Source: a virus. Taken from it: DNA of 43,083 nt. The notes beneath the pieces are model-generated. The model saw only the letters and a list, made by a program, of their open reading frames with translations, was not told the origin of the DNA and ran no database searches. Shown one piece after another: positions 1 to 43,083 of this stretch. Numbering within the stretch: the stretch's first letter is position 1; each line of letters starts with the position of its first letter. The stretch lies in IMG/VR virus record IMGVR_UViG_3300037115_000025, positions 1 through 43,083 of that record. One strand, 5' to 3'. A program made the translations under genes and the position numbers.

Positions 1-148
1 TGAGTGTGAGCGGGTTAATCCAGTTGCCGAAGTATGAGGCATCCTGCCGCGTGTCCAGTTGCGCCCATCCGTCTTTCGATGTGCATTTACGGAAGTCGTA
101 TCTGTACCGATCTCCCATAACGTCAAAGCCGCGTGTCATTGTCGCCAT
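1..148 (-). CDS. Small unknown phage protein, C-terminal part outside the window
   Basis: The reading frame opens with ATG at 148 on the minus strand, 7 nt after a GGGAG ribosome site, and stays open to the window edge (49 codons seen). The product starts MATMTRGFDVMGDRYRY and contains a QDASYFGNWINP stretch. That pattern is familiar to me from small uncharacterised phage and plasmid proteins, but I know no function. It is the last visible gene of the leftward operon and follows the 182-367 gene by about 30 nt. Confidence 0.7.
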   Translation of the reverse strand, partial: MATMTRGFDVMGDRYRYDFRKCTSKDGWAQLDTRQDASYFGNWINPLTL

Positions 149-173
149 TTTCAATCTCCCTTAAATCGGTTTA

Positions 174-186
174 GACGCCTATCAAT
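174..186 (-). repeat. TTGATAG intergenic element, copy 1
   Basis: Minus-strand ATTGATAGGCGTC overlaps the tandem TGA TAG stops of the 182-367 gene and lies about 25 nt before the ribosome site of the next gene. Related copies start intergenic gaps at 686-693, 947-955 and 1186-1196, and another lies at 5514-5523. In two gaps (copy 1 and 686-693) the similarity continues as GTCTAAA followed by CGATTT or CGAATTT. Role unknown; it may be a promoter, processing or regulatory element of the leftward operon. Confidence 0.45.
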
Positions 187-367
187 GGGTTGTTAGTTCG
201 GCTTTCAATGCCTCATCCAATTGCACCTTGAGCCGGAACAGTTGAACGTTAGCGCGATACGTGCCGTCGTCAAGGCCACCATTGAAGCAGGATGTAACCT
301 TGATTCCCCGCTCTCGCATCTCTTGACGGGTTGCGCGTAGTTGCTTGCGAATCTCTTTGCTTGTCAT
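182..367 (-). CDS. Unknown small basic protein
   Basis: A 61-residue protein starting MTSKEIRKQLRATRQEM. Its N-terminal third is basic and predicted helical. A GAGAGGAAG ribosome site precedes the ATG and begins right at the stop of the upstream 377-655 gene, so the two are probably co-translated. The gene ends in tandem stops TGA TAG. I recognise no domain. Codon use and ribosome site support a real gene; function is unknown. Confidence 0.65.
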   Translation of the reverse strand: MTSKEIRKQLRATRQEMRERGIKVTSCFNGGLDDGTYRANVQLFRLKVQLDEALKAELTTH

Positions 368-376
368 GTCTTCCTC

Positions 377-655
377 TCAGAATGCGATGGTAACGTTGGA
401 CGGCAGTTTACCGTTTGCTGAAAGCTGTTTATAGGCGAGATTCCCCGCCCCGTGCGCGTCAAGCCAGATACCGTTTTCGACTAGGCTAGACACTTTCTGT
501 AGTTCGCGCAGAGTGACAGTCCCATCGCGCAAGGAATCAGCCACAGCGTCAAGCCATGTGACTACCAGGGGGCTTGTTTTCTCGTAATGGTCTGCCGCAT
601 CGGACAGGTACCAGTCGAACGCGCTAACCTCGAATGTGAAGAATGGTTTCAGCAT
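377..655 (-). CDS. Unknown 92-residue phage protein
   Basis: The frame is open from a TTG at 670, but GGGAG lies 8 nt before the ATG at 655 (product MLKPFFTFEVSAFDWY). I choose that start; an ATG at 661 is an alternative with poor spacing. The protein is mixed alpha/beta by eye, with an internal VADSLRDGTVTLRELQKV segment that looks helical. No domain recognised. It sits in the leftward small-gene operon directly upstream of the 182-367 gene, 9 nt apart. Confidence 0.6.
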   Translation of the reverse strand: MLKPFFTFEVSAFDWYLSDAADHYEKTSPLVVTWLDAVADSLRDGTVTLRELQKVSSLVENGIWLDAHGAGNLAYKQLSANGKLPSNVTIAF

Positions 656-711
656 TGTCATCTCTCCCAAATTCGTTTTAGACTTCTATCAATTGCCAGT
701 GAGCGCAAGGA

Positions 712-915
712 TTAGTACAAGAGTTCCCTGCGCGTGTACCATCCCCATTCGCCGCGTCGGACAATGACAAAGCGATCAGGCGCAAGACAGCCGGACTCCG
801 GCCCATGATTCAGGTAATTCTGTGCGATCTCTTTTGCTTCGCTCAGAGAGTCAACGGGACCGATAATCTGGTATTGCCCGTCTTCGCTCTCGACTACCAA
901 AATTCCGTATTCCAT
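712..915 (-). CDS. Unknown 67-residue phage protein
   Basis: The start is the ATG at 915, 8 nt after GGAGGA; the frame extends to 996 but has no ribosome site there. The product begins MEYGILVVESEDGQYQI and shows an amphipathic strand-strand-helix pattern (DSLSEAKEIAQNYLNHG). This resembles small single-domain phage proteins that fold as beta-alpha units. No function is recognised. It is separated from its neighbours by gaps carrying the TTGATAG element. Confidence 0.6.
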   Translation of the reverse strand: MEYGILVVESEDGQYQIIGPVDSLSEAKEIAQNYLNHGPESGCLAPDRFVIVRRGEWGWYTRRELLY

Positions 916-958
916 AAAGCTATTCCTCCGTGTTTGGTTTGGTTCGCTATCAAACGTG

Positions 959-1144
959 TTATACGGTGATACCGTATTCACTCCGGTACGCTTCAAACCA
1001 TAGTTTCACGGCCTCATCTTTCGTATCGCCGTAGGATTGAATGCCATGCTTGAGACACTTCCACCCGTAGGCTGTGAATCGTTCAAAGTCTGCCGTCACG
1101 AATTCAGGGACGGGGGGACGTGGATTCTTAGGCCATGCTTTCAT
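959..1144 (-). CDS. Unknown 61-residue phage protein
   Basis: The start is the ATG at 1144, 9 nt after AGGAGG, rather than the open frame back to 1192. The product begins MKAWPKNPRPPVPEF and contains TAYGWKCLKHGIQSYGDTKDEAVKLWFEAYR. The T-K-D-E-A-V-x-x-W pattern is common in small phage proteins that share a single alpha/beta unit. Function unknown. Its upstream gap holds the inverted repeat at 1177-1193. Confidence 0.6.
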   Translation of the reverse strand: MKAWPKNPRPPVPEFVTADFERFTAYGWKCLKHGIQSYGDTKDEAVKLWFEAYRSEYGITV

Positions 1145-1176
1145 TTGTTCGCGCCTCCTATGCGCGATAGGACAAA

Positions 1177-1193
1177 TTTGATTCCCTATCAAA
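1177..1193. repeat. Inverted repeat TTTGAT-5-ATCAAA containing a TTTGATAG element
   Basis: TTTGAT (1177-1182) and ATCAAA (1188-1193) are exact inverted repeats around a 5-nt centre. The minus-strand reading is TTTGATAG, the element shared with other gaps of this operon. An ACCGGAACGA decamer next to it recurs, minus strand, in the gap at 3550-3601. The size and symmetry suit a protein operator, which is inference only. Confidence 0.4.
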
Positions 1194-1204
1194 TCGTTCC
1201 GGTA

Positions 1205-1435
1205 TCAAAACAGGATACACGGGGCAGGTTCCTTGCTTGCAAGTTGCGCAAGGATGATACACGTTAGGCAATCGCATAGCTCGCCATGCTTGCGCGTAGC
1301 GTCACAGTACACGGGGCAAGTGGAACGTGCTACATCGGCGCTAGTCGCACGCGGGCAGGTTCCAAGTACAGTCAATGGACTGCCGCAAGTGGTACACGTT
1401 TGATTCATACTCCCCCCCCGTTCATACTTGCCCAT
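1205..1435 (-). CDS. Cysteine-rich zinc-ribbon-like small protein
   Basis: The frame runs from ATG 1435 to TGA 1205 (76 residues). It has CTTCGSP near residue 14, then CP, CPVYC and CDCLTC, seven to nine cysteines arranged like zinc knuckles. The start is uncertain. ATG 1435 has no clear ribosome site, while ATG 1408 (MNQTCTTCGSP) follows a run of G bases only a few nt away. Small zinc-ribbon proteins are frequent in phages as nucleic-acid or protein adaptors; no specific role is evident. Confidence 0.5.
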   Translation of the reverse strand: MGKYERGGSMNQTCTTCGSPLTVLGTCPRATSADVARSTCPVYCDATRKHGELCDCLTCIILAQLASKEPAPCILF

Positions 1436-1456
1436 GCTTGCTAAATGCCGTTTTCT

Positions 1457-1478
1457 TGCCCCTGTAATGCCCCTGTAA
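1457..1478. repeat. Tandem 11-bp repeat
   Basis: TGCCCCTGTAA occurs twice back to back in the gap between the vWA gene and the zinc-ribbon gene. One helical turn per unit is the geometry of adjacent protein-binding sites. A second 11-bp-period repeat (ATAGTTGGC) lies at 5751-5770. No further evidence for function. Confidence 0.4.
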
Positions 1479-1492
1479 GCGATTGGAAGTGA

Positions 1493-1517
1493 CGGGGAGT
1501 ACCTTAGATACTCCCCG
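1493..1517 (-). terminator. 9-bp hairpin after the vWA gene
   Basis: CGGGGAGTA (1493-1501) pairs perfectly with TACTCCCCG (1509-1517) around a 7-nt loop, directly downstream of the stop at 1523 on the minus strand. No U-tract follows, so it may stabilise the 3' end or attenuate transcription rather than terminate alone. The left arm GACGGGGAGTA recurs at 1590-1600 inside the vWA gene. Confidence 0.45.
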
Positions 1518-1522
1518 ATAGC

Positions 1523-2674
1523 TCAGCGGTCAATATAGACGGTTTCCCCGAAGGGTGCGATATTGCTTTCATCGGTAGACAACCATAAGACGGGGAGTAA
1601 AGGCGCATTGTCGGGGAACGTGCCGTCAAGGTCCGTTATGCAAACGGCACAGACTGCCTGCCCGTCAAGTTCTATCGCCTCAAGAGCAGGCACAAACGAT
1701 GTGCCTCCCCCCCCCTGCGGTTTCCACGTCAAGGAATCACCCCGTTCAAAGCGGTCAATGCTGGCAACTTTGCTATCGAAGTAGTAGACGGTAACGGCAG
1801 CGGGTGAGCATTCATCGATTACAGATTCGACTATCGAACGGGCATAGGACAGAGAGACCTCGTTGACACTCCCCGAAGTGTCTACCATTATTGCAATCTC
1901 CCCTAATGCCTTGGACTCAAGAGCAGGCAGGTACAGACCTTGAGACAAGTATCTGGAGTTTGGCCGGGTCCAAGAGTAATCACCCGTTGACCGCTCACTG
2001 AAGAATCTAAGCAACAGTGAGCGTACATCGATACGCGGTTTTAATGCCTGTTGCACAGACCTTGCCAGTCCACCCGGCATAGTCCCTGCCATTTTCGCCT
2101 GTTGCATTGCGCTGGCTGCTCTTTGTTTCCATTCTTGCTCAGTTGGGGCAGGCTCCCCGTCACTGTCTGGCCCTGTTGGCGCATCCCGAACTTCCCCTAA
2201 CGGGTCCGGGACACTTGGACCTTGACCCGCTGTATTTCCTTGCCCATTGCCCTGCCCGTTCGGGTTCGGTTTATCATCCTGTTGCGTGTGCGAGTAATAC
2301 CATTCCGAAGACTTGCCCTTTTCAGAGTCCGAAGGATACAAAGCACCTTCGGGCAAAGTGAACCCGGATTCCCTAAGTTCCGAATTGATAGCCTTATCGC
2401 AGGCTTCATTCCATGGCTTCATGGACCTTCCGTCACGTCTAAACGGGTGACCCATAGCGCAATGCATGACCTCATGCGCGATAAGAGCAGTCAATTTATC
2501 ATGGGTCAAGGAATCTACAAAGGTTGGATTGTATCCCAGTGAACGGCCATTGACCCATGCCGTATCCGTAGATGGGTCACACTCCATTTTCAGGGACAGT
2601 GCTAGAGTCCCGAAAAAAGGTTGCTCTAGCACTAAAGAGGTGCGGGCAGCGGTCATCTTGCTATGCGAGTTCAT
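1523..2674 (-). CDS. Metallopeptidase-like plus VWA-like protein (DUF2201 type)
   Basis: A 383-residue protein of two parts. The N-terminal part has HEVMHCAMGH at 67-76, an HExxH zinc site with a further histidine, as in the putative metallopeptidase domain DUF2201_N. A low-complexity Asn/Gly/Gln/Pro linker (about 130-180) leads to a C-terminal VWA-like domain with an intact MIDAS: DTSGS 265-269, Thr325 in GGGGTSF, and Asp348/350 in TDLDG. vWA partners of MoxR ATPases work in metal insertion or protein remodelling, as in CbbO, NorD and ViaA; that is family knowledge. Start ATG 2674 overlaps the stop of the upstream gene as ATGA, so translation is coupled. Substrate unknown. Confidence 0.85.
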   Translation of the reverse strand: MNSHSKMTAARTSLVLEQPFFGTLALSLKMECDPSTDTAWVNGRSLGYNPTFVDSLTHDKLTALIAHEVMHCAMGHPFRRDGRSMKPWNEACDKAINSELRESGFTLPEGALYPSDSEKGKSSEWYYSHTQQDDKPNPNGQGNGQGNTAGQGPSVPDPLGEVRDAPTGPDSDGEPAPTEQEWKQRAASAMQQAKMAGTMPGGLARSVQQALKPRIDVRSLLLRFFSERSTGDYSWTRPNSRYLSQGLYLPALESKALGEIAIMVDTSGSVNEVSLSYARSIVESVIDECSPAAVTVYYFDSKVASIDRFERGDSLTWKPQGGGGTSFVPALEAIELDGQAVCAVCITDLDGTFPDNAPLLPVLWLSTDESNIAPFGETVYIDR

Positions 2675-3549
2675 GCGAAAATTCCCTTCCCATAAGTTGC
2701 GGTCATAGCGTCAAGAATGGACTGCGCTTCATTCGCTGTACTAGTGCGCACGTCTGGATTATCGCGCAATGTTTGCGGGTCACTTGCCGCAAGTATCTCT
2801 GTTTGTCTGCGCAAGGTCTCAAGGGTAGCATCATCCGTGACGTTTAAGCGGGTCAGAATATCGCACAATTCCCGTGCATTCCCGATGAGTGAATCCCGAA
2901 AGATAGCTTTCGGATCTGAGAGTTTGGCTTGTATATTTGCCACTATCTCATACAAGCGGGGGACTGCACCTTTAGGTCCTGTCATTGCATCTTGGAAAGC
3001 CTGCTTTACCCGCTCTTCCGTTCTTGCCGCAATGGTAGCAATCTCCTCATCGGCAAGGGTAACGCGGAAGTCAGTGCCTGCGGGGACTGGCGAGTATTCT
3101 ACGCTCATGCTGTAGCGGTCCCCGATGTAACGCGGGTAATCCTGCTCCCGGTACATGCCATTTAGCTTGACGCGGGCATTTTCGCGCAAAGTGGGATATT
3201 CCGCGATAAACGCATCACGCAAGGAATCAAACTCATGCTGCGCCTTGCGGATTGAATCCGTGTATGCCTGATAATTCTTGATTGGAAGCAATCTCCAGCC
3301 GGTATCAGACCACGGCAAAGTCTGCGAGTAATGAATATCTTGCCGTACACTTGCAATGTGCTTCTGAAGATTCTTGTACGCTTCCGCGTCATCGGGCATG
3401 AGCGATTTATTGTATCTGCCCGCATTTTCCGCTGCGCCATGCGCCTCATTCGTTTCGCGGGTCACTTTCTTGTCAAACTTGGAAGCGCTCCAAGAGGAGA
3501 TAGAAAGGTTAACAAGCATTGCACGGGTCAACAAATCATTGGTGGTCAT
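2671..3549 (-). CDS. MoxR/vWA partner protein, DUF3150-like by context
   Basis: A 292-residue, largely helical, charged protein starting MTTNDLLTRAMLVNLSISSW, with GGGAGTG 7 nt before ATG 3549. It contains RYSMSVEYSPVPAGTDFRV and long helices from about 170 on. It sits between a MoxR-type ATPase and a DUF2201-type vWA protein. That order, and the N-terminal L-V-N-L-x-I-S-x-W segment, match my memory of phage and plasmid DUF3150 proteins, but a profile search is needed to confirm it. Its ATGA overlap with the vWA gene implies a matched dose. Likely a structural or adaptor subunit of the same complex. Confidence 0.6.
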   Translation of the reverse strand: MTTNDLLTRAMLVNLSISSWSASKFDKKVTRETNEAHGAAENAGRYNKSLMPDDAEAYKNLQKHIASVRQDIHYSQTLPWSDTGWRLLPIKNYQAYTDSIRKAQHEFDSLRDAFIAEYPTLRENARVKLNGMYREQDYPRYIGDRYSMSVEYSPVPAGTDFRVTLADEEIATIAARTEERVKQAFQDAMTGPKGAVPRLYEIVANIQAKLSDPKAIFRDSLIGNARELCDILTRLNVTDDATLETLRRQTEILAASDPQTLRDNPDVRTSTANEAQSILDAMTATYGKGIFA

Positions 3550-3601
3550 GTATCACACTCCCATGTGAATTCCGGTATTCGTTCCGGTAACGATTGAAAG
3601 G

Positions 3602-4636
3602 TTATGCCCTGCCCGATATCAACTGCCCTAACGGACCACTGTTGAGTCGAACGAAAGAATCCGTATACTGAATTCGTTCGTCACGTCTGATAGCGTCACG
3701 GATAAGGAGTACAGCGAATTCTCCCTTGCCCGCTTCCGTGTAAAGGCGAGTGGCATAGGTGGCAATGCGAGCAAAGTTTGTATCGTTTGCCCGCGCAGCC
3801 AGTCCAACTGCTGTAGCGTACAATTCAGACGGTTTACTCGGAATTGCGGCCTTATCCGGGTTAAGCAGGATAGCGTCAAGGTTTACCAGACTCTTGACCA
3901 TCGAACGGAATGCAAGGTACTCAAGGGATGCCCCTTCCCCGACACTCCCTGCCATTACAGCGGCTTCTATTGCGCTGGGAAGAGACAATGCTTCCACCTT
4001 TGCGAGATGTGCCCATGTACGGGGCACGGGGGAGTTTGTAAGGTCCGCCGTTGCTTCAAACTTGCACAGTAATTCAGGTCTGAAGCGTAGGAAAGCGATC
4101 AAGGTTGCCGGTATTCCGTGCGAGAATGCCCATTGACACCAAGAGTCTATATCAGGTTCCAATTCCACGATTGACACAAAGCGGGATTTTACCGGCTCCA
4201 GAATGCCCGATACTCCCGCTCTATCGACTCGCCTGTTAGTTGCGGCAAGGAATGTAACGCAGTCTGGGAGTACATGGCCGTTGACTCGGCGAGCAAGGAA
4301 TAGCTGCATACATGCAGCCTGTACAGACGGCGGAGCTTGCCCTAAATCATCGAAAAACCATACGGTTAGGTTTTTCGCGTTTAGTGCATGGGAGAATTCG
4401 CCAAACGGGATGAAGTTTGCGCTTTTCCCGTCAACGTTAGGCCATGGTAGGCCCTTAAAGTCTGTTGGGTCACTGACAGCCGGGTGACTGATAATTAAGT
4501 CTGCCCCTGCCTGTTGCGCTGCTTGCGCGATAATGTCAGATTTGCCGATACCGGGTGACCCGGTAGACAGTAAAGGCAAGCGGGCAGGAATCATTGCCGC
4601 AAGGATGGTTTGCAATTGTGACGGGGTAACGGGCAT
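3602..4636 (-). CDS. MoxR-type AAA+ ATPase
   Basis: A 344-residue AAA+ protein. Walker A GSPGIGKS is at 26-33, Walker B VWFFDD at 92-97 and sensor 1 AATN at 131-134, followed by GVSGILEPVKSRF with the arginine-finger region. This layout matches the MoxR/AAA_5 family, chaperone-like motors that work with vWA proteins. I start at ATG 4636 (MPVTPSQLQ), 6 nt after AAAGGA; an in-frame GTG lies 15 nt upstream. It is first in the three-gene leftward set with the 2671-3549 and 1523-2674 genes. ATP hydrolysis is predicted from intact motifs; the remodelled target is unknown. Confidence 0.9.
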   Translation of the reverse strand: MPVTPSQLQTILAAMIPARLPLLSTGSPGIGKSDIIAQAAQQAGADLIISHPAVSDPTDFKGLPWPNVDGKSANFIPFGEFSHALNAKNLTVWFFDDLGQAPPSVQAACMQLFLARRVNGHVLPDCVTFLAATNRRVDRAGVSGILEPVKSRFVSIVELEPDIDSWCQWAFSHGIPATLIAFLRFRPELLCKFEATADLTNSPVPRTWAHLAKVEALSLPSAIEAAVMAGSVGEGASLEYLAFRSMVKSLVNLDAILLNPDKAAIPSKPSELYATAVGLAARANDTNFARIATYATRLYTEAGKGEFAVLLIRDAIRRDERIQYTDSFVRLNSGPLGQLISGRA

Positions 4637-4818
4637 TAGGTTTCCTTTCACGGTGGAGTCAATTAAATCTTACATATAGACGTTTTCATACGTTTAATAT
4701 GCTTGTCAATACCCTAAGAGAATAAATGTATGGAATCTTTATATCGCTATTCCCATAATGGGAAAGCGTTTAGATGTGCCCGGTACACTTGCCAGTGACG
4801 CGCAAGGAATAAAGACAC

Positions 4819-5004
4819 TCAAGAGGGACGCATCATATATATGGTAGGAGTACAGCGGGGGACTATCCCGCGATACGCGGGGACCGTTACCATATAGGCA
4901 ATAGGATTAAACGGAATGTTTACCAGATAGTCAATAGGAAAGCTGGAAAGTCGAAAATGCTGTATTTCGTTTCTAACGCACGTTTGACAGTCAAGGCATA
5001 TCAT
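4819..5004 (-). CDS. Possible 61-residue protein with a conserved leader
   Basis: ATG 5004 opens a frame starting MICLDCQTCVRNEIQHF. The upstream sequence (TAGGCGTC, then CCGATTTA, then a G run) closely matches the leader of the gene starting at 148, which argues for a gene or the remnant of one. Against it, the G run touches the ATG with no spacer, and the C-terminal half (VPAYRGIVPRCTPTIYMM) looks non-coding. I regard it as doubtful. Confidence 0.3.
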   Translation of the reverse strand: MICLDCQTCVRNEIQHFRLSSFPIDYLVNIPFNPIAYMVTVPAYRGIVPRCTPTIYMMRPS

Positions 5005-5132
5005 CCCCCCATAAATCGGACTCGACGCCTAGAAAGGGCATTAGACGCGCAGCACGGTCTATGTACTCTATGGTTAACAGTTTGGTATAGATAACCAATA
5101 GAATCAACACCTTACCAACAAAAGTCGTGCGA

Positions 5133-5179
5133 TTAGCGATTATCGCGCATCTATAAGCAAATAGGACACTTAGCGATTA
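5133..5179. repeat. Two copies of TTAGCGATTA, 37 bp apart
   Basis: Exact decamer copies at 5133-5142 and 5170-5179, within the gene-poor region. The first is followed by TCGCGC, making it part of an imperfect palindrome. They could be iterons or operators; two copies alone are weak evidence. Confidence 0.35.
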
Positions 5180-5211
5180 CCATTTAGTAACTGTTGCTGC
5201 TACGCGCACAT

Positions 5212-5228
5212 ATACCCTACTAGGGTAT
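5212..5228. promoter_or_regulatory. Near-perfect palindrome, operator-like
   Basis: ATACCCTA and TAGGGTAT flank a single C, giving a 17-bp dyad with 8-bp arms. It lies in the gene-poor region upstream of the leftward operon. The length and symmetry are typical of a dimeric repressor site. The phage encodes two candidate DNA-binding regulators, a ribbon-helix-helix-like protein (6752) and an XRE-type protein (15528), but no link to either is shown. Confidence 0.4.
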
Positions 5229-5323
5229 CCCTAAAATGCCCCAAACGGGCAGGAATGGGAAACCATAAGGCGCATAGGAGTATTGAGACACTCTCAGACT
5301 AGGACTCTCTACAGGGAAGGTAT

Positions 5324-5338
5324 CAGGGCATGGCCCTG
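5324..5338. promoter_or_regulatory. Second palindrome in the gene-poor region
   Basis: CAGGGC and GCCCTG are separated by ATG, a 15-bp dyad about 100 bp right of the 5212-5228 palindrome. It could be an operator or a small hairpin. The sequence is not the same as the first palindrome. Confidence 0.3.
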
Positions 5339-5946
5339 CGCACAGCGGGGACCGCTCACTATTCCCATATGGACTCGAACGGCACAGAAGACAATTATTC
5401 CCCACTTGCCGATTAAATCATTCTCGCTCGCCTTGACGTTCGTACACGTTTGCTCACTTGGATTATTCCCGATGTATCGAAGCCTTTTACTCCTCTTTGC
5501 TCTTTCGATATTCGCCTATCAAAGAGCAGGCGCATATAAACCGTTCTACACGCGGGATTGGACGCAACAGGGACCGATAGACGGCCATTGACTGTCATGG
5601 GGACCGATATAGGCCGATAATGGGCAAATACAGGCATTTACAGGGGATACGGGGCAGGATAGCGGTATAGCGCCGATAATGCTCACCGCTAATTGCGTAG
5701 ATAAGAGGATAAGGTTACCATAACGGTACTAAATGGTCGATATTGTTACCATAGTTGGCCTATAGTTGGCACAGCAATTGCTTGACTAGTTGTCCACATA
5801 TCGACCACCGCTCAAACGCAGTGACGGCTTTGGTCTCTGTGGTTTGGGGTAGTCTAAAATCGAATGTAACAAAGTGTACAAATAATAAAATAGAAAAATT
5901 TACGGAAATTTCGGAAAGCGCAGAATAATGAGCGCAGAATAAATAT

Positions 5947-6678
5947 TTAGTCGAATAAGGATTTTTGCGCTGGGTTATTTTTGCGAGGTTTTGATTTTGG
6001 TTTTGGGGACATGATTTCGATAATACGGGCGCGTTCTTCTGAATTACTGCCATTTGATTTCCAAGTATTTGCGGCCATGGAGGCGACCCACACGTTATCG
6101 GAGACATAACCGAGAGCGGGGACTTTTTTATCGACAGATGCCCAGCAGCGGCGATCTGGTCCTTGTTTGTAGTCGAGGCGAATATTTGGGAATATGGGGC
6201 AAAAAATCGGGAGAGCGCCGGTATTTGGGTCGTAGATGTCGGCTGGCTTCATGCCATGGGGCAAGCCTTTTTCGCGGGCGCGTTTATTGCAGCGGTCGGC
6301 GGCTTTCTTTTCCCATGGTCTATTGCGCATATTTTCGCGTTTTCTTTCACGGTCTTGTTCTTTATGCTCGGAACGCCATTTACGATCTCTGGCGCGGAAC
6401 TCCTCTAAATTATCGGCGCGGTGTTTTCTTTGTTGCTCGTTGACTATATCCCTATTCGCCTTTTTCCAGTCAGCAACTTTAGCGATTGAATAGTCTTTGT
6501 TTTTCTCATACCACTCTGTTTGCCTTTTGTGTGTGCAGTCTTTGCAGCAATAATCGCGGCCACTGGGTTTTGATTTGTTCTTGGCAAAATTGATTAGCGG
6601 CTGAGGGATTTTGCACTGTGGGCAAATGTAAACTCCCCATTCGATATGGCTCGGGTCGCTCCAAAGATTTTCCTGCAT
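5947..6678 (-). CDS. Zinc-ribbon/HNH-like endonuclease
   Basis: A 243-residue protein. I start at ATG 6678 (MQENLWSDPSH), 6 nt after GGAG; the frame runs on to 7368, but that part is the shadow of plus-strand genes. Near residues 20-50 are CPQC and CCKDC, a zinc ribbon. A long basic helical region follows (KKANRDIVNEQQRKH onwards). The C-terminal part holds CPIFPNIRLDY, SVDKKVPALGYVSDNVWV and ANTWKSNGS, which fits the HNH-like phage endonucleases with a CP..G..L...SVDRI..KGY..GNV..IS..AN..K pattern. The usual catalytic His is not obvious. It may be a free-standing homing or DNA-processing nuclease. Confidence 0.7.
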   Translation of the reverse strand: MQENLWSDPSHIEWGVYICPQCKIPQPLINFAKNKSKPSGRDYCCKDCTHKRQTEWYEKNKDYSIAKVADWKKANRDIVNEQQRKHRADNLEEFRARDRKWRSEHKEQDRERKRENMRNRPWEKKAADRCNKRAREKGLPHGMKPADIYDPNTGALPIFCPIFPNIRLDYKQGPDRRCWASVDKKVPALGYVSDNVWVASMAANTWKSNGSNSEERARIIEIMSPKPKSKPRKNNPAQKSLFD

Positions 6679-6695
6679 TATTTTCTCCAAGGTGC

Positions 6696-6724
6696 TTGAC
6701 AGGTTCATATACATCTGATACAAA
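6696..6724 (+). promoter_or_regulatory. Sigma70-like promoter for the rightward train
   Basis: TTGACA at 6696-6701 (perfect -35), a 17-nt spacer, and TACAAA at 6719-6724 (4 of 6 match to TATAAT). It lies in the gap between the divergent HNH-like gene and the ribbon-helix-helix-like gene, 28 nt upstream of ATG 6752. Transcription would start near 6731 and leave a short leader with GGAGGG. It is the clearest promoter in the window. Confidence 0.65.
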
Positions 6725-6751
6725 GGATACCATAGATACGGAGGGTTGCAA

Positions 6752-7171
6752 ATGGCGGTTTTCAATTTGCGTGGCATACGAGACGATCTGGCGCGTATGG
6801 TAAAGGCGACGGCGGCGAGTGAGGGGAAGACGCTGGTGGAGTTCACTGTAGAACTATACGAGGGCGCTGTGAGGCGCGGTGGATGGACTGCGGCGAAAGC
6901 GGAGGGGAGAAATGGGCAGGGAGCGGCTGTACCGGAAATTAAAGAAGCTGGACAGGAAAATCGAGCGACTCGAAAGCAAAGTCGAAACGTTGGCGGAGAA
7001 AAGGTTGGGGTTGCGCGGCCACAGGAAGCCGAAGCGGTGAATCCGATAGAGACGGACGCGGTAGGGACAACGGGGTGCAAGGTGACGGTTTCTAGGCCGA
7101 TGGCGGGGCGTCCTGCGCACGCTGGGAATTGCCAGTGCCTTACGTGCAAGCCGCCGAAGTCCGGAGAATAG
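6752..7171 (+). CDS. Ribbon-helix-helix-like regulator with Cys-rich tail
   Basis: A 139-residue protein starting at ATG 6752, 6 nt after GGAGGG. Residues 1-45 (MAVFNLRGIRDDLARMV, then TAASEGKTLVEFTVELYEGAVRRGG) have the strand-helix-helix pattern of Arc/CopG DNA-binding proteins, a common phage repressor type. The middle is low-complexity Ala/Glu/Gly. The tail has CQCLTCKPPK, which may bind metal. It is the first gene after the 6696 promoter, so it may regulate its own operon. A second, different frame inside it (6912-7040) also looks coding. Confidence 0.6.
   Translation: MAVFNLRGIRDDLARMVKATAASEGKTLVEFTVELYEGAVRRGGWTAAKAEGRNGQGAAVPEIKEAGQENRATRKQSRNVGGEKVGVARPQEAEAVNPIETDAVGTTGCKVTVSRPMAGRPAHAGNCQCLTCKPPKSGE
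6912..7040 (+). CDS. Candidate nested gene for a 42-residue coiled-coil protein
   Basis: In a different frame inside the 6752 gene, ATG 6912 follows GGAGGGGAGAA and opens a 42-codon frame ending at TGA 7040. The product starts MGRERLYRKLKKLDRKIE and continues with leucines in heptad spacing and a basic tail ending HRKPKR. Over the same stretch the host frame gives a low-complexity Gly/Ala/Glu run, whereas this one looks like a designed helix. It could be a true nested gene, or the frame to which the outer protein once belonged. Confidence 0.45.
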   Translation: MGRERLYRKLKKLDRKIERLESKVETLAEKRLGLRGHRKPKR

Positions 7172-7173
7172 CG

Positions 7174-7422
7174 ATGGGAACAAATATTGGCGAAGACGTT
7201 AAGTACAAGTGCTTCTGTGACTGCAACCAAATGGGATGCCCTGGTCATGTGATGCGCATGGATGTCAGCAGGACATCGGACACGATCATATTTCTCAAGG
7301 ATGGCGTTGAGAAATACTGGTTTGACGAAAACGAGTGGGATGCCATGCAAAAAGCTGAGAGAGCGCACGCTAAAAAGAATGGCTGGAATATGCAGAAATT
7401 TGAAGAGGCGAGGGATCGATGA
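7174..7422 (+). CDS. Unknown 82-residue protein
   Basis: Start ATG 7174, 7 nt after CGGAG. The product begins MGTNIGEDVKYKCFCDC and has a CFCDCNQMGCPGH cluster near the N terminus that could bind zinc. The C-terminal half is helical and charged (DENEWDAMQKAERAHAKK). The stop overlaps the next start as ATGA. No family recognised. Confidence 0.65.
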   Translation: MGTNIGEDVKYKCFCDCNQMGCPGHVMRMDVSRTSDTIIFLKDGVEKYWFDENEWDAMQKAERAHAKKNGWNMQKFEEARDR

Positions 7423-7742
7423 TTACGCGGCGCGGGTTTTTCGGATTATTGGGCGGGTTTGCGGCGGCTGAGGTTGCGCGGAAGATTTACGTGCTTCCTC
7501 CTGCGCATGGGTGGAACGTTTCGCCGGGAGAGGCGCTGTTCTATTTGCCAGCGGACGGGTGGACTTATCGGTACACGTACAGGAATATCGTGACGGGCCA
7601 CGTTTCGGATGCGACTCCGAGGATTGCAGAATTGGCGCACACGTTTATTTACCCCGATATGGACGTGGTAGATATTTACCGGCAGATGACTGACGGAAGT
7701 TTTAATTACGCGGAGACGGTGGGAGCGTGGGGGACAAACTGA
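7419..7742 (+). CDS. Small exported protein with twin-arginine-like signal
   Basis: A 107-residue protein. The N terminus MITRRGFFGLLGGFAAAEVA has R-R-G-F-F followed by a hydrophobic, alanine-rich stretch, the form of a Tat signal sequence. The mature part (WNVSPGEALFYLPADGW, and later IAELAHTFIYPDMDVVDIY) resembles no enzyme I know. I recall similar short RR-signal proteins in other phage genomes, of unknown role. It is coupled to the upstream gene by ATGA and to the next by TGATG. If exported, it would act in the host envelope, for example in exclusion or lysis. Confidence 0.6.
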   Translation: MITRRGFFGLLGGFAAAEVARKIYVLPPAHGWNVSPGEALFYLPADGWTYRYTYRNIVTGHVSDATPRIAELAHTFIYPDMDVVDIYRQMTDGSFNYAETVGAWGTN

Positions 7743-8008
7743 TGCTTGCGATTCCACAGATCCTTTCCTATCCAGCAATATGCGCGTGTGGTCATAGCGA
7801 GTATATATATGGCTGGACGAGGGCTGAGATTGAATATCAGAAAGATGTGTGCAATAGGTTTTTCTGTACGGCGTGTTCGATCAGCCCAACAACGGAAGAA
7901 ATATGCGAAGAGGCAAAAAAGATGGTGTGGTTGGATTATGAGGGAAAGCGAAAGTGGGTATTAAAAGAAGTGCGAAAGGTTGCTCGTTATGCGCGGAACG
8001 ATTTTTGA
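7742..8008 (+). CDS. Unknown Cys-rich 88-residue protein
   Basis: ATG 7742 shares its A with the stop of the exported-protein gene (TGATG), with GGGGGA 7 nt upstream. The product has ICACGHSEYIYGW and, about 22 residues later, FFCTACS, a C-x-C-x-H / C-x-x-C set suitable for one zinc ion. The C terminus is basic and helical (EGKRKWVLKEVRKVARY). It overlaps the next gene by 20 nt. Function unknown. Confidence 0.6.
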   Translation: MLAIPQILSYPAICACGHSEYIYGWTRAEIEYQKDVCNRFFCTACSISPTTEEICEEAKKMVWLDYEGKRKWVLKEVRKVARYARNDF

Positions 8009-8180
8009 ATACGACGGCATGAGGTTTAAGGCACAGGATGATGAAATATGCTCACTGCTTTCTGATGCTGCGATTTTTGAGAAAGTTGGAACTTGTAGCC
8101 TTAGAACAGCTATGAGAGTTGCCTTGGAATGTCAGCGCATTACTCTCGCCGATTTACCTGTTTCAGTGGGGTGCGTTTAA
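7989..8180 (+). CDS. Unknown 63-residue protein
   Basis: ATG 7989 lies inside the end of the upstream gene, 9 nt after AAAGG; the product starts MRGTIFEYDGMRFKAQD. The N-terminal strand pattern (TIFEYDGMRFKA) and helix are like those of the following gene product (MVEFDGMVWIVERD), so the two may be distant paralogues. The stop TAA shares its last A with the next ATG. Confidence 0.55.
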   Translation: MRGTIFEYDGMRFKAQDDEICSLLSDAAIFEKVGTCSLRTAMRVALECQRITLADLPVSVGCV

Positions 8181-8395
8181 TGGTTGAATTTGATGGTATG
8201 GTTTGGATTGTCGAGCGCGATCTCAAGCCTCTGATTGTGGATGGAAGATTGGTATCTTTTCCCTGCGGAGGCGAAGGAACAAACGCGGTTCGCGCCTACC
8301 TAAATCAATTCCCGAAGAGCAGTGAAGATACAGAGCATTATTACGATGCTGTCATTTACAAGAGTCCAGCGGCGCTAAGGAAGGGGGAGAAATGA
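8180..8395 (+). CDS. Unknown 71-residue protein
   Basis: ATG 8180 overlaps the upstream stop (TAATG). The product starts MVEFDGMVWIVERDLKP and is a short alpha/beta protein with a charged C terminus ending in RKGEK. The ribosome site is weak, so translation probably depends on re-initiation. The end overlaps the next start by ATGA. No domain recognised. Confidence 0.55.
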   Translation: MVEFDGMVWIVERDLKPLIVDGRLVSFPCGGEGTNAVRAYLNQFPKSSEDTEHYYDAVIYKSPAALRKGEK

Positions 8396-8694
8396 GTTTT
8401 AACGATAAAGAATTCGTGCAGGCACATTGGGGCGACGGGCTTGACCCCGACTTTAGCGATGACAGTATATTTTTCTTTGTGGAGGATAGAGGAGTCAATT
8501 TCGATTCATGGGCGTCAGCGGCGGAATTTACACGCAACAGGCTGGAGGAAATCGCAAAGTTAGGCTCTGAAATTCACGCGGTCGAGCGTTGGCTCACAGA
8601 ATGTGAATCTGAGGGGTTTCTATACCCTGTTCGGGCGCGTATTCTGGCGCGGGAGCAGACGGCGCTGGCGGAATTAAAGAGGGGGATGCGGTAA
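8392..8694 (+). CDS. Unknown 100-residue acidic protein
   Basis: A strong GGGGGAG site lies before ATG 8392, which overlaps the previous stop. The product starts MSFNDKEFVQAHWGDGL. The acidic N-terminal half (DPDFSDDSIFFFVEDRG) is followed by a long helix from about 40 (ASAAEFTRNRLEEIAKLGSE). No known family. A part of the coupled small-gene train. Confidence 0.6.
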   Translation: MSFNDKEFVQAHWGDGLDPDFSDDSIFFFVEDRGVNFDSWASAAEFTRNRLEEIAKLGSEIHAVERWLTECESEGFLYPVRARILAREQTALAELKRGMR

Positions 8695-8695
8695 G

Positions 8696-9241
8696 TTGGG
8701 ACGCGGGAGAACAGTTAAGGTCAAGTGTGCGCAGTGCCGCAGGACTTTTCAGAAGTCTGTGGGTGCATACAACCGCGCCATGAAAATCAACTCACCTTTA
8801 TATTGCAGCCAAAAGTGCTGTGGGCTTGCCCGCAAACTTCCTATTAAAGAAAAGAAGCGGCTTAAGGCAGAGTACGACAAGAAACGTAGAACAGAGAAAG
8901 CCGAGGAGTTGAAAGCACAAAAGAAGGCGGCATACGCGCTATGGGGTCCACTGCACAGAGACAAAGAACGCGAGATTCGCAAAAAGAACATGCCAAAGCA
9001 TATCGAGTATTGCCGACAACCGGAGTACAAGGAATGGAAAAAGAAATATGACCGTAGGTTACGGGTTGCGGAGTATGGTGAATATGCTGAGTCTTACGAA
9101 CTTTTAGAGGAATTAGTAAAAGAAATCAAGCGCCAGATGCCAGACCGATTCGAGCGGTACGCTCAGGCTGGACGACAACAATGGAACCCAATTAACCAAC
9201 AAAGGAGACGGTATGCAAGGACAAGTAGGATTGACAGCTAA
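8696..9241 (+). CDS. Zinc-finger basic coiled-coil protein
   Basis: A 181-residue protein from a TTG start at 8696, one base after the preceding stop, with a purine-rich site upstream. Residues 11-42 carry CAQC and YCSQKCC, a treble-clef or zinc-ribbon pair seen in phage HNH-associated and DNA-binding proteins. The rest is a very Lys/Arg/Glu-rich helix (residues 48-125), then a helix-rich tail. No HNH catalytic residues are visible. Likely nucleic-acid binding; role unknown. It overlaps the next gene by 29 nt. Confidence 0.55.
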   Translation: MGRGRTVKVKCAQCRRTFQKSVGAYNRAMKINSPLYCSQKCCGLARKLPIKEKKRLKAEYDKKRRTEKAEELKAQKKAAYALWGPLHRDKEREIRKKNMPKHIEYCRQPEYKEWKKKYDRRLRVAEYGEYAESYELLEELVKEIKRQMPDRFERYAQAGRQQWNPINQQRRRYARTSRIDS

Positions 9242-9452
9242 CAGCCTCAGAGAAGCATTGTGGACGACCCTTAACCAAGTTAAGGCAAAGAAGATGTTGC
9301 CGGGACACGCGGACGCTATTGCGGCGCAGGCAAGAGAAATCCTTCGCACGGTGAAGGTACAACTCCAGATCAGCGGCCAAACCAATCGTCCTGTGCCTGT
9401 TGAGGTTGTGGAGTTCTCGGAAGGGAAAGTCAAGCGGCTGGTTAAGAAGTGA
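9213..9452 (+). CDS. Unknown 79-residue phage protein
   Basis: GGAG lies 5 nt before ATG 9213, within the end of the upstream gene. The product starts MQGQVGLTANSLREALW; a helix with PGHADAIAAQAREILRTVKV is followed by a strand. This reminds me of a recurring small phage protein with an N-terminal A-L-x-x-x-x-x-x-V-x-x-G-x-L helix, of unknown role. It ends in a GTGA overlap with the next gene. Confidence 0.6.
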   Translation: MQGQVGLTANSLREALWTTLNQVKAKKMLPGHADAIAAQAREILRTVKVQLQISGQTNRPVPVEVVEFSEGKVKRLVKK

Positions 9453-9724
9453 TTCGCTGGGGAGTAACGCTAGAAGAGTTCGCAAACGCCGCTCCTGTAC
9501 GCCGCTGGACTCGCGGTGAGGAGTTGGGCTTGACGATGACAGCGGAGGAGTACAGGAGGCATCTGGAGTACCCGCGTAAGCCTGAATACAATCCTGTGAC
9601 GGGCGAGGAATTGGAAGAGGGGTGCTATATGATGGCTCACAATACTCCTGACGGGTTATGCGATCCGATTACTGGCTGTCCGGGTTGCGCTCAGGAGCGG
9701 AGACGAAGGGAGAGGGAGAAATAA
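9449..9724 (+). CDS. Unknown 91-residue protein
   Basis: GTG 9449 overlaps the preceding stop (GTGA). The product starts MIRWGVTLEEFANAAPV and ends in a basic tail (QERRRREREK) after CDPITGCPGC, three cysteines that may bind metal. I recognise no domain. The stop TAA shares its last A with the start of the NUDIX gene. Confidence 0.55.
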   Translation: MIRWGVTLEEFANAAPVRRWTRGEELGLTMTAEEYRRHLEYPRKPEYNPVTGEELEEGCYMMAHNTPDGLCDPITGCPGCAQERRRREREK

Positions 9725-10239
9725 TGGGCGATTTTACTTCAGATAGTTTGTCGGATGCGCTGACGGAAAATAGAATCCTTCACCGCGAACTGAAAGCGGC
9801 GCGAGAACAATTGCAAGAGTGGAAGGATAAGCCCGCCAAGACGCTCCCAAGGCTCGTGGTGTGCGCGATTCTCATTCGCAATGGAAAAGTATTGCTGGAG
9901 CGCCGTGCGCCCGCTGGCGTGGCAGGATTGGACGGCAAATGGGACTTGCCGGGAGGGAAGGTTGAGTGCGGCGAGGAACCACAAGAGGCAATCACACGGG
10001 AGATTAAGGAAGAGTTGGGGATTACAGTGTTCCCTGTAAAGATGATTCCTTACCTCCCTATTTCGACTTGGAAATATGCAGATGGCGAGCAACGGCACTG
10101 GATTCTTGTGACCTACGTCTGCACGATTATGAGCGGAGACGATCCAGTTCTTTCAGATACGCTTCAGTGGTTCTCGCTGGACGAAGTTAACAGGATTGAT
10201 ATTCTTGCCGCTGATTTACAACTGCTTAGGATGGTGTGA
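9724..10239 (+). CDS. NUDIX hydrolase
   Basis: A 171-residue protein starting at ATG 9724, after GGGAGAAATA. The NUDIX box is complete at 78-100, with the G-x5-E-x7-R-E-U-x-E-E-x-G-U pattern: Gly78, Glu84, Arg92, Glu93, Glu96, Glu97, Gly99. These residues bind the metal for hydrolysis of nucleoside diphosphates linked to another moiety. The remaining fold (VVCAILIRNGKVLLERR at 45-61) is typical. An N-terminal helix of about 40 residues precedes the domain. Phage NUDIX enzymes may cleanse nucleotide pools or act on mRNA caps or signal nucleotides; the substrate cannot be told here. It lies upstream of a broken small gene and a DNA methyltransferase. Confidence 0.9.
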   Translation: MGDFTSDSLSDALTENRILHRELKAAREQLQEWKDKPAKTLPRLVVCAILIRNGKVLLERRAPAGVAGLDGKWDLPGGKVECGEEPQEAITREIKEELGITVFPVKMIPYLPISTWKYADGEQRHWILVTYVCTIMSGDDPVLSDTLQWFSLDEVNRIDILAADLQLLRMV

Positions 10240-10241
10240 CA

Positions 10242-10422
10242 ATGACCGAATCAAACCTTGTGATGCAGGAAACGCCAATGATCTTCACAGTTCCTACCTG
10301 ACTTGAGAGCGGCTGTTTGGATACTCGACAGGATTCACTTCACGGGAGCGGCTGTACTCTTGGCAGAGAAAGCTGCGTACAGGAATACGCGGTTCTGGAT
10401 TGCGAAGAAAAGCGCAGAATAA
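10242..10422 (+). pseudogene. Small gene split by a +1 frameshift at TGA C
   Basis: ATG 10242 opens MTESNLVMQETPMIFTVPT and stops at TGA 10299-10301. If one base is skipped, GAC at 10300 continues as DLRAAVWILDRIHFTG and then AVLLAEKAAYRNTRFW to TAA at 10422, a natural-looking 60-residue protein. The downstream half alone has only a TTG start without a ribosome site. The gene is either disrupted, mis-assembled by one base, or uses programmed +1 slippage; the TGA C context is the one used by prfB. Confidence 0.55.
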
Positions 10423-10460
10423 TCTTGACATATTCCTGCGCTTTGTGAGAGAGTCTTGAC

Positions 10461-11129
10461 GTGAAGCCATATTTTGAGGATTTGAAGGCTGGAATCCGCA
10501 TATTCAATTGTGATTGGCGAGAACTTGACGATGAAACATTACGCTGCGATTGTCTCCTTTGCGATCCCCCGTATGGACTCAGTGAGGCTAAAGGGAAGAA
10601 CAAGAGCCGAACAAAACTAGCGGTCGCGAAGGATTACGGAACGAGCGATTGGGACGATCAACCACCATCGGACTTTGATCTGATTCGCTTGAGGGACTTG
10701 ACGAAGTGGCAGATCATCTTTGGTGGTAACTATTTTGTTCTTCCACCTTCAAAGTGCTGGCTTGTGTGGGACAAGGTAAACGGGGCAAACGATTTCGCGG
10801 ATTGCGAGTTGGCATGGACGAATCTGGACAAAGCCGTGAGGATTTTCCACTACATGTGGAACGGGATGCTGAAAGAGAATCCAGAGTATCGGATGCACCC
10901 GACTCAGAAGCCTTTAGCCGTTTGCAAGTTCGCTCTGTCGATGGCTCCGAAGGATGTGACAAGCGTTCTTGATCCGTACATGGGGGTAGGGACCACGATT
11001 TTGGCGGCAAAGGCGGCGGGAATTTCGGCAATCGGCGTGGAACGCGAAGAGAGATATTGTGCTGACGCTGTTGTTCGTTTACAACAAGAAGTGTTCGATT
11101 TCGGAGGAGTAAATGACATTCAGTCGTAA
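10461..11129 (+). CDS. DNA N6-adenine (type II-like) methyltransferase
   Basis: A 222-residue protein from GTG 10461. The catalytic motif DPPYG is at 35-39, HPTQKP at 146-151 and the SAM-binding motif DPYMGVGTT at 171-179. The order catalytic motif, then SAM motif, is that of beta-class N6_N4 methyltransferases; DPPY points to adenine-N6. No obvious large target-recognition insert is present, so it is short for the family. No restriction nuclease neighbours it, so it most likely protects phage DNA from host restriction or modifies regulation. A TTGACA at 10425-10430 precedes it but without a convincing -10. Confidence 0.9.
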   Translation: MKPYFEDLKAGIRIFNCDWRELDDETLRCDCLLCDPPYGLSEAKGKNKSRTKLAVAKDYGTSDWDDQPPSDFDLIRLRDLTKWQIIFGGNYFVLPPSKCWLVWDKVNGANDFADCELAWTNLDKAVRIFHYMWNGMLKENPEYRMHPTQKPLAVCKFALSMAPKDVTSVLDPYMGVGTTILAAKAAGISAIGVEREERYCADAVVRLQQEVFDFGGVNDIQS

Positions 11130-11451
11130 CTGGCTAGAGCAATCTGATGCGGCAAAGGAACAAGGAGTATGCCACACAGACAAGGAGTGCGTCCAGATGT
11201 ACTCTGATATACCTCAAGAGCAAAAGGACGCGGCAGTAGAGGCGTTCCGTAATGTTTACGTCGAAGTTATTCCCAAGATTAGAGAAGCGATTAAATCTGA
11301 CCCGGATGGATGGAATATTCCTTACCACTCATTCTGGGGTATGGGCGTCAGGAACTTCTTTAGGCAAGAGGGATTTGGAGAGAAGTATTTCGGGATCGAC
11401 AATATGGACTGCATCTACAAGTTCCTAATCGAGGATGCAGTAAAAGAGTAA
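11113..11451 (+). CDS. Unknown 112-residue phage protein (DUF6794-like?)
   Basis: GGAGG precedes ATG 11113, which overlaps the methyltransferase end by 17 nt. The product starts MTFSRNWLEQSDAAKE. Its C-terminal part (YHSFWGMGVRNFFRQEG, then KYFGIDNMDCIY) resembles the small phage domain with a HHxxGxxIRNxxxLW...KYF pattern known to me as DUF6794. That assignment is from memory and tentative. Function unknown. Confidence 0.6.
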   Translation: MTFSRNWLEQSDAAKEQGVCHTDKECVQMYSDIPQEQKDAAVEAFRNVYVEVIPKIREAIKSDPDGWNIPYHSFWGMGVRNFFRQEGFGEKYFGIDNMDCIYKFLIEDAVKE

Positions 11452-11475
11452 GAGGTCCACGGGAGAGGACAAGAC

Positions 11476-12318
11476 ATGTACACCAAGCACACAACAGTAA
11501 CACCGCAGGAAGCTACGCTTTGGCTAGATACGAAGCGCGGTAAGAATCGTCCGATTTCGGAAAATGCGGTCGCAAAGTATTGTCAGGAAATGCTAGCTGG
11601 CAGATTCGTTGACAATGGAAAAGGGCTTGTTTTTGGCGTTTCAGGTCGCCTTTTAGATGGTCAACACAGGCTGACCGCATGTGTTCGTGCGAACAAGTCA
11701 TTCCCGACTACGATCACATACGGTGTTCCTGACGAGTATTTCGACACCATTGACGACTGTAACACGCGGTCTCTGGCTGACGTTCTTCACATCAAGGGCG
11801 AGACAGGCTCACAACTACTCTCTGCTGGCCTTCGTTTCCTGTGGATTTACTCAAGAGGAGAGATCGAGCGTCGTGATCTGAGGAAGGGTTTGATTGCCAC
11901 CAAACCTCTGCTTGAGGCCACACTGGAAAAGCACCCGAAGATTAGGGGATCGGTGAAGTTCTATTCGATGCTCAAGTCTCGTCCTGGCGGCTTGATGATT
12001 CCAGCAGGTATGGCGATTGGGCTTCATTATCTCTTTGCGCTCATCGACGAAAGAAAAGCAGATGAGTTCTTTACTCGTCTTCAATCGGGCCTTGAGCTTA
12101 CAGACGATAACCCGATCTATCTCCTTCGCAACAGACTTATCGCAGGGCAAAAGGAAGCATCAACGAAGCTGACTACACCGGCAATGTATTACTACGTTGT
12201 CATCTCGTGGAACGCCTACGTGAATGGGACAGTCGTCAAGCGTTTAGTGTTTGGTCCTGAGACCGTTCCACCTGAGATTGACAACCTTCCTAAGAAGGTG
12301 ATGAAGGATTTGCTATGA
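11476..12318 (+). CDS. ParB-like (ParB/Srx-fold) phage protein
   Basis: A 280-residue protein with GAGG 7 nt before ATG 11476. The N-terminal domain has RPISENAVAKYCQEMLAGRF and GRLLDGQHRL (57-66), the signature of phage ParB-like nuclease/CTPase-fold proteins; then a segment with DTIDDCNTRSLADVL. In chromosomal ParB the corresponding box binds CTP; in phage homologues nuclease or regulatory roles are proposed. The C-terminal 150 residues are helical and unassigned. It overlaps the next, broken, gene by ATGA. Confidence 0.75.
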   Translation: MYTKHTTVTPQEATLWLDTKRGKNRPISENAVAKYCQEMLAGRFVDNGKGLVFGVSGRLLDGQHRLTACVRANKSFPTTITYGVPDEYFDTIDDCNTRSLADVLHIKGETGSQLLSAGLRFLWIYSRGEIERRDLRKGLIATKPLLEATLEKHPKIRGSVKFYSMLKSRPGGLMIPAGMAIGLHYLFALIDERKADEFFTRLQSGLELTDDNPIYLLRNRLIAGQKEASTKLTTPAMYYYVVISWNAYVNGTVVKRLVFGPETVPPEIDNLPKKVMKDLL

Positions 12319-12488
12319 GCCGCTGCCCAACGTGTAATAGTCCTTAACCTCATCTCCATCCTGCTGTCCAATTTGAAGGTGAGGTCCAACCTTGCGCTCA
12401 TGAATATCACCGCACGATCACTCCGAGTAACACGAAGGAGAGAATAGCGGAGATGCAGACTCTCCTTAAGCGACTGGAGGCAAGATGA
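12315..12488 (+). pseudogene. CPTC zinc-knuckle small gene with an in-frame TAA at codon 11
   Basis: ATG 12315 overlaps the ParB-like stop. The frame reads MSRCPTCNSP, then TAA at 12345-12347, then PHLHPAVQFEGEVQPC and on to TGA at 12488, which itself overlaps the next ATG (12485) as ATGA. CPTC-x-SP-x-PxLHPAVQxEGEVxxC is, to my memory, a conserved small phage protein, so the TAA replaces a single residue of a complete 57-codon gene. One substitution (for example GAA to TAA) explains it. Readthrough or sequence error are alternatives. Confidence 0.7.
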
Positions 12489-12901
12489 CATATCCAGCAG
12501 AAATATCCAACGGAGAAGCTAAGAGAGTTGTATTAGAGAAACTGCAACTCGCTTTCTGGAATACAATGCCAGCGATAGGAGAGAATACAGAAGTAGACAT
12601 TCGTCAATTGAGCGATTCTTTCGATAAGGTTATAATGTATGTTCGCAGTTGGATTCTTGACGGCCACAAGGTAGACAGGATCGAACCAGAGTCAATTGAT
12701 TTTCCTGCAACGCCGTGGGACTTTTGGAAACAGGAATATGCTCCTAAGTGGTTTCTTGAACGCTGGCCAGTGAAGATGAAGACGACGGTAGTGAATAGGA
12801 ACATTCACAAGCACTTCGTATGTCCACACATCAATATCAAAGAGGACAGGTATCCCCACATTGTTTGGATGTATGAAAACAGCGGACAAAAGAGGGACTG
12901 A
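12485..12901 (+). CDS. Unknown 138-residue phage protein
   Basis: GGAGG lies just before ATG 12485, within the end of the broken CPTC gene. The product starts MTYPAEISNGEAKRVVL. Predicted helices to about 60 are followed by an aromatic segment (TPWDFWKQEYAPKWFLERW) and a Cys/His tail (HKHFVCPHINIKEDRYPH) that might hold metal. No family recognised. Confidence 0.6.
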   Translation: MTYPAEISNGEAKRVVLEKLQLAFWNTMPAIGENTEVDIRQLSDSFDKVIMYVRSWILDGHKVDRIEPESIDFPATPWDFWKQEYAPKWFLERWPVKMKTTVVNRNIHKHFVCPHINIKEDRYPHIVWMYENSGQKRD

Positions 12902-12904
12902 GCG

Positions 12905-13120
12905 ATGAACGACGAAGAAAGAAACGGCACTCACTGGTCACGGACGCCTGTATGCTCATGTACGGGAGAAGGAAAGACTATGTTATTTGAAGGCGAGATA
13001 GTTGTATTCAGATCACCTTCCTGCCGCGTTCACTCATTGACGCTGAGTTCGACACAAGCCCCGCGTAGTATAGAAAGACTGATAGGCAACTGGGAACAAA
13101 CGGAGAGGATAACAAAATGA
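12905..13120 (+). CDS. Unknown 71-residue protein
   Basis: ATG 12905 follows GAGG by 9 nt, three bases after the preceding stop. The product starts MNDEERNGTHWSRTPVC. It has a CSC motif and a beta-rich centre (MLFEGEIVVFRSPSC). The stop overlaps the next start by ATGA. No domain recognised; coding status rests on the ribosome site and the coupled neighbours. Confidence 0.5.
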   Translation: MNDEERNGTHWSRTPVCSCTGEGKTMLFEGEIVVFRSPSCRVHSLTLSSTQAPRSIERLIGNWEQTERITK

Positions 13121-13230
13121 CAGAAACAAAGTGTTTGCATCGCTACGAGTACGATGACGAGAAGAAAGCCTTTTTCTGTGTTTATTGTGGTCAACCTATG
13201 CCGCCACAGGTGCTTGAGGTTCCGTTTTAG
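13117..13230 (+). CDS. 37-residue zinc-ribbon protein
   Basis: A very short gene with GGAGAGG upstream of ATG 13117 and an ATGA overlap with the gene before. The product reads MTETKCLHRYEYDDEKK and then FFCVYCGQPMPP. Cys6 and His8 with the CVYC pair could form a zinc ribbon. Proteins of this size and form are common as phage accessory factors; no partner is known. Confidence 0.6.
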   Translation: MTETKCLHRYEYDDEKKAFFCVYCGQPMPPQVLEVPF

Positions 13231-13240
13231 GAGATTGAAG

Positions 13241-13414
13241 ATGAAAGACAAGAATGCGGAACTTGAACTCGATTATTGGAAAGACTATCGCATTATCGAG
13301 GCGTACCAGTACATCGCCTACGAGTCCGAGCGCAAGAAGGTGATCAAGGGAATTGAGGCGTGTAGGACGGCTGATGAGGCGAAAGCGATCATCGACAAAG
13401 TGAGGGCGGCATGA
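13241..13414 (+). CDS. 57-residue helical protein
   Basis: TAGGAGA precedes ATG 13241 by a good distance, 10 nt after the previous stop. The product starts MKDKNAELELDYWKDYR and is almost all helix, ending EAKAIIDKVRAA. The stop overlaps the next start (ATGA). No family recognised. Confidence 0.6.
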   Translation: MKDKNAELELDYWKDYRIIEAYQYIAYESERKKVIKGIEACRTADEAKAIIDKVRAA

Positions 13415-13845
13415 CTCCTGAGCAACTGCATATTATCCAGCACGCGCTAGGCTGCGACAAATACGGATTGAATGACCATCCTGAAACCAATCCCGGTCCA
13501 GAGCACTATCCGTATTATCGCAATCACTTCTGCGGAGGCGGCAAGGATGAGGAGACGTGTAAAGAATTAGTCGCGCTAGGATTCATGCAGCAACACGCTA
13601 CTACAGAATGGCTTCCATATTTCAACTGCTCAGTAACTAAGGCTGGCATTGCGGCAATGAAAGAGGCGAGTCCCAAGCCACCAAAGGTGACGCGCAGCCA
13701 GCAGAGGATGAGGGACTACAGAGACTTCGCCGACGCATTTGATTGTACGTTCAAGGATTTCTTGAAAATCGAGCGAACGGATTGGTATAAGAATCTCAAG
13801 GCAGGAATATCGCCGTCATCTATTTTTGAGGATTATATAAAATGA
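13411..13845 (+). CDS. Unknown 144-residue phage protein of a widespread family
   Basis: ATG 13411 overlaps the preceding stop. The product starts MTPEQLHIIQHALGCDKYG and continues with HYPYYRNHFCGGGKDEETC and LVALGFMQQHAT. This N-terminal pattern (a helix ending HALG, then YRNHF with a glycine-rich turn, then C..L...G.M) recurs in many tailed phages as an unassigned protein. The C-terminal 60 residues are helical. No function known. Confidence 0.65.
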   Translation: MTPEQLHIIQHALGCDKYGLNDHPETNPGPEHYPYYRNHFCGGGKDEETCKELVALGFMQQHATTEWLPYFNCSVTKAGIAAMKEASPKPPKVTRSQQRMRDYRDFADAFDCTFKDFLKIERTDWYKNLKAGISPSSIFEDYIK

Positions 13846-14045
13846 GCGACTATCAGCGAGACGCCTACGTTGACAAGGCACCGTACATTGGACCAAATCA
13901 CGAAGATCATGTGGTTCTGATTGACATTCTTGAGGGCGAAGAGATAAGACACCAAATAATATCCTTTGTCTTCGGTGAAAACAATGCCAAAGGTGATGCG
14001 GCCAACCTGAACAAGTGGCGCGATCAGACGAGGTTTACGCAATGA
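13842..14045 (+). CDS. Unknown 67-residue protein
   Basis: ATGA overlaps at both ends (13842 and 14042). The product starts MSDYQRDAYVDKAPYIG and has a central strand-rich part (DHVVLIDILEGEEIRHQII) with a polar C terminus. Nothing recognised. Part of the tightly coupled train. Confidence 0.55.
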   Translation: MSDYQRDAYVDKAPYIGPNHEDHVVLIDILEGEEIRHQIISFVFGENNAKGDAANLNKWRDQTRFTQ

Positions 14046-14671
14046 CAATCAGAGATGACGAAAAGGTAGTTATGTACGACTCACCCGAAGCGGCAACTCG
14101 CGTAGATATGCCGGGTTGGAAGTCGCGGCTAGGACACTTCTACCCCGGAGATACCGCAAGTAGTGAGCATGGCGCACGGTGGTCAGGATGCACTCACATG
14201 ACGTGCGCTTGCGGAAGAGTTCACGATAAGGGGCGCATAATCTGTCGAGCATGTGAAGCCAAGATTGACTGCGACAAGTATTATGCGCTTCCTATCGCCG
14301 ATTGGGATGGAGTAACGCCAACATGTGATGATGATCGGGATAAGTATTTCTGGGATAAAGAGCAACTGCTTGACGAGATGTACTGGCAGTTGGAAGAGGC
14401 CAAGAAGCGCGGCGAGGAACCGGAAATGCACGTCGTTATCTGTGAGCCTCACTACCTGCATCAACTAGACGGCAGCGAGTGGGAGGATGATCTTGCTGAT
14501 GAAGGAGAGTTATCGGACGAGGTAGGAGAGGCTCTGGACGCTCTTAACGCTGTCCTCAAGGCGCAAGGACCTTCATGCTGGTATCCCGGCAAGCAGAGAA
14601 TCGACATGGAACCTTTGTGGGCTGAGTTGAAGGCAGATTTGGAAAAAGAGAAGGCGGAAGGACTGCGATGA
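14042..14671 (+). CDS. Widespread phage protein with central zinc ribbon
   Basis: A 209-residue protein from ATG 14042 (ATGA overlap). The N terminus (MYDSPEAATRVDMPGWKSR, then GHFYPGD) leads to a zinc ribbon with TCACGRVHDKGRIICRAC near 60-78, then PIADWDG and DKYFWDKEQL. The middle (VVICEPHYLHQLDGSEW) and an acidic helix (SDEVGEALDALNAVLKAQ) follow. I recall this architecture from many Gram-negative phages, always as an unknown protein. It may bind nucleic acid or a host protein through the ribbon. Confidence 0.7.
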   Translation: MTIRDDEKVVMYDSPEAATRVDMPGWKSRLGHFYPGDTASSEHGARWSGCTHMTCACGRVHDKGRIICRACEAKIDCDKYYALPIADWDGVTPTCDDDRDKYFWDKEQLLDEMYWQLEEAKKRGEEPEMHVVICEPHYLHQLDGSEWEDDLADEGELSDEVGEALDALNAVLKAQGPSCWYPGKQRIDMEPLWAELKADLEKEKAEGLR

Positions 14672-14931
14672 CAACAAAAGAAGCAGAACGTTACGAGCAG
14701 ATGTATCTCGCCTTACGCCGCATAGCCAAAGGTTATGTTTCCACGGGTCAGGTAGATCGTAATGCGGAGAGGCTAGGATTAAGTCCGCACGAGTTTCTTG
14801 AGTACGCTTACGAGAATATACAGCAGGAAGCAAAGAACGGTTTGCGCGGAGTACTGCTTTCAAAGATTGCGACGTATTTTACAGCATCATCTGGACCGCC
14901 GATAGGAACTAAAAAGGATGGGAAACGATGA
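14668..14931 (+). CDS. Unknown 87-residue protein
   Basis: ATGA overlaps at both ends. The product starts MTTKEAERYEQMYLALRR and has a possible helix-turn-helix-like section (TGQVDRNAERLGLSPHEFL) in the middle, so DNA binding is possible though unproven. The tail is basic. Confidence 0.55.
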   Translation: MTTKEAERYEQMYLALRRIAKGYVSTGQVDRNAERLGLSPHEFLEYAYENIQQEAKNGLRGVLLSKIATYFTASSGPPIGTKKDGKR

Positions 14932-15305
14932 CTAAACAAAAATCCAAGAAGACTAAGCGCCTATTCAACAATCACGATTTGATGGAAGAGTTCCTGCGGC
15001 TAGATAAGCTGTATTTCGGAGGCAAACTTCCAATACCGTTACGTATTGCCTTTGCACCCATAGACGGCTTAGGACACACGTTCCGATACAGGGAAGTAGG
15101 GAAGCGTAGGAGCAAAGAAGACCGATTTGGTATTCATATAAGTTCTAAGTTGAGATGGTCGAAGAGACTATATATAAGCACGTTGCTGCACGAGATGGTT
15201 CATTTGGAAGAACGCAACGAATACTCATGTGGACCTAGAGGGAAACGATTCAACGGCAGGATGAGGCAGTTAAGTTTTCAGGGAGCTTTTGATGGAATCT
15301 GGTGA
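14928..15305 (+). CDS. SprT-like zinc metalloprotein
   Basis: A 125-residue protein starting at ATG 14928. It has the SprT-type order: an N-terminal helix with LDKLYFGGKLP (25-35), strands with IHISSKLRW, and the metal site HEMVHL at 88-93. The usual third ligand lies in a downstream H-G-P-E-F motif; here the matching stretch reads SCGPRGKRF, so a Cys sits at or beside the place of the His. SprT/Spartan proteins act on DNA-protein crosslinks; phage versions are short and unstudied. It overlaps the next gene by 14 nt. Confidence 0.75.
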   Translation: MTKQKSKKTKRLFNNHDLMEEFLRLDKLYFGGKLPIPLRIAFAPIDGLGHTFRYREVGKRRSKEDRFGIHISSKLRWSKRLYISTLLHEMVHLEERNEYSCGPRGKRFNGRMRQLSFQGAFDGIW

Positions 15306-15510
15306 GCAGCGCCGTGCTAAGATAGCCGACTGTCTACGCCGCAGGAAGGTGAGGCTCAAGAGCATCCACATCTGCCAAGACTGTGGAATGCGGCCTCCAT
15401 TTGAAGATAAAACGCTTTGCGTGGCTTGTTTGGAGTCGAGGCGGAAACTGGGCAGAGAATACAGAGCGCACGAAAAAGCACTTGACATCGCATCGAAGAA
15501 AGCATATTAA
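15292..15510 (+). CDS. 72-residue zinc-ribbon protein
   Basis: GGGAG lies 6 nt before ATG 15292, inside the end of the SprT-like gene. The product starts MESGEQRRAKIADCLRR, then ICQDCGMRPPFEDKTLCVAC, a clear four-cysteine zinc ribbon, and a basic helical tail. Such proteins are often small DNA or RNA adaptors. A TTG three bases upstream is an alternative start. Confidence 0.6.
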   Translation: MESGEQRRAKIADCLRRRKVRLKSIHICQDCGMRPPFEDKTLCVACLESRRKLGREYRAHEKALDIASKKAY

Positions 15511-15527
15511 CAAGAGAGGATGCTTGC

Positions 15528-15809
15528 ATGGGACGGCATAAAAAAGACCCTACGCCTACAGCGGAGATGAAGCAGAGAGCACTGGAGTGGCAGCGGTTTA
15601 GGACGGCCAACATGCTGTCTCAAAAGCTCTTAGCGGAGGTAATAGGCATCAGCAGACGAACAATTCAATCTGTCGAGGCAGGATTACTTGTTCCACAAGA
15701 AAGAACACTTGATGCTTTCAAGGCTCTTCAAATGAAATACGAGGCCGAAGGACGGTCAACCGGAAAGCGCAAAACAAAAACAAATCACCACGACGAAGGA
15801 GAATTCTAA
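15528..15809 (+). CDS. XRE-type helix-turn-helix regulator
   Basis: A 93-residue protein from ATG 15528 with GAGAGG upstream. Residues 22-60 (RFRTANMLSQKLLAEVIG, then ISRRTIQSVEAGLLVP) match the XRE/HTH_3 pattern: S-Q-x-x-L-A-E-x-x-G-I-S-x-x-T-I-Q-x-x-E-x-G. The basic C terminus (GKRKTKTNHH) may help DNA contact. It may control the early-to-late switch; the palindrome at 5212-5228 is one possible site, which is speculation. Confidence 0.8.
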   Translation: MGRHKKDPTPTAEMKQRALEWQRFRTANMLSQKLLAEVIGISRRTIQSVEAGLLVPQERTLDAFKALQMKYEAEGRSTGKRKTKTNHHDEGEF

Positions 15810-16283
15810 ATGGCGGAAGCAATAACTGAGGGTCTTTCAGGTACGGAAGTAATCGACGACGTTTTGGCGCAAATCAAGCGCAAACTATTAACTTCATGCG
15901 ACCTACGCGACAGCGACAACTACGGTCAAGGATATTCAGGAACCATCGAAATCAAGTTGAAATTGCACGCGATGGAAAATCTTCCTGCCGAGTTCTCAAT
16001 CGCAATCCAGCCCAAGGTAGAGCCGCCAGTTTCGACGGAGACAACCATCGTTACGCCTCTGGAACTCACTGAAACCATTGAGATTCCGCAGGAACTTGAC
16101 TTGGAAGTCGTTCGCGAGAGGATCAAGGAACCTGCGGCGTTGCCTCCCGCAAGCGAGGAAGAGGAATCTCGTATGCCTGCGCGATTGAAGAGGAAGTACA
16201 CGAGGCGCACAGGAATACCTACTTTTGAGCAGCCAGCTATGGGCGGAGCGGTTGATTTGGACTCAGACGAAGCCAAGTTCTAG
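15810..16283 (+). CDS. Unknown 157-residue protein with MGGAVDLD tail
   Basis: ATG 15810 follows directly on the regulator stop. The product starts MAEAITEGLSGTEVIDDVL. The N-terminal 85 residues look folded (strands with YSGTIEIKLKLHAM); the rest is a Pro/Glu linker, a basic patch (ARLKRKYTRR) and a tail PAMGGAVDLDSDEAKF. The tail motif is repeated in the next gene product (PMGGAIDLDF), suggesting a shared peptide that docks on a common partner. The stop codon is part of the hairpin at 16278-16298. Confidence 0.6.
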   Translation: MAEAITEGLSGTEVIDDVLAQIKRKLLTSCDLRDSDNYGQGYSGTIEIKLKLHAMENLPAEFSIAIQPKVEPPVSTETTIVTPLELTETIEIPQELDLEVVRERIKEPAALPPASEEEESRMPARLKRKYTRRTGIPTFEQPAMGGAVDLDSDEAKF

Positions 16284-16298
16284 CGTCGGTCGCTAGAA
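16278..16298 (+). terminator. Hairpin overlapping a stop codon
   Basis: TTCTAGCG (16278-16285) pairs perfectly with CGCTAGAA (16291-16298) around TCGGT; the TAG stop of the 15810 gene is within the left arm. No U-tract follows, so it may slow RNA decay or partly terminate. The rest of the gap to 16401 holds no gene; it ends in GGGAGAGGGAAG, the ribosome site of the next gene. Confidence 0.4.
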
Positions 16299-16401
16299 GC
16301 CCCGTCGCCCCTTGAGGTGGAAGCTCGGCTTAGGCAACGTCAATGAGACCGTGAAGTAACCGGGCAGCGGCGGGATAAACATCGGGAGAGGGAAGTAAAT
16401 C

Positions 16402-17208
16402 ATGTCGGAACCGAGTGTACGAGGGCAAAACGGCGGTAATGCTCGTAAGGAAAAACTTTCTCCTGAGAGGCGTAAAGAGATCGCTAAGGAAGCCGCCAAG
16501 AAAAGATGGTCGAAAAAGGATAATCCTCAGCCTGTAGATGGTGCCTTGTATGAGGATGGAATCCACGCAGAGAACATGGGATTAGAACCTACGGTTTATC
16601 CAACCTACGGCGGTATTGAGCGCGATTCAATGCCAATAGTCGAGAAGAATATTAATCCGCCATCCGTACCATTTCAAGCCGTTCCTGTGACGATTAATCC
16701 AGCCGTTCTATCTCCAACCCCCATCCAGCACGCTCCAGAGCCTCCCAAGCCACCTAAGACCCGCAGGAAGCCTATGGTAAAGGAGTTTGGGAAGGCTCAT
16801 TCCTACGCCGAAAAGAGGCTGGCAGAGGCAATTAAGGAACGCGCTGAGGCAATGGGTAAAGTTGCGATGTTGAACGCTGAGATTCCGTCTCTTGTGCAAA
16901 TCATCAGGGCGCTAGGAATGACGCCTAACATGAACGGATTTCAGGACTTCACGGCCTCTATACCAAACATGAACCCCTACCAGCAACCTCAGTACCAGCA
17001 ACCTCAAGTGGCTCCAGTTCAAGACAATAATCCTATTGACCCTGCTCTTTACGCAACAAACGCCAACCCAGTACCAGGACTAGCCCCCGCTGTAGCAAAT
17101 GCTCCTTTGGTCACTGATAAGCCAATGGGAGGGGCTATAGACCTTGACTTTACTCCTGTTGAGGATGAGGGGCCACCACTTCCACGGATGGGCGGAGGAT
17201 GGGTTTAA
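16402..17208 (+). CDS. Unknown proline-rich protein with basic N-terminal motif and MGGAIDLD tail
   Basis: A 268-residue protein. The N terminus GGNARKEKLSPERRKEIAK (10-28) continues to KKRW, a basic motif repeated in phage and plasmid proteins that may bind nucleic acid. A Pro/Asn linker (60-130), a coiled-coil-like helix (130-175) and a Gln/Pro/Asn-rich part with duplicated QYQQPQ follow. The C terminus has PMGGAIDLDFTPVEDEGPP, matching the tail of the preceding gene. Flexible architecture suggests a scaffold or adaptor. Function unknown. Confidence 0.6.
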   Translation: MSEPSVRGQNGGNARKEKLSPERRKEIAKEAAKKRWSKKDNPQPVDGALYEDGIHAENMGLEPTVYPTYGGIERDSMPIVEKNINPPSVPFQAVPVTINPAVLSPTPIQHAPEPPKPPKTRRKPMVKEFGKAHSYAEKRLAEAIKERAEAMGKVAMLNAEIPSLVQIIRALGMTPNMNGFQDFTASIPNMNPYQQPQYQQPQVAPVQDNNPIDPALYATNANPVPGLAPAVANAPLVTDKPMGGAIDLDFTPVEDEGPPLPRMGGGWV

Positions 17209-17279
17209 GCGGCATAATATGTCCAGTTCTGCTCACCACAGATTCACAAAACTGATGTATAGTTTGGATTGAGGCGCTC

Positions 17280-17801
17280 ATGAGCCACGAAGAAAAAGAG
17301 ATTTTGAAACGCCTGTTGCGGGAATCCAAAGAGAACGCTGAGGAGATCGCCCGCGTCCTTCACATCGTCCGCGAAATTGAGCGCGAACTGCGCCCCCAAC
17401 CACAACCCCTAACCCGCTCAATCGCGGTTCAATTCACAGGAGAACCTCCCATGCCTAACAATGCATTGACTTTGAACGTTGGACAGACCTCTCAGGCGTC
17501 CATTCAACCGCTTTTGGCGGATGGCATAACTCCCTCAGGCGGCACACTCTCTGCCGTTTCCTACAGCTTTGCAGACCCCAGCGCCACAGTGGTTTTGAAC
17601 GCTGACAACCTGACCGCAACCGTGACCGGCGTTGCCCCATCCGTGGGCGCGATCTCTGGTTCCGCATCTTGTACGGTTACTGACACTGATTCGGTGGTCT
17701 CGACATGGACTCAGGCGTTCACGATCACCACGCTTGGCGTTGTTCCGCCTTCGCAGCTTACCCAGAGCGTTGCGGTTCAGTTCAGCACCCCAACACCCTA
17801 G
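17280..17801 (+). CDS. Coiled-coil/Ig-like (Big-type) protein with internal start
   Basis: A 173-residue frame. Residues 1-40 (MSHEEKEILKRLLRESKEN onwards) are a helix or coiled coil; from 58 a Big-like Ig domain follows (ALTLNVGQTSQASIQPLL, then NLTATVTGV). ATG 17280 has GAGG at 5 nt. A second ATG at 17451 has AGGAG at 8 nt and would give the Ig domain alone (MPNNALTLNVGQ), so the gene may make two products. The motif LTRSIAVQF near the linker is echoed at the C-terminal end as LTQSVAVQF. Ig-like domains in phages decorate virions or bind host surface glycans. Confidence 0.65.
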   Translation: MSHEEKEILKRLLRESKENAEEIARVLHIVREIERELRPQPQPLTRSIAVQFTGEPPMPNNALTLNVGQTSQASIQPLLADGITPSGGTLSAVSYSFADPSATVVLNADNLTATVTGVAPSVGAISGSASCTVTDTDSVVSTWTQAFTITTLGVVPPSQLTQSVAVQFSTPTP

Positions 17802-17847
17802 TCCGTTCGCGCACGAAGGAACCGCTCGTTTGCCGTGAGGCTCCTGA

Positions 17848-17884
17848 CGACTGCCCTTGATAAGATAATTATTGGGGGCAGTTG
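17848..17884 (+). terminator. Probable terminator hairpin
   Basis: CGACTGCCC (17848-17856) pairs with GGGCAGTTG (17876-17884) with one G-U pair, around an AT-rich loop of 19 nt. It is followed by TGTTTA, a poor U-tract. It stands in the 121-nt gap between the Ig-like gene and the next gene, so partial termination is likely. Confidence 0.45.
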
Positions 17885-17922
17885 TGTTTAGTGGTATACC
17901 TTATATTTAAGGGAGAGATGAT

Positions 17923-18069
17923 ATGACCCAAGAGGACAAGCAAAAAGAATGCGACCGCATCTGCGGTCCAAAGTATAGCAAAGAGAGCGGATTACACTCT
18001 TGCGCACCAGAACTTTGCCCAATTCAAGAGGATTTTTGGAAGAATCCAAAGAGGAGACCGCAACAATGA
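17923..18069 (+). CDS. 48-residue Cys-rich protein
   Basis: GGGAGAG precedes ATG 17923; the stop overlaps the ATG of the secreted-protein gene (18066) as ATGA. The product starts MTQEDKQKECDRICGP and has four cysteines (CDRIC, then HSCAPELC) with a basic tail. The coupling to the following gene supports it. No family recognised. Confidence 0.55.
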   Translation: MTQEDKQKECDRICGPKYSKESGLHSCAPELCPIQEDFWKNPKRRPQQ

Positions 18070-18410
18070 AACGTATCGCTCTAGTGTTCGCCCTCGTGCT
18101 CACAGCCCACATGGCACAAGCACAGCAACCAGCAGCGCAACCTGCACCGCAACTCTCTACATCCGACAAGATTGCTATTCAGAGCCTCCAAAAGACGCAG
18201 GAAGCGGCGGCGAAGGAGTGGAACGACGCCGAGCAGCAGAAACTCTCTGTCCTGCGTGAATGGTCGATGGTGCATCCCGGATTTCACATTCACTACGTTC
18301 CACAGAATCCGAATGACCCGCAAAATTTGATGGTAGAGGCGGATGCTAAGCCAGCGTCAGCAGCAAAGCCAAAGGAAGAGCTAAAGAAGCCTGAAGAGCC
18401 TAAGAAGTAG
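18066..18410 (+). CDS. Secreted or periplasmic helical protein with Sec signal
   Basis: A 114-residue protein. Residues 1-20 (MKRIALVFALVLTAHMAQAQ) are a typical Sec signal peptide with A-Q-A/Q cleavage. The mature part has a Gln/Ala/Pro stretch, a helix (LQKTQEAAAKEWNDAEQ), a segment HPGFHIHYVP and a Lys/Pro/Glu tail. A phage-coded soluble periplasmic protein could belong to lysis or envelope modification, but I see no spanin lipobox or lysozyme motif. The same LREWSMVHPGF segment type is unknown to me. Upstream gene coupled by ATGA. Confidence 0.65.
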   Translation: MKRIALVFALVLTAHMAQAQQPAAQPAPQLSTSDKIAIQSLQKTQEAAAKEWNDAEQQKLSVLREWSMVHPGFHIHYVPQNPNDPQNLMVEADAKPASAAKPKEELKKPEEPKK

Positions 18411-18422
18411 GAGGTGGAGGGG

Positions 18423-18782
18423 ATGACGAAAGATCAGAATGAGCGGCTTGTGCTATCCTTTGAATCAATTGCACGGTCACTAGAGGGCTTGAATGAAACA
18501 GCTAAGCAAGCAGGAAAACGGTATTGGCCCGCACCAGGAGAACAAAGAGAACCAGTCCTCTCCCACGTCCCGAACGAAGAAGATGAAGCCAGAAGGAATC
18601 TCGGAATCAGCGACGGACCAATTGAAGACTGGCTTGAACTTGACGAACCAATCGGAGAACGAAGCGCCCAGTGGCTCAAAGATCACCCCGAAGAAGGCAA
18701 AGTCACTGATGCCGGTCCCAAAGTTGCCAGCAAAAGACAAGCGGGCGGAACTGGCATTAAAGAAGTTAAAAGTAAAGCCTGA
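18423..18782 (+). CDS. Unknown acidic 119-residue protein, overlapping the putative TerS frame
   Basis: ATG 18423 has GGAGG and GGAGGGG upstream. The product starts MTKDQNERLVLSFESIA, then RYWPAPGEQREPVL and NLGISDGPIEDWLELDEPIGE, a pattern I associate with an unnamed phage protein. Its last 290 bases are also read in another frame by the 18493-19365 gene. Both frames have good starts; the composition of this one looks more conserved in the overlap. Confidence 0.6.
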   Translation: MTKDQNERLVLSFESIARSLEGLNETAKQAGKRYWPAPGEQREPVLSHVPNEEDEARRNLGISDGPIEDWLELDEPIGERSAQWLKDHPEEGKVTDAGPKVASKRQAGGTGIKEVKSKA

Positions 18783-19365
18783 GATATTAGCGACGGCTCC
18801 CCAAATAACACCACTGCTGAAAACTAGCGTCAAGGGCGGTCTAAAAGCTGCTCTTGACGCTATGCGTTTTGCTACAGACGATCATGAAATCAATGCGTTT
18901 CTGAGGGTCTATGACAAGATTCCTGTCGGCGCTAGGACAAAGGTTCCGTGGGAAGCGATTGCGATTGCGGCCAAAGTCAACCCTAAGCATCTTCTTGGAG
19001 CCATTCAATTAGCTGTGCAGACCCACTGTTGGAATCGGAGCAGGTTTATCGCCATATCGAACCATCCAGACGTTATGGATAAGCGTGTAGAATACGCAAA
19101 GATGGCGGGCGGTGAGAGGGACAGGACGCAACTGGACATCTCTCTAGGCTTCTTACAATCTCCGAAGGGTCCAACCTTTATCGGCAAGCAGGTTGCGGTC
19201 TTTGGTGGTAACGGAGGTCAAGGAAAGGGTAAGGGCGATGAGGACGAAGGAAAGACAATCGAGGCTCAGTACGACAGCAGCGATGGGTTTGATGATCTCT
19301 TCCCCTCCCCTAACGAAATACAGGATAAACTGGTACCAATCAGACAACGGCTGTTGGAGGGTTAA
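18493..19365 (+). CDS. Putative terminase small subunit (by position)
   Basis: A 290-residue frame from ATG 18493 (GAGGG, 5 nt). The first 95 residues overlap the 18423 gene in a different frame and are Ser/Lys/Asn/Gln-rich; an in-frame ATG at 18709 (MPVPKLPAKDKRAEL) could be the true start but has a weak ribosome site. The folded part has a helical set (GLKAALDAMRFATDDHEI, VPWEAIAIAAKVNPKHLLG, AIQLAVQTHCWNRSR) that could form a DNA-binding fold, then a Gly/Lys/Asp linker and a C-terminal acidic tail. The location, two genes before TerL, suggests the small terminase. I cannot confirm this from motifs. Confidence 0.5.
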   Translation: MKQLSKQENGIGPHQENKENQSSPTSRTKKMKPEGISESATDQLKTGLNLTNQSENEAPSGSKITPKKAKSLMPVPKLPAKDKRAELALKKLKVKPEILATAPQITPLLKTSVKGGLKAALDAMRFATDDHEINAFLRVYDKIPVGARTKVPWEAIAIAAKVNPKHLLGAIQLAVQTHCWNRSRFIAISNHPDVMDKRVEYAKMAGGERDRTQLDISLGFLQSPKGPTFIGKQVAVFGGNGGQGKGKGDEDEGKTIEAQYDSSDGFDDLFPSPNEIQDKLVPIRQRLLEG

Positions 19366-19611
19366 TTGATACGCTTTATCGACCTTGGAAAACAGATCGC
19401 AGAGGACCATAGCGATCCTGATTGGCCGCGAGAGTTTGCATTCTATGATACCCTACAGGCATCTTTCTTATCCTTCTCTGGGCAGCAGATATTTGACAGC
19501 TACGAAGATGTGATAGAGCAGATGGACGATTCAGATGCGGCCTACATAAAGAGGATCATGGGTTTGATTCCAGCATGGGTTCCAAGGGGCAAGCGGACGA
19601 TGGTCAGGTGA
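19366..19611 (+). CDS. Unknown 81-residue protein next to the terminase
   Basis: TTG 19366 follows GGAGG by 5 nt, right after the stop of the previous gene. The product starts MIRFIDLGKQIAEDHSDP and has DWPREFAFYDTLQASFLSF and QQIFDSYEDVIEQ. I recall the same I-R-F-x-D-L-G-K-Q-I-x...WPR-x-FAFxDT pattern beside terminase genes of other phages, without known function. It may be an accessory packaging protein. Confidence 0.65.
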   Translation: MIRFIDLGKQIAEDHSDPDWPREFAFYDTLQASFLSFSGQQIFDSYEDVIEQMDDSDAAYIKRIMGLIPAWVPRGKRTMVR

Positions 19612-19615
19612 CATT

Positions 19616-21754
19616 ATGTATAGCCAAAAGATCATTGATGCCAACCTAGACCTCTTTGAAGCGAAGAATGCTTGGAGACCTATTCGTCACACGCTTGACG
19701 AGGTTACCGAGTTCAAAAAGTATGTTGATTCTGTAGTTAAGATCGGAAGCAACTCTAAAGGCTCTTGGATAGAGAGCGTTGCGCCGATGACCGACAAGCG
19801 CAGAGCGGAAATCAAACGGTGGATTGAGAACGAGCAGGTTCTCTGCGGTTTAGACAGCTTTTACTGGGAGACAAATTATGCGTTCGTATGCGATGAGAAG
19901 GGGCAGATTTACAAATTTCAACCTCGCATGTCTCAAAGAATATACGAGTCAGTAATCGCCGATTTCGATGAGAAGCAAGTGTCAATCGAACTCCTTATTC
20001 TTAAAGGAAGACAACTCGGAATCACGACCGAGACTGCATTGAAGTTCCTGCATAGGATGCTATTCCTGCCCCACACTCAGGCTATTATGGCTTCGGTTAA
20101 GGCGGAGGCATCACAACTCATTTCGCGAATCATCGACACGGCATACGAGCGTTGCCCGTTCTGGTTAGTTCCATACAGGACTCCGAAAAGAGGATTCTCT
20201 AACGGATCAATCTTGTCGGTACAGTCTGGTATGCAGGCGACAGGATTGGCGCAAGGCTGGACCCCATCCTGCGTCCACCTGTCAGAGATCGCCGACATCC
20301 CCGATCCCGTGAAAACTATTGAAGAAGGTCTGTTCCGCGCTGCTCACTCGTCAAAGAATCTGTTCATGGTTTTGGAAGGCACAGGTGGCGGAAACACAGG
20401 ATGGCTTGCAGACACATGGAGAGCGGCAAAAGAAGATTGGCCTAAAGGACAATCAAGACTTTTTCCGATGTTTATCCCGTGGCCGATGTGTCCTGAAATC
20501 TATCCGCAGCCAGACTGGAAAAGGAAATTTCCGATTGAAAATAGCTGGAGACCAAGCGACGTAACACTCAAGCATGTTCGTCGCTGCGAGTCATACATTC
20601 GCAACACGCCATATTTGTCGAGAGTCGCTGGAATCAATTACAGGATGCCCGTGGAACAGCAGTGGTTCTGGGAGTTCAACTATAACCAAGCGTGCAAGAA
20701 TCACACTCAGAAGACTTGGGCATCGCAGATGCCAGCCGACGATTTTGAATCTCTAACAGGTAAACATGATTCAATCTTCGAGCCGGAAGTGATTGACGAA
20801 GTGGAGAATAATATATATGAGATTGTTGGTGATAAGAGACAGAGAAAAAGCGTGGTTCAAGAGTACGCTATCATCGGGCATGACGTTGATGAATCGTTCT
20901 ACCCAGACCCATCTATTATAGATGGAAGCAAACAATCCATTACGGTTAAATGGAAATCACATAGAGACCAGAGGTACGAGTGGGAAATGATTCCACTTAT
21001 ACCAATGGACGAAGAGGTAGAGAGAAATACAATGGACCGTATTTTGATCTACGAGGAGCCGCAAAAAGGACAATACTATTCCTGTGGGATTGACACTGCA
21101 GATGGACTTGGAAAAGAGGATGAGGACAGAACGGTTCTCTCTGTGGCGAACAACAGATTCCAAGGTGAGGCAGATAAACAGGTTGCTGAGTTCACATCCA
21201 ACAAAGTGAATGCGGCTCAGGTAGTGGCATTTGCGGCCTGTCTAGGTGCATATTACGGTCCTTATTGCCCTGACAGTAGAGGGATGAAATATGTAATCGA
21301 GCAGATTGGGAGACCAGGAGAAACGTGCCAGCACCAACTAAAGATGATGGGATTCAACCACCATCACAAACCAAAGAGATACGACAATAAGAAAATCAAA
21401 TCGGAAGCAGGAAGCCATGAAGGATGGTGGTCAAGTCCATGGAGTGTTCCTATGCTCATGACGCGCTTTGTGGAAGCTGTAAACGGTGGCTGGTATGTGC
21501 CGTCGTCTCGTTGGCTGATCGAGGAATTGAAGACCTTAGAGCGCCATGCCACAAGCGGAAAATCCAAGATGGAGCATCGCACAGGACAGCACGACGACAG
21601 GGTGAGAGCGGCTGCGCAATCTTTTTTCACGGCTCACGATATGGATATTCTCACGGAACGAGCGAAAAGGCGTTATGATGTACCAGTGAAGAAGAACAAC
21701 GACCCAAACAAGGGCCGCTGCATGAGCAACACATTTTCAGTTGGAGAGTGGTAA
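19616..21754 (+). CDS. terL: Terminase large subunit
   Basis: A 712-residue packaging motor. The ATPase part has the Walker A-type LKGRQLGITTE (129-139) and Walker B CVHLSEI (219-225); a C-motif-like FMVLEGTGG segment lies near 243-255. The nuclease part begins near 490 with CGIDTADGLG, whose Asp (about 493) is the first metal ligand, and carries HDDRVRAAA (about 658) as the terminal acidic pair. It cuts and pumps DNA into proheads at the portal. The start ATG 19616 follows AGGTG. The length is slightly above average for TerL. Neighbours are a putative TerS and, 2.5 kb on, the portal. Confidence 0.9.
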   Translation: MYSQKIIDANLDLFEAKNAWRPIRHTLDEVTEFKKYVDSVVKIGSNSKGSWIESVAPMTDKRRAEIKRWIENEQVLCGLDSFYWETNYAFVCDEKGQIYKFQPRMSQRIYESVIADFDEKQVSIELLILKGRQLGITTETALKFLHRMLFLPHTQAIMASVKAEASQLISRIIDTAYERCPFWLVPYRTPKRGFSNGSILSVQSGMQATGLAQGWTPSCVHLSEIADIPDPVKTIEEGLFRAAHSSKNLFMVLEGTGGGNTGWLADTWRAAKEDWPKGQSRLFPMFIPWPMCPEIYPQPDWKRKFPIENSWRPSDVTLKHVRRCESYIRNTPYLSRVAGINYRMPVEQQWFWEFNYNQACKNHTQKTWASQMPADDFESLTGKHDSIFEPEVIDEVENNIYEIVGDKRQRKSVVQEYAIIGHDVDESFYPDPSIIDGSKQSITVKWKSHRDQRYEWEMIPLIPMDEEVERNTMDRILIYEEPQKGQYYSCGIDTADGLGKEDEDRTVLSVANNRFQGEADKQVAEFTSNKVNAAQVVAFAACLGAYYGPYCPDSRGMKYVIEQIGRPGETCQHQLKMMGFNHHHKPKRYDNKKIKSEAGSHEGWWSSPWSVPMLMTRFVEAVNGGWYVPSSRWLIEELKTLERHATSGKSKMEHRTGQHDDRVRAAAQSFFTAHDMDILTERAKRRYDVPVKKNNDPNKGRCMSNTFSVGEW

Positions 21755-21766
21755 CTGGAGGGGATA

Positions 21767-22003
21767 ATGAGATTGATTTTAACAACAAAGAAAACCGAAG
21801 AACGAGACGATGCTATGCAACGTCAATACCGTGAACAGGAAAAAGAGGACAAAGCGGAACAGAGCCGAAGGGATGATGTTCAAGATGAACGTGGGATTTG
21901 GTCTAGTGTATTACAATCCCAATTAGACCAAGGAAAAAGATTGGTAGATGCTACCTTTGATGCTGACGAGGCGTTAAAATCGTATCGTGAGAGGTTTCAG
22001 TAG
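21767..22003 (+). CDS. 78-residue charged helical protein
   Basis: GGAGGGG lies before ATG 21767, 12 nt after terL. The product starts MRLILTTKKTEERDDAM and is a nearly continuous Glu/Gln/Arg/Asp helix (YREQEKEDKAEQSRRDD), then a second helix. It might be a coiled-coil adaptor. No family recognised. Confidence 0.55.
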   Translation: MRLILTTKKTEERDDAMQRQYREQEKEDKAEQSRRDDVQDERGIWSSVLQSQLDQGKRLVDATFDADEALKSYRERFQ

Positions 22004-22016
22004 ACGGGAGAGGACA

Positions 22017-22286
22017 ATGGGAATAATCGAGTGGTGGAACGACAAGTGGAACAAGCCAGAAGAAGCGGCGCAAGAGGCTCCGAAGGTTATTACTGAGCCT
22101 ATTTTGAGCGATGATACCCGCGTCAAGAGATACATTGATGGCGGCGGGGAGATCGTAGACCTATCCAACAAGCCGCGCATTGAAGGAGATGGTTTTCCTC
22201 CAGATCAGGAACTGCTGACACCGTTCAACCGTGCGCATGAGGGGACGAAGGCGGGACTAGCGGGAATGGTTGGGAGGAAGCGGTGA
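22017..22286 (+). CDS. Unknown 89-residue protein
   Basis: GGGAGAGG precedes ATG 22017. The product starts MGIIEWWNDKWNKPEEAAQ and contains DTRVKRYIDGGGEIVDLS and a C terminus rich in Gly and Lys. A short amphipathic N-terminal helix with three Trp is notable. The stop overlaps the following GTG start (GTGA). Confidence 0.55.
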   Translation: MGIIEWWNDKWNKPEEAAQEAPKVITEPILSDDTRVKRYIDGGGEIVDLSNKPRIEGDGFPPDQELLTPFNRAHEGTKAGLAGMVGRKR

Positions 22287-22960
22287 AGTTCCTCAAACTC
22301 ACCAAGCGCCAGAATGAACACGAACGCTGTCTAGCCCTCTGGACTCCATGGCTGACAGTCCTCTGGGACTTCGGCTCCGTGCAGTGCCGTGGGACTGATG
22401 AGTTTGAACTTGTAATCAAATACAAGGCATACGGACCTATCCTCTACTTTGGCAATCGCGACATTGAGAGGCTAGGAGAACGGTCCAAGTTCGACAGACT
22501 TCAGTGGACCAAGATTCAGCCTCGTTACGCTGAGCAACGCAAGCGCAGGATAGACGAACGGGATTATTATGAGCGCAAGGAACAGGATGTAAGGCTAGGC
22601 AAGCGAAAGAATCCTGCGGACATGACCTACCCTGAGCGGCATGCGGCGACGATGGAAGCCGTCAAGAGGATGAAGTTCTCAGAGAATTTCGTCCACCTAA
22701 TGACTACTCCTGTATGTAAACTAGCCTTAGAGCGCGGGGAAACAGTTGTGGACGATGTGGACGGAAGGCTGTTGACTGAGCAGCTTTTCTTGGAGGAAAA
22801 GGAAAAGTACGTGCGCGAGGCTACGGCTGGACCTGTTCTTTTAGGATTTAAGCGGTCGGAATCTGGAGAAGGATACGAAACGATTCACGTATCCGGTGCT
22901 GAGTTGAGAAAGGTTTCAAGCGGTGTTAGCCAAGTTCCACAATTGGAGGATGGACAATGA
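22283..22960 (+). CDS. Unknown 225-residue protein
   Basis: GTG 22283 overlaps the previous stop. The product starts MKFLKLTKRQNEHERCL, has a Trp-rich patch (LWTPWLTVLWDFG), strands (DEFELVIKYKAYGPILYFG), then a long basic helix (RYAEQRKRRIDERDYYERK) and a mixed C-terminal half. It sits between terminase and portal, where phages often keep accessory head genes, but no domain is recognised. It overlaps the next start by ATGA. Confidence 0.6.
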   Translation: MKFLKLTKRQNEHERCLALWTPWLTVLWDFGSVQCRGTDEFELVIKYKAYGPILYFGNRDIERLGERSKFDRLQWTKIQPRYAEQRKRRIDERDYYERKEQDVRLGKRKNPADMTYPERHAATMEAVKRMKFSENFVHLMTTPVCKLALERGETVVDDVDGRLLTEQLFLEEKEKYVREATAGPVLLGFKRSESGEGYETIHVSGAELRKVSSGVSQVPQLEDGQ

Positions 22961-23214
22961 TAAACAAGCGACTAAGTTGGGAATTGAAGACTAGATTCAA
23001 GTTTAAGTCAAGCAAGGGACATCTGACGGTTCGGGGAGGCATATTTGGATTGGATTTATACTGGGGAGCATTAGTGCCTATATGGAATAATGTGAGTGTT
23101 GACGAGAAGCGATGGGGAGTTATTTTGTACCCAATCCTTCGCATCTATCCCGGCAAGTCTTTTAAGTGCTTAAGATTATTGAAGACTAAGACTATGGACA
23201 ACGTTGAGGATTAG
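22957..23214 (+). CDS. Unknown 85-residue protein
   Basis: ATG 22957 overlaps the previous stop (ATGA), with GGAGG upstream. The product starts MINKRLSWELKTRFKFK and contains a beta-rich, glycine-containing core (GHLTVRGGIFGLDLYWG) and a basic tail. No family recognised. Confidence 0.5.
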   Translation: MINKRLSWELKTRFKFKSSKGHLTVRGGIFGLDLYWGALVPIWNNVSVDEKRWGVILYPILRIYPGKSFKCLRLLKTKTMDNVED

Positions 23215-23216
23215 GG

Positions 23217-23441
23217 ATGAGCGCACAGGACGACATAATCATCTATCCTGACATGGTTGTTCCGCAGGAAGCGTTAGACTTCCTCGAATATCTGAATGCA
23301 CAGAGCGTCACTCAACTAGGCATAAGCGATATAAAGATGCTCAAGAAACCGGCAAGGACAGCATCGGGCGCACAGCACTTGGATATGATGGACAAGATGT
23401 TGGAACAACGAAGAATGAGGGAACATGTCAACCGTCGATAG
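23217..23441 (+). CDS. Unknown 74-residue protein
   Basis: ATG 23217 follows the previous stop by 2 nt, with GAGGATTAGGG as upstream purine-rich site. The product starts MSAQDDIIIYPDMVVPQEAL and ends in a helix rich in Met, Arg and Gln (MDKMLEQRRMREHV). It overlaps the next gene by 17 nt. Nothing recognised. Confidence 0.55.
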   Translation: MSAQDDIIIYPDMVVPQEALDFLEYLNAQSVTQLGISDIKMLKKPARTASGAQHLDMMDKMLEQRRMREHVNRR

Positions 23442-24213
23442 AATCTCCATACTCCAAGCAGAACTAGCCGCGCTCAAGAAGCAGCGCAAGGAACAGGTTA
23501 TCGCCACCAAGAAAGAACAGCAGTGGGTAAGCGTCAAGAAGCGTTTACCTGAGAGTCAAGATCAGCGCGTTATCGTATGGCGCGAGGATCATATTGAACT
23601 GTGCTGGTTCTCAAAAGGAAAGTGGTACACATACAACGGATCATTCTTCTTAGAGGGAAAGGACGTGATCGACGGGGTTTCTCACTGGCTTGGAACTGAT
23701 TGGATGCACTCGAAATATTCTCCATCCTACGGCCCAGGAATCAAGAACTTCCTGCTTTACCACTGGTACAACTTGACCGATAGAGCCTCTGACATGGCAT
23801 ACGATCTGCGGCCAAAGGGATGGAGTAGGACGGCGCAGTTGAGTAAGAAAGTGACGTTCTATAAGGATGCGTCAGGGAAGTTGATGGCTGGTCTTCCTGA
23901 AAATATTCCTGCGCCAAAAGGTTACCAAAAGATTGTTTGCAATTCGGCACTTGAGGCCGAACGGTATTCGTCACTTCAGAGGCAACAGGAACAGGTTGAG
24001 CATCGTTGCCAGCAGGAGCAAAGGGGAGCGGTAGAGGGCCAATTCGCAGAGGAATTGCGTTCTGAGATGCGGACAAAAATGGCGAACGCAAGGAATAATC
24101 TGAATAAAGATTTCATGCGCCGTGCTCTGGAAAGAATGGATGGGAAGAAGGACCCAACCGCCTACGAACGGGAAAGCTACCTTCATAGCGAAGCCTACGA
24201 GAGAAATCACTAG
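23425..24213 (+). CDS. DUF551-domain protein with coiled-coil ends
   Basis: A 262-residue protein. An N-terminal coiled coil (1-30) leads to a DUF551 domain at 34-91: WVSVKKRLPESQDQRVIVW at the start and DGVSHWLG at the end, the known pattern of this small phage domain. A middle section (MAYDLRPKGWSRTAQLS, then KVTFYKDASGKLMAGLP) precedes a Gln/Glu/Arg-rich C-terminal helix. The segment around 165-175 resembles a substrate-like FYKDASG...GLPE motif often seen in phage head-region proteins. Position before the portal suggests a head-associated or accessory role. Confidence 0.65.
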   Translation: MSTVDRISILQAELAALKKQRKEQVIATKKEQQWVSVKKRLPESQDQRVIVWREDHIELCWFSKGKWYTYNGSFFLEGKDVIDGVSHWLGTDWMHSKYSPSYGPGIKNFLLYHWYNLTDRASDMAYDLRPKGWSRTAQLSKKVTFYKDASGKLMAGLPENIPAPKGYQKIVCNSALEAERYSSLQRQQEQVEHRCQQEQRGAVEGQFAEELRSEMRTKMANARNNLNKDFMRRALERMDGKKDPTAYERESYLHSEAYERNH

Positions 24214-24307
24214 ACTATTGAGGAGGTTTGGTTTAAGATTCATTTTAGCCGATACCGAGGTGGGACTCGGAATCTAAAGACGTGACCGGGAGGAAACGGA
24301 ATGATGG

Positions 24308-26455
24308 GTGACCTACCTTAGACTTGAAACTCCGGTTGCCAAGCAGATGGATATAGTTCGTTGGCGTGTCCCTGACTGGGAAGCCCTAGATAGCGAAAAA
24401 ATCGCTTGGGTTGACTCGCAGGTAACCGAGGCTGAGGGTTGGCTTTCTGGCCAGCCCTCGTACAAGAATCTAAACGCTAATCTACGTGTTTTCGATGGAA
24501 TATTTAGAGATAAAACCAAGAGTTCGCTTGTCACGAATGAGTTAAGATACAGCATCAATAAATTCTGCACAACGATGGCGGAAGTACGTGAAATCGCTGG
24601 TTTTAGCTCAGACGTAGAAGTGTACAAGAAGATGGCAGAGATGCTTACAAAGGTCTCAAAATGCGTCTATTTAGAATCAGACTTTCCACTTCAAATTCTC
24701 AAAGTACTGCAATACGCCGCCGTTATGGGCGTCGGTTACCTGTGGTCGAAGGTTCGCGGTTCCGATTACAATTTTGGTCCACGAGAGCTTGTCTTTGACG
24801 CGCTAGGACTATTGGACGTAATGCCTACGCAGGTTCCGTCAAAAACCAATGACGTACAGGATGCCTACAGCGTAACGGTTTACGATTACATGCCTATCGC
24901 AGAGGCGTGCGCAAGATTCCCGTTATTTGCAGGACAACTCCAGACGGTCGGACGATCAAATTACAAGTCTCTGATTCAGGCACAAAGACAGGACTTTGCG
25001 GCGACGTGGCGTTATGGGCAAGTTGGAGAGACGCAGAGCCAGAGCTTTGGAAATCTCTACACGGAGATCAGATACACATTCGTTAGGGACATACGGATCA
25101 ATACAAGTGGCATGGAAATGAATATGGGTAATGAAGGAACCTCATGGTTTTACAAGGTTCCATTCTTGGGTCAGGAAATCTTCGGCGGGATGAGGAATGG
25201 TCAACCTTACATGCGCCCAGCCATGGTTGAGGATTGCAGGATTTATCCAAACCTGCGGCTCATCACTACTTCAAATGGACTCGACAGGGTGATGTACGAC
25301 GGCACCTCGTTCGACTGGGACCCAAAGATTCCAATCATTCAGTACACGGTTGACGATGTAGCTTGGGAGCCTTCAGGAAGATCGTTAGTCGGGGATGTAG
25401 CGTCAATCCAGACAACGATTAGGAAGCATGAGCGCAAGGTCGATCAGACCATGACTGCACGAAAGAATCCGCCAATGGGCTACGATCTTGACACAAATGG
25501 CGGAGCCAAGATTGAACACTTCGATATTTTCGAGGAAGATGTTCGCCTTGGACTTGCAGGCGGTCAGGAACCAACAAAAGCATTCCAATCATTACTTCCC
25601 GAATCTGTTTTGGTAGACACCACAGACTTTACTTGGCTCAAATACCTATCTGAAAAACTTCTCGCGCAATTAGGATTAAACGACGTTGGAAACCTAGCGA
25701 ACATGAAGTTGAACCTCGCCAACGACACAGCAGACAAAGAAGTTGGGGCTATCGGTCCTATCGCGAGAGGGATTGCGATGAGGATTGAGAAGGCGAACAA
25801 GAAGCTGGGCGAGAGGATGAAGTACCTTATTCCTCAATGGTTTGACGCTGCTAGGTTGATTGAGTACGTTGGTCAGGACGGCATGGCAAAGGAAATGTTT
25901 GACTACAATCCTGACGACATGGTGCCAAGCCATTTGCCTGACGAGTTTGTAAATGGAAATATGTATCCCACAACGCCTTCGATGTACGACAGGCTGACGA
26001 GGGCAAAGTATTTTGTCAGGAAACTGCGGTTGATTTCGGTTCCTAGCACGTTGCTTAAGATCACACAGATGCAGAGGCAGATGCTGTTGCTGCAACTCAA
26101 GAGAGGCGGTGCTCCTCTTCCTTGGAGTTTTGTCTTTGAAAACCTAGAAATCGACAATTGGGGAAAGACAGACGGAAACACACTAAAAGACAAATTCTTC
26201 AATGAACAGGTTGATTTACAGGTAATGGAAATTGTTGCCAAAGCCAAGGCAATGATGAAGTTGAAAGAAATGGGCATTGATCCTTCGGTTCTTGAAGGCG
26301 GTCAGGATAAAGGAAAAGGCGGCGGCGGAGGCGGAGGAAAAGCGCCGGGTGGACAGCATCCTGGAGGACGGCCTTCTTCGGGAAAAGCCTCACCTAAGTT
26401 GGCTCAAAAGGGTGCGGCGGGTGGAACACCCAGGACCGTGGTAAAAGAATCGTAA
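24308..26455 (+). CDS. Portal protein
   Basis: A 715-residue protein in the normal portal place between TerL and scaffold. It has helices (NLNANLRVFDGIFRDKT), a conserved wing-like region with RELVFDALGLLDVMPTQ, and a stem and crown region from about 400 (HERKVDQTMTARKNPPMGY, then ANDTADKEVGAIGPIARG). The Gly/Lys-rich C-terminal tail from about 665 is likely flexible. It would form the dodecameric ring for DNA passage. The start is uncertain: the frame begins at GTG 24308, but the best-spaced ATG (24301, after GGGAGG) is one base out of frame and stops after six codons. Confidence 0.8.
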   Translation: MTYLRLETPVAKQMDIVRWRVPDWEALDSEKIAWVDSQVTEAEGWLSGQPSYKNLNANLRVFDGIFRDKTKSSLVTNELRYSINKFCTTMAEVREIAGFSSDVEVYKKMAEMLTKVSKCVYLESDFPLQILKVLQYAAVMGVGYLWSKVRGSDYNFGPRELVFDALGLLDVMPTQVPSKTNDVQDAYSVTVYDYMPIAEACARFPLFAGQLQTVGRSNYKSLIQAQRQDFAATWRYGQVGETQSQSFGNLYTEIRYTFVRDIRINTSGMEMNMGNEGTSWFYKVPFLGQEIFGGMRNGQPYMRPAMVEDCRIYPNLRLITTSNGLDRVMYDGTSFDWDPKIPIIQYTVDDVAWEPSGRSLVGDVASIQTTIRKHERKVDQTMTARKNPPMGYDLDTNGGAKIEHFDIFEEDVRLGLAGGQEPTKAFQSLLPESVLVDTTDFTWLKYLSEKLLAQLGLNDVGNLANMKLNLANDTADKEVGAIGPIARGIAMRIEKANKKLGERMKYLIPQWFDAARLIEYVGQDGMAKEMFDYNPDDMVPSHLPDEFVNGNMYPTTPSMYDRLTRAKYFVRKLRLISVPSTLLKITQMQRQMLLLQLKRGGAPLPWSFVFENLEIDNWGKTDGNTLKDKFFNEQVDLQVMEIVAKAKAMMKLKEMGIDPSVLEGGQDKGKGGGGGGGKAPGGQHPGGRPSSGKASPKLAQKGAAGGTPRTVVKES

Positions 26456-26487
26456 CTGTAAGAATCTAAACGACATAAGGAGAGGGA

Positions 26488-26730
26488 ATGGCAATCAAAG
26501 TCAAGACACAGAAATCGTATTACGTCACGGAATTTAATTTGGAATTACCTTCTCATGCCGGTGAACTCGACGACACATTGAAGGCAATCCAAACTACAGG
26601 GAAAAGCGTCACTCTTTATAATGATGGGAGTGTTCTCGGAATCAATGTAGAGCAGAAAGAAAAGATTCCATCTGAGGCGATTGACCAGAAAATTCGTGAT
26701 CTTTTAGGCTTGGATACAAAATTCCTGTAA
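26488..26730 (+). CDS. Unknown 80-residue head-region protein
   Basis: GGAGAGGG precedes ATG 26488. The product starts MAIKVKTQKSYYVTEFNLE and is an alpha/beta protein with VTLYNDGSVLGINVEQKEK. It lies between the portal and a promoter/terminator interval, so it could be the last gene of a transcription unit. Nothing recognised. Confidence 0.6.
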   Translation: MAIKVKTQKSYYVTEFNLELPSHAGELDDTLKAIQTTGKSVTLYNDGSVLGINVEQKEKIPSEAIDQKIRDLLGLDTKFL

Positions 26731-26737
26731 AAAGTAC

Positions 26738-26766
26738 TTGACAAACCGAAGAAAAATGGTTACGGT
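26738..26766 (+). promoter_or_regulatory. Possible promoter before the capsid gene set
   Basis: TTGACA at 26738-26743, a 17-nt spacer and TACGGT at 26761-26766. The -35 is perfect but the -10 is weak (3 of 6). It lies in a 172-nt gap and is followed, before the next gene, by a strong hairpin at 26825-26860, so the transcript would need to pass or be attenuated there. Confidence 0.35.
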
Positions 26767-26824
26767 TTAGAAGATTCATCGAGATACATGCGCCCCTCGC
26801 GCAGAAGTTTTAGAGGGAATACGC

Positions 26825-26866
26825 AATGGCTCATTAGGCGAAGTGGCCTGATGGGCCATTTCCTTT
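26825..26866 (+). terminator. Strong intrinsic terminator
   Basis: AATGGCTCATTAGGC (26825-26839) pairs with GCCTGATGGGCCATT (26846-26860): a 15-bp stem with two G-U pairs and a 6-nt loop, followed by TCCTTTT. It is the best terminator in the window and separates the portal-side unit from the scaffold/capsid unit; partial readthrough could set capsid gene dosage. Confidence 0.75.
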
Positions 26867-26902
26867 TGCAGTCAACCTTCAACCAAAAAAGGAGTATTCC
26901 CA

Positions 26903-27004
26903 ATGGCAAAGCATCGCGTAGGTGGAAAGAAAGCACACGTCAAGAAGGTCGGTCGGAAGCGCGGCGGCAAGCGCCACAGCAAGAAGAGTGTTGTAAAGGC
27001 GTAG
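26903..27004 (+). CDS. Tiny Lys/Arg-rich protein (33 residues)
   Basis: GGAG sits 8 nt before ATG 26903. The product starts MAKHRVGGKKAHVKKVG and ends HSKKSVVKA, with more than 40 percent Lys, Arg and His and no acidic residue. It is the first gene of the scaffold/capsid unit. Its HRVGGKK recalls the KRVAGK motif of the basic genes at 31358-32240. It may bind DNA or the capsid interior; no homologue is known to me. Confidence 0.65.
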   Translation: MAKHRVGGKKAHVKKVGRKRGGKRHSKKSVVKA

Positions 27005-27028
27005 TTTTAACCACGAAGGAGAACTAAC

Positions 27029-27328
27029 GTGGCGACTTCGCCCATGCCAACACCCGATCCAAGCGCAGGCGGGCCATCACAAGGTGGCCCCGGCGCACCA
27101 CCCCCACCGCAGGGCGGGGGTCAGCAAGGCCCTCCCTCCCAACAACCAGCGAACCAAATCCAAAGTCTTTTAGGAAGCTGGTCCAACGTCGCCCAGCAAA
27201 TCTCGCAGGCGTATCCACAAATTGCGTCACAAATGAACAAAATCGTGCAAGCGATAGGAGAGGCACAGACGGCAATGGTTACGCCATCTCAGCCCACTCC
27301 AACCTCGCAGCAACCACAAGTAGGTTAA
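27029..27328 (+). CDS. Pro/Gly/Gln-rich small structural-type protein
   Basis: AAGGAG lies before GTG 27029. Residues 1-42 are nearly all Pro, Gly, Gln, Ser and Ala; residues 43-82 form a helical core (QIQSLLGSWSNVAQQIS onwards); the tail is again Pro/Gln-rich. Proteins of this kind occur beside scaffolds in podovirus-like phages, role unknown. It is 24 nt after the tiny basic gene. Confidence 0.55.
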   Translation: MATSPMPTPDPSAGGPSQGGPGAPPPPQGGGQQGPPSQQPANQIQSLLGSWSNVAQQISQAYPQIASQMNKIVQAIGEAQTAMVTPSQPTPTSQQPQVG

Positions 27329-27357
27329 CAAACACAAATCCGGGAGGATAGTGAACC

Positions 27358-28344
27358 ATGATTACTTTAGCCGAAGTATTACTAGCGAGCGGATGGACCC
27401 AAGAGATGATCGACGCTCTTGACGCGAAGGCCAGAACTGGTCTCACAGATTACGTGACGGGTATCGAACAGACCGCCGCACAGAAAGAAAAAGCAGCATC
27501 GGAATTAGCGGTAAAGGCTGAAGCGGATAGGAAAGCGCAGGAAGAGGCTTTAGTAGAAGCCAATAAAGCGAAAGCAGCAGCCGAAGCCGCCGAGAGAGGT
27601 TGGGCGGATTTTCGGGATAATACCTACAATCCTGGTCTGGCTGCATGGGAAGAAGAGCGGAAGAAGTTAGCCAAGGCCGCAACAGACGCAGCAGCGGAAG
27701 CGGCGTGGTACAAGACACAGCATTCCTCACTGAAAGATTTGGGATTTGTACCAGCGGATGCTCCCGTATTTACTCCTGCACCACTCCCTGTCGTAGACCC
27801 AAACAAGACTCCCGGCACACCGACCTTCACAATCAATGAAGTACGCGACCAGCTAGGAAATTCTCTTGGAACCGTCGCAAATATTCAGTGGGAATACAGA
27901 AATCTGTATGGCAGGGAAATGCCGATCTCTCCCACAGAACTACTTCGTCAGGCCGAAGCCAACAAGTATAAGGACCCCGCGACCTACGCAAATTCGATTT
28001 TCAAGTTTTCGGAGAAGCGTGAGGAAATTCGTCAAGCCGAAGCAAAGGCTCATGACGATGCGATTGCAGCAGCAGCCGTCGCCGCTAAGGACGAATCGCA
28101 CAAGTTGGAACTCAAGAAGATTCAGGATGAGTTTTCAGCCAAGGAAAGATTGAGAGCGGAGCAGGCTGGAAGCAATCCAGACACAAAGCTGCCTCCGGGT
28201 TCATCGAAGTTCTCTGATTTGCGGAGAGCGCAGCAAGCGGGTGAGCGCAAGGACCCAACAAAGATGACTCCACAGGAGCGCAGACAGACTTCTCTGGACA
28301 ACATTCACAAGGCTTTGGAAGAGCGTCAAGCAGTAGTAGCGTAA
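27358..28344 (+). CDS. Probable scaffolding protein
   Basis: A 328-residue, Ala/Glu/Lys-rich protein from ATG 27358 (GGGAGGATAG upstream). It contains a long coiled coil at about 35-85 (QKEKAASELAVKAEADRK onwards), a Pro-rich bend near 135-160, a second helical part with NIQWEYRNLYGREMP, and a basic C terminus with MTPQERRQTSLD. Composition and place directly before the major capsid gene are those of capsid scaffolds, which nucleate the procapsid and then leave. No protease gene is visible nearby. Confidence 0.7.
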   Translation: MITLAEVLLASGWTQEMIDALDAKARTGLTDYVTGIEQTAAQKEKAASELAVKAEADRKAQEEALVEANKAKAAAEAAERGWADFRDNTYNPGLAAWEEERKKLAKAATDAAAEAAWYKTQHSSLKDLGFVPADAPVFTPAPLPVVDPNKTPGTPTFTINEVRDQLGNSLGTVANIQWEYRNLYGREMPISPTELLRQAEANKYKDPATYANSIFKFSEKREEIRQAEAKAHDDAIAAAAVAAKDESHKLELKKIQDEFSAKERLRAEQAGSNPDTKLPPGSSKFSDLRRAQQAGERKDPTKMTPQERRQTSLDNIHKALEERQAVVA

Positions 28345-28385
28345 GCAAGATTCAGAAAACAGCTTAATTGCTGAAAGGAAACGAC

Positions 28386-29675
28386 ATGCCGATCACACCA
28401 ACAGACCCAAGTTTTGGCGAAATTGACAGCACAAATTTAGAGTCGGTACGTAAAGAGGTAGTTTGGAACTGCTTCTTTGTGGGCACTCCCTTCCTTGAGG
28501 AGTTGCGCCGTTCCGGTGTAGCCGATCCTTACCTTGGTGGCGCAGGCATGACGGAAGTCTTCCTGTACGGTCGTCCGCAGGGCGCTGGTGTCAACCCTGG
28601 ACAAACGATTACCGTGACCCGTCAGCAGATCACAGACAAGCTGAAGTTCTACGAGAAGGGATATGCTTCTTGGTTCCCGATGGACGACTGGGAAATGGAC
28701 GACGGCTCTGGCACGGGTGGTGTGATTAACTCTGGTCCTGCCCGCATCTGCGACATCTACGCAATCTTCATGGAAGCGTTGGTGATGCAGATCAACACGA
28801 TGCTGGAGATGGACTCGTTCCGTCACGGACAGCAAGCGTCTGCAACCGTTCAGGACAACCGTTACAAGGTATCGAACGGCTTGGACGAAGCGTTGAATAA
28901 CGGCATTGACACATCGCTCTATGGCAACATCTACAAGAGCTACGGCCAACAATTGAGGAATGGCGCGGTAGGTGCTTCGATCAACGTCACTCCGCTTTAT
29001 CTTGGCCAGCAGGTAACTACCGGAACCACAGCAGCCCCTGCAACGTCAGGACCGGGCCAGATCAACTTCGGTTCTTTGATGCAACTCTGGTCGCAGTGCA
29101 AAATCACTGGCGGAAGGCCGAAGTTGGGCATCACGAACGTGTTTGGATTCAAGGCAATCGCAATTGCTCTTGATGCTTACCGCAGAGACATCTCGAACAC
29201 GAAGCACGACATTACATGGGATGCTCTGGAATTCAACGGTACGCAGATTTACTCCGATCCTCTGGCTCCTTCAGCGGTTGCACAGTATTACATTCCGCTT
29301 TCTGGAAACCCTGGAGCATCAGGAGCATCGGGCAACACATCGCTGGTGGACGGCGTTGGAAAGACCACAACGACGATTGCCTACACGACTCCACAGTTCT
29401 ACAACTCCAGCAGCGCAGCGGTTACGCTGTCGCCAACGAACTCCGGTTTGCCGTCGAACGCAATCATTCAGCCAGCGGAAGCGATTTATTTCCTAACGCC
29501 TGAGACGTTCAAGTTGCGTACCACAGACAAGCCTGGATGGAACTTCGGAGTTCGCAGGACGAGTCAATGGAACAACGTGAGCGTGGACACGATCTTCATG
29601 CGCTTGGCAACGAACCTATATTGCTGCCAGCCAAGGCAAAATTCGATGGCATTTGGATTTACCTCAATCGGTTAA
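28386..29675 (+). CDS. Major capsid protein
   Basis: A 429-residue protein with AAAGGA 6 nt before ATG 28386 (an in-frame TTG lies at 28368). It follows the scaffold and precedes decoration-like genes. The N terminus (MPITPTDPSFGEIDSTN) leads to a long-helix region (ICDIYAIFMEALVMQINTM), a central domain, and late strands with WNFGVRRTSQWNNVSVDTIF, as in HK97-fold shells. I take it to be the main shell protein by position, size and fold pattern. The Cys pair CC near the end is unusual. Confidence 0.8.
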   Translation: MPITPTDPSFGEIDSTNLESVRKEVVWNCFFVGTPFLEELRRSGVADPYLGGAGMTEVFLYGRPQGAGVNPGQTITVTRQQITDKLKFYEKGYASWFPMDDWEMDDGSGTGGVINSGPARICDIYAIFMEALVMQINTMLEMDSFRHGQQASATVQDNRYKVSNGLDEALNNGIDTSLYGNIYKSYGQQLRNGAVGASINVTPLYLGQQVTTGTTAAPATSGPGQINFGSLMQLWSQCKITGGRPKLGITNVFGFKAIAIALDAYRRDISNTKHDITWDALEFNGTQIYSDPLAPSAVAQYYIPLSGNPGASGASGNTSLVDGVGKTTTTIAYTTPQFYNSSSAAVTLSPTNSGLPSNAIIQPAEAIYFLTPETFKLRTTDKPGWNFGVRRTSQWNNVSVDTIFMRLATNLYCCQPRQNSMAFGFTSIG

Positions 29676-29738
29676 TGCCTAGCGAAGCAGTTTGTTTGAG
29701 AGAACAAGGAAAAAACGAAGTAGTTAAGGAGATTTAAG

Positions 29739-30605
29739 ATGCCATACCAAGCAGCACTGCCAACATGGTTGGCCCTCAATAATGTGAACTCGCCATATCC
29801 GTCAGGTCAGGGCGACTCGGTAACCGGCTTTCCCTATATGGCTGGCGGGTTGAATCAAGGCGACTACTTCGACTTGACGAATGACGAAGCTGCTGGTGCA
29901 TCCTACCCGACCAACGGCCTTCTATTTAGCGGTCGCTATCGGTATGTGCAGGTTGACTCTGGCGCAACTGCTGCCTATGTGAAGACTGGCACGGTTGGCT
30001 ACATCCGCGCAGGATCAACGGTCGCGTCTGTGGTTGTTTTGACACAAGGCAGCGGTCAGACTGTAGGCACCTATCAGGTTGCGGCAACAGTCGGAAGCGG
30101 CGGAGGGTCTGGAGCGATCATTCAGGTTATAGTGACCTCCGCGACTGCAATTACCGTCTCGGTGGTCAACGGCGGGTTCGGATATGTTTCTCCTCCGACA
30201 TTCACATTGGCAACTGGCGGAACTCCGGGAACAGTTGTAGCGCAGTTGGCTGGACCATCAATGAATGTGGTTACCAGTGCCGATATTGCGATTGGAACAG
30301 CATCTCTCGCGAACGCAGGTATCGGACCAGTTCATCCGGTAGTATTCTTGAATTCGATCACGCCCGGTAACAATGGATTCATTCAAGAACTTGGCGTTGC
30401 TACGGTTTTGGCAGGATCGACATTCACTCAGGCTCAGGGATATAACGCTGTTCCTGTGAGTGGTGCTTCTGCTAACGGAACAATGACAACGGCGGTAAAC
30501 ACTTACACCACCTATTCAATCGGTACTGTCATTGATCCACTGACCACACCATTGGCAAACACGCCGTTCAAGATTCTGCTTAATGGTCCAGTGGTTCAAG
30601 ACTAA
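29739..30605 (+). CDS. Decoration/structural protein with inserted Gly-rich beta domain
   Basis: A 288-residue protein; TTAAGGAG precedes ATG 29739. The N terminus (MPYQAALPTWLALNNVNSP) and C terminus look like a virion protein. The middle (about 95-168) is a Gly/Val/Thr-rich domain with VVVLTQGSGQTVGTYQV and GGFGYVSPPTFTLATGG. The G-x-G-Y-x-x-PP-x-x-x-x-x-GG pattern is repeated in the connector-like protein (33662). It probably sits on the head surface; function in binding is inference. Confidence 0.65.
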   Translation: MPYQAALPTWLALNNVNSPYPSGQGDSVTGFPYMAGGLNQGDYFDLTNDEAAGASYPTNGLLFSGRYRYVQVDSGATAAYVKTGTVGYIRAGSTVASVVVLTQGSGQTVGTYQVAATVGSGGGSGAIIQVIVTSATAITVSVVNGGFGYVSPPTFTLATGGTPGTVVAQLAGPSMNVVTSADIAIGTASLANAGIGPVHPVVFLNSITPGNNGFIQELGVATVLAGSTFTQAQGYNAVPVSGASANGTMTTAVNTYTTYSIGTVIDPLTTPLANTPFKILLNGPVVQD

Positions 30606-30662
30606 TCACGGTTGGGGTGGGTAGGAATATCCACCCCACAGTTTTCTCAACAAGGAGCGGCA

Positions 30663-31013
30663 ATGATTCTTACGACCTTAACTCCGGTGAAGTATCCAAT
30701 CCACACTGGAAACCGTCAGGTGTTTGTTGGATACGGCAATGCTCCTGCTGCTGGTTACAACTCGACAACTGGCGACATAATTTCGGTAGCCTTCACACCT
30801 TTTTTCATTGATGCGGTGTTGGGAGTAGCGGTGACAACGGACGGAACTTACATCGGTATTCCTGCACCGACTACGGGCGTAGGAAACGCGCAGACATGGG
30901 CGCTGTTCTGGTACACCTTCTCTTTCACGGGAACACCTGGATGGGTTCCTTTGTCGAGTGCTGTCAGTATTGCGACGAAGCAAGTGCAGTTGACAGTGAT
31001 TGGCGGGGCTTAA
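30663..31013 (+). CDS. Small beta-rich structural protein
   Basis: AGGAG lies 5 nt before ATG 30663. The 116-residue product starts MILTTLTPVKYPIHTGN and is rich in Gly, Thr, Val and aromatic residues, a composition usual for beta-sandwich head or tail decoration proteins. It stands directly before a good terminator. No domain is recognised. Confidence 0.6.
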   Translation: MILTTLTPVKYPIHTGNRQVFVGYGNAPAAGYNSTTGDIISVAFTPFFIDAVLGVAVTTDGTYIGIPAPTTGVGNAQTWALFWYTFSFTGTPGWVPLSSAVSIATKQVQLTVIGGA

Positions 31014-31067
31014 CGAGTTTCAACACAAAGTCTGTCTCTCCCTCTCCCGGTGATTGCAGACAATTAG

Positions 31068-31111
31068 ACGCCCTCTGTAGCCCCGGAAGGGTCAACTATG
31101 GAGGGCGTTTT
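31068..31111 (+). terminator. Intrinsic terminator
   Basis: ACGCCCTC (31068-31075) pairs with GAGGGCGT (31101-31108) around a 25-nt loop that may itself fold; a TTTT run follows at 31108-31111. It ends the capsid unit. The basic-protein cluster begins 40 nt downstream. Confidence 0.65.
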
Positions 31112-31150
31112 AACAGAGGGTGAAGTTCAAAAACGCAAAGGAGAACTGAA

Positions 31151-31312
31151 ATGATTAAGGGAATTGGAAAAGCAAAGATTCACTCGGCAGCAGCACCACG
31201 GAACCGTAAGCACACGGTAGCGGCCAACCATCACGTCAAGGGCCATAGCACGATTCACGTCCACAAGGGCGGCAAGGGAAAGAAGCATTCAAAGCGCACC
31301 ATCCTCAAGTAA
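31151..31312 (+). CDS. His/Lys-rich small basic protein (53 residues)
   Basis: AAAGGAGAACTGAA precedes ATG 31151. The product starts MIKGIGKAKIHSAAAPR, has repeated His (NHHVKGHSTIHVHKGG) and ends KKHSKRTILK, with almost no acidic residue. It is the first of a run of basic small genes. Nucleic-acid binding is likely from composition; no known family. Confidence 0.65.
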   Translation: MIKGIGKAKIHSAAAPRNRKHTVAANHHVKGHSTIHVHKGGKGKKHSKRTILK

Positions 31313-31357
31313 CTGAATGTGTCGTAACGGATGTTCAACAGGAAGAAAGGAATCCCC

Positions 31358-31462
31358 ATGTCTAAGAAGAAGAAGATTGCAGCGAAAACAAATCCATTGT
31401 TATCGGAAAAGATACCCTCCAACAAAAAGAAGGGCGCAAGGAAGCGCGTAGCCGGAAAGTAG
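31358..31462 (+). CDS. Tiny Lys-rich protein ending in KRVAGK (34 residues)
   Basis: AAAGGA lies 6 nt before ATG 31358; an in-frame ATG at 31331 would add nine residues but has no ribosome site. The product starts MSKKKKIAAKTNPLLSEK and ends KKKGARKRVAGK. The C-terminal KRVAGK also ends the products of 31623-31820 and 31827-32240, using different codons each time, so the peptide itself appears to be selected. Confidence 0.65.
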   Translation: MSKKKKIAAKTNPLLSEKIPSNKKKGARKRVAGK

Positions 31463-31468
31463 GACAAC

Positions 31469-31648
31469 ATGGCGACCAATGAATACAACAACTCAGGTGG
31501 TGGTTCTGCGGCTAAGATAACGCCAACTAATTATGTGGTTGGCGGAATCAAAGTTTCTGGAGAAATTGACCTCGCTAGGAAGACGAACGAAGAGTTTCCG
31601 AGATACTGGAGGGAAACAAACCGTGTCAACGAAAAAGACGAAAAATAA
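31469..31648 (+). CDS. Unknown 59-residue protein inside the basic cluster
   Basis: ATG 31469 follows the previous stop by 6 nt; its ribosome site is weak (AGTAGGAC). The product starts MATNEYNNSGGGSAAKI and continues KITPTNYVVGGIKVSGE; it is not basic, unlike its neighbours. It overlaps the next gene by 26 nt. Nothing recognised. Confidence 0.55.
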   Translation: MATNEYNNSGGGSAAKITPTNYVVGGIKVSGEIDLARKTNEEFPRYWRETNRVNEKDEK

Positions 31649-31820
31649 GGACATCTACGACGACCACGATGACGCGCACTTTGACGGGAACCCTGCGTAC
31701 AAGCCTCATCATGCGAGGAAACGGGTCGCAGGAAAGAAGCGCGGCGGCGTACATAAGCAGGGCATGAGCACAGTGGGCGGCAAGAAGCGGCCAGTGAAGA
31801 AGAGAGTAGCGGGGAAGTAG
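31623..31820 (+). CDS. Basic protein with two RVAGK motifs (65 residues)
   Basis: GTG 31623 follows GGAGG by 10 nt, inside the end of the preceding gene. The product starts MSTKKTKNKDIYDDHDD, has an internal HARKRVAGKKRGG and ends PVKKRVAGK. It carries both an acidic patch and a strongly basic remainder. The repeated motif and its neighbours suggest a family of DNA- or capsid-binding peptides. Confidence 0.6.
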   Translation: MSTKKTKNKDIYDDHDDAHFDGNPAYKPHHARKRVAGKKRGGVHKQGMSTVGGKKRPVKKRVAGK

Positions 31821-31826
31821 GTTCCT

Positions 31827-32240
31827 ATGGCGAATAAAAAGAAAACGATGTCAGAGGCTCAATGGGATCGCAAGGTAAGAGGAGAAAAGTATCCCGGATA
31901 CGACAACAGTTTCTTGAAAGATAAGCCAAAAGGATTAAGTGACAACGAGGTTCTGTATCGCGGCGCTACAGACCGTTGGAAGAAAGGCAAGTATCGCAAG
32001 CAGGCAGAGGCAAAAGAAGCTAAGGAACACAAACAGTACGACAAAGACAAAAGAGACAATGGTCCAGTAAAGCGCGGAGATGGGCCGACCGAAGGATCAA
32101 AAGAGGAGTACGTTCGGCGCAATCAGGTTGAAGCGAAGTTGGCCGCACGAAAGCGCGTAGGCGGCTCGGCAAAGGCCGCAGGAACAAAAACAAAGACAGC
32201 AAGCAAGAAAACTACTCGCAAGAGAGTAGCAGGTAAGTAG
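31827..32240 (+). CDS. Basic helical protein ending in KRVAGK (137 residues)
   Basis: ATG 31827 follows AGTAGG by 5 nt. The product starts MANKKKTMSEAQWDRKV; a helical charged centre (YRKQAEAKEAKEHKQYD) leads to an Ala/Lys/Thr tail with RKRVGGSAKAAG and the end TTRKRVAGK. The tail resembles histone H1-like or nucleoid-associated tails by composition. It is the largest member of the KRVAGK cluster and is followed by an antisense homing endonuclease. Confidence 0.65.
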   Translation: MANKKKTMSEAQWDRKVRGEKYPGYDNSFLKDKPKGLSDNEVLYRGATDRWKKGKYRKQAEAKEAKEHKQYDKDKRDNGPVKRGDGPTEGSKEEYVRRNQVEAKLAARKRVGGSAKAAGTKTKTASKKTTRKRVAGK

Positions 32241-32252
32241 GGAGCATGGATG

Positions 32253-33581
32253 TCAATCGTAGTCCGATCTCGGAAAGTTGGTGTGAGCCGAATCTCCACG
32301 GAGTTCGATCATCTTCCTGTCGTATTTCCTAGCCGCTTCCTCAGCGGTTTTGGAAGGCCCAAGTCGGTATACCGTACCCATGTAATGAATAACAGTTTTC
32401 CATCCGTTTTTTCCGCTCTTGGTAATACCTCTAAGTCCAGACCGATTGTTTACTTTGGACGACTGAGCGACGGTCTTATTTTTTTCTTTAGGAGCAGGAC
32501 GCCACAGTGTTTGTTCGTAATAAGCACGGGGAAAATTGGTGTAGGCGTTGGGACCACGATGCTGGATCACCCATTGGTCGTAGGCGTGCGCGGCTTCGAT
32601 CTTATCGCTGAAGTATCCAAGACAGACATTCTTCCCATCAATGGCAATAGTTGCCGTCCATCTCTTCACCCTACCGGGTCGGTTATTGAAACAAACTCCC
32701 CTATATCCAGACTTGTTGTTTTTTTGAATTTCGCGTTTTTGGTAATTGCTCGATACATCCTCTCCATAATATCCACGCGGAAAATTCAAACGAAAGGCAT
32801 CGCCAGCCAGTTCGATGGCTTTCTTGTCTCTTGCGTGCGCTGCGTCAATTTCTTCATCGAAATAGCCAACAATAACCGTTTCCCCATCAAAATAAAGATA
32901 GGCTTTCCAACGCCTGTCTTTTTTAGACCACGATACTCCGATAAACCGAGAACTCACGTTGGTACGTTTCTGTCTTTTCCGATTAGTCTTCGAAGCCTTC
33001 TCATGCGTCTCTTTTGTCCAACCGCTGCGATGCGTGTACTTGGCCTTTCTCTCGTCTGGGGAAAGAGTGCTAATAAATGCTTTCAGACCAGTGGACACAT
33101 GTTGCTTAGTTATCTCAGAACGTTTGCGGCCAATCTTACTGAGACTGATCTTTCGACCTGTTTCCGCAGATGGCACGTATCCTTTTCTGGAGGCAAGCAT
33201 CTTTGCAATCGTTTCCGGCTTATGCTTGAATCCTTTTTCAGCCCCATCGCCTCCAGAAGTACCATTTGTAAGCTGCGGGTAGCCGGGGATGTTTCTGTAG
33301 TACGCAATCCATCGACGCTCAGCGTCTTCCCATTCGCATTCCTTGACTTGTTCAAGAAGTATGAGTTCCGGTTTTCTACCAGCATTCAAAAGACTCTTGA
33401 TCCAATTGTTCTTTCGAGTCTTTGGTTTAAGAGACGATGGGTTCATGTGCGCTTGGCGTCTGCGTTTTGGATTGTAGGCTTTGCCAACGTAGCGCACAAA
33501 TTCCGTGATTGGGTCTACGAGGCCGTATATGTAGGCAGTGATAAGATGGTCTTGCGGCTGTTCGGGCGTATGTTTGCTCAT
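32253..33581 (-). CDS. GIY-YIG homing endonuclease with three AP2 domains
   Basis: A 442-residue protein read against its neighbours; AGGAG lies 7 nt before ATG 33581. The N terminus (residues 15-80) has AYIYGLVDP and FVRYVGKAYNPKRR, a GIY-YIG nuclease with the catalytic Arg region. NUMOD-like motifs follow (KPETIAKMLASRKG, SAETGRKISLSKIG). Then come three AP2-type DNA-binding domains at about 210-270, 290-350 and 385-440, each with the GV or GI start, a W strand, YF or YRLG, AAHA or AARKYD and NFPR. Such enzymes spread themselves by cutting cognate sites. The insertion lies between the KRVAGK cluster and the connector gene and breaks neither. Confidence 0.85.
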   Translation of the reverse strand: MSKHTPEQPQDHLITAYIYGLVDPITEFVRYVGKAYNPKRRRQAHMNPSSLKPKTRKNNWIKSLLNAGRKPELILLEQVKECEWEDAERRWIAYYRNIPGYPQLTNGTSGGDGAEKGFKHKPETIAKMLASRKGYVPSAETGRKISLSKIGRKRSEITKQHVSTGLKAFISTLSPDERKAKYTHRSGWTKETHEKASKTNRKRQKRTNVSSRFIGVSWSKKDRRWKAYLYFDGETVIVGYFDEEIDAAHARDKKAIELAGDAFRLNFPRGYYGEDVSSNYQKREIQKNNKSGYRGVCFNNRPGRVKRWTATIAIDGKNVCLGYFSDKIEAAHAYDQWVIQHRGPNAYTNFPRAYYEQTLWRPAPKEKNKTVAQSSKVNNRSGLRGITKSGKNGWKTVIHYMGTVYRLGPSKTAEEAARKYDRKMIELRGDSAHTNFPRSDYD

Positions 33582-33661
33582 ACGTTATCTCCTAGTCTCT
33601 CCGTGAAAGAGACTGTGCAGTGGATGGCCGCACTTAATAATTATACCAGACTGGAGGCGCT

Positions 33662-34894
33662 ATGAGCTTCCAGACAATGATTCAACAAATGCTCGGCGTG
33701 CCCGGTATGAACAGGGGCCTTGCCGCCACGTTTATAAACGAAGCATTTACGAAGATACAAAATGAGAACGTCTGGAGTTTCCAGCTAATCACTGGTGGAT
33801 GGTTGACTCCCAATATGCTTGGCGGTCCCAACGCTGCGTTCCTCAGTCCCGGTACGATTTCCGTGGTTCCGTTCACAACTACGATCACTGCCGACGCTGT
33901 TGCGACAGCAGCGTGGACGGCAACCGTTCCTTATCCTCCTCTGCTTACGCAGCAGCAAATCCGCGTTCCCGAATACAGTCTGTACAACATAATCGCTCTT
34001 GGAAACAACGGAACAGTTGCTTATGCGACTGTGCAGACTCATGGGGCTTCGCAGAACCCCGGAACATACGTCGTTCCCGTTCTCGATCCCGGCATAGGTG
34101 CCGGGGGAACTGTCTCTATAACAGTAAATGCAAACGGAACAGTCACTCTGCCTCCGGTTTTATTGACGGCAGGAAGCAACTACACAACTCCGTATATCGT
34201 CTTTGCTGAGGGTGGAACGTCGGCGACGTTCTCTGTCACGTTGATCGCTACGATAACAATCGACAGGCCGTGGGGGGAGCCTTTAATCAGCGCGGGCGGC
34301 TATATGATTTATCAGGCTTACTACCCTGCACCTCCATGTTTCAAAAGGTGGTATTCCATCAGCGACTATACAAACTCCAATTTCTTAGATTGGTGGAGTC
34401 TAAATCAAGTGTCGTTGTCACAGGAAGACCCACAACGGACGGAGTTTTCACAGCCAGAATATGTGGTCTACTATGGTCAAGATCAAAGATTGGGAAGCGC
34501 CACTATAGGTCAAGCCCTCTACGAATTATGGGGTCACCCCCTAGCTTCCTTACCCTACACGTTTAACTGCCAGTGCAACTGGCCTGCGCTAGTAAATCCG
34601 AATGACACCGTGCCTTATCCTTTAACTGAAGAAATACTGAAATTCAGAACTTACCAAGAGATAGCTCTTTGGAAAGAATCACAGAAGGGCGATGAGATGG
34701 AGCGCGGGTCTGGAGCAAATTGGCAATTTTTATGGGGAGCGCACCAGAAAGAGTACAAGGACGATCTTCGACAAATCAGGATCATGGATCGTCACTTAGT
34801 TGACCTCTACTTTCAGAAAGCCCGCATGAACGGACCATTTAACGGTGACGAACCATCCACGTACACAGGAAACCAAGCCAACGTAGGTTGGTAG
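33662..34894 (+). CDS. Head-tail connector-like protein
   Basis: A 410-residue protein; CTGGAGG precedes ATG 33662. The N terminus (MSFQTMIQQMLGVPGMNRG, then FINEAFTKIQNENVW) and C terminus (LTEEILKFRTYQEIALWK, then YKDDLRQIRIMDRHLVD) are helical and fit a short-tail phage connector or adaptor. The middle (about 115-200) is a Gly/Thr/Val beta insertion with NPGTYVVPVLDPGIGAGG and AGSNYTTPYIVFAEGG, like the one in the 29739 protein. It is placed between the head and tail genes. Assignment is by position and secondary structure. Confidence 0.55.
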   Translation: MSFQTMIQQMLGVPGMNRGLAATFINEAFTKIQNENVWSFQLITGGWLTPNMLGGPNAAFLSPGTISVVPFTTTITADAVATAAWTATVPYPPLLTQQQIRVPEYSLYNIIALGNNGTVAYATVQTHGASQNPGTYVVPVLDPGIGAGGTVSITVNANGTVTLPPVLLTAGSNYTTPYIVFAEGGTSATFSVTLIATITIDRPWGEPLISAGGYMIYQAYYPAPPCFKRWYSISDYTNSNFLDWWSLNQVSLSQEDPQRTEFSQPEYVVYYGQDQRLGSATIGQALYELWGHPLASLPYTFNCQCNWPALVNPNDTVPYPLTEEILKFRTYQEIALWKESQKGDEMERGSGANWQFLWGAHQKEYKDDLRQIRIMDRHLVDLYFQKARMNGPFNGDEPSTYTGNQANVGW

Positions 34895-34910
34895 CAGACA
34901 GGAGAACACA

Positions 34911-35312
34911 ATGCCTAGCTATCCCGGAAATGGTTTAGCAAAACTTTTAAGGGCCAATCGTCAAGGCTTTATGTGGGACAACGATACTGTGTCTGCTGGA
35001 GTATTTCCCGGCTCGCTCAGTACCGCGTTCCTATTAGAGCGTCTTGACAACGCTTCTTATCCTTGGGGCGCATCGTTTGAGGTGTATTTCAACGGAAATC
35101 CTGGGGCGTTTGAGATCGACATTGTGGGTTGCAATATCGATGAAGCGCAGTACTACACGTATCTCGGAAACATAACACAGGTGAGCAGTTTTGTTGCGGG
35201 GTATTATGTTGGGCGCTGGGATATGCCATCAAACATTTGGGTAAAGTATGTTGCTGGGTATATGAAGACGCTGACTAATAGCGTGCCCACGACATTGATG
35301 GTCACGAGATAG
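34911..35312 (+). CDS. Tail or neck structural protein
   Basis: GGAG precedes ATG 34911. The 133-residue product starts MPSYPGNGLAKLLRANRQ and is beta-rich (PWGASFEVYFNGNPGAFEI, then GRWDMPSNIWVKYVAGYMK). It follows the connector-like gene and precedes the fibres. No specific family recognised; likely a virion component. Confidence 0.55.
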   Translation: MPSYPGNGLAKLLRANRQGFMWDNDTVSAGVFPGSLSTAFLLERLDNASYPWGASFEVYFNGNPGAFEIDIVGCNIDEAQYYTYLGNITQVSSFVAGYYVGRWDMPSNIWVKYVAGYMKTLTNSVPTTLMVTR

Positions 35313-35323
35313 TTGGGAGGGGC

Positions 35324-37162
35324 ATGATGAAAAAAATAGCGATATATCTGTTGTTTATATTCGGGTGCATTGTTGCATCAGCGCAGCAATATCCTCCCTA
35401 TCTTGTGTACACTCTTGTAGGTGGAGTTCCTACGCCAGTACCGGGGTCGGGTTCGGTATTACCGGGAGGACTTCCACCGGGGCTTCTTTGCTACACGCTA
35501 AATACTGGTGGTCAGGCAGTGCCGTGCAATTTTACAAGCTCAGGCACCGTAGGCTCCGGCACAACGGGGCAGATAGCCTACTACCCAGCCAACGGTACAG
35601 CAGTGAGCGGTGAAACCACCGTGCCTATTACGGCGGGCGGCACGGGCGCAACCACAGCAGCAGGGGCGCTGGCGAACCTTGGCGCGGCCCCAGCGTTTAC
35701 TCTGACCACGACAGGCACCAGCGGCCCGGCTACGTACGGTGGGAACGTCATAAACATTCCGCAGTATGCAGGCGGCGGGTCTATGACTTGGCCAGCAGCA
35801 GCGGGTATCATGGTGTACGCAGGTGGAAGCGCCTACGGCACATCGCTCACAGCCCCGGCAGGAGCTATCGTAGGTGCGGGGCAGGCGAACACTTATACGA
35901 CAGGATTGCAAGACTTCTCCAGCGCGACTATGAAACTTCCGGCCAGTTACACTATCGCTGGTCCCTACACGATCACGCAGCCTGCGGCAACAGGCACGCT
36001 GGCACTGACCAGCCAGATCCCGGCCGTAGGCACATGGGGTGCTTTGAACTATCCCTCATGGGCCTCGGGTACTCCATTCGTGAAGATGACGGCGGCAGGC
36101 ACATTTTCCCTAGACACGAATACATATCTCACAGCCAGCGGCCTCTCCGGCATGACGCAGTACGGCCTTGGTGTGGCCGCATCCGCTACGACCATGACTA
36201 GCAGCGTGCAGCCCACGTCGTGGACTACCGGGCATACGTTTGTTCCGGTTTGGCAGCCGAGCGGATCGGCGCTTGCGCCTACTGTAGTGGATGCGAACAC
36301 GCTCGTGGTAAGTTCGGCTACTTCGGCCACGACGGCCACGAATGCAACCAACGTTGCCACTACGACCAAGAGTGACAACACGGAATATTACCTCGGTTTG
36401 TACCCGGCGAACTCTTCATCGAATCAGGCGGCGGTGGTGGTAGGAGCGCACTACAACGCCAGCACCGGGGCGATAACGCTTCCAGCGGGTGCGTCGTTAG
36501 GGACATCGGACACGGGTACGCCAAGGCTTACGGCAAGCTCGAACCTCTGGACCTCCAACGTGGCCTTGTCAGCCCCCGGCTTCACCGGAACAGGCACAAC
36601 TCCAGCGGCGATGAGTTTGGTAGCAGGCTCAGGCAGCATTCCCGCACTCACGGCCAACAGCGCAGGCTTTGCGGCGCCTGCTACGGGCGGCACTGCTTTC
36701 CTGTACAAGCTCCCAGCGACAGCGGCAGCGGGCATCCTGCACGCAGCAGCCCCAGCCTCGAATGATGGCGTGAATGAGTCGGCTCTTACCTCTAGCGCGG
36801 TATCGCTGAGTGCAGACGTGAGTGGAGTACTGCCAGTCGCCAACGGAGGTACAGGATCAGCAGTTGCGGATACGACCTTCACCGTGTCAACCAGTACAAC
36901 CATCAACGCGAACTCCTGCACACCGGCCTCTGGCAGCGGTGGAACCTCGGTGACAATGACAAACCTTACTTCGGCCATGACGCTCGCGATCACGCCCAAC
37001 GCTGATATAACGAACACGACCGGCTGGGGCAATCCAGCGGCAGGCGTTCTCTATGTCACGCTGGCACCGGGATCGGGCGCGTTCACCTATCACGTCTGCA
37101 ACAACACAGCCTCTAACATCACCACCAGCGGGTCAGTGACCTTCAACGTTTCGGCGAGGTAG
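35324..37162 (+). CDS. Fibre-like protein 1 with Sec signal peptide
   Basis: A 612-residue protein starting MMKKIAIYLLFIFGCIVASA; ATG 35327 is a better-spaced start after GGGAGG. The first 20 residues are a classic Sec signal peptide. The remainder is Gly/Thr/Ala-rich and repetitive, with VPITAGGTGATTAAGALANL (about 100), a tail-fibre motif, and a similar LPVANGGTGSAVADT near 505. Segment 77-183 is identical to fibre 2 at the DNA level. Phage fibres normally lack export signals. It may be a membrane-anchored or exported adhesin. Codon use matches neighbours. Confidence 0.75.
   Translation: MMKKIAIYLLFIFGCIVASAQQYPPYLVYTLVGGVPTPVPGSGSVLPGGLPPGLLCYTLNTGGQAVPCNFTSSGTVGSGTTGQIAYYPANGTAVSGETTVPITAGGTGATTAAGALANLGAAPAFTLTTTGTSGPATYGGNVINIPQYAGGGSMTWPAAAGIMVYAGGSAYGTSLTAPAGAIVGAGQANTYTTGLQDFSSATMKLPASYTIAGPYTITQPAATGTLALTSQIPAVGTWGALNYPSWASGTPFVKMTAAGTFSLDTNTYLTASGLSGMTQYGLGVAASATTMTSSVQPTSWTTGHTFVPVWQPSGSALAPTVVDANTLVVSSATSATTATNATNVATTTKSDNTEYYLGLYPANSSSNQAAVVVGAHYNASTGAITLPAGASLGTSDTGTPRLTASSNLWTSNVALSAPGFTGTGTTPAAMSLVAGSGSIPALTANSAGFAAPATGGTAFLYKLPATAAAGILHAAAPASNDGVNESALTSSAVSLSADVSGVLPVANGGTGSAVADTTFTVSTSTTINANSCTPASGSGGTSVTMTNLTSAMTLAITPNADITNTTGWGNPAAGVLYVTLAPGSGAFTYHVCNNTASNITTSGSVTFNVSAR
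35554..35874 (+). repeat. 321-bp perfect direct repeat, copy A
   Basis: This segment, inside fibre 1, is identical base for base to 41620-41940 in fibre 2, 6066 bp away and in the same reading frame. It codes for 107 residues with the GGTGATTAAG motif. Flanking bases differ on both sides. It is a ready substrate for homologous recombination, which would remove the genes between or join the fibre halves. Confidence 0.95.
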
Positions 37163-37164
37163 CG

Positions 37165-38181
37165 ATGAGACGACTTTTGGCAGCAATTCTACTGCTCCTG
37201 CCCTCGATGGCCGTGGCGCAAGGTTCATTCGCGGTGCCGACTTACACGGCAGGGTCGCTAGGTTCAAGCGCGACAGTTGCTACGCCCTCATTCTCTCCTG
37301 GCGGTGGTTCCTACTCCAGCACGCAGACGGTGACGATCAGCACGGCAACATCGCTGGCGGTTCTCTGCTACACGACGGACGGATCGACGCCGACTGAATC
37401 GGGCCATTTATGCTCCGGCGGAACGACGAGCACTTATTCTACGCCGATCAGTGTTGCGACGACGCAGACGGTGAAGGCTATCGGTACGAAGGCGACGTAC
37501 ACCGACTCGGCAGTGGGCAGCGCGGCATATACGATCAGCGCGGGGCATGTGTTGACTGTTATACAGAAGGGTCCTTGTTCGGCAGTTGGATATACTAACA
37601 TTACTTGCACTCTTGGCGCGGGATTTAGTTCTGGCGATACGGCGATCTTATATTTTATGAATAACCAAGCACTATCTAGTTCATCCTCGGTTGGAACGCT
37701 TGTGAATCCCTCTTTATCGTCTATCGGCAGCGGCTCGAATTCTGATGCGGCGTTTCTCATTACAGGAATCCCAGGGGGATCGACCACTTTTACTGTAAAT
37801 CTTAGCGCAAGCAACTATACGCCGTGGACAGGGGAAGTTTACGAGGTTTCCGGTGTTAACACTACTACCCCGCTAGATTCTGGAGCTAGTTCAGCTTGTG
37901 GTTGGAATCAGCCATATTCAAGTTCAGCAACCTGCCCAGTGACTACGACCGCCGCTTACGATGCGGTATGTGGTTTTGCTACAATTGGTACGCCCGCAGC
38001 GGCGGGTACGGGGTATACACTTTATTCAGCTCCAGATATGGCGTACAACGGTACACCGTATCCAACTTCATTTTTTATGGAATGCACAACTTCGGCGGTA
38101 ACTCCTGGAACTTATACTCCTGGATTTTCCCCTACCACTTTATATACGATTTCCGCAACCATCTCTTTGGTGCTCAAATGA
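37165..38181 (+). CDS. Secreted protein with chitobiase-C-like domain
   Basis: A 338-residue protein, ATG 37165, two bases after fibre 1. Residues 1-19 (MRRLLAAILLLLPSMAVAQ) form a Sec signal peptide. Residues 39-122 (PSFSPGGGSYSSTQTVTIS, then CYTTDGSTPTE, then TVKAIGTKATYTDSAVGS) match the beta-domain known as CHB_HEX_C_1, found in secreted surface proteins and glycosidases. The C-terminal 200 residues are Gly/Ser/Thr-rich with several Cys and no visible catalytic motif. The stop overlaps the next ATG (ATGA). Likely a surface-binding protein. Confidence 0.7.
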   Translation: MRRLLAAILLLLPSMAVAQGSFAVPTYTAGSLGSSATVATPSFSPGGGSYSSTQTVTISTATSLAVLCYTTDGSTPTESGHLCSGGTTSTYSTPISVATTQTVKAIGTKATYTDSAVGSAAYTISAGHVLTVIQKGPCSAVGYTNITCTLGAGFSSGDTAILYFMNNQALSSSSSVGTLVNPSLSSIGSGSNSDAAFLITGIPGGSTTFTVNLSASNYTPWTGEVYEVSGVNTTTPLDSGASSACGWNQPYSSSATCPVTTTAAYDAVCGFATIGTPAAAGTGYTLYSAPDMAYNGTPYPTSFFMECTTSAVTPGTYTPGFSPTTLYTISATISLVLK

Positions 38182-40862
38182 GACGACTCTTCTTCATACT
38201 GTTGATGTTGGCCTCAGTGAGGCTTGCGGGGCAGGCGGTTCTGATTTCACATACGGCGGGTGTGAATGGAGCTACATCCGCTATCAGCGGAACAGGGGGC
38301 AATTTCATTGCAATCTGTCTAAACGCAGCAGATAACAGCTATCCTTACCCTGCTACGCCAACAGATTCTTCTGGTAACACATACTCGCTTGCCTATGAAG
38401 TACAGGTACACGGCAACAATGGAGTGTCCCTTTGGACGGCGTACAATCCTACCGTCACATCCAGCATGACGTTCACCAGTACGGGCGATTATCTTGGCCC
38501 CAGTCCAATAGCGGTGATGATCTTCAGCGGAGTGGCCAGTGGGCCGGATCAGACGAATGGTGCTGCTTCAAATGTGACGGGAAACATCACGCCGACCAAT
38601 AATAATGAAATGGTCATTTCCTGCTTTTCAAATCAGTTCGGGTCAATCGCATCGGCGGTCACGCCTCTTACCTTGGCCGATGCGGTCTATGGAGGCACTC
38701 CGTGGACCAGCTTTGGCGAAGCATCAGCGTATCAAATACAAAATACCGCAACGACTGTAGGAGCAACGTGGACCGCCACTTACAATGTTCCTGCGGCCTT
38801 GATTGCCAGTTTCTATTCCAAGGAAACACCGGCACCGCTCACGATAACTAACACTAATCTCCCGGAAGGCTTTGTTGGCACGTCGTATACTTCGACGGGA
38901 TCGCCTTACAGTAATCAACTGACGGCGACAGGTGGCGTCCTGCCCTACACATGGAGCTGCCCCTCTATTTGCAATCTCCCAGCGGGTTTGAGCATTAGCA
39001 GCAGCACCGGTTTAATAACCGGCACTCCGACCAGTGCGGTTTCGGCGGCATCCGTGACCTTCAAAGTTACGGACTCGGCTTCGACTAGCACGACAGTCAC
39101 TCTGCCAATGACCGTCGCCGCAACGCCCTTGTCAATTTCGGCAGGAACCTGCACCGGATCAGCGCTCAACGGAACGCAGTATGCGGCGTATGGAGGCTGC
39201 ACTGTCTCAGCGACTGGGGGAACATCGCCGCGTGTGATCACAGTTATAAGCGCGACTGGGTATTATGCCAATTCTCTACCCGAAGGGTTAACCCTGAACA
39301 GTTCCACAGGTGCAGTTTCGGGTACGGTCTACGGGCAAGGAAACTATGAGCCTAACATAGTAGTGACGGACGGCTTAGGTAGTTACGCATATGTATCTCC
39401 CGTTTGGGAGATAGCCGGGAAAAATATGAACTCCGGCTGTCTTCCGATGGCTGGATCAATCTTCAATACAAGGTTAGATTCCCTTCCCGTCGATACGTCA
39501 GTGGCGGCTCCTCTCTGGTCCGGGTACGCTAGTACAGGACTTGGCACGGATGGTGGAAATGCGCAAGATGCTGGCGGGATACCGTTTCTGATTGTGCCGT
39601 ACAATCAAGCAACAGAACCGGTGGTGCAGCTTACGCCGAATAGCCACGGACAGGGAGATTACTTTGTCCAAAGCACCTTTCCTCCCTACAGCATTTCTTC
39701 GCCCTCGCCGTTGAATCAGGACTACTCCATAACCAGCATCACGCTTACCGGAACTATTGCCGAGATCACCACTAGCGCAGGTAGCTTCGTGCCTGGAACT
39801 GTAATCAGCTTTTACAATCTCAATGCTGGCGATGCCACAAACGGCATGAATGCGAACAACATCGAGACGTTCACCGTGCTCTCCAGCGGACAGAGCAGCA
39901 CCACCTTCAACGTGACTTTCTCAGGTGCGGCTGGAATCTATCCGCAATTGAGTTCTTACGCTGCGGCAATGACCGTCTATCCTATGACCGCGCCAGTTCC
40001 GTTCTATGCCCCCATCGAGGATACAGCTAATGGCGCGGGCCAGGACCAACACGTCATTATCATTCAGCAAGCCGGGGGAGGGAATCCTTGCCGGGAGTTC
40101 GATCAATGGCAGGCATCAAATAACGGTAGTTGGTGGCTTAATGTCGCCACACTTAATCTTCCGAACATAGGAACTACGGGCGCAAACGCCTTGCAAATGA
40201 ACTTCCAGAACAACGGGCAGACAGATGCCGCAGGTCTTCCCGTAGCTCCGTTGCTTGCCAATGCCGAAGAAGTCATTGGGACAGGTACGCCGACCGCACC
40301 GAATGGAGCAATCCAGCATCCAATTCGGTTCACGGCTGGTGCTTACATGAAGTGTAACGTATGGCCTGCCGCTGGTGCTCCGGGAACATGTTCATACTAC
40401 TGTTCCGGTGGGTATAGCAATCCTAACAACAACTTAATCATGCAGCCCAATACCGGACCTAACCAACCGCCAACATCATGCACATCCACGGAGCCGTTCG
40501 GAGAGATTTACAGACTCAAAGCGAGCGTATATTCTTCCCTGCCATCGTGCTTTGCCACAAGCCCGCAAGCTAGAATCATTGCGACTGGATTAGCTCAATA
40601 CGGCATGATCCTCGCCGACGTAGGAACAGGCTGGAAGATAGTGTTGACGAACGATTCACAGTGGAATAATTCTGATCTTGCCTGCTTGAATCAATTAGTG
40701 GGGGCGAACTTCGAGCCGGTAAATGTGATGAGTTTGGTCAAGGATTTAGACGGTAGCAGTTTACCTACGCTGACTTATGCGGTGACGGGAGGCGCATCGC
40801 CCACCACCGGAGTGCAGACCAGCGGCGCGGTAACGTTCAGCGGAGGGGTAGTATTGCAATAG
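38178..40862 (+). CDS. Large secreted Ig-like protein
   Basis: An 894-residue protein from ATG 38178. The signal peptide is MRRLFFILLMLASVRLAGQA. A beta-rich N-terminal part (20-215) is followed by two putative Ig (He_PIG-type) units at about 220-310 and 310-400, seen in GVLPYTWSCPSICNLPAGLS, STGLITGTPTS and LPEGLTLNSSTGAVSG. The C-terminal region (about 520-860) has HGQGDYFVQSTFPP, IRFTAGAYMKCNVWP, RLKASVYSS, ATGLAQYGMILADVGTG and DLACLNQLVGANFEPV. I associate this type with secreted proteins of soil bacteria, including Acidobacteria. It could be taken from the host. Role may be binding to the cell surface or polysaccharide. Confidence 0.7.
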   Translation: MRRLFFILLMLASVRLAGQAVLISHTAGVNGATSAISGTGGNFIAICLNAADNSYPYPATPTDSSGNTYSLAYEVQVHGNNGVSLWTAYNPTVTSSMTFTSTGDYLGPSPIAVMIFSGVASGPDQTNGAASNVTGNITPTNNNEMVISCFSNQFGSIASAVTPLTLADAVYGGTPWTSFGEASAYQIQNTATTVGATWTATYNVPAALIASFYSKETPAPLTITNTNLPEGFVGTSYTSTGSPYSNQLTATGGVLPYTWSCPSICNLPAGLSISSSTGLITGTPTSAVSAASVTFKVTDSASTSTTVTLPMTVAATPLSISAGTCTGSALNGTQYAAYGGCTVSATGGTSPRVITVISATGYYANSLPEGLTLNSSTGAVSGTVYGQGNYEPNIVVTDGLGSYAYVSPVWEIAGKNMNSGCLPMAGSIFNTRLDSLPVDTSVAAPLWSGYASTGLGTDGGNAQDAGGIPFLIVPYNQATEPVVQLTPNSHGQGDYFVQSTFPPYSISSPSPLNQDYSITSITLTGTIAEITTSAGSFVPGTVISFYNLNAGDATNGMNANNIETFTVLSSGQSSTTFNVTFSGAAGIYPQLSSYAAAMTVYPMTAPVPFYAPIEDTANGAGQDQHVIIIQQAGGGNPCREFDQWQASNNGSWWLNVATLNLPNIGTTGANALQMNFQNNGQTDAAGLPVAPLLANAEEVIGTGTPTAPNGAIQHPIRFTAGAYMKCNVWPAAGAPGTCSYYCSGGYSNPNNNLIMQPNTGPNQPPTSCTSTEPFGEIYRLKASVYSSLPSCFATSPQARIIATGLAQYGMILADVGTGWKIVLTNDSQWNNSDLACLNQLVGANFEPVNVMSLVKDLDGSSLPTLTYAVTGGASPTTGVQTSGAVTFSGGVVLQ

Positions 40863-40922
40863 CTGGCATGAGTCCAGCGGCCCGCGCGGGGCGGGAGAGA
40901 AAGGGAAAAAGGAGAAACAAAG

Positions 40923-41018
40923 ATGGCCCATATGACAGTGACCTTCACGGACGCGACGAAAGGCCCTTACAGTCTGGCAACGCTGTTTGCGGGCGGCAAC
41001 GAGGTAGTAAATGATTAA
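40923..41018 (+). CDS. 31-residue mini-protein
   Basis: GGAGAAACAAAG precedes ATG 40923. The product starts MAHMTVTFTDATKGPYSL and ends GGNEVVND. Its end overlaps the next start by 8 nt. The short polypeptide could be a translational coupler or a structural peptide. Weak but ribosome-site supported. Confidence 0.45.
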   Translation: MAHMTVTFTDATKGPYSLATLFAGGNEVVND

Positions 41019-41220
41019 CCCCGGATTCCAGTGGCAGACGCCAGTATTGTTGAATTGCCCAAGTTGCGGGACTGCGAATCCTAATCAGCTTCCATGGTTT
41101 GCGAGCAAGTTTATTTTAGTATCGTGCTCAAACCCTACTTGCCCGAATTACAAAGTGAATGTGCTGGTAGAAAAAGACAGCCTAACAGTTTTAACCGTTG
41201 CTCAATCAGGTGGTAACTAA
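41011..41220 (+). CDS. 69-residue zinc-ribbon protein
   Basis: ATG 41011 lies inside the end of the mini-gene. The product starts MINPGFQWQTPVLLNCP and has CPSCGTANPNQLP and CSNPTCPNYK, a four-cysteine ribbon. It stands between the large Ig protein and fibre 2, where a small zinc protein is unexpected. Function unknown. Confidence 0.6.
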   Translation: MINPGFQWQTPVLLNCPSCGTANPNQLPWFASKFILVSCSNPTCPNYKVNVLVEKDSLTVLTVAQSGGN

Positions 41221-41221
41221 G

Positions 41222-43083
41222 ATGAAAAAGATTCTGCTCCTTCTCGCGCTCTTGTTTCCTATCGCGGCTCATGCTCAGACTGCGGCCTATTCTGGTTTTT
41301 GCGATCAGGGAGCAACGTCGGCTGTAACGTCAGGATTGAGCAGCACGAATAAACTCCAAGGAGTGATCCCATACTGTACCGTCACGGTCTACCTGACGGG
41401 TACGACGACCAAGGCGACGATCTATAAGGATGCGATAAACACGCCGCAGACAAACCCTTACCAAACAACTGTAAATGGGCAGATTACTTTCTTTGCGGCG
41501 ACAGGGGTAGGGTACGACATTGTTAAGTCGGGTGGTATTCCTCCGCTTGTTTATACAAACCCACTAACGGTTACAGATTGGCAATCAGGCATCGGCGGCG
41601 GCGGCGGCGGGACAGTGAACTCCGGCACAACGGGGCAGATAGCCTACTACCCAGCCAACGGTACAGCAGTGAGCGGTGAAACCACCGTGCCTATTACGGC
41701 GGGCGGCACGGGCGCAACCACAGCAGCAGGGGCGCTGGCGAACCTTGGCGCGGCCCCAGCGTTTACTCTGACCACGACAGGCACCAGCGGCCCGGCTACG
41801 TACGGTGGGAACGTCATAAACATTCCGCAGTATGCAGGCGGCGGGTCTATGACTTGGCCAGCAGCAGCGGGTATCATGGTGTACGCAGGTGGAAGCGCCT
41901 ACGGCACATCGCTCACAGCCCCGGCAGGAGCTATCGTAGGCACTACAGACACTCAGACACTCACTAACAAGACGGTGGACGGCGTGACGCCTACCACGAT
42001 GAGCTACCTTGACGCCACCAACAGCATTCAGACGCAACTTAATGGAAAACAGGCCAGCGGGAGCTACGTTGTCCAAACAACCACGGTTAACGGCCACGCA
42101 TTAAGCAGCAACGTCACAGTTTCCGCTTCAGACTTGACCACTGGCACATTGCCTCACGCGCAGTTGCCCACACTGCTTTCCGGCGACATACCAAACAACG
42201 CAGCCAACACCACAGGCAACGCGGCCACAGCTACCAATGTCCCCTACTCTGGCCTTACTGGCACGGTTCCTACTTGGAACCAGAACACAACAGGCACCGC
42301 CGCGAACATCACGGCTACCACCAACTCGACTCTGACGACGCTCTCCGCTTTGTCTCTTCCGTACTCCCAATTGACAGGCGTACCTACGCTCGGAACGTGG
42401 GCAGCGCTCAATTATCCGACGTGGACAACCGGGTCTCCTTTTGTAAAGATGACGGCGGCGGGGACATTTGCGCTGGACACAAATACCTATCTGACTTCCG
42501 CTCCGACCGTGGCCACGACAACCAACCTGCTCTCAGGTGACGGCAGCGGCAACGCAGTAAGCAGTGGCATCGCGGCAAGCAATGTGCCTCTGCTGAATGC
42601 GGCGAATGCGTTTACCGCAATCAACACATTCAGTAATGCCTCGACATATCAAGGTTTGTTCTCAGGATGGGATTCACTGGGCGGGGGCAACTTCCAAAAT
42701 GGAGAGATTGCACTTGGCTCAAATACTATTGCACAGGGCATAATACAATACTACGGCTCTGGGGGTACTACCACTCTTGATTTGGCAAACTCATACGACA
42801 GTGGCGGGGCTGTCACACAGTTCCGCATGAGAACAGCCGGAACGCCGATCACTGTGATGACGCTTTTAGGAAGCGGCAACGTCGGCATCGGGACGACGAG
42901 TCCTGCATATCCACTAGACGTAAACGGAACAGCGCGAACGACCGGTCTGATAGACACAGGGGCGGAGTCAGCATCAGGTACTTATTGCCTGCACATTAAC
43001 ACCGTAGGAGTTATCAGTAACACAGGCTCAGAGTGCGGAACCGGCTCCGGCAGCGGCATGGTGTATCCAAGTGGCAGCGGCAT
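41222..43083 (+). CDS. Fibre-like protein 2 with Sec signal, C-terminal part outside the window
   Basis: ATG 41222 opens a frame that stays open for 620 codons to the window end. Residues 1-19 (MKKILLLLALLFPIAAHAQ) are a Sec signal peptide. After an N-terminal domain (to about 132), residues 134-240 are identical to fibre 1 (VPITAGGTGATTAAGALANL). Then follow TDTQTLTNKTVDGVT, a repeat common in fibres, and near the end GNVGIGTTSPAYPLDVNGT, a signature that usually precedes a peptidase S74 intramolecular chaperone. An auto-cleaving chaperone may therefore lie beyond the window. Confidence 0.8.
   Translation, partial: MKKILLLLALLFPIAAHAQTAAYSGFCDQGATSAVTSGLSSTNKLQGVIPYCTVTVYLTGTTTKATIYKDAINTPQTNPYQTTVNGQITFFAATGVGYDIVKSGGIPPLVYTNPLTVTDWQSGIGGGGGGTVNSGTTGQIAYYPANGTAVSGETTVPITAGGTGATTAAGALANLGAAPAFTLTTTGTSGPATYGGNVINIPQYAGGGSMTWPAAAGIMVYAGGSAYGTSLTAPAGAIVGTTDTQTLTNKTVDGVTPTTMSYLDATNSIQTQLNGKQASGSYVVQTTTVNGHALSSNVTVSASDLTTGTLPHAQLPTLLSGDIPNNAANTTGNAATATNVPYSGLTGTVPTWNQNTTGTAANITATTNSTLTTLSALSLPYSQLTGVPTLGTWAALNYPTWTTGSPFVKMTAAGTFALDTNTYLTSAPTVATTTNLLSGDGSGNAVSSGIAASNVPLLNAANAFTAINTFSNASTYQGLFSGWDSLGGGNFQNGEIALGSNTIAQGIIQYYGSGGTTTLDLANSYDSGGAVTQFRMRTAGTPITVMTLLGSGNVGIGTTSPAYPLDVNGTARTTGLIDTGAESASGTYCLHINTVGVISNTGSECGTGSGSGMVYPSGSG
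41620..41940 (+). repeat. 321-bp perfect direct repeat, copy B
   Basis: Identical to 35554-35874 with no mismatch across 321 bp. After it, the two fibres diverge but still share weaker similarity (for example LNYP and PFVKMTAAGTF segments in both). This pattern suits recent gene conversion or duplication. Confidence 0.95.

Follow-up and report, generated by a model that had tools for sequence, protein, structure and literature searches.

A short basic C-terminal peptide recurs on unrelated small proteins of a soil phage group and may serve in capsid docking

The window, that is the whole stretch of 43,083 bases analysed here, corresponds to the IMG/VR virus record IMGVR_UViG_3300037115_000025 and encodes a terminase, a P22-like portal (PF16510, E 6e-6, slightly below the cut-off) and a major head protein. 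Its head block is arranged in the order portal, the small gene at 26903, a gene in the scaffold position, the gene for the major capsid protein (MCP), two genes for conserved head proteins, a cassette of small genes and a tail gene, with the following features:

26903..27004, + strand: 33-aa Lys/Arg/His-rich protein ending KKSVVKA, between the portal and the scaffold-position gene
27358..28344, + strand: probable scaffolding protein, by its position directly upstream of the MCP
28383..29675, + strand: MCP (phrog_9953 major head protein, E 3.2e-6)
29739..30605, + strand: minor capsid/decoration-like protein, a conserved neighbour
30663..31013, + strand: small conserved protein of the head region, with its start at 30663 chosen by homology; it marks where the cassette begins on the upstream side
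31151..31312, + strand: 53-aa basic His-rich protein ending KKHSKRTILK, a second terminal form
31358..31462, + strand: 34-aa basic protein ending KRVAGK (ATG start, stop TAG)
31469..31648, + strand: 59-aa conserved uncharged cassette gene, untagged, between two tagged genes
31623..31820, + strand: 65-aa protein with terminal KRVAGK followed by TAG (GTG start)
31827..32240, + strand: basic protein of 137 aa, ARKRVGG inside and KRVAGK at the C-terminus, followed by TAG (ATG start)
32253..33581, - strand: GIY-YIG / NUMOD3 / AP2 homing-endonuclease-like gene (Pfam AP2 7e-8, NUMOD3 7e-4, GIY-YIG 1e-3, each just below the curated cut-off)

The cassette genes sit in the head block and have strong ribosome-binding sites. 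None of the window's five basic proteins matched a named family in Pfam or PHROGs (including no match to PF20106, DUF6496), and searches of Pfam and PHROG with the scaffold-position product gave no match either. The uncharged 31469 gene, whose product contains the sequence pieces ..GGGSAAKITPTNYVVGG..SGEIDLARKTNEEFPRYWR, has homologues at 71-98% identity in L003, L004, L012, L013 and L071 (loci and genomes are cited by handles of this type). The endonuclease-like gene is an antisense insertion between the cassette and the tail gene, a neighbour that lies outside the tag system described below; it is missing from L003 and L004, and other insertions are found at that spot in L008, L013, L022 and L071. 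Basic proteins of ~200 aa whose C-termini are of one type (..LKKEQSLKVVEIQKTA or close to it), possibly products of mobile endonuclease genes, are encoded between scaffold and MCP in L013, L018, L023, L043, L072, L073 and L115. Elsewhere in the window, fibre-like genes carry a 300-nt direct repeat (35543-35842 and 41609-41908, 98% identity, 6 kb apart) and a second repeat pair (104 nt, 73%, at 36029 and 42392), the result of either a recent duplication or an assembly effect.

The MCP starts at 28383 or at an upstream TTG (28368) and has the N-terminal arm DPSFGEIDSTNLESVRKE. Two AlphaFold runs produced poor MCP models (mean pLDDT 30 and 49), and a fold search returned non-significant matches (best E 0.15), mostly to HK97-fold coats. 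We therefore built no structural argument on the MCP, and because of the low confidence of the coat models the placement of its N-arm rests on the general HK97 fold.

Searches with the MCP retrieved more than 100 IMG/VR relatives and a contig from the bin of an Acidobacteriaceae MAG. The only isolated phages matching it were the acidobacterial podophages Tunturi 1 and 2 (PMC11924767), at 25% identity, which is also the value for the MCP versus the Tunturi_1 major head protein. On the basis of the binned contig and the Tunturi coat match, the host of this podovirus-like soil group is probably Acidobacteriota. In the window's clade, as in several others, most relatives have between one and four very small Lys/Arg-rich genes separating the head-protein genes from the tail gene; no such gene was detected at this place in many more distant relatives, and Tunturi 1 has no such small-gene cassette. 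The window stops short of a region where relatives hold further tagged genes, and counts of tagged genes are approximate since ORF calling for tiny genes leaned on ribosome-binding-site filters.

An earlier note on this DNA had drawn attention to a family of tiny proteins sharing a terminal KRVAGK. We confirmed that the products of 31358-31462, 31623-31820 and 31827-32240 all end in KRVAGK directly before the stop codon (TAG in each case), so that the window genome holds this ending three times, and that ARKRVAGK and ARKRVGG occur internally in the 31623 and 31827 products, the former of which also has the acidic head DDHDDAHFDGNPAY. The tag is kept in the 31358 homologues of L003, L005, L008, L009, L010 and L014, and the 31827 homologue of L012 likewise ends in KRVAGK. 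The two other basic genes singled out in the note agreed in part: the 26903 product does contain HRVGGKK, and the 31151 product is basic but carries the KKHSKRTILK ending, which takes the forms KKTILK, HKTILK and KKTIVK among its homologues in more than 10 relatives. Homologues of 26903, assigned by position and sequence type, were present in 87 of the 91 loci with upstream DNA, and the near-universal presence of this gene suggests a core virion role; its product fits the broad ending motif [KR][KR]-x-[AVS]-x-K.

The description as a family of tiny proteins did not hold. What recurs is one terminal peptide on many unrelated bodies of up to about 130 aa, with Lys/Arg contents of 19-40%. Among phages sharing the window's MCP, KRVAGK ends 12 bodies that have no mutual similarity once the tags are removed, namely the 31358, 31623 and 31827 families and nine more from relatives (one each in L004, L006, L043, L008, L010, G008 and G001, a DUF6496 protein in G001 and G005, and a phrog_16160 protein in G019). 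These bodies were checked by hand, since the automatic clusters over-split slightly; in tag-stripped BLASTP comparisons only the 31827-L012 and 31358-L009 pairs were related. In a test set of 278 small basic proteins falling into 111 automatic body clusters, the KRVAGK ending occurred in 10 clusters versus none in 300 shuffles of the last 30 residues. A looser ending, [K/R]R[V/I][A/S]x[K/R], was found in 16 clusters (shuffles: mean 0.18, maximum 2) and in none of 1951 other proteins, and the broadest form, [KR][KR]-hydrophobic-[AVSFIM]-x-[KR], occurred in 25 families versus 2.7 expected and takes in the 26903 type (KKSVVKA, KKLAIKA, KKSAIKA). The tag is thus not due to chance. Its C-terminal consensus, [KR][KR]-hydrophobic-[AS]-x-K, has a basic-hydrophobic-basic pattern, of which KRVAGK is one clade's version. 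One or two extra residues are tolerated after the tag (KRVAGKR, -KK, -KG, -KQ), so a free C-terminus is not essential.

At the DNA level the tag is far less uniform. Within the window it is spelled AAGCGCGTAGCCGGAAAG at 31442, AAGAGAGTAGCGGGGAAG at 31800 and AAGAGAGTAGCAGGTAAG at 32220, with the internal copy AAACGGGTCGCAGGAAAG at 31719, and the 31 KRVAGK copies surveyed comprise 27 DNA spellings, which rules out plain duplication of one DNA stretch and upholds the observation that the motif DNA differs. Selection keeps the tag as a peptide and not as DNA. We also considered that the tag is a functionless by-product of recombination, a 3' piece copied between adjoining genes. Indeed, the last ~96 nt of 31623 are common to genes of L008 and L010 (80-90% identity) whose upstream parts are unrelated, and this tag-bearing 3' module was found on three different N-terminal bodies. 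The occurrence of one 3' piece on unrelated bodies indicates that recombination shifts the tag module between bodies, with selection then retaining the peptide. That the tag is a mere relic is highly improbable in view of the many spellings of one peptide and of its retention on 12 bodies and their homologues across large divergence, but never on the 1951 other proteins. As an oddity, in L103 (2569-2964, - strand) and G002 (95905) a body of the form MARKKKETKW..EKALGIR is followed by a stop codon and then by an in-frame KTTRKRVAGK-stop, which may represent a tag severed by the stop codon or a case of readthrough.

Beyond the window, three scans of IMG/VR for KRVAGK-stop returned 25, 9 and 27 stretches. 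The ending recurs in other phages, as the earlier note had proposed to look for, and the real small basic genes among these matches come nearly all from this phage group, the rest being mostly short chance frames. Some tagged bodies of relatives belong to families of unknown function that contain no window protein, DUF6496 (PF20106; E 1e-6 in a G001 relative) and DUF6582 / phrog_16160 (2.8e-17 in relatives); the tag was not found on chromosomal DUF6496 relatives, and a literature search gave no mention of KRVAGK or DUF6496. Three loci outside the MCP group, L083, L094 and L100, all marine, encode a 72-aa Lys-rich protein (MKTQRNELQHLF..NYNKRVAGK) with the same ending; this gene and the cases in L109, L091 and L086/L092 were set aside as unrelated or unexplained single cases. 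In the phage contigs L121, L122 and L123 (~5409-6153), which gave no match to the MCP query, a DDHDDAHFDGNPAF protein of the 31623 type lies beside two small basic proteins and ends in ..GGRKSSKR.

The tag is tied to the capsid block, in line with the expected vicinity to capsid genes, but some tagged genes lie 15-30 kb away from these genes. This distance counts against a function in docking and, like the tolerance of one or two residues after the tag, would fit a peptide that directs its carriers to a target outside the virion, be it a host factor (ribosome, nucleoid or RNA polymerase), protection from proteases or cleavage. Mimicry of a host protein with the same ending was rejected: KR[VI/M]AGK-stop turned up in 5 of 150 Acidobacteriaceae genomes, about as many as in a reversed control, with no gene in common. 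That proteins ending in this way do not exceed background in the host family speaks against mimicry, not against host binding. Internal copies such as that at 31719 do not occur at fixed distances, unlike a processing site, and the basic set is headed by genes located between the portal, scaffold, coat and tail genes. On balance, a target outside the virion is unlikely.

A second sequence link between the small basic proteins and the capsid came from the coat itself. In several relatives, small basic proteins open with the N-terminal arm of the MCP (DPxFxEIDxxNLESVRK). An HMM of 27 MCP arms run against 23,528 ORFs gave non-coat matches in L051 (E 1.3e-5), L164 (4e-5), L040 (1e-4), L231 (1e-3) and L226 (about 3e-3; 2.7e-3), all beginning within residues 1-3; weaker matches in G005/L193 (E 0.12) and G002/L217 (E 2.1) are not significant alone, and further non-coat matches lie at or near chance. 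The arm copies of L051, L164 and L040 share 9-10 of 18 residues with the MCP of their own phage and show many synonymous differences from it, and are therefore not fresh duplications; their genes sit at the place in the cassette where the window has its tagged genes. L051 consists of the MCP arm and a body of the 31623 type, with 55% identity to the counterpart in L060/L164 (E 7e-19) and 34% to 31623 as it occurs in L003 (E 2e-6 for this one comparison). L226 and L231 start with the arm and finish with residues resembling the tag (RRKIVTKR, RKRIAVKR), and in L193 the arm is immediately followed by KRVAGK. In the coat arm, residues D8, D15 and E20 vary little or not at all. The window's own small proteins have no arm copy, and the arm link runs through their homologues, which counts against docking.

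Unrelated bodies of one genome have endings that resemble each other more than those of different genomes do: the mean within-genome tag similarity was 20.6 versus 18.35 (SD 0.68; p 0.0005) when genome labels were permuted inside each family, a statistic that ignores phylogeny. For example, the L016 group has KKVAVKK and KKYAVKK, L064 has RKRVSK and SKRVPK, and G001 has KRVAGK, KRTAGK and KRVASK. Such likeness would be expected if the tag tracks a partner encoded by the same phage; shared descent contributes as well, and the permutation does not tell one from the other.

These forms bear on the possibility that the tag is simply a nucleic-acid-binding tail without a capsid receptor, by which DNA is condensed or neutralised in the manner of protamines or adenovirus core proteins, or by which replicating DNA is coated. 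Every tagged protein is rich in Lys/Arg, the near-universal 26903-type protein is almost a pure basic peptide, and the internal head proteins of T4 touch DNA via lysine (PMC3012670). Condensation, however, needs charge and not residue order, whereas the tag has V, A and G at invariable positions. Moreover, proteins of this class carry copies of the coat arm, which points to protein docking, and the clade forms common to unrelated bodies of one genome suggest a co-evolving protein partner. We regard a pure nucleic-acid tail as a doubtful explanation, albeit one with an appreciable chance of being correct. Of the functions offered by the earlier note, a docking tag thus gained independent support from the coat-arm copies, and a cleavage tag and pure DNA condensation fared less well.

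We favour, with a probability of about one half, the reading that both end-pieces, the C-terminal tag as well as the arm copy, are peptides for docking on the capsid, by which a varied set of small proteins that contact DNA is brought into the procapsid. The basic C-terminal hook would attach to the coat on its inner side, perhaps at the acidic N-arm, much as scaffold C-termini attach to coat N-arms in P22 and 80alpha, and the arm copy would make the contacts that a coat subunit makes. Tagged bodies would be loaded into the procapsid ahead of DNA packaging, would then sit among the packaged DNA with their lysines on the phosphates, and could possibly be ejected into the host; binding, incorporation and injection of the tagged proteins are steps that we infer. 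If only the label matters for loading, the bodies would be freely exchangeable, which would explain the variable cassette.

Docking of this type would resemble the capsid-targeting sequence (CTS) of T4 or the RIIK hook of 80alpha/SaPI1, with a new sequence. The T4 signal is N-terminal and cleaved. Like the T4 proteins IPI, IPII, IPIII and Alt with their CTS, the tagged proteins are diverse, exchangeable and small, share one short terminal peptide and are encoded with head genes. However, the T4 signal targets the scaffolding core, whereas the tag is C-terminal, basic and unrelated in sequence; only the separate coat-arm copy has the N-terminal position of the T4 signal. Among the annotations of the head block, none points to a prohead protease. 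The diverse internal proteins of T4 share only this short targeting sequence, and their lysines contact the packaged DNA (PMC3012670). In P22, R293/K296 of the scaffold gp8 bind D14/E15/E18 in the N-arm of the gp5 coat (PMC9965877), and the 80alpha scaffold and SaPI1 CpmB share a coat-binding C-terminal hook, RIIK (PMC5644958). The tag is similar to the RIIK hook and to the RKLK region of gp8 in being a short C-terminal basic/hydrophobic peptide common to otherwise different proteins. Those hooks dock on the inner coat with the N-arm as partner, whereas coat docking by KRVAGK is putative, and KRVAGK differs in sequence, is found on a dozen non-scaffold bodies and is absent from the phage's own probable scaffold. 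In a comparison across relatives, the C-termini of the scaffold-position proteins (..ERRQTSLDNIHKALEERQAVVA in the window) do not correspond to the KRVAGK tag, which counts against docking and led us to reject the idea that the tag was taken from the phage's own scaffold.

Encapsulins, which have an HK97-fold shell, offer another case of a C-terminal peptide common to unrelated cargo. These peptides are mostly hydrophobic and Leu/Gly-rich, operate in cellular nanocompartments and, compared by eye, show no sequence likeness to KRVAGK.

More tentatively, and with a clearly smaller chance of being right than docking as such, hook and coat N-arm copy might constitute a two-part genome-wide loading code, used singly or together on at least a dozen exchangeable small proteins, among them members of the widespread phage families DUF6496 and phrog_16160. 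Hook and arm may then be mutual partners, and proteins bearing both could chain inside the head.

Phages encode many tiny Lys-rich proteins that bear no annotation beyond DUF or hypothetical, and a body-independent label combined with coat-arm mimicry provides a first sequence-level hint of where some of them are destined, an idea that can be tested by fusing the six residues to a reporter. Should the tag prove to direct loading into capsids, this phage group, abundant in metagenomes from peat and soil and hardly cultured, would have a short equivalent of the T4 targeting sequence at the C-terminus, which would also be a compact handle for loading cargo into capsids.
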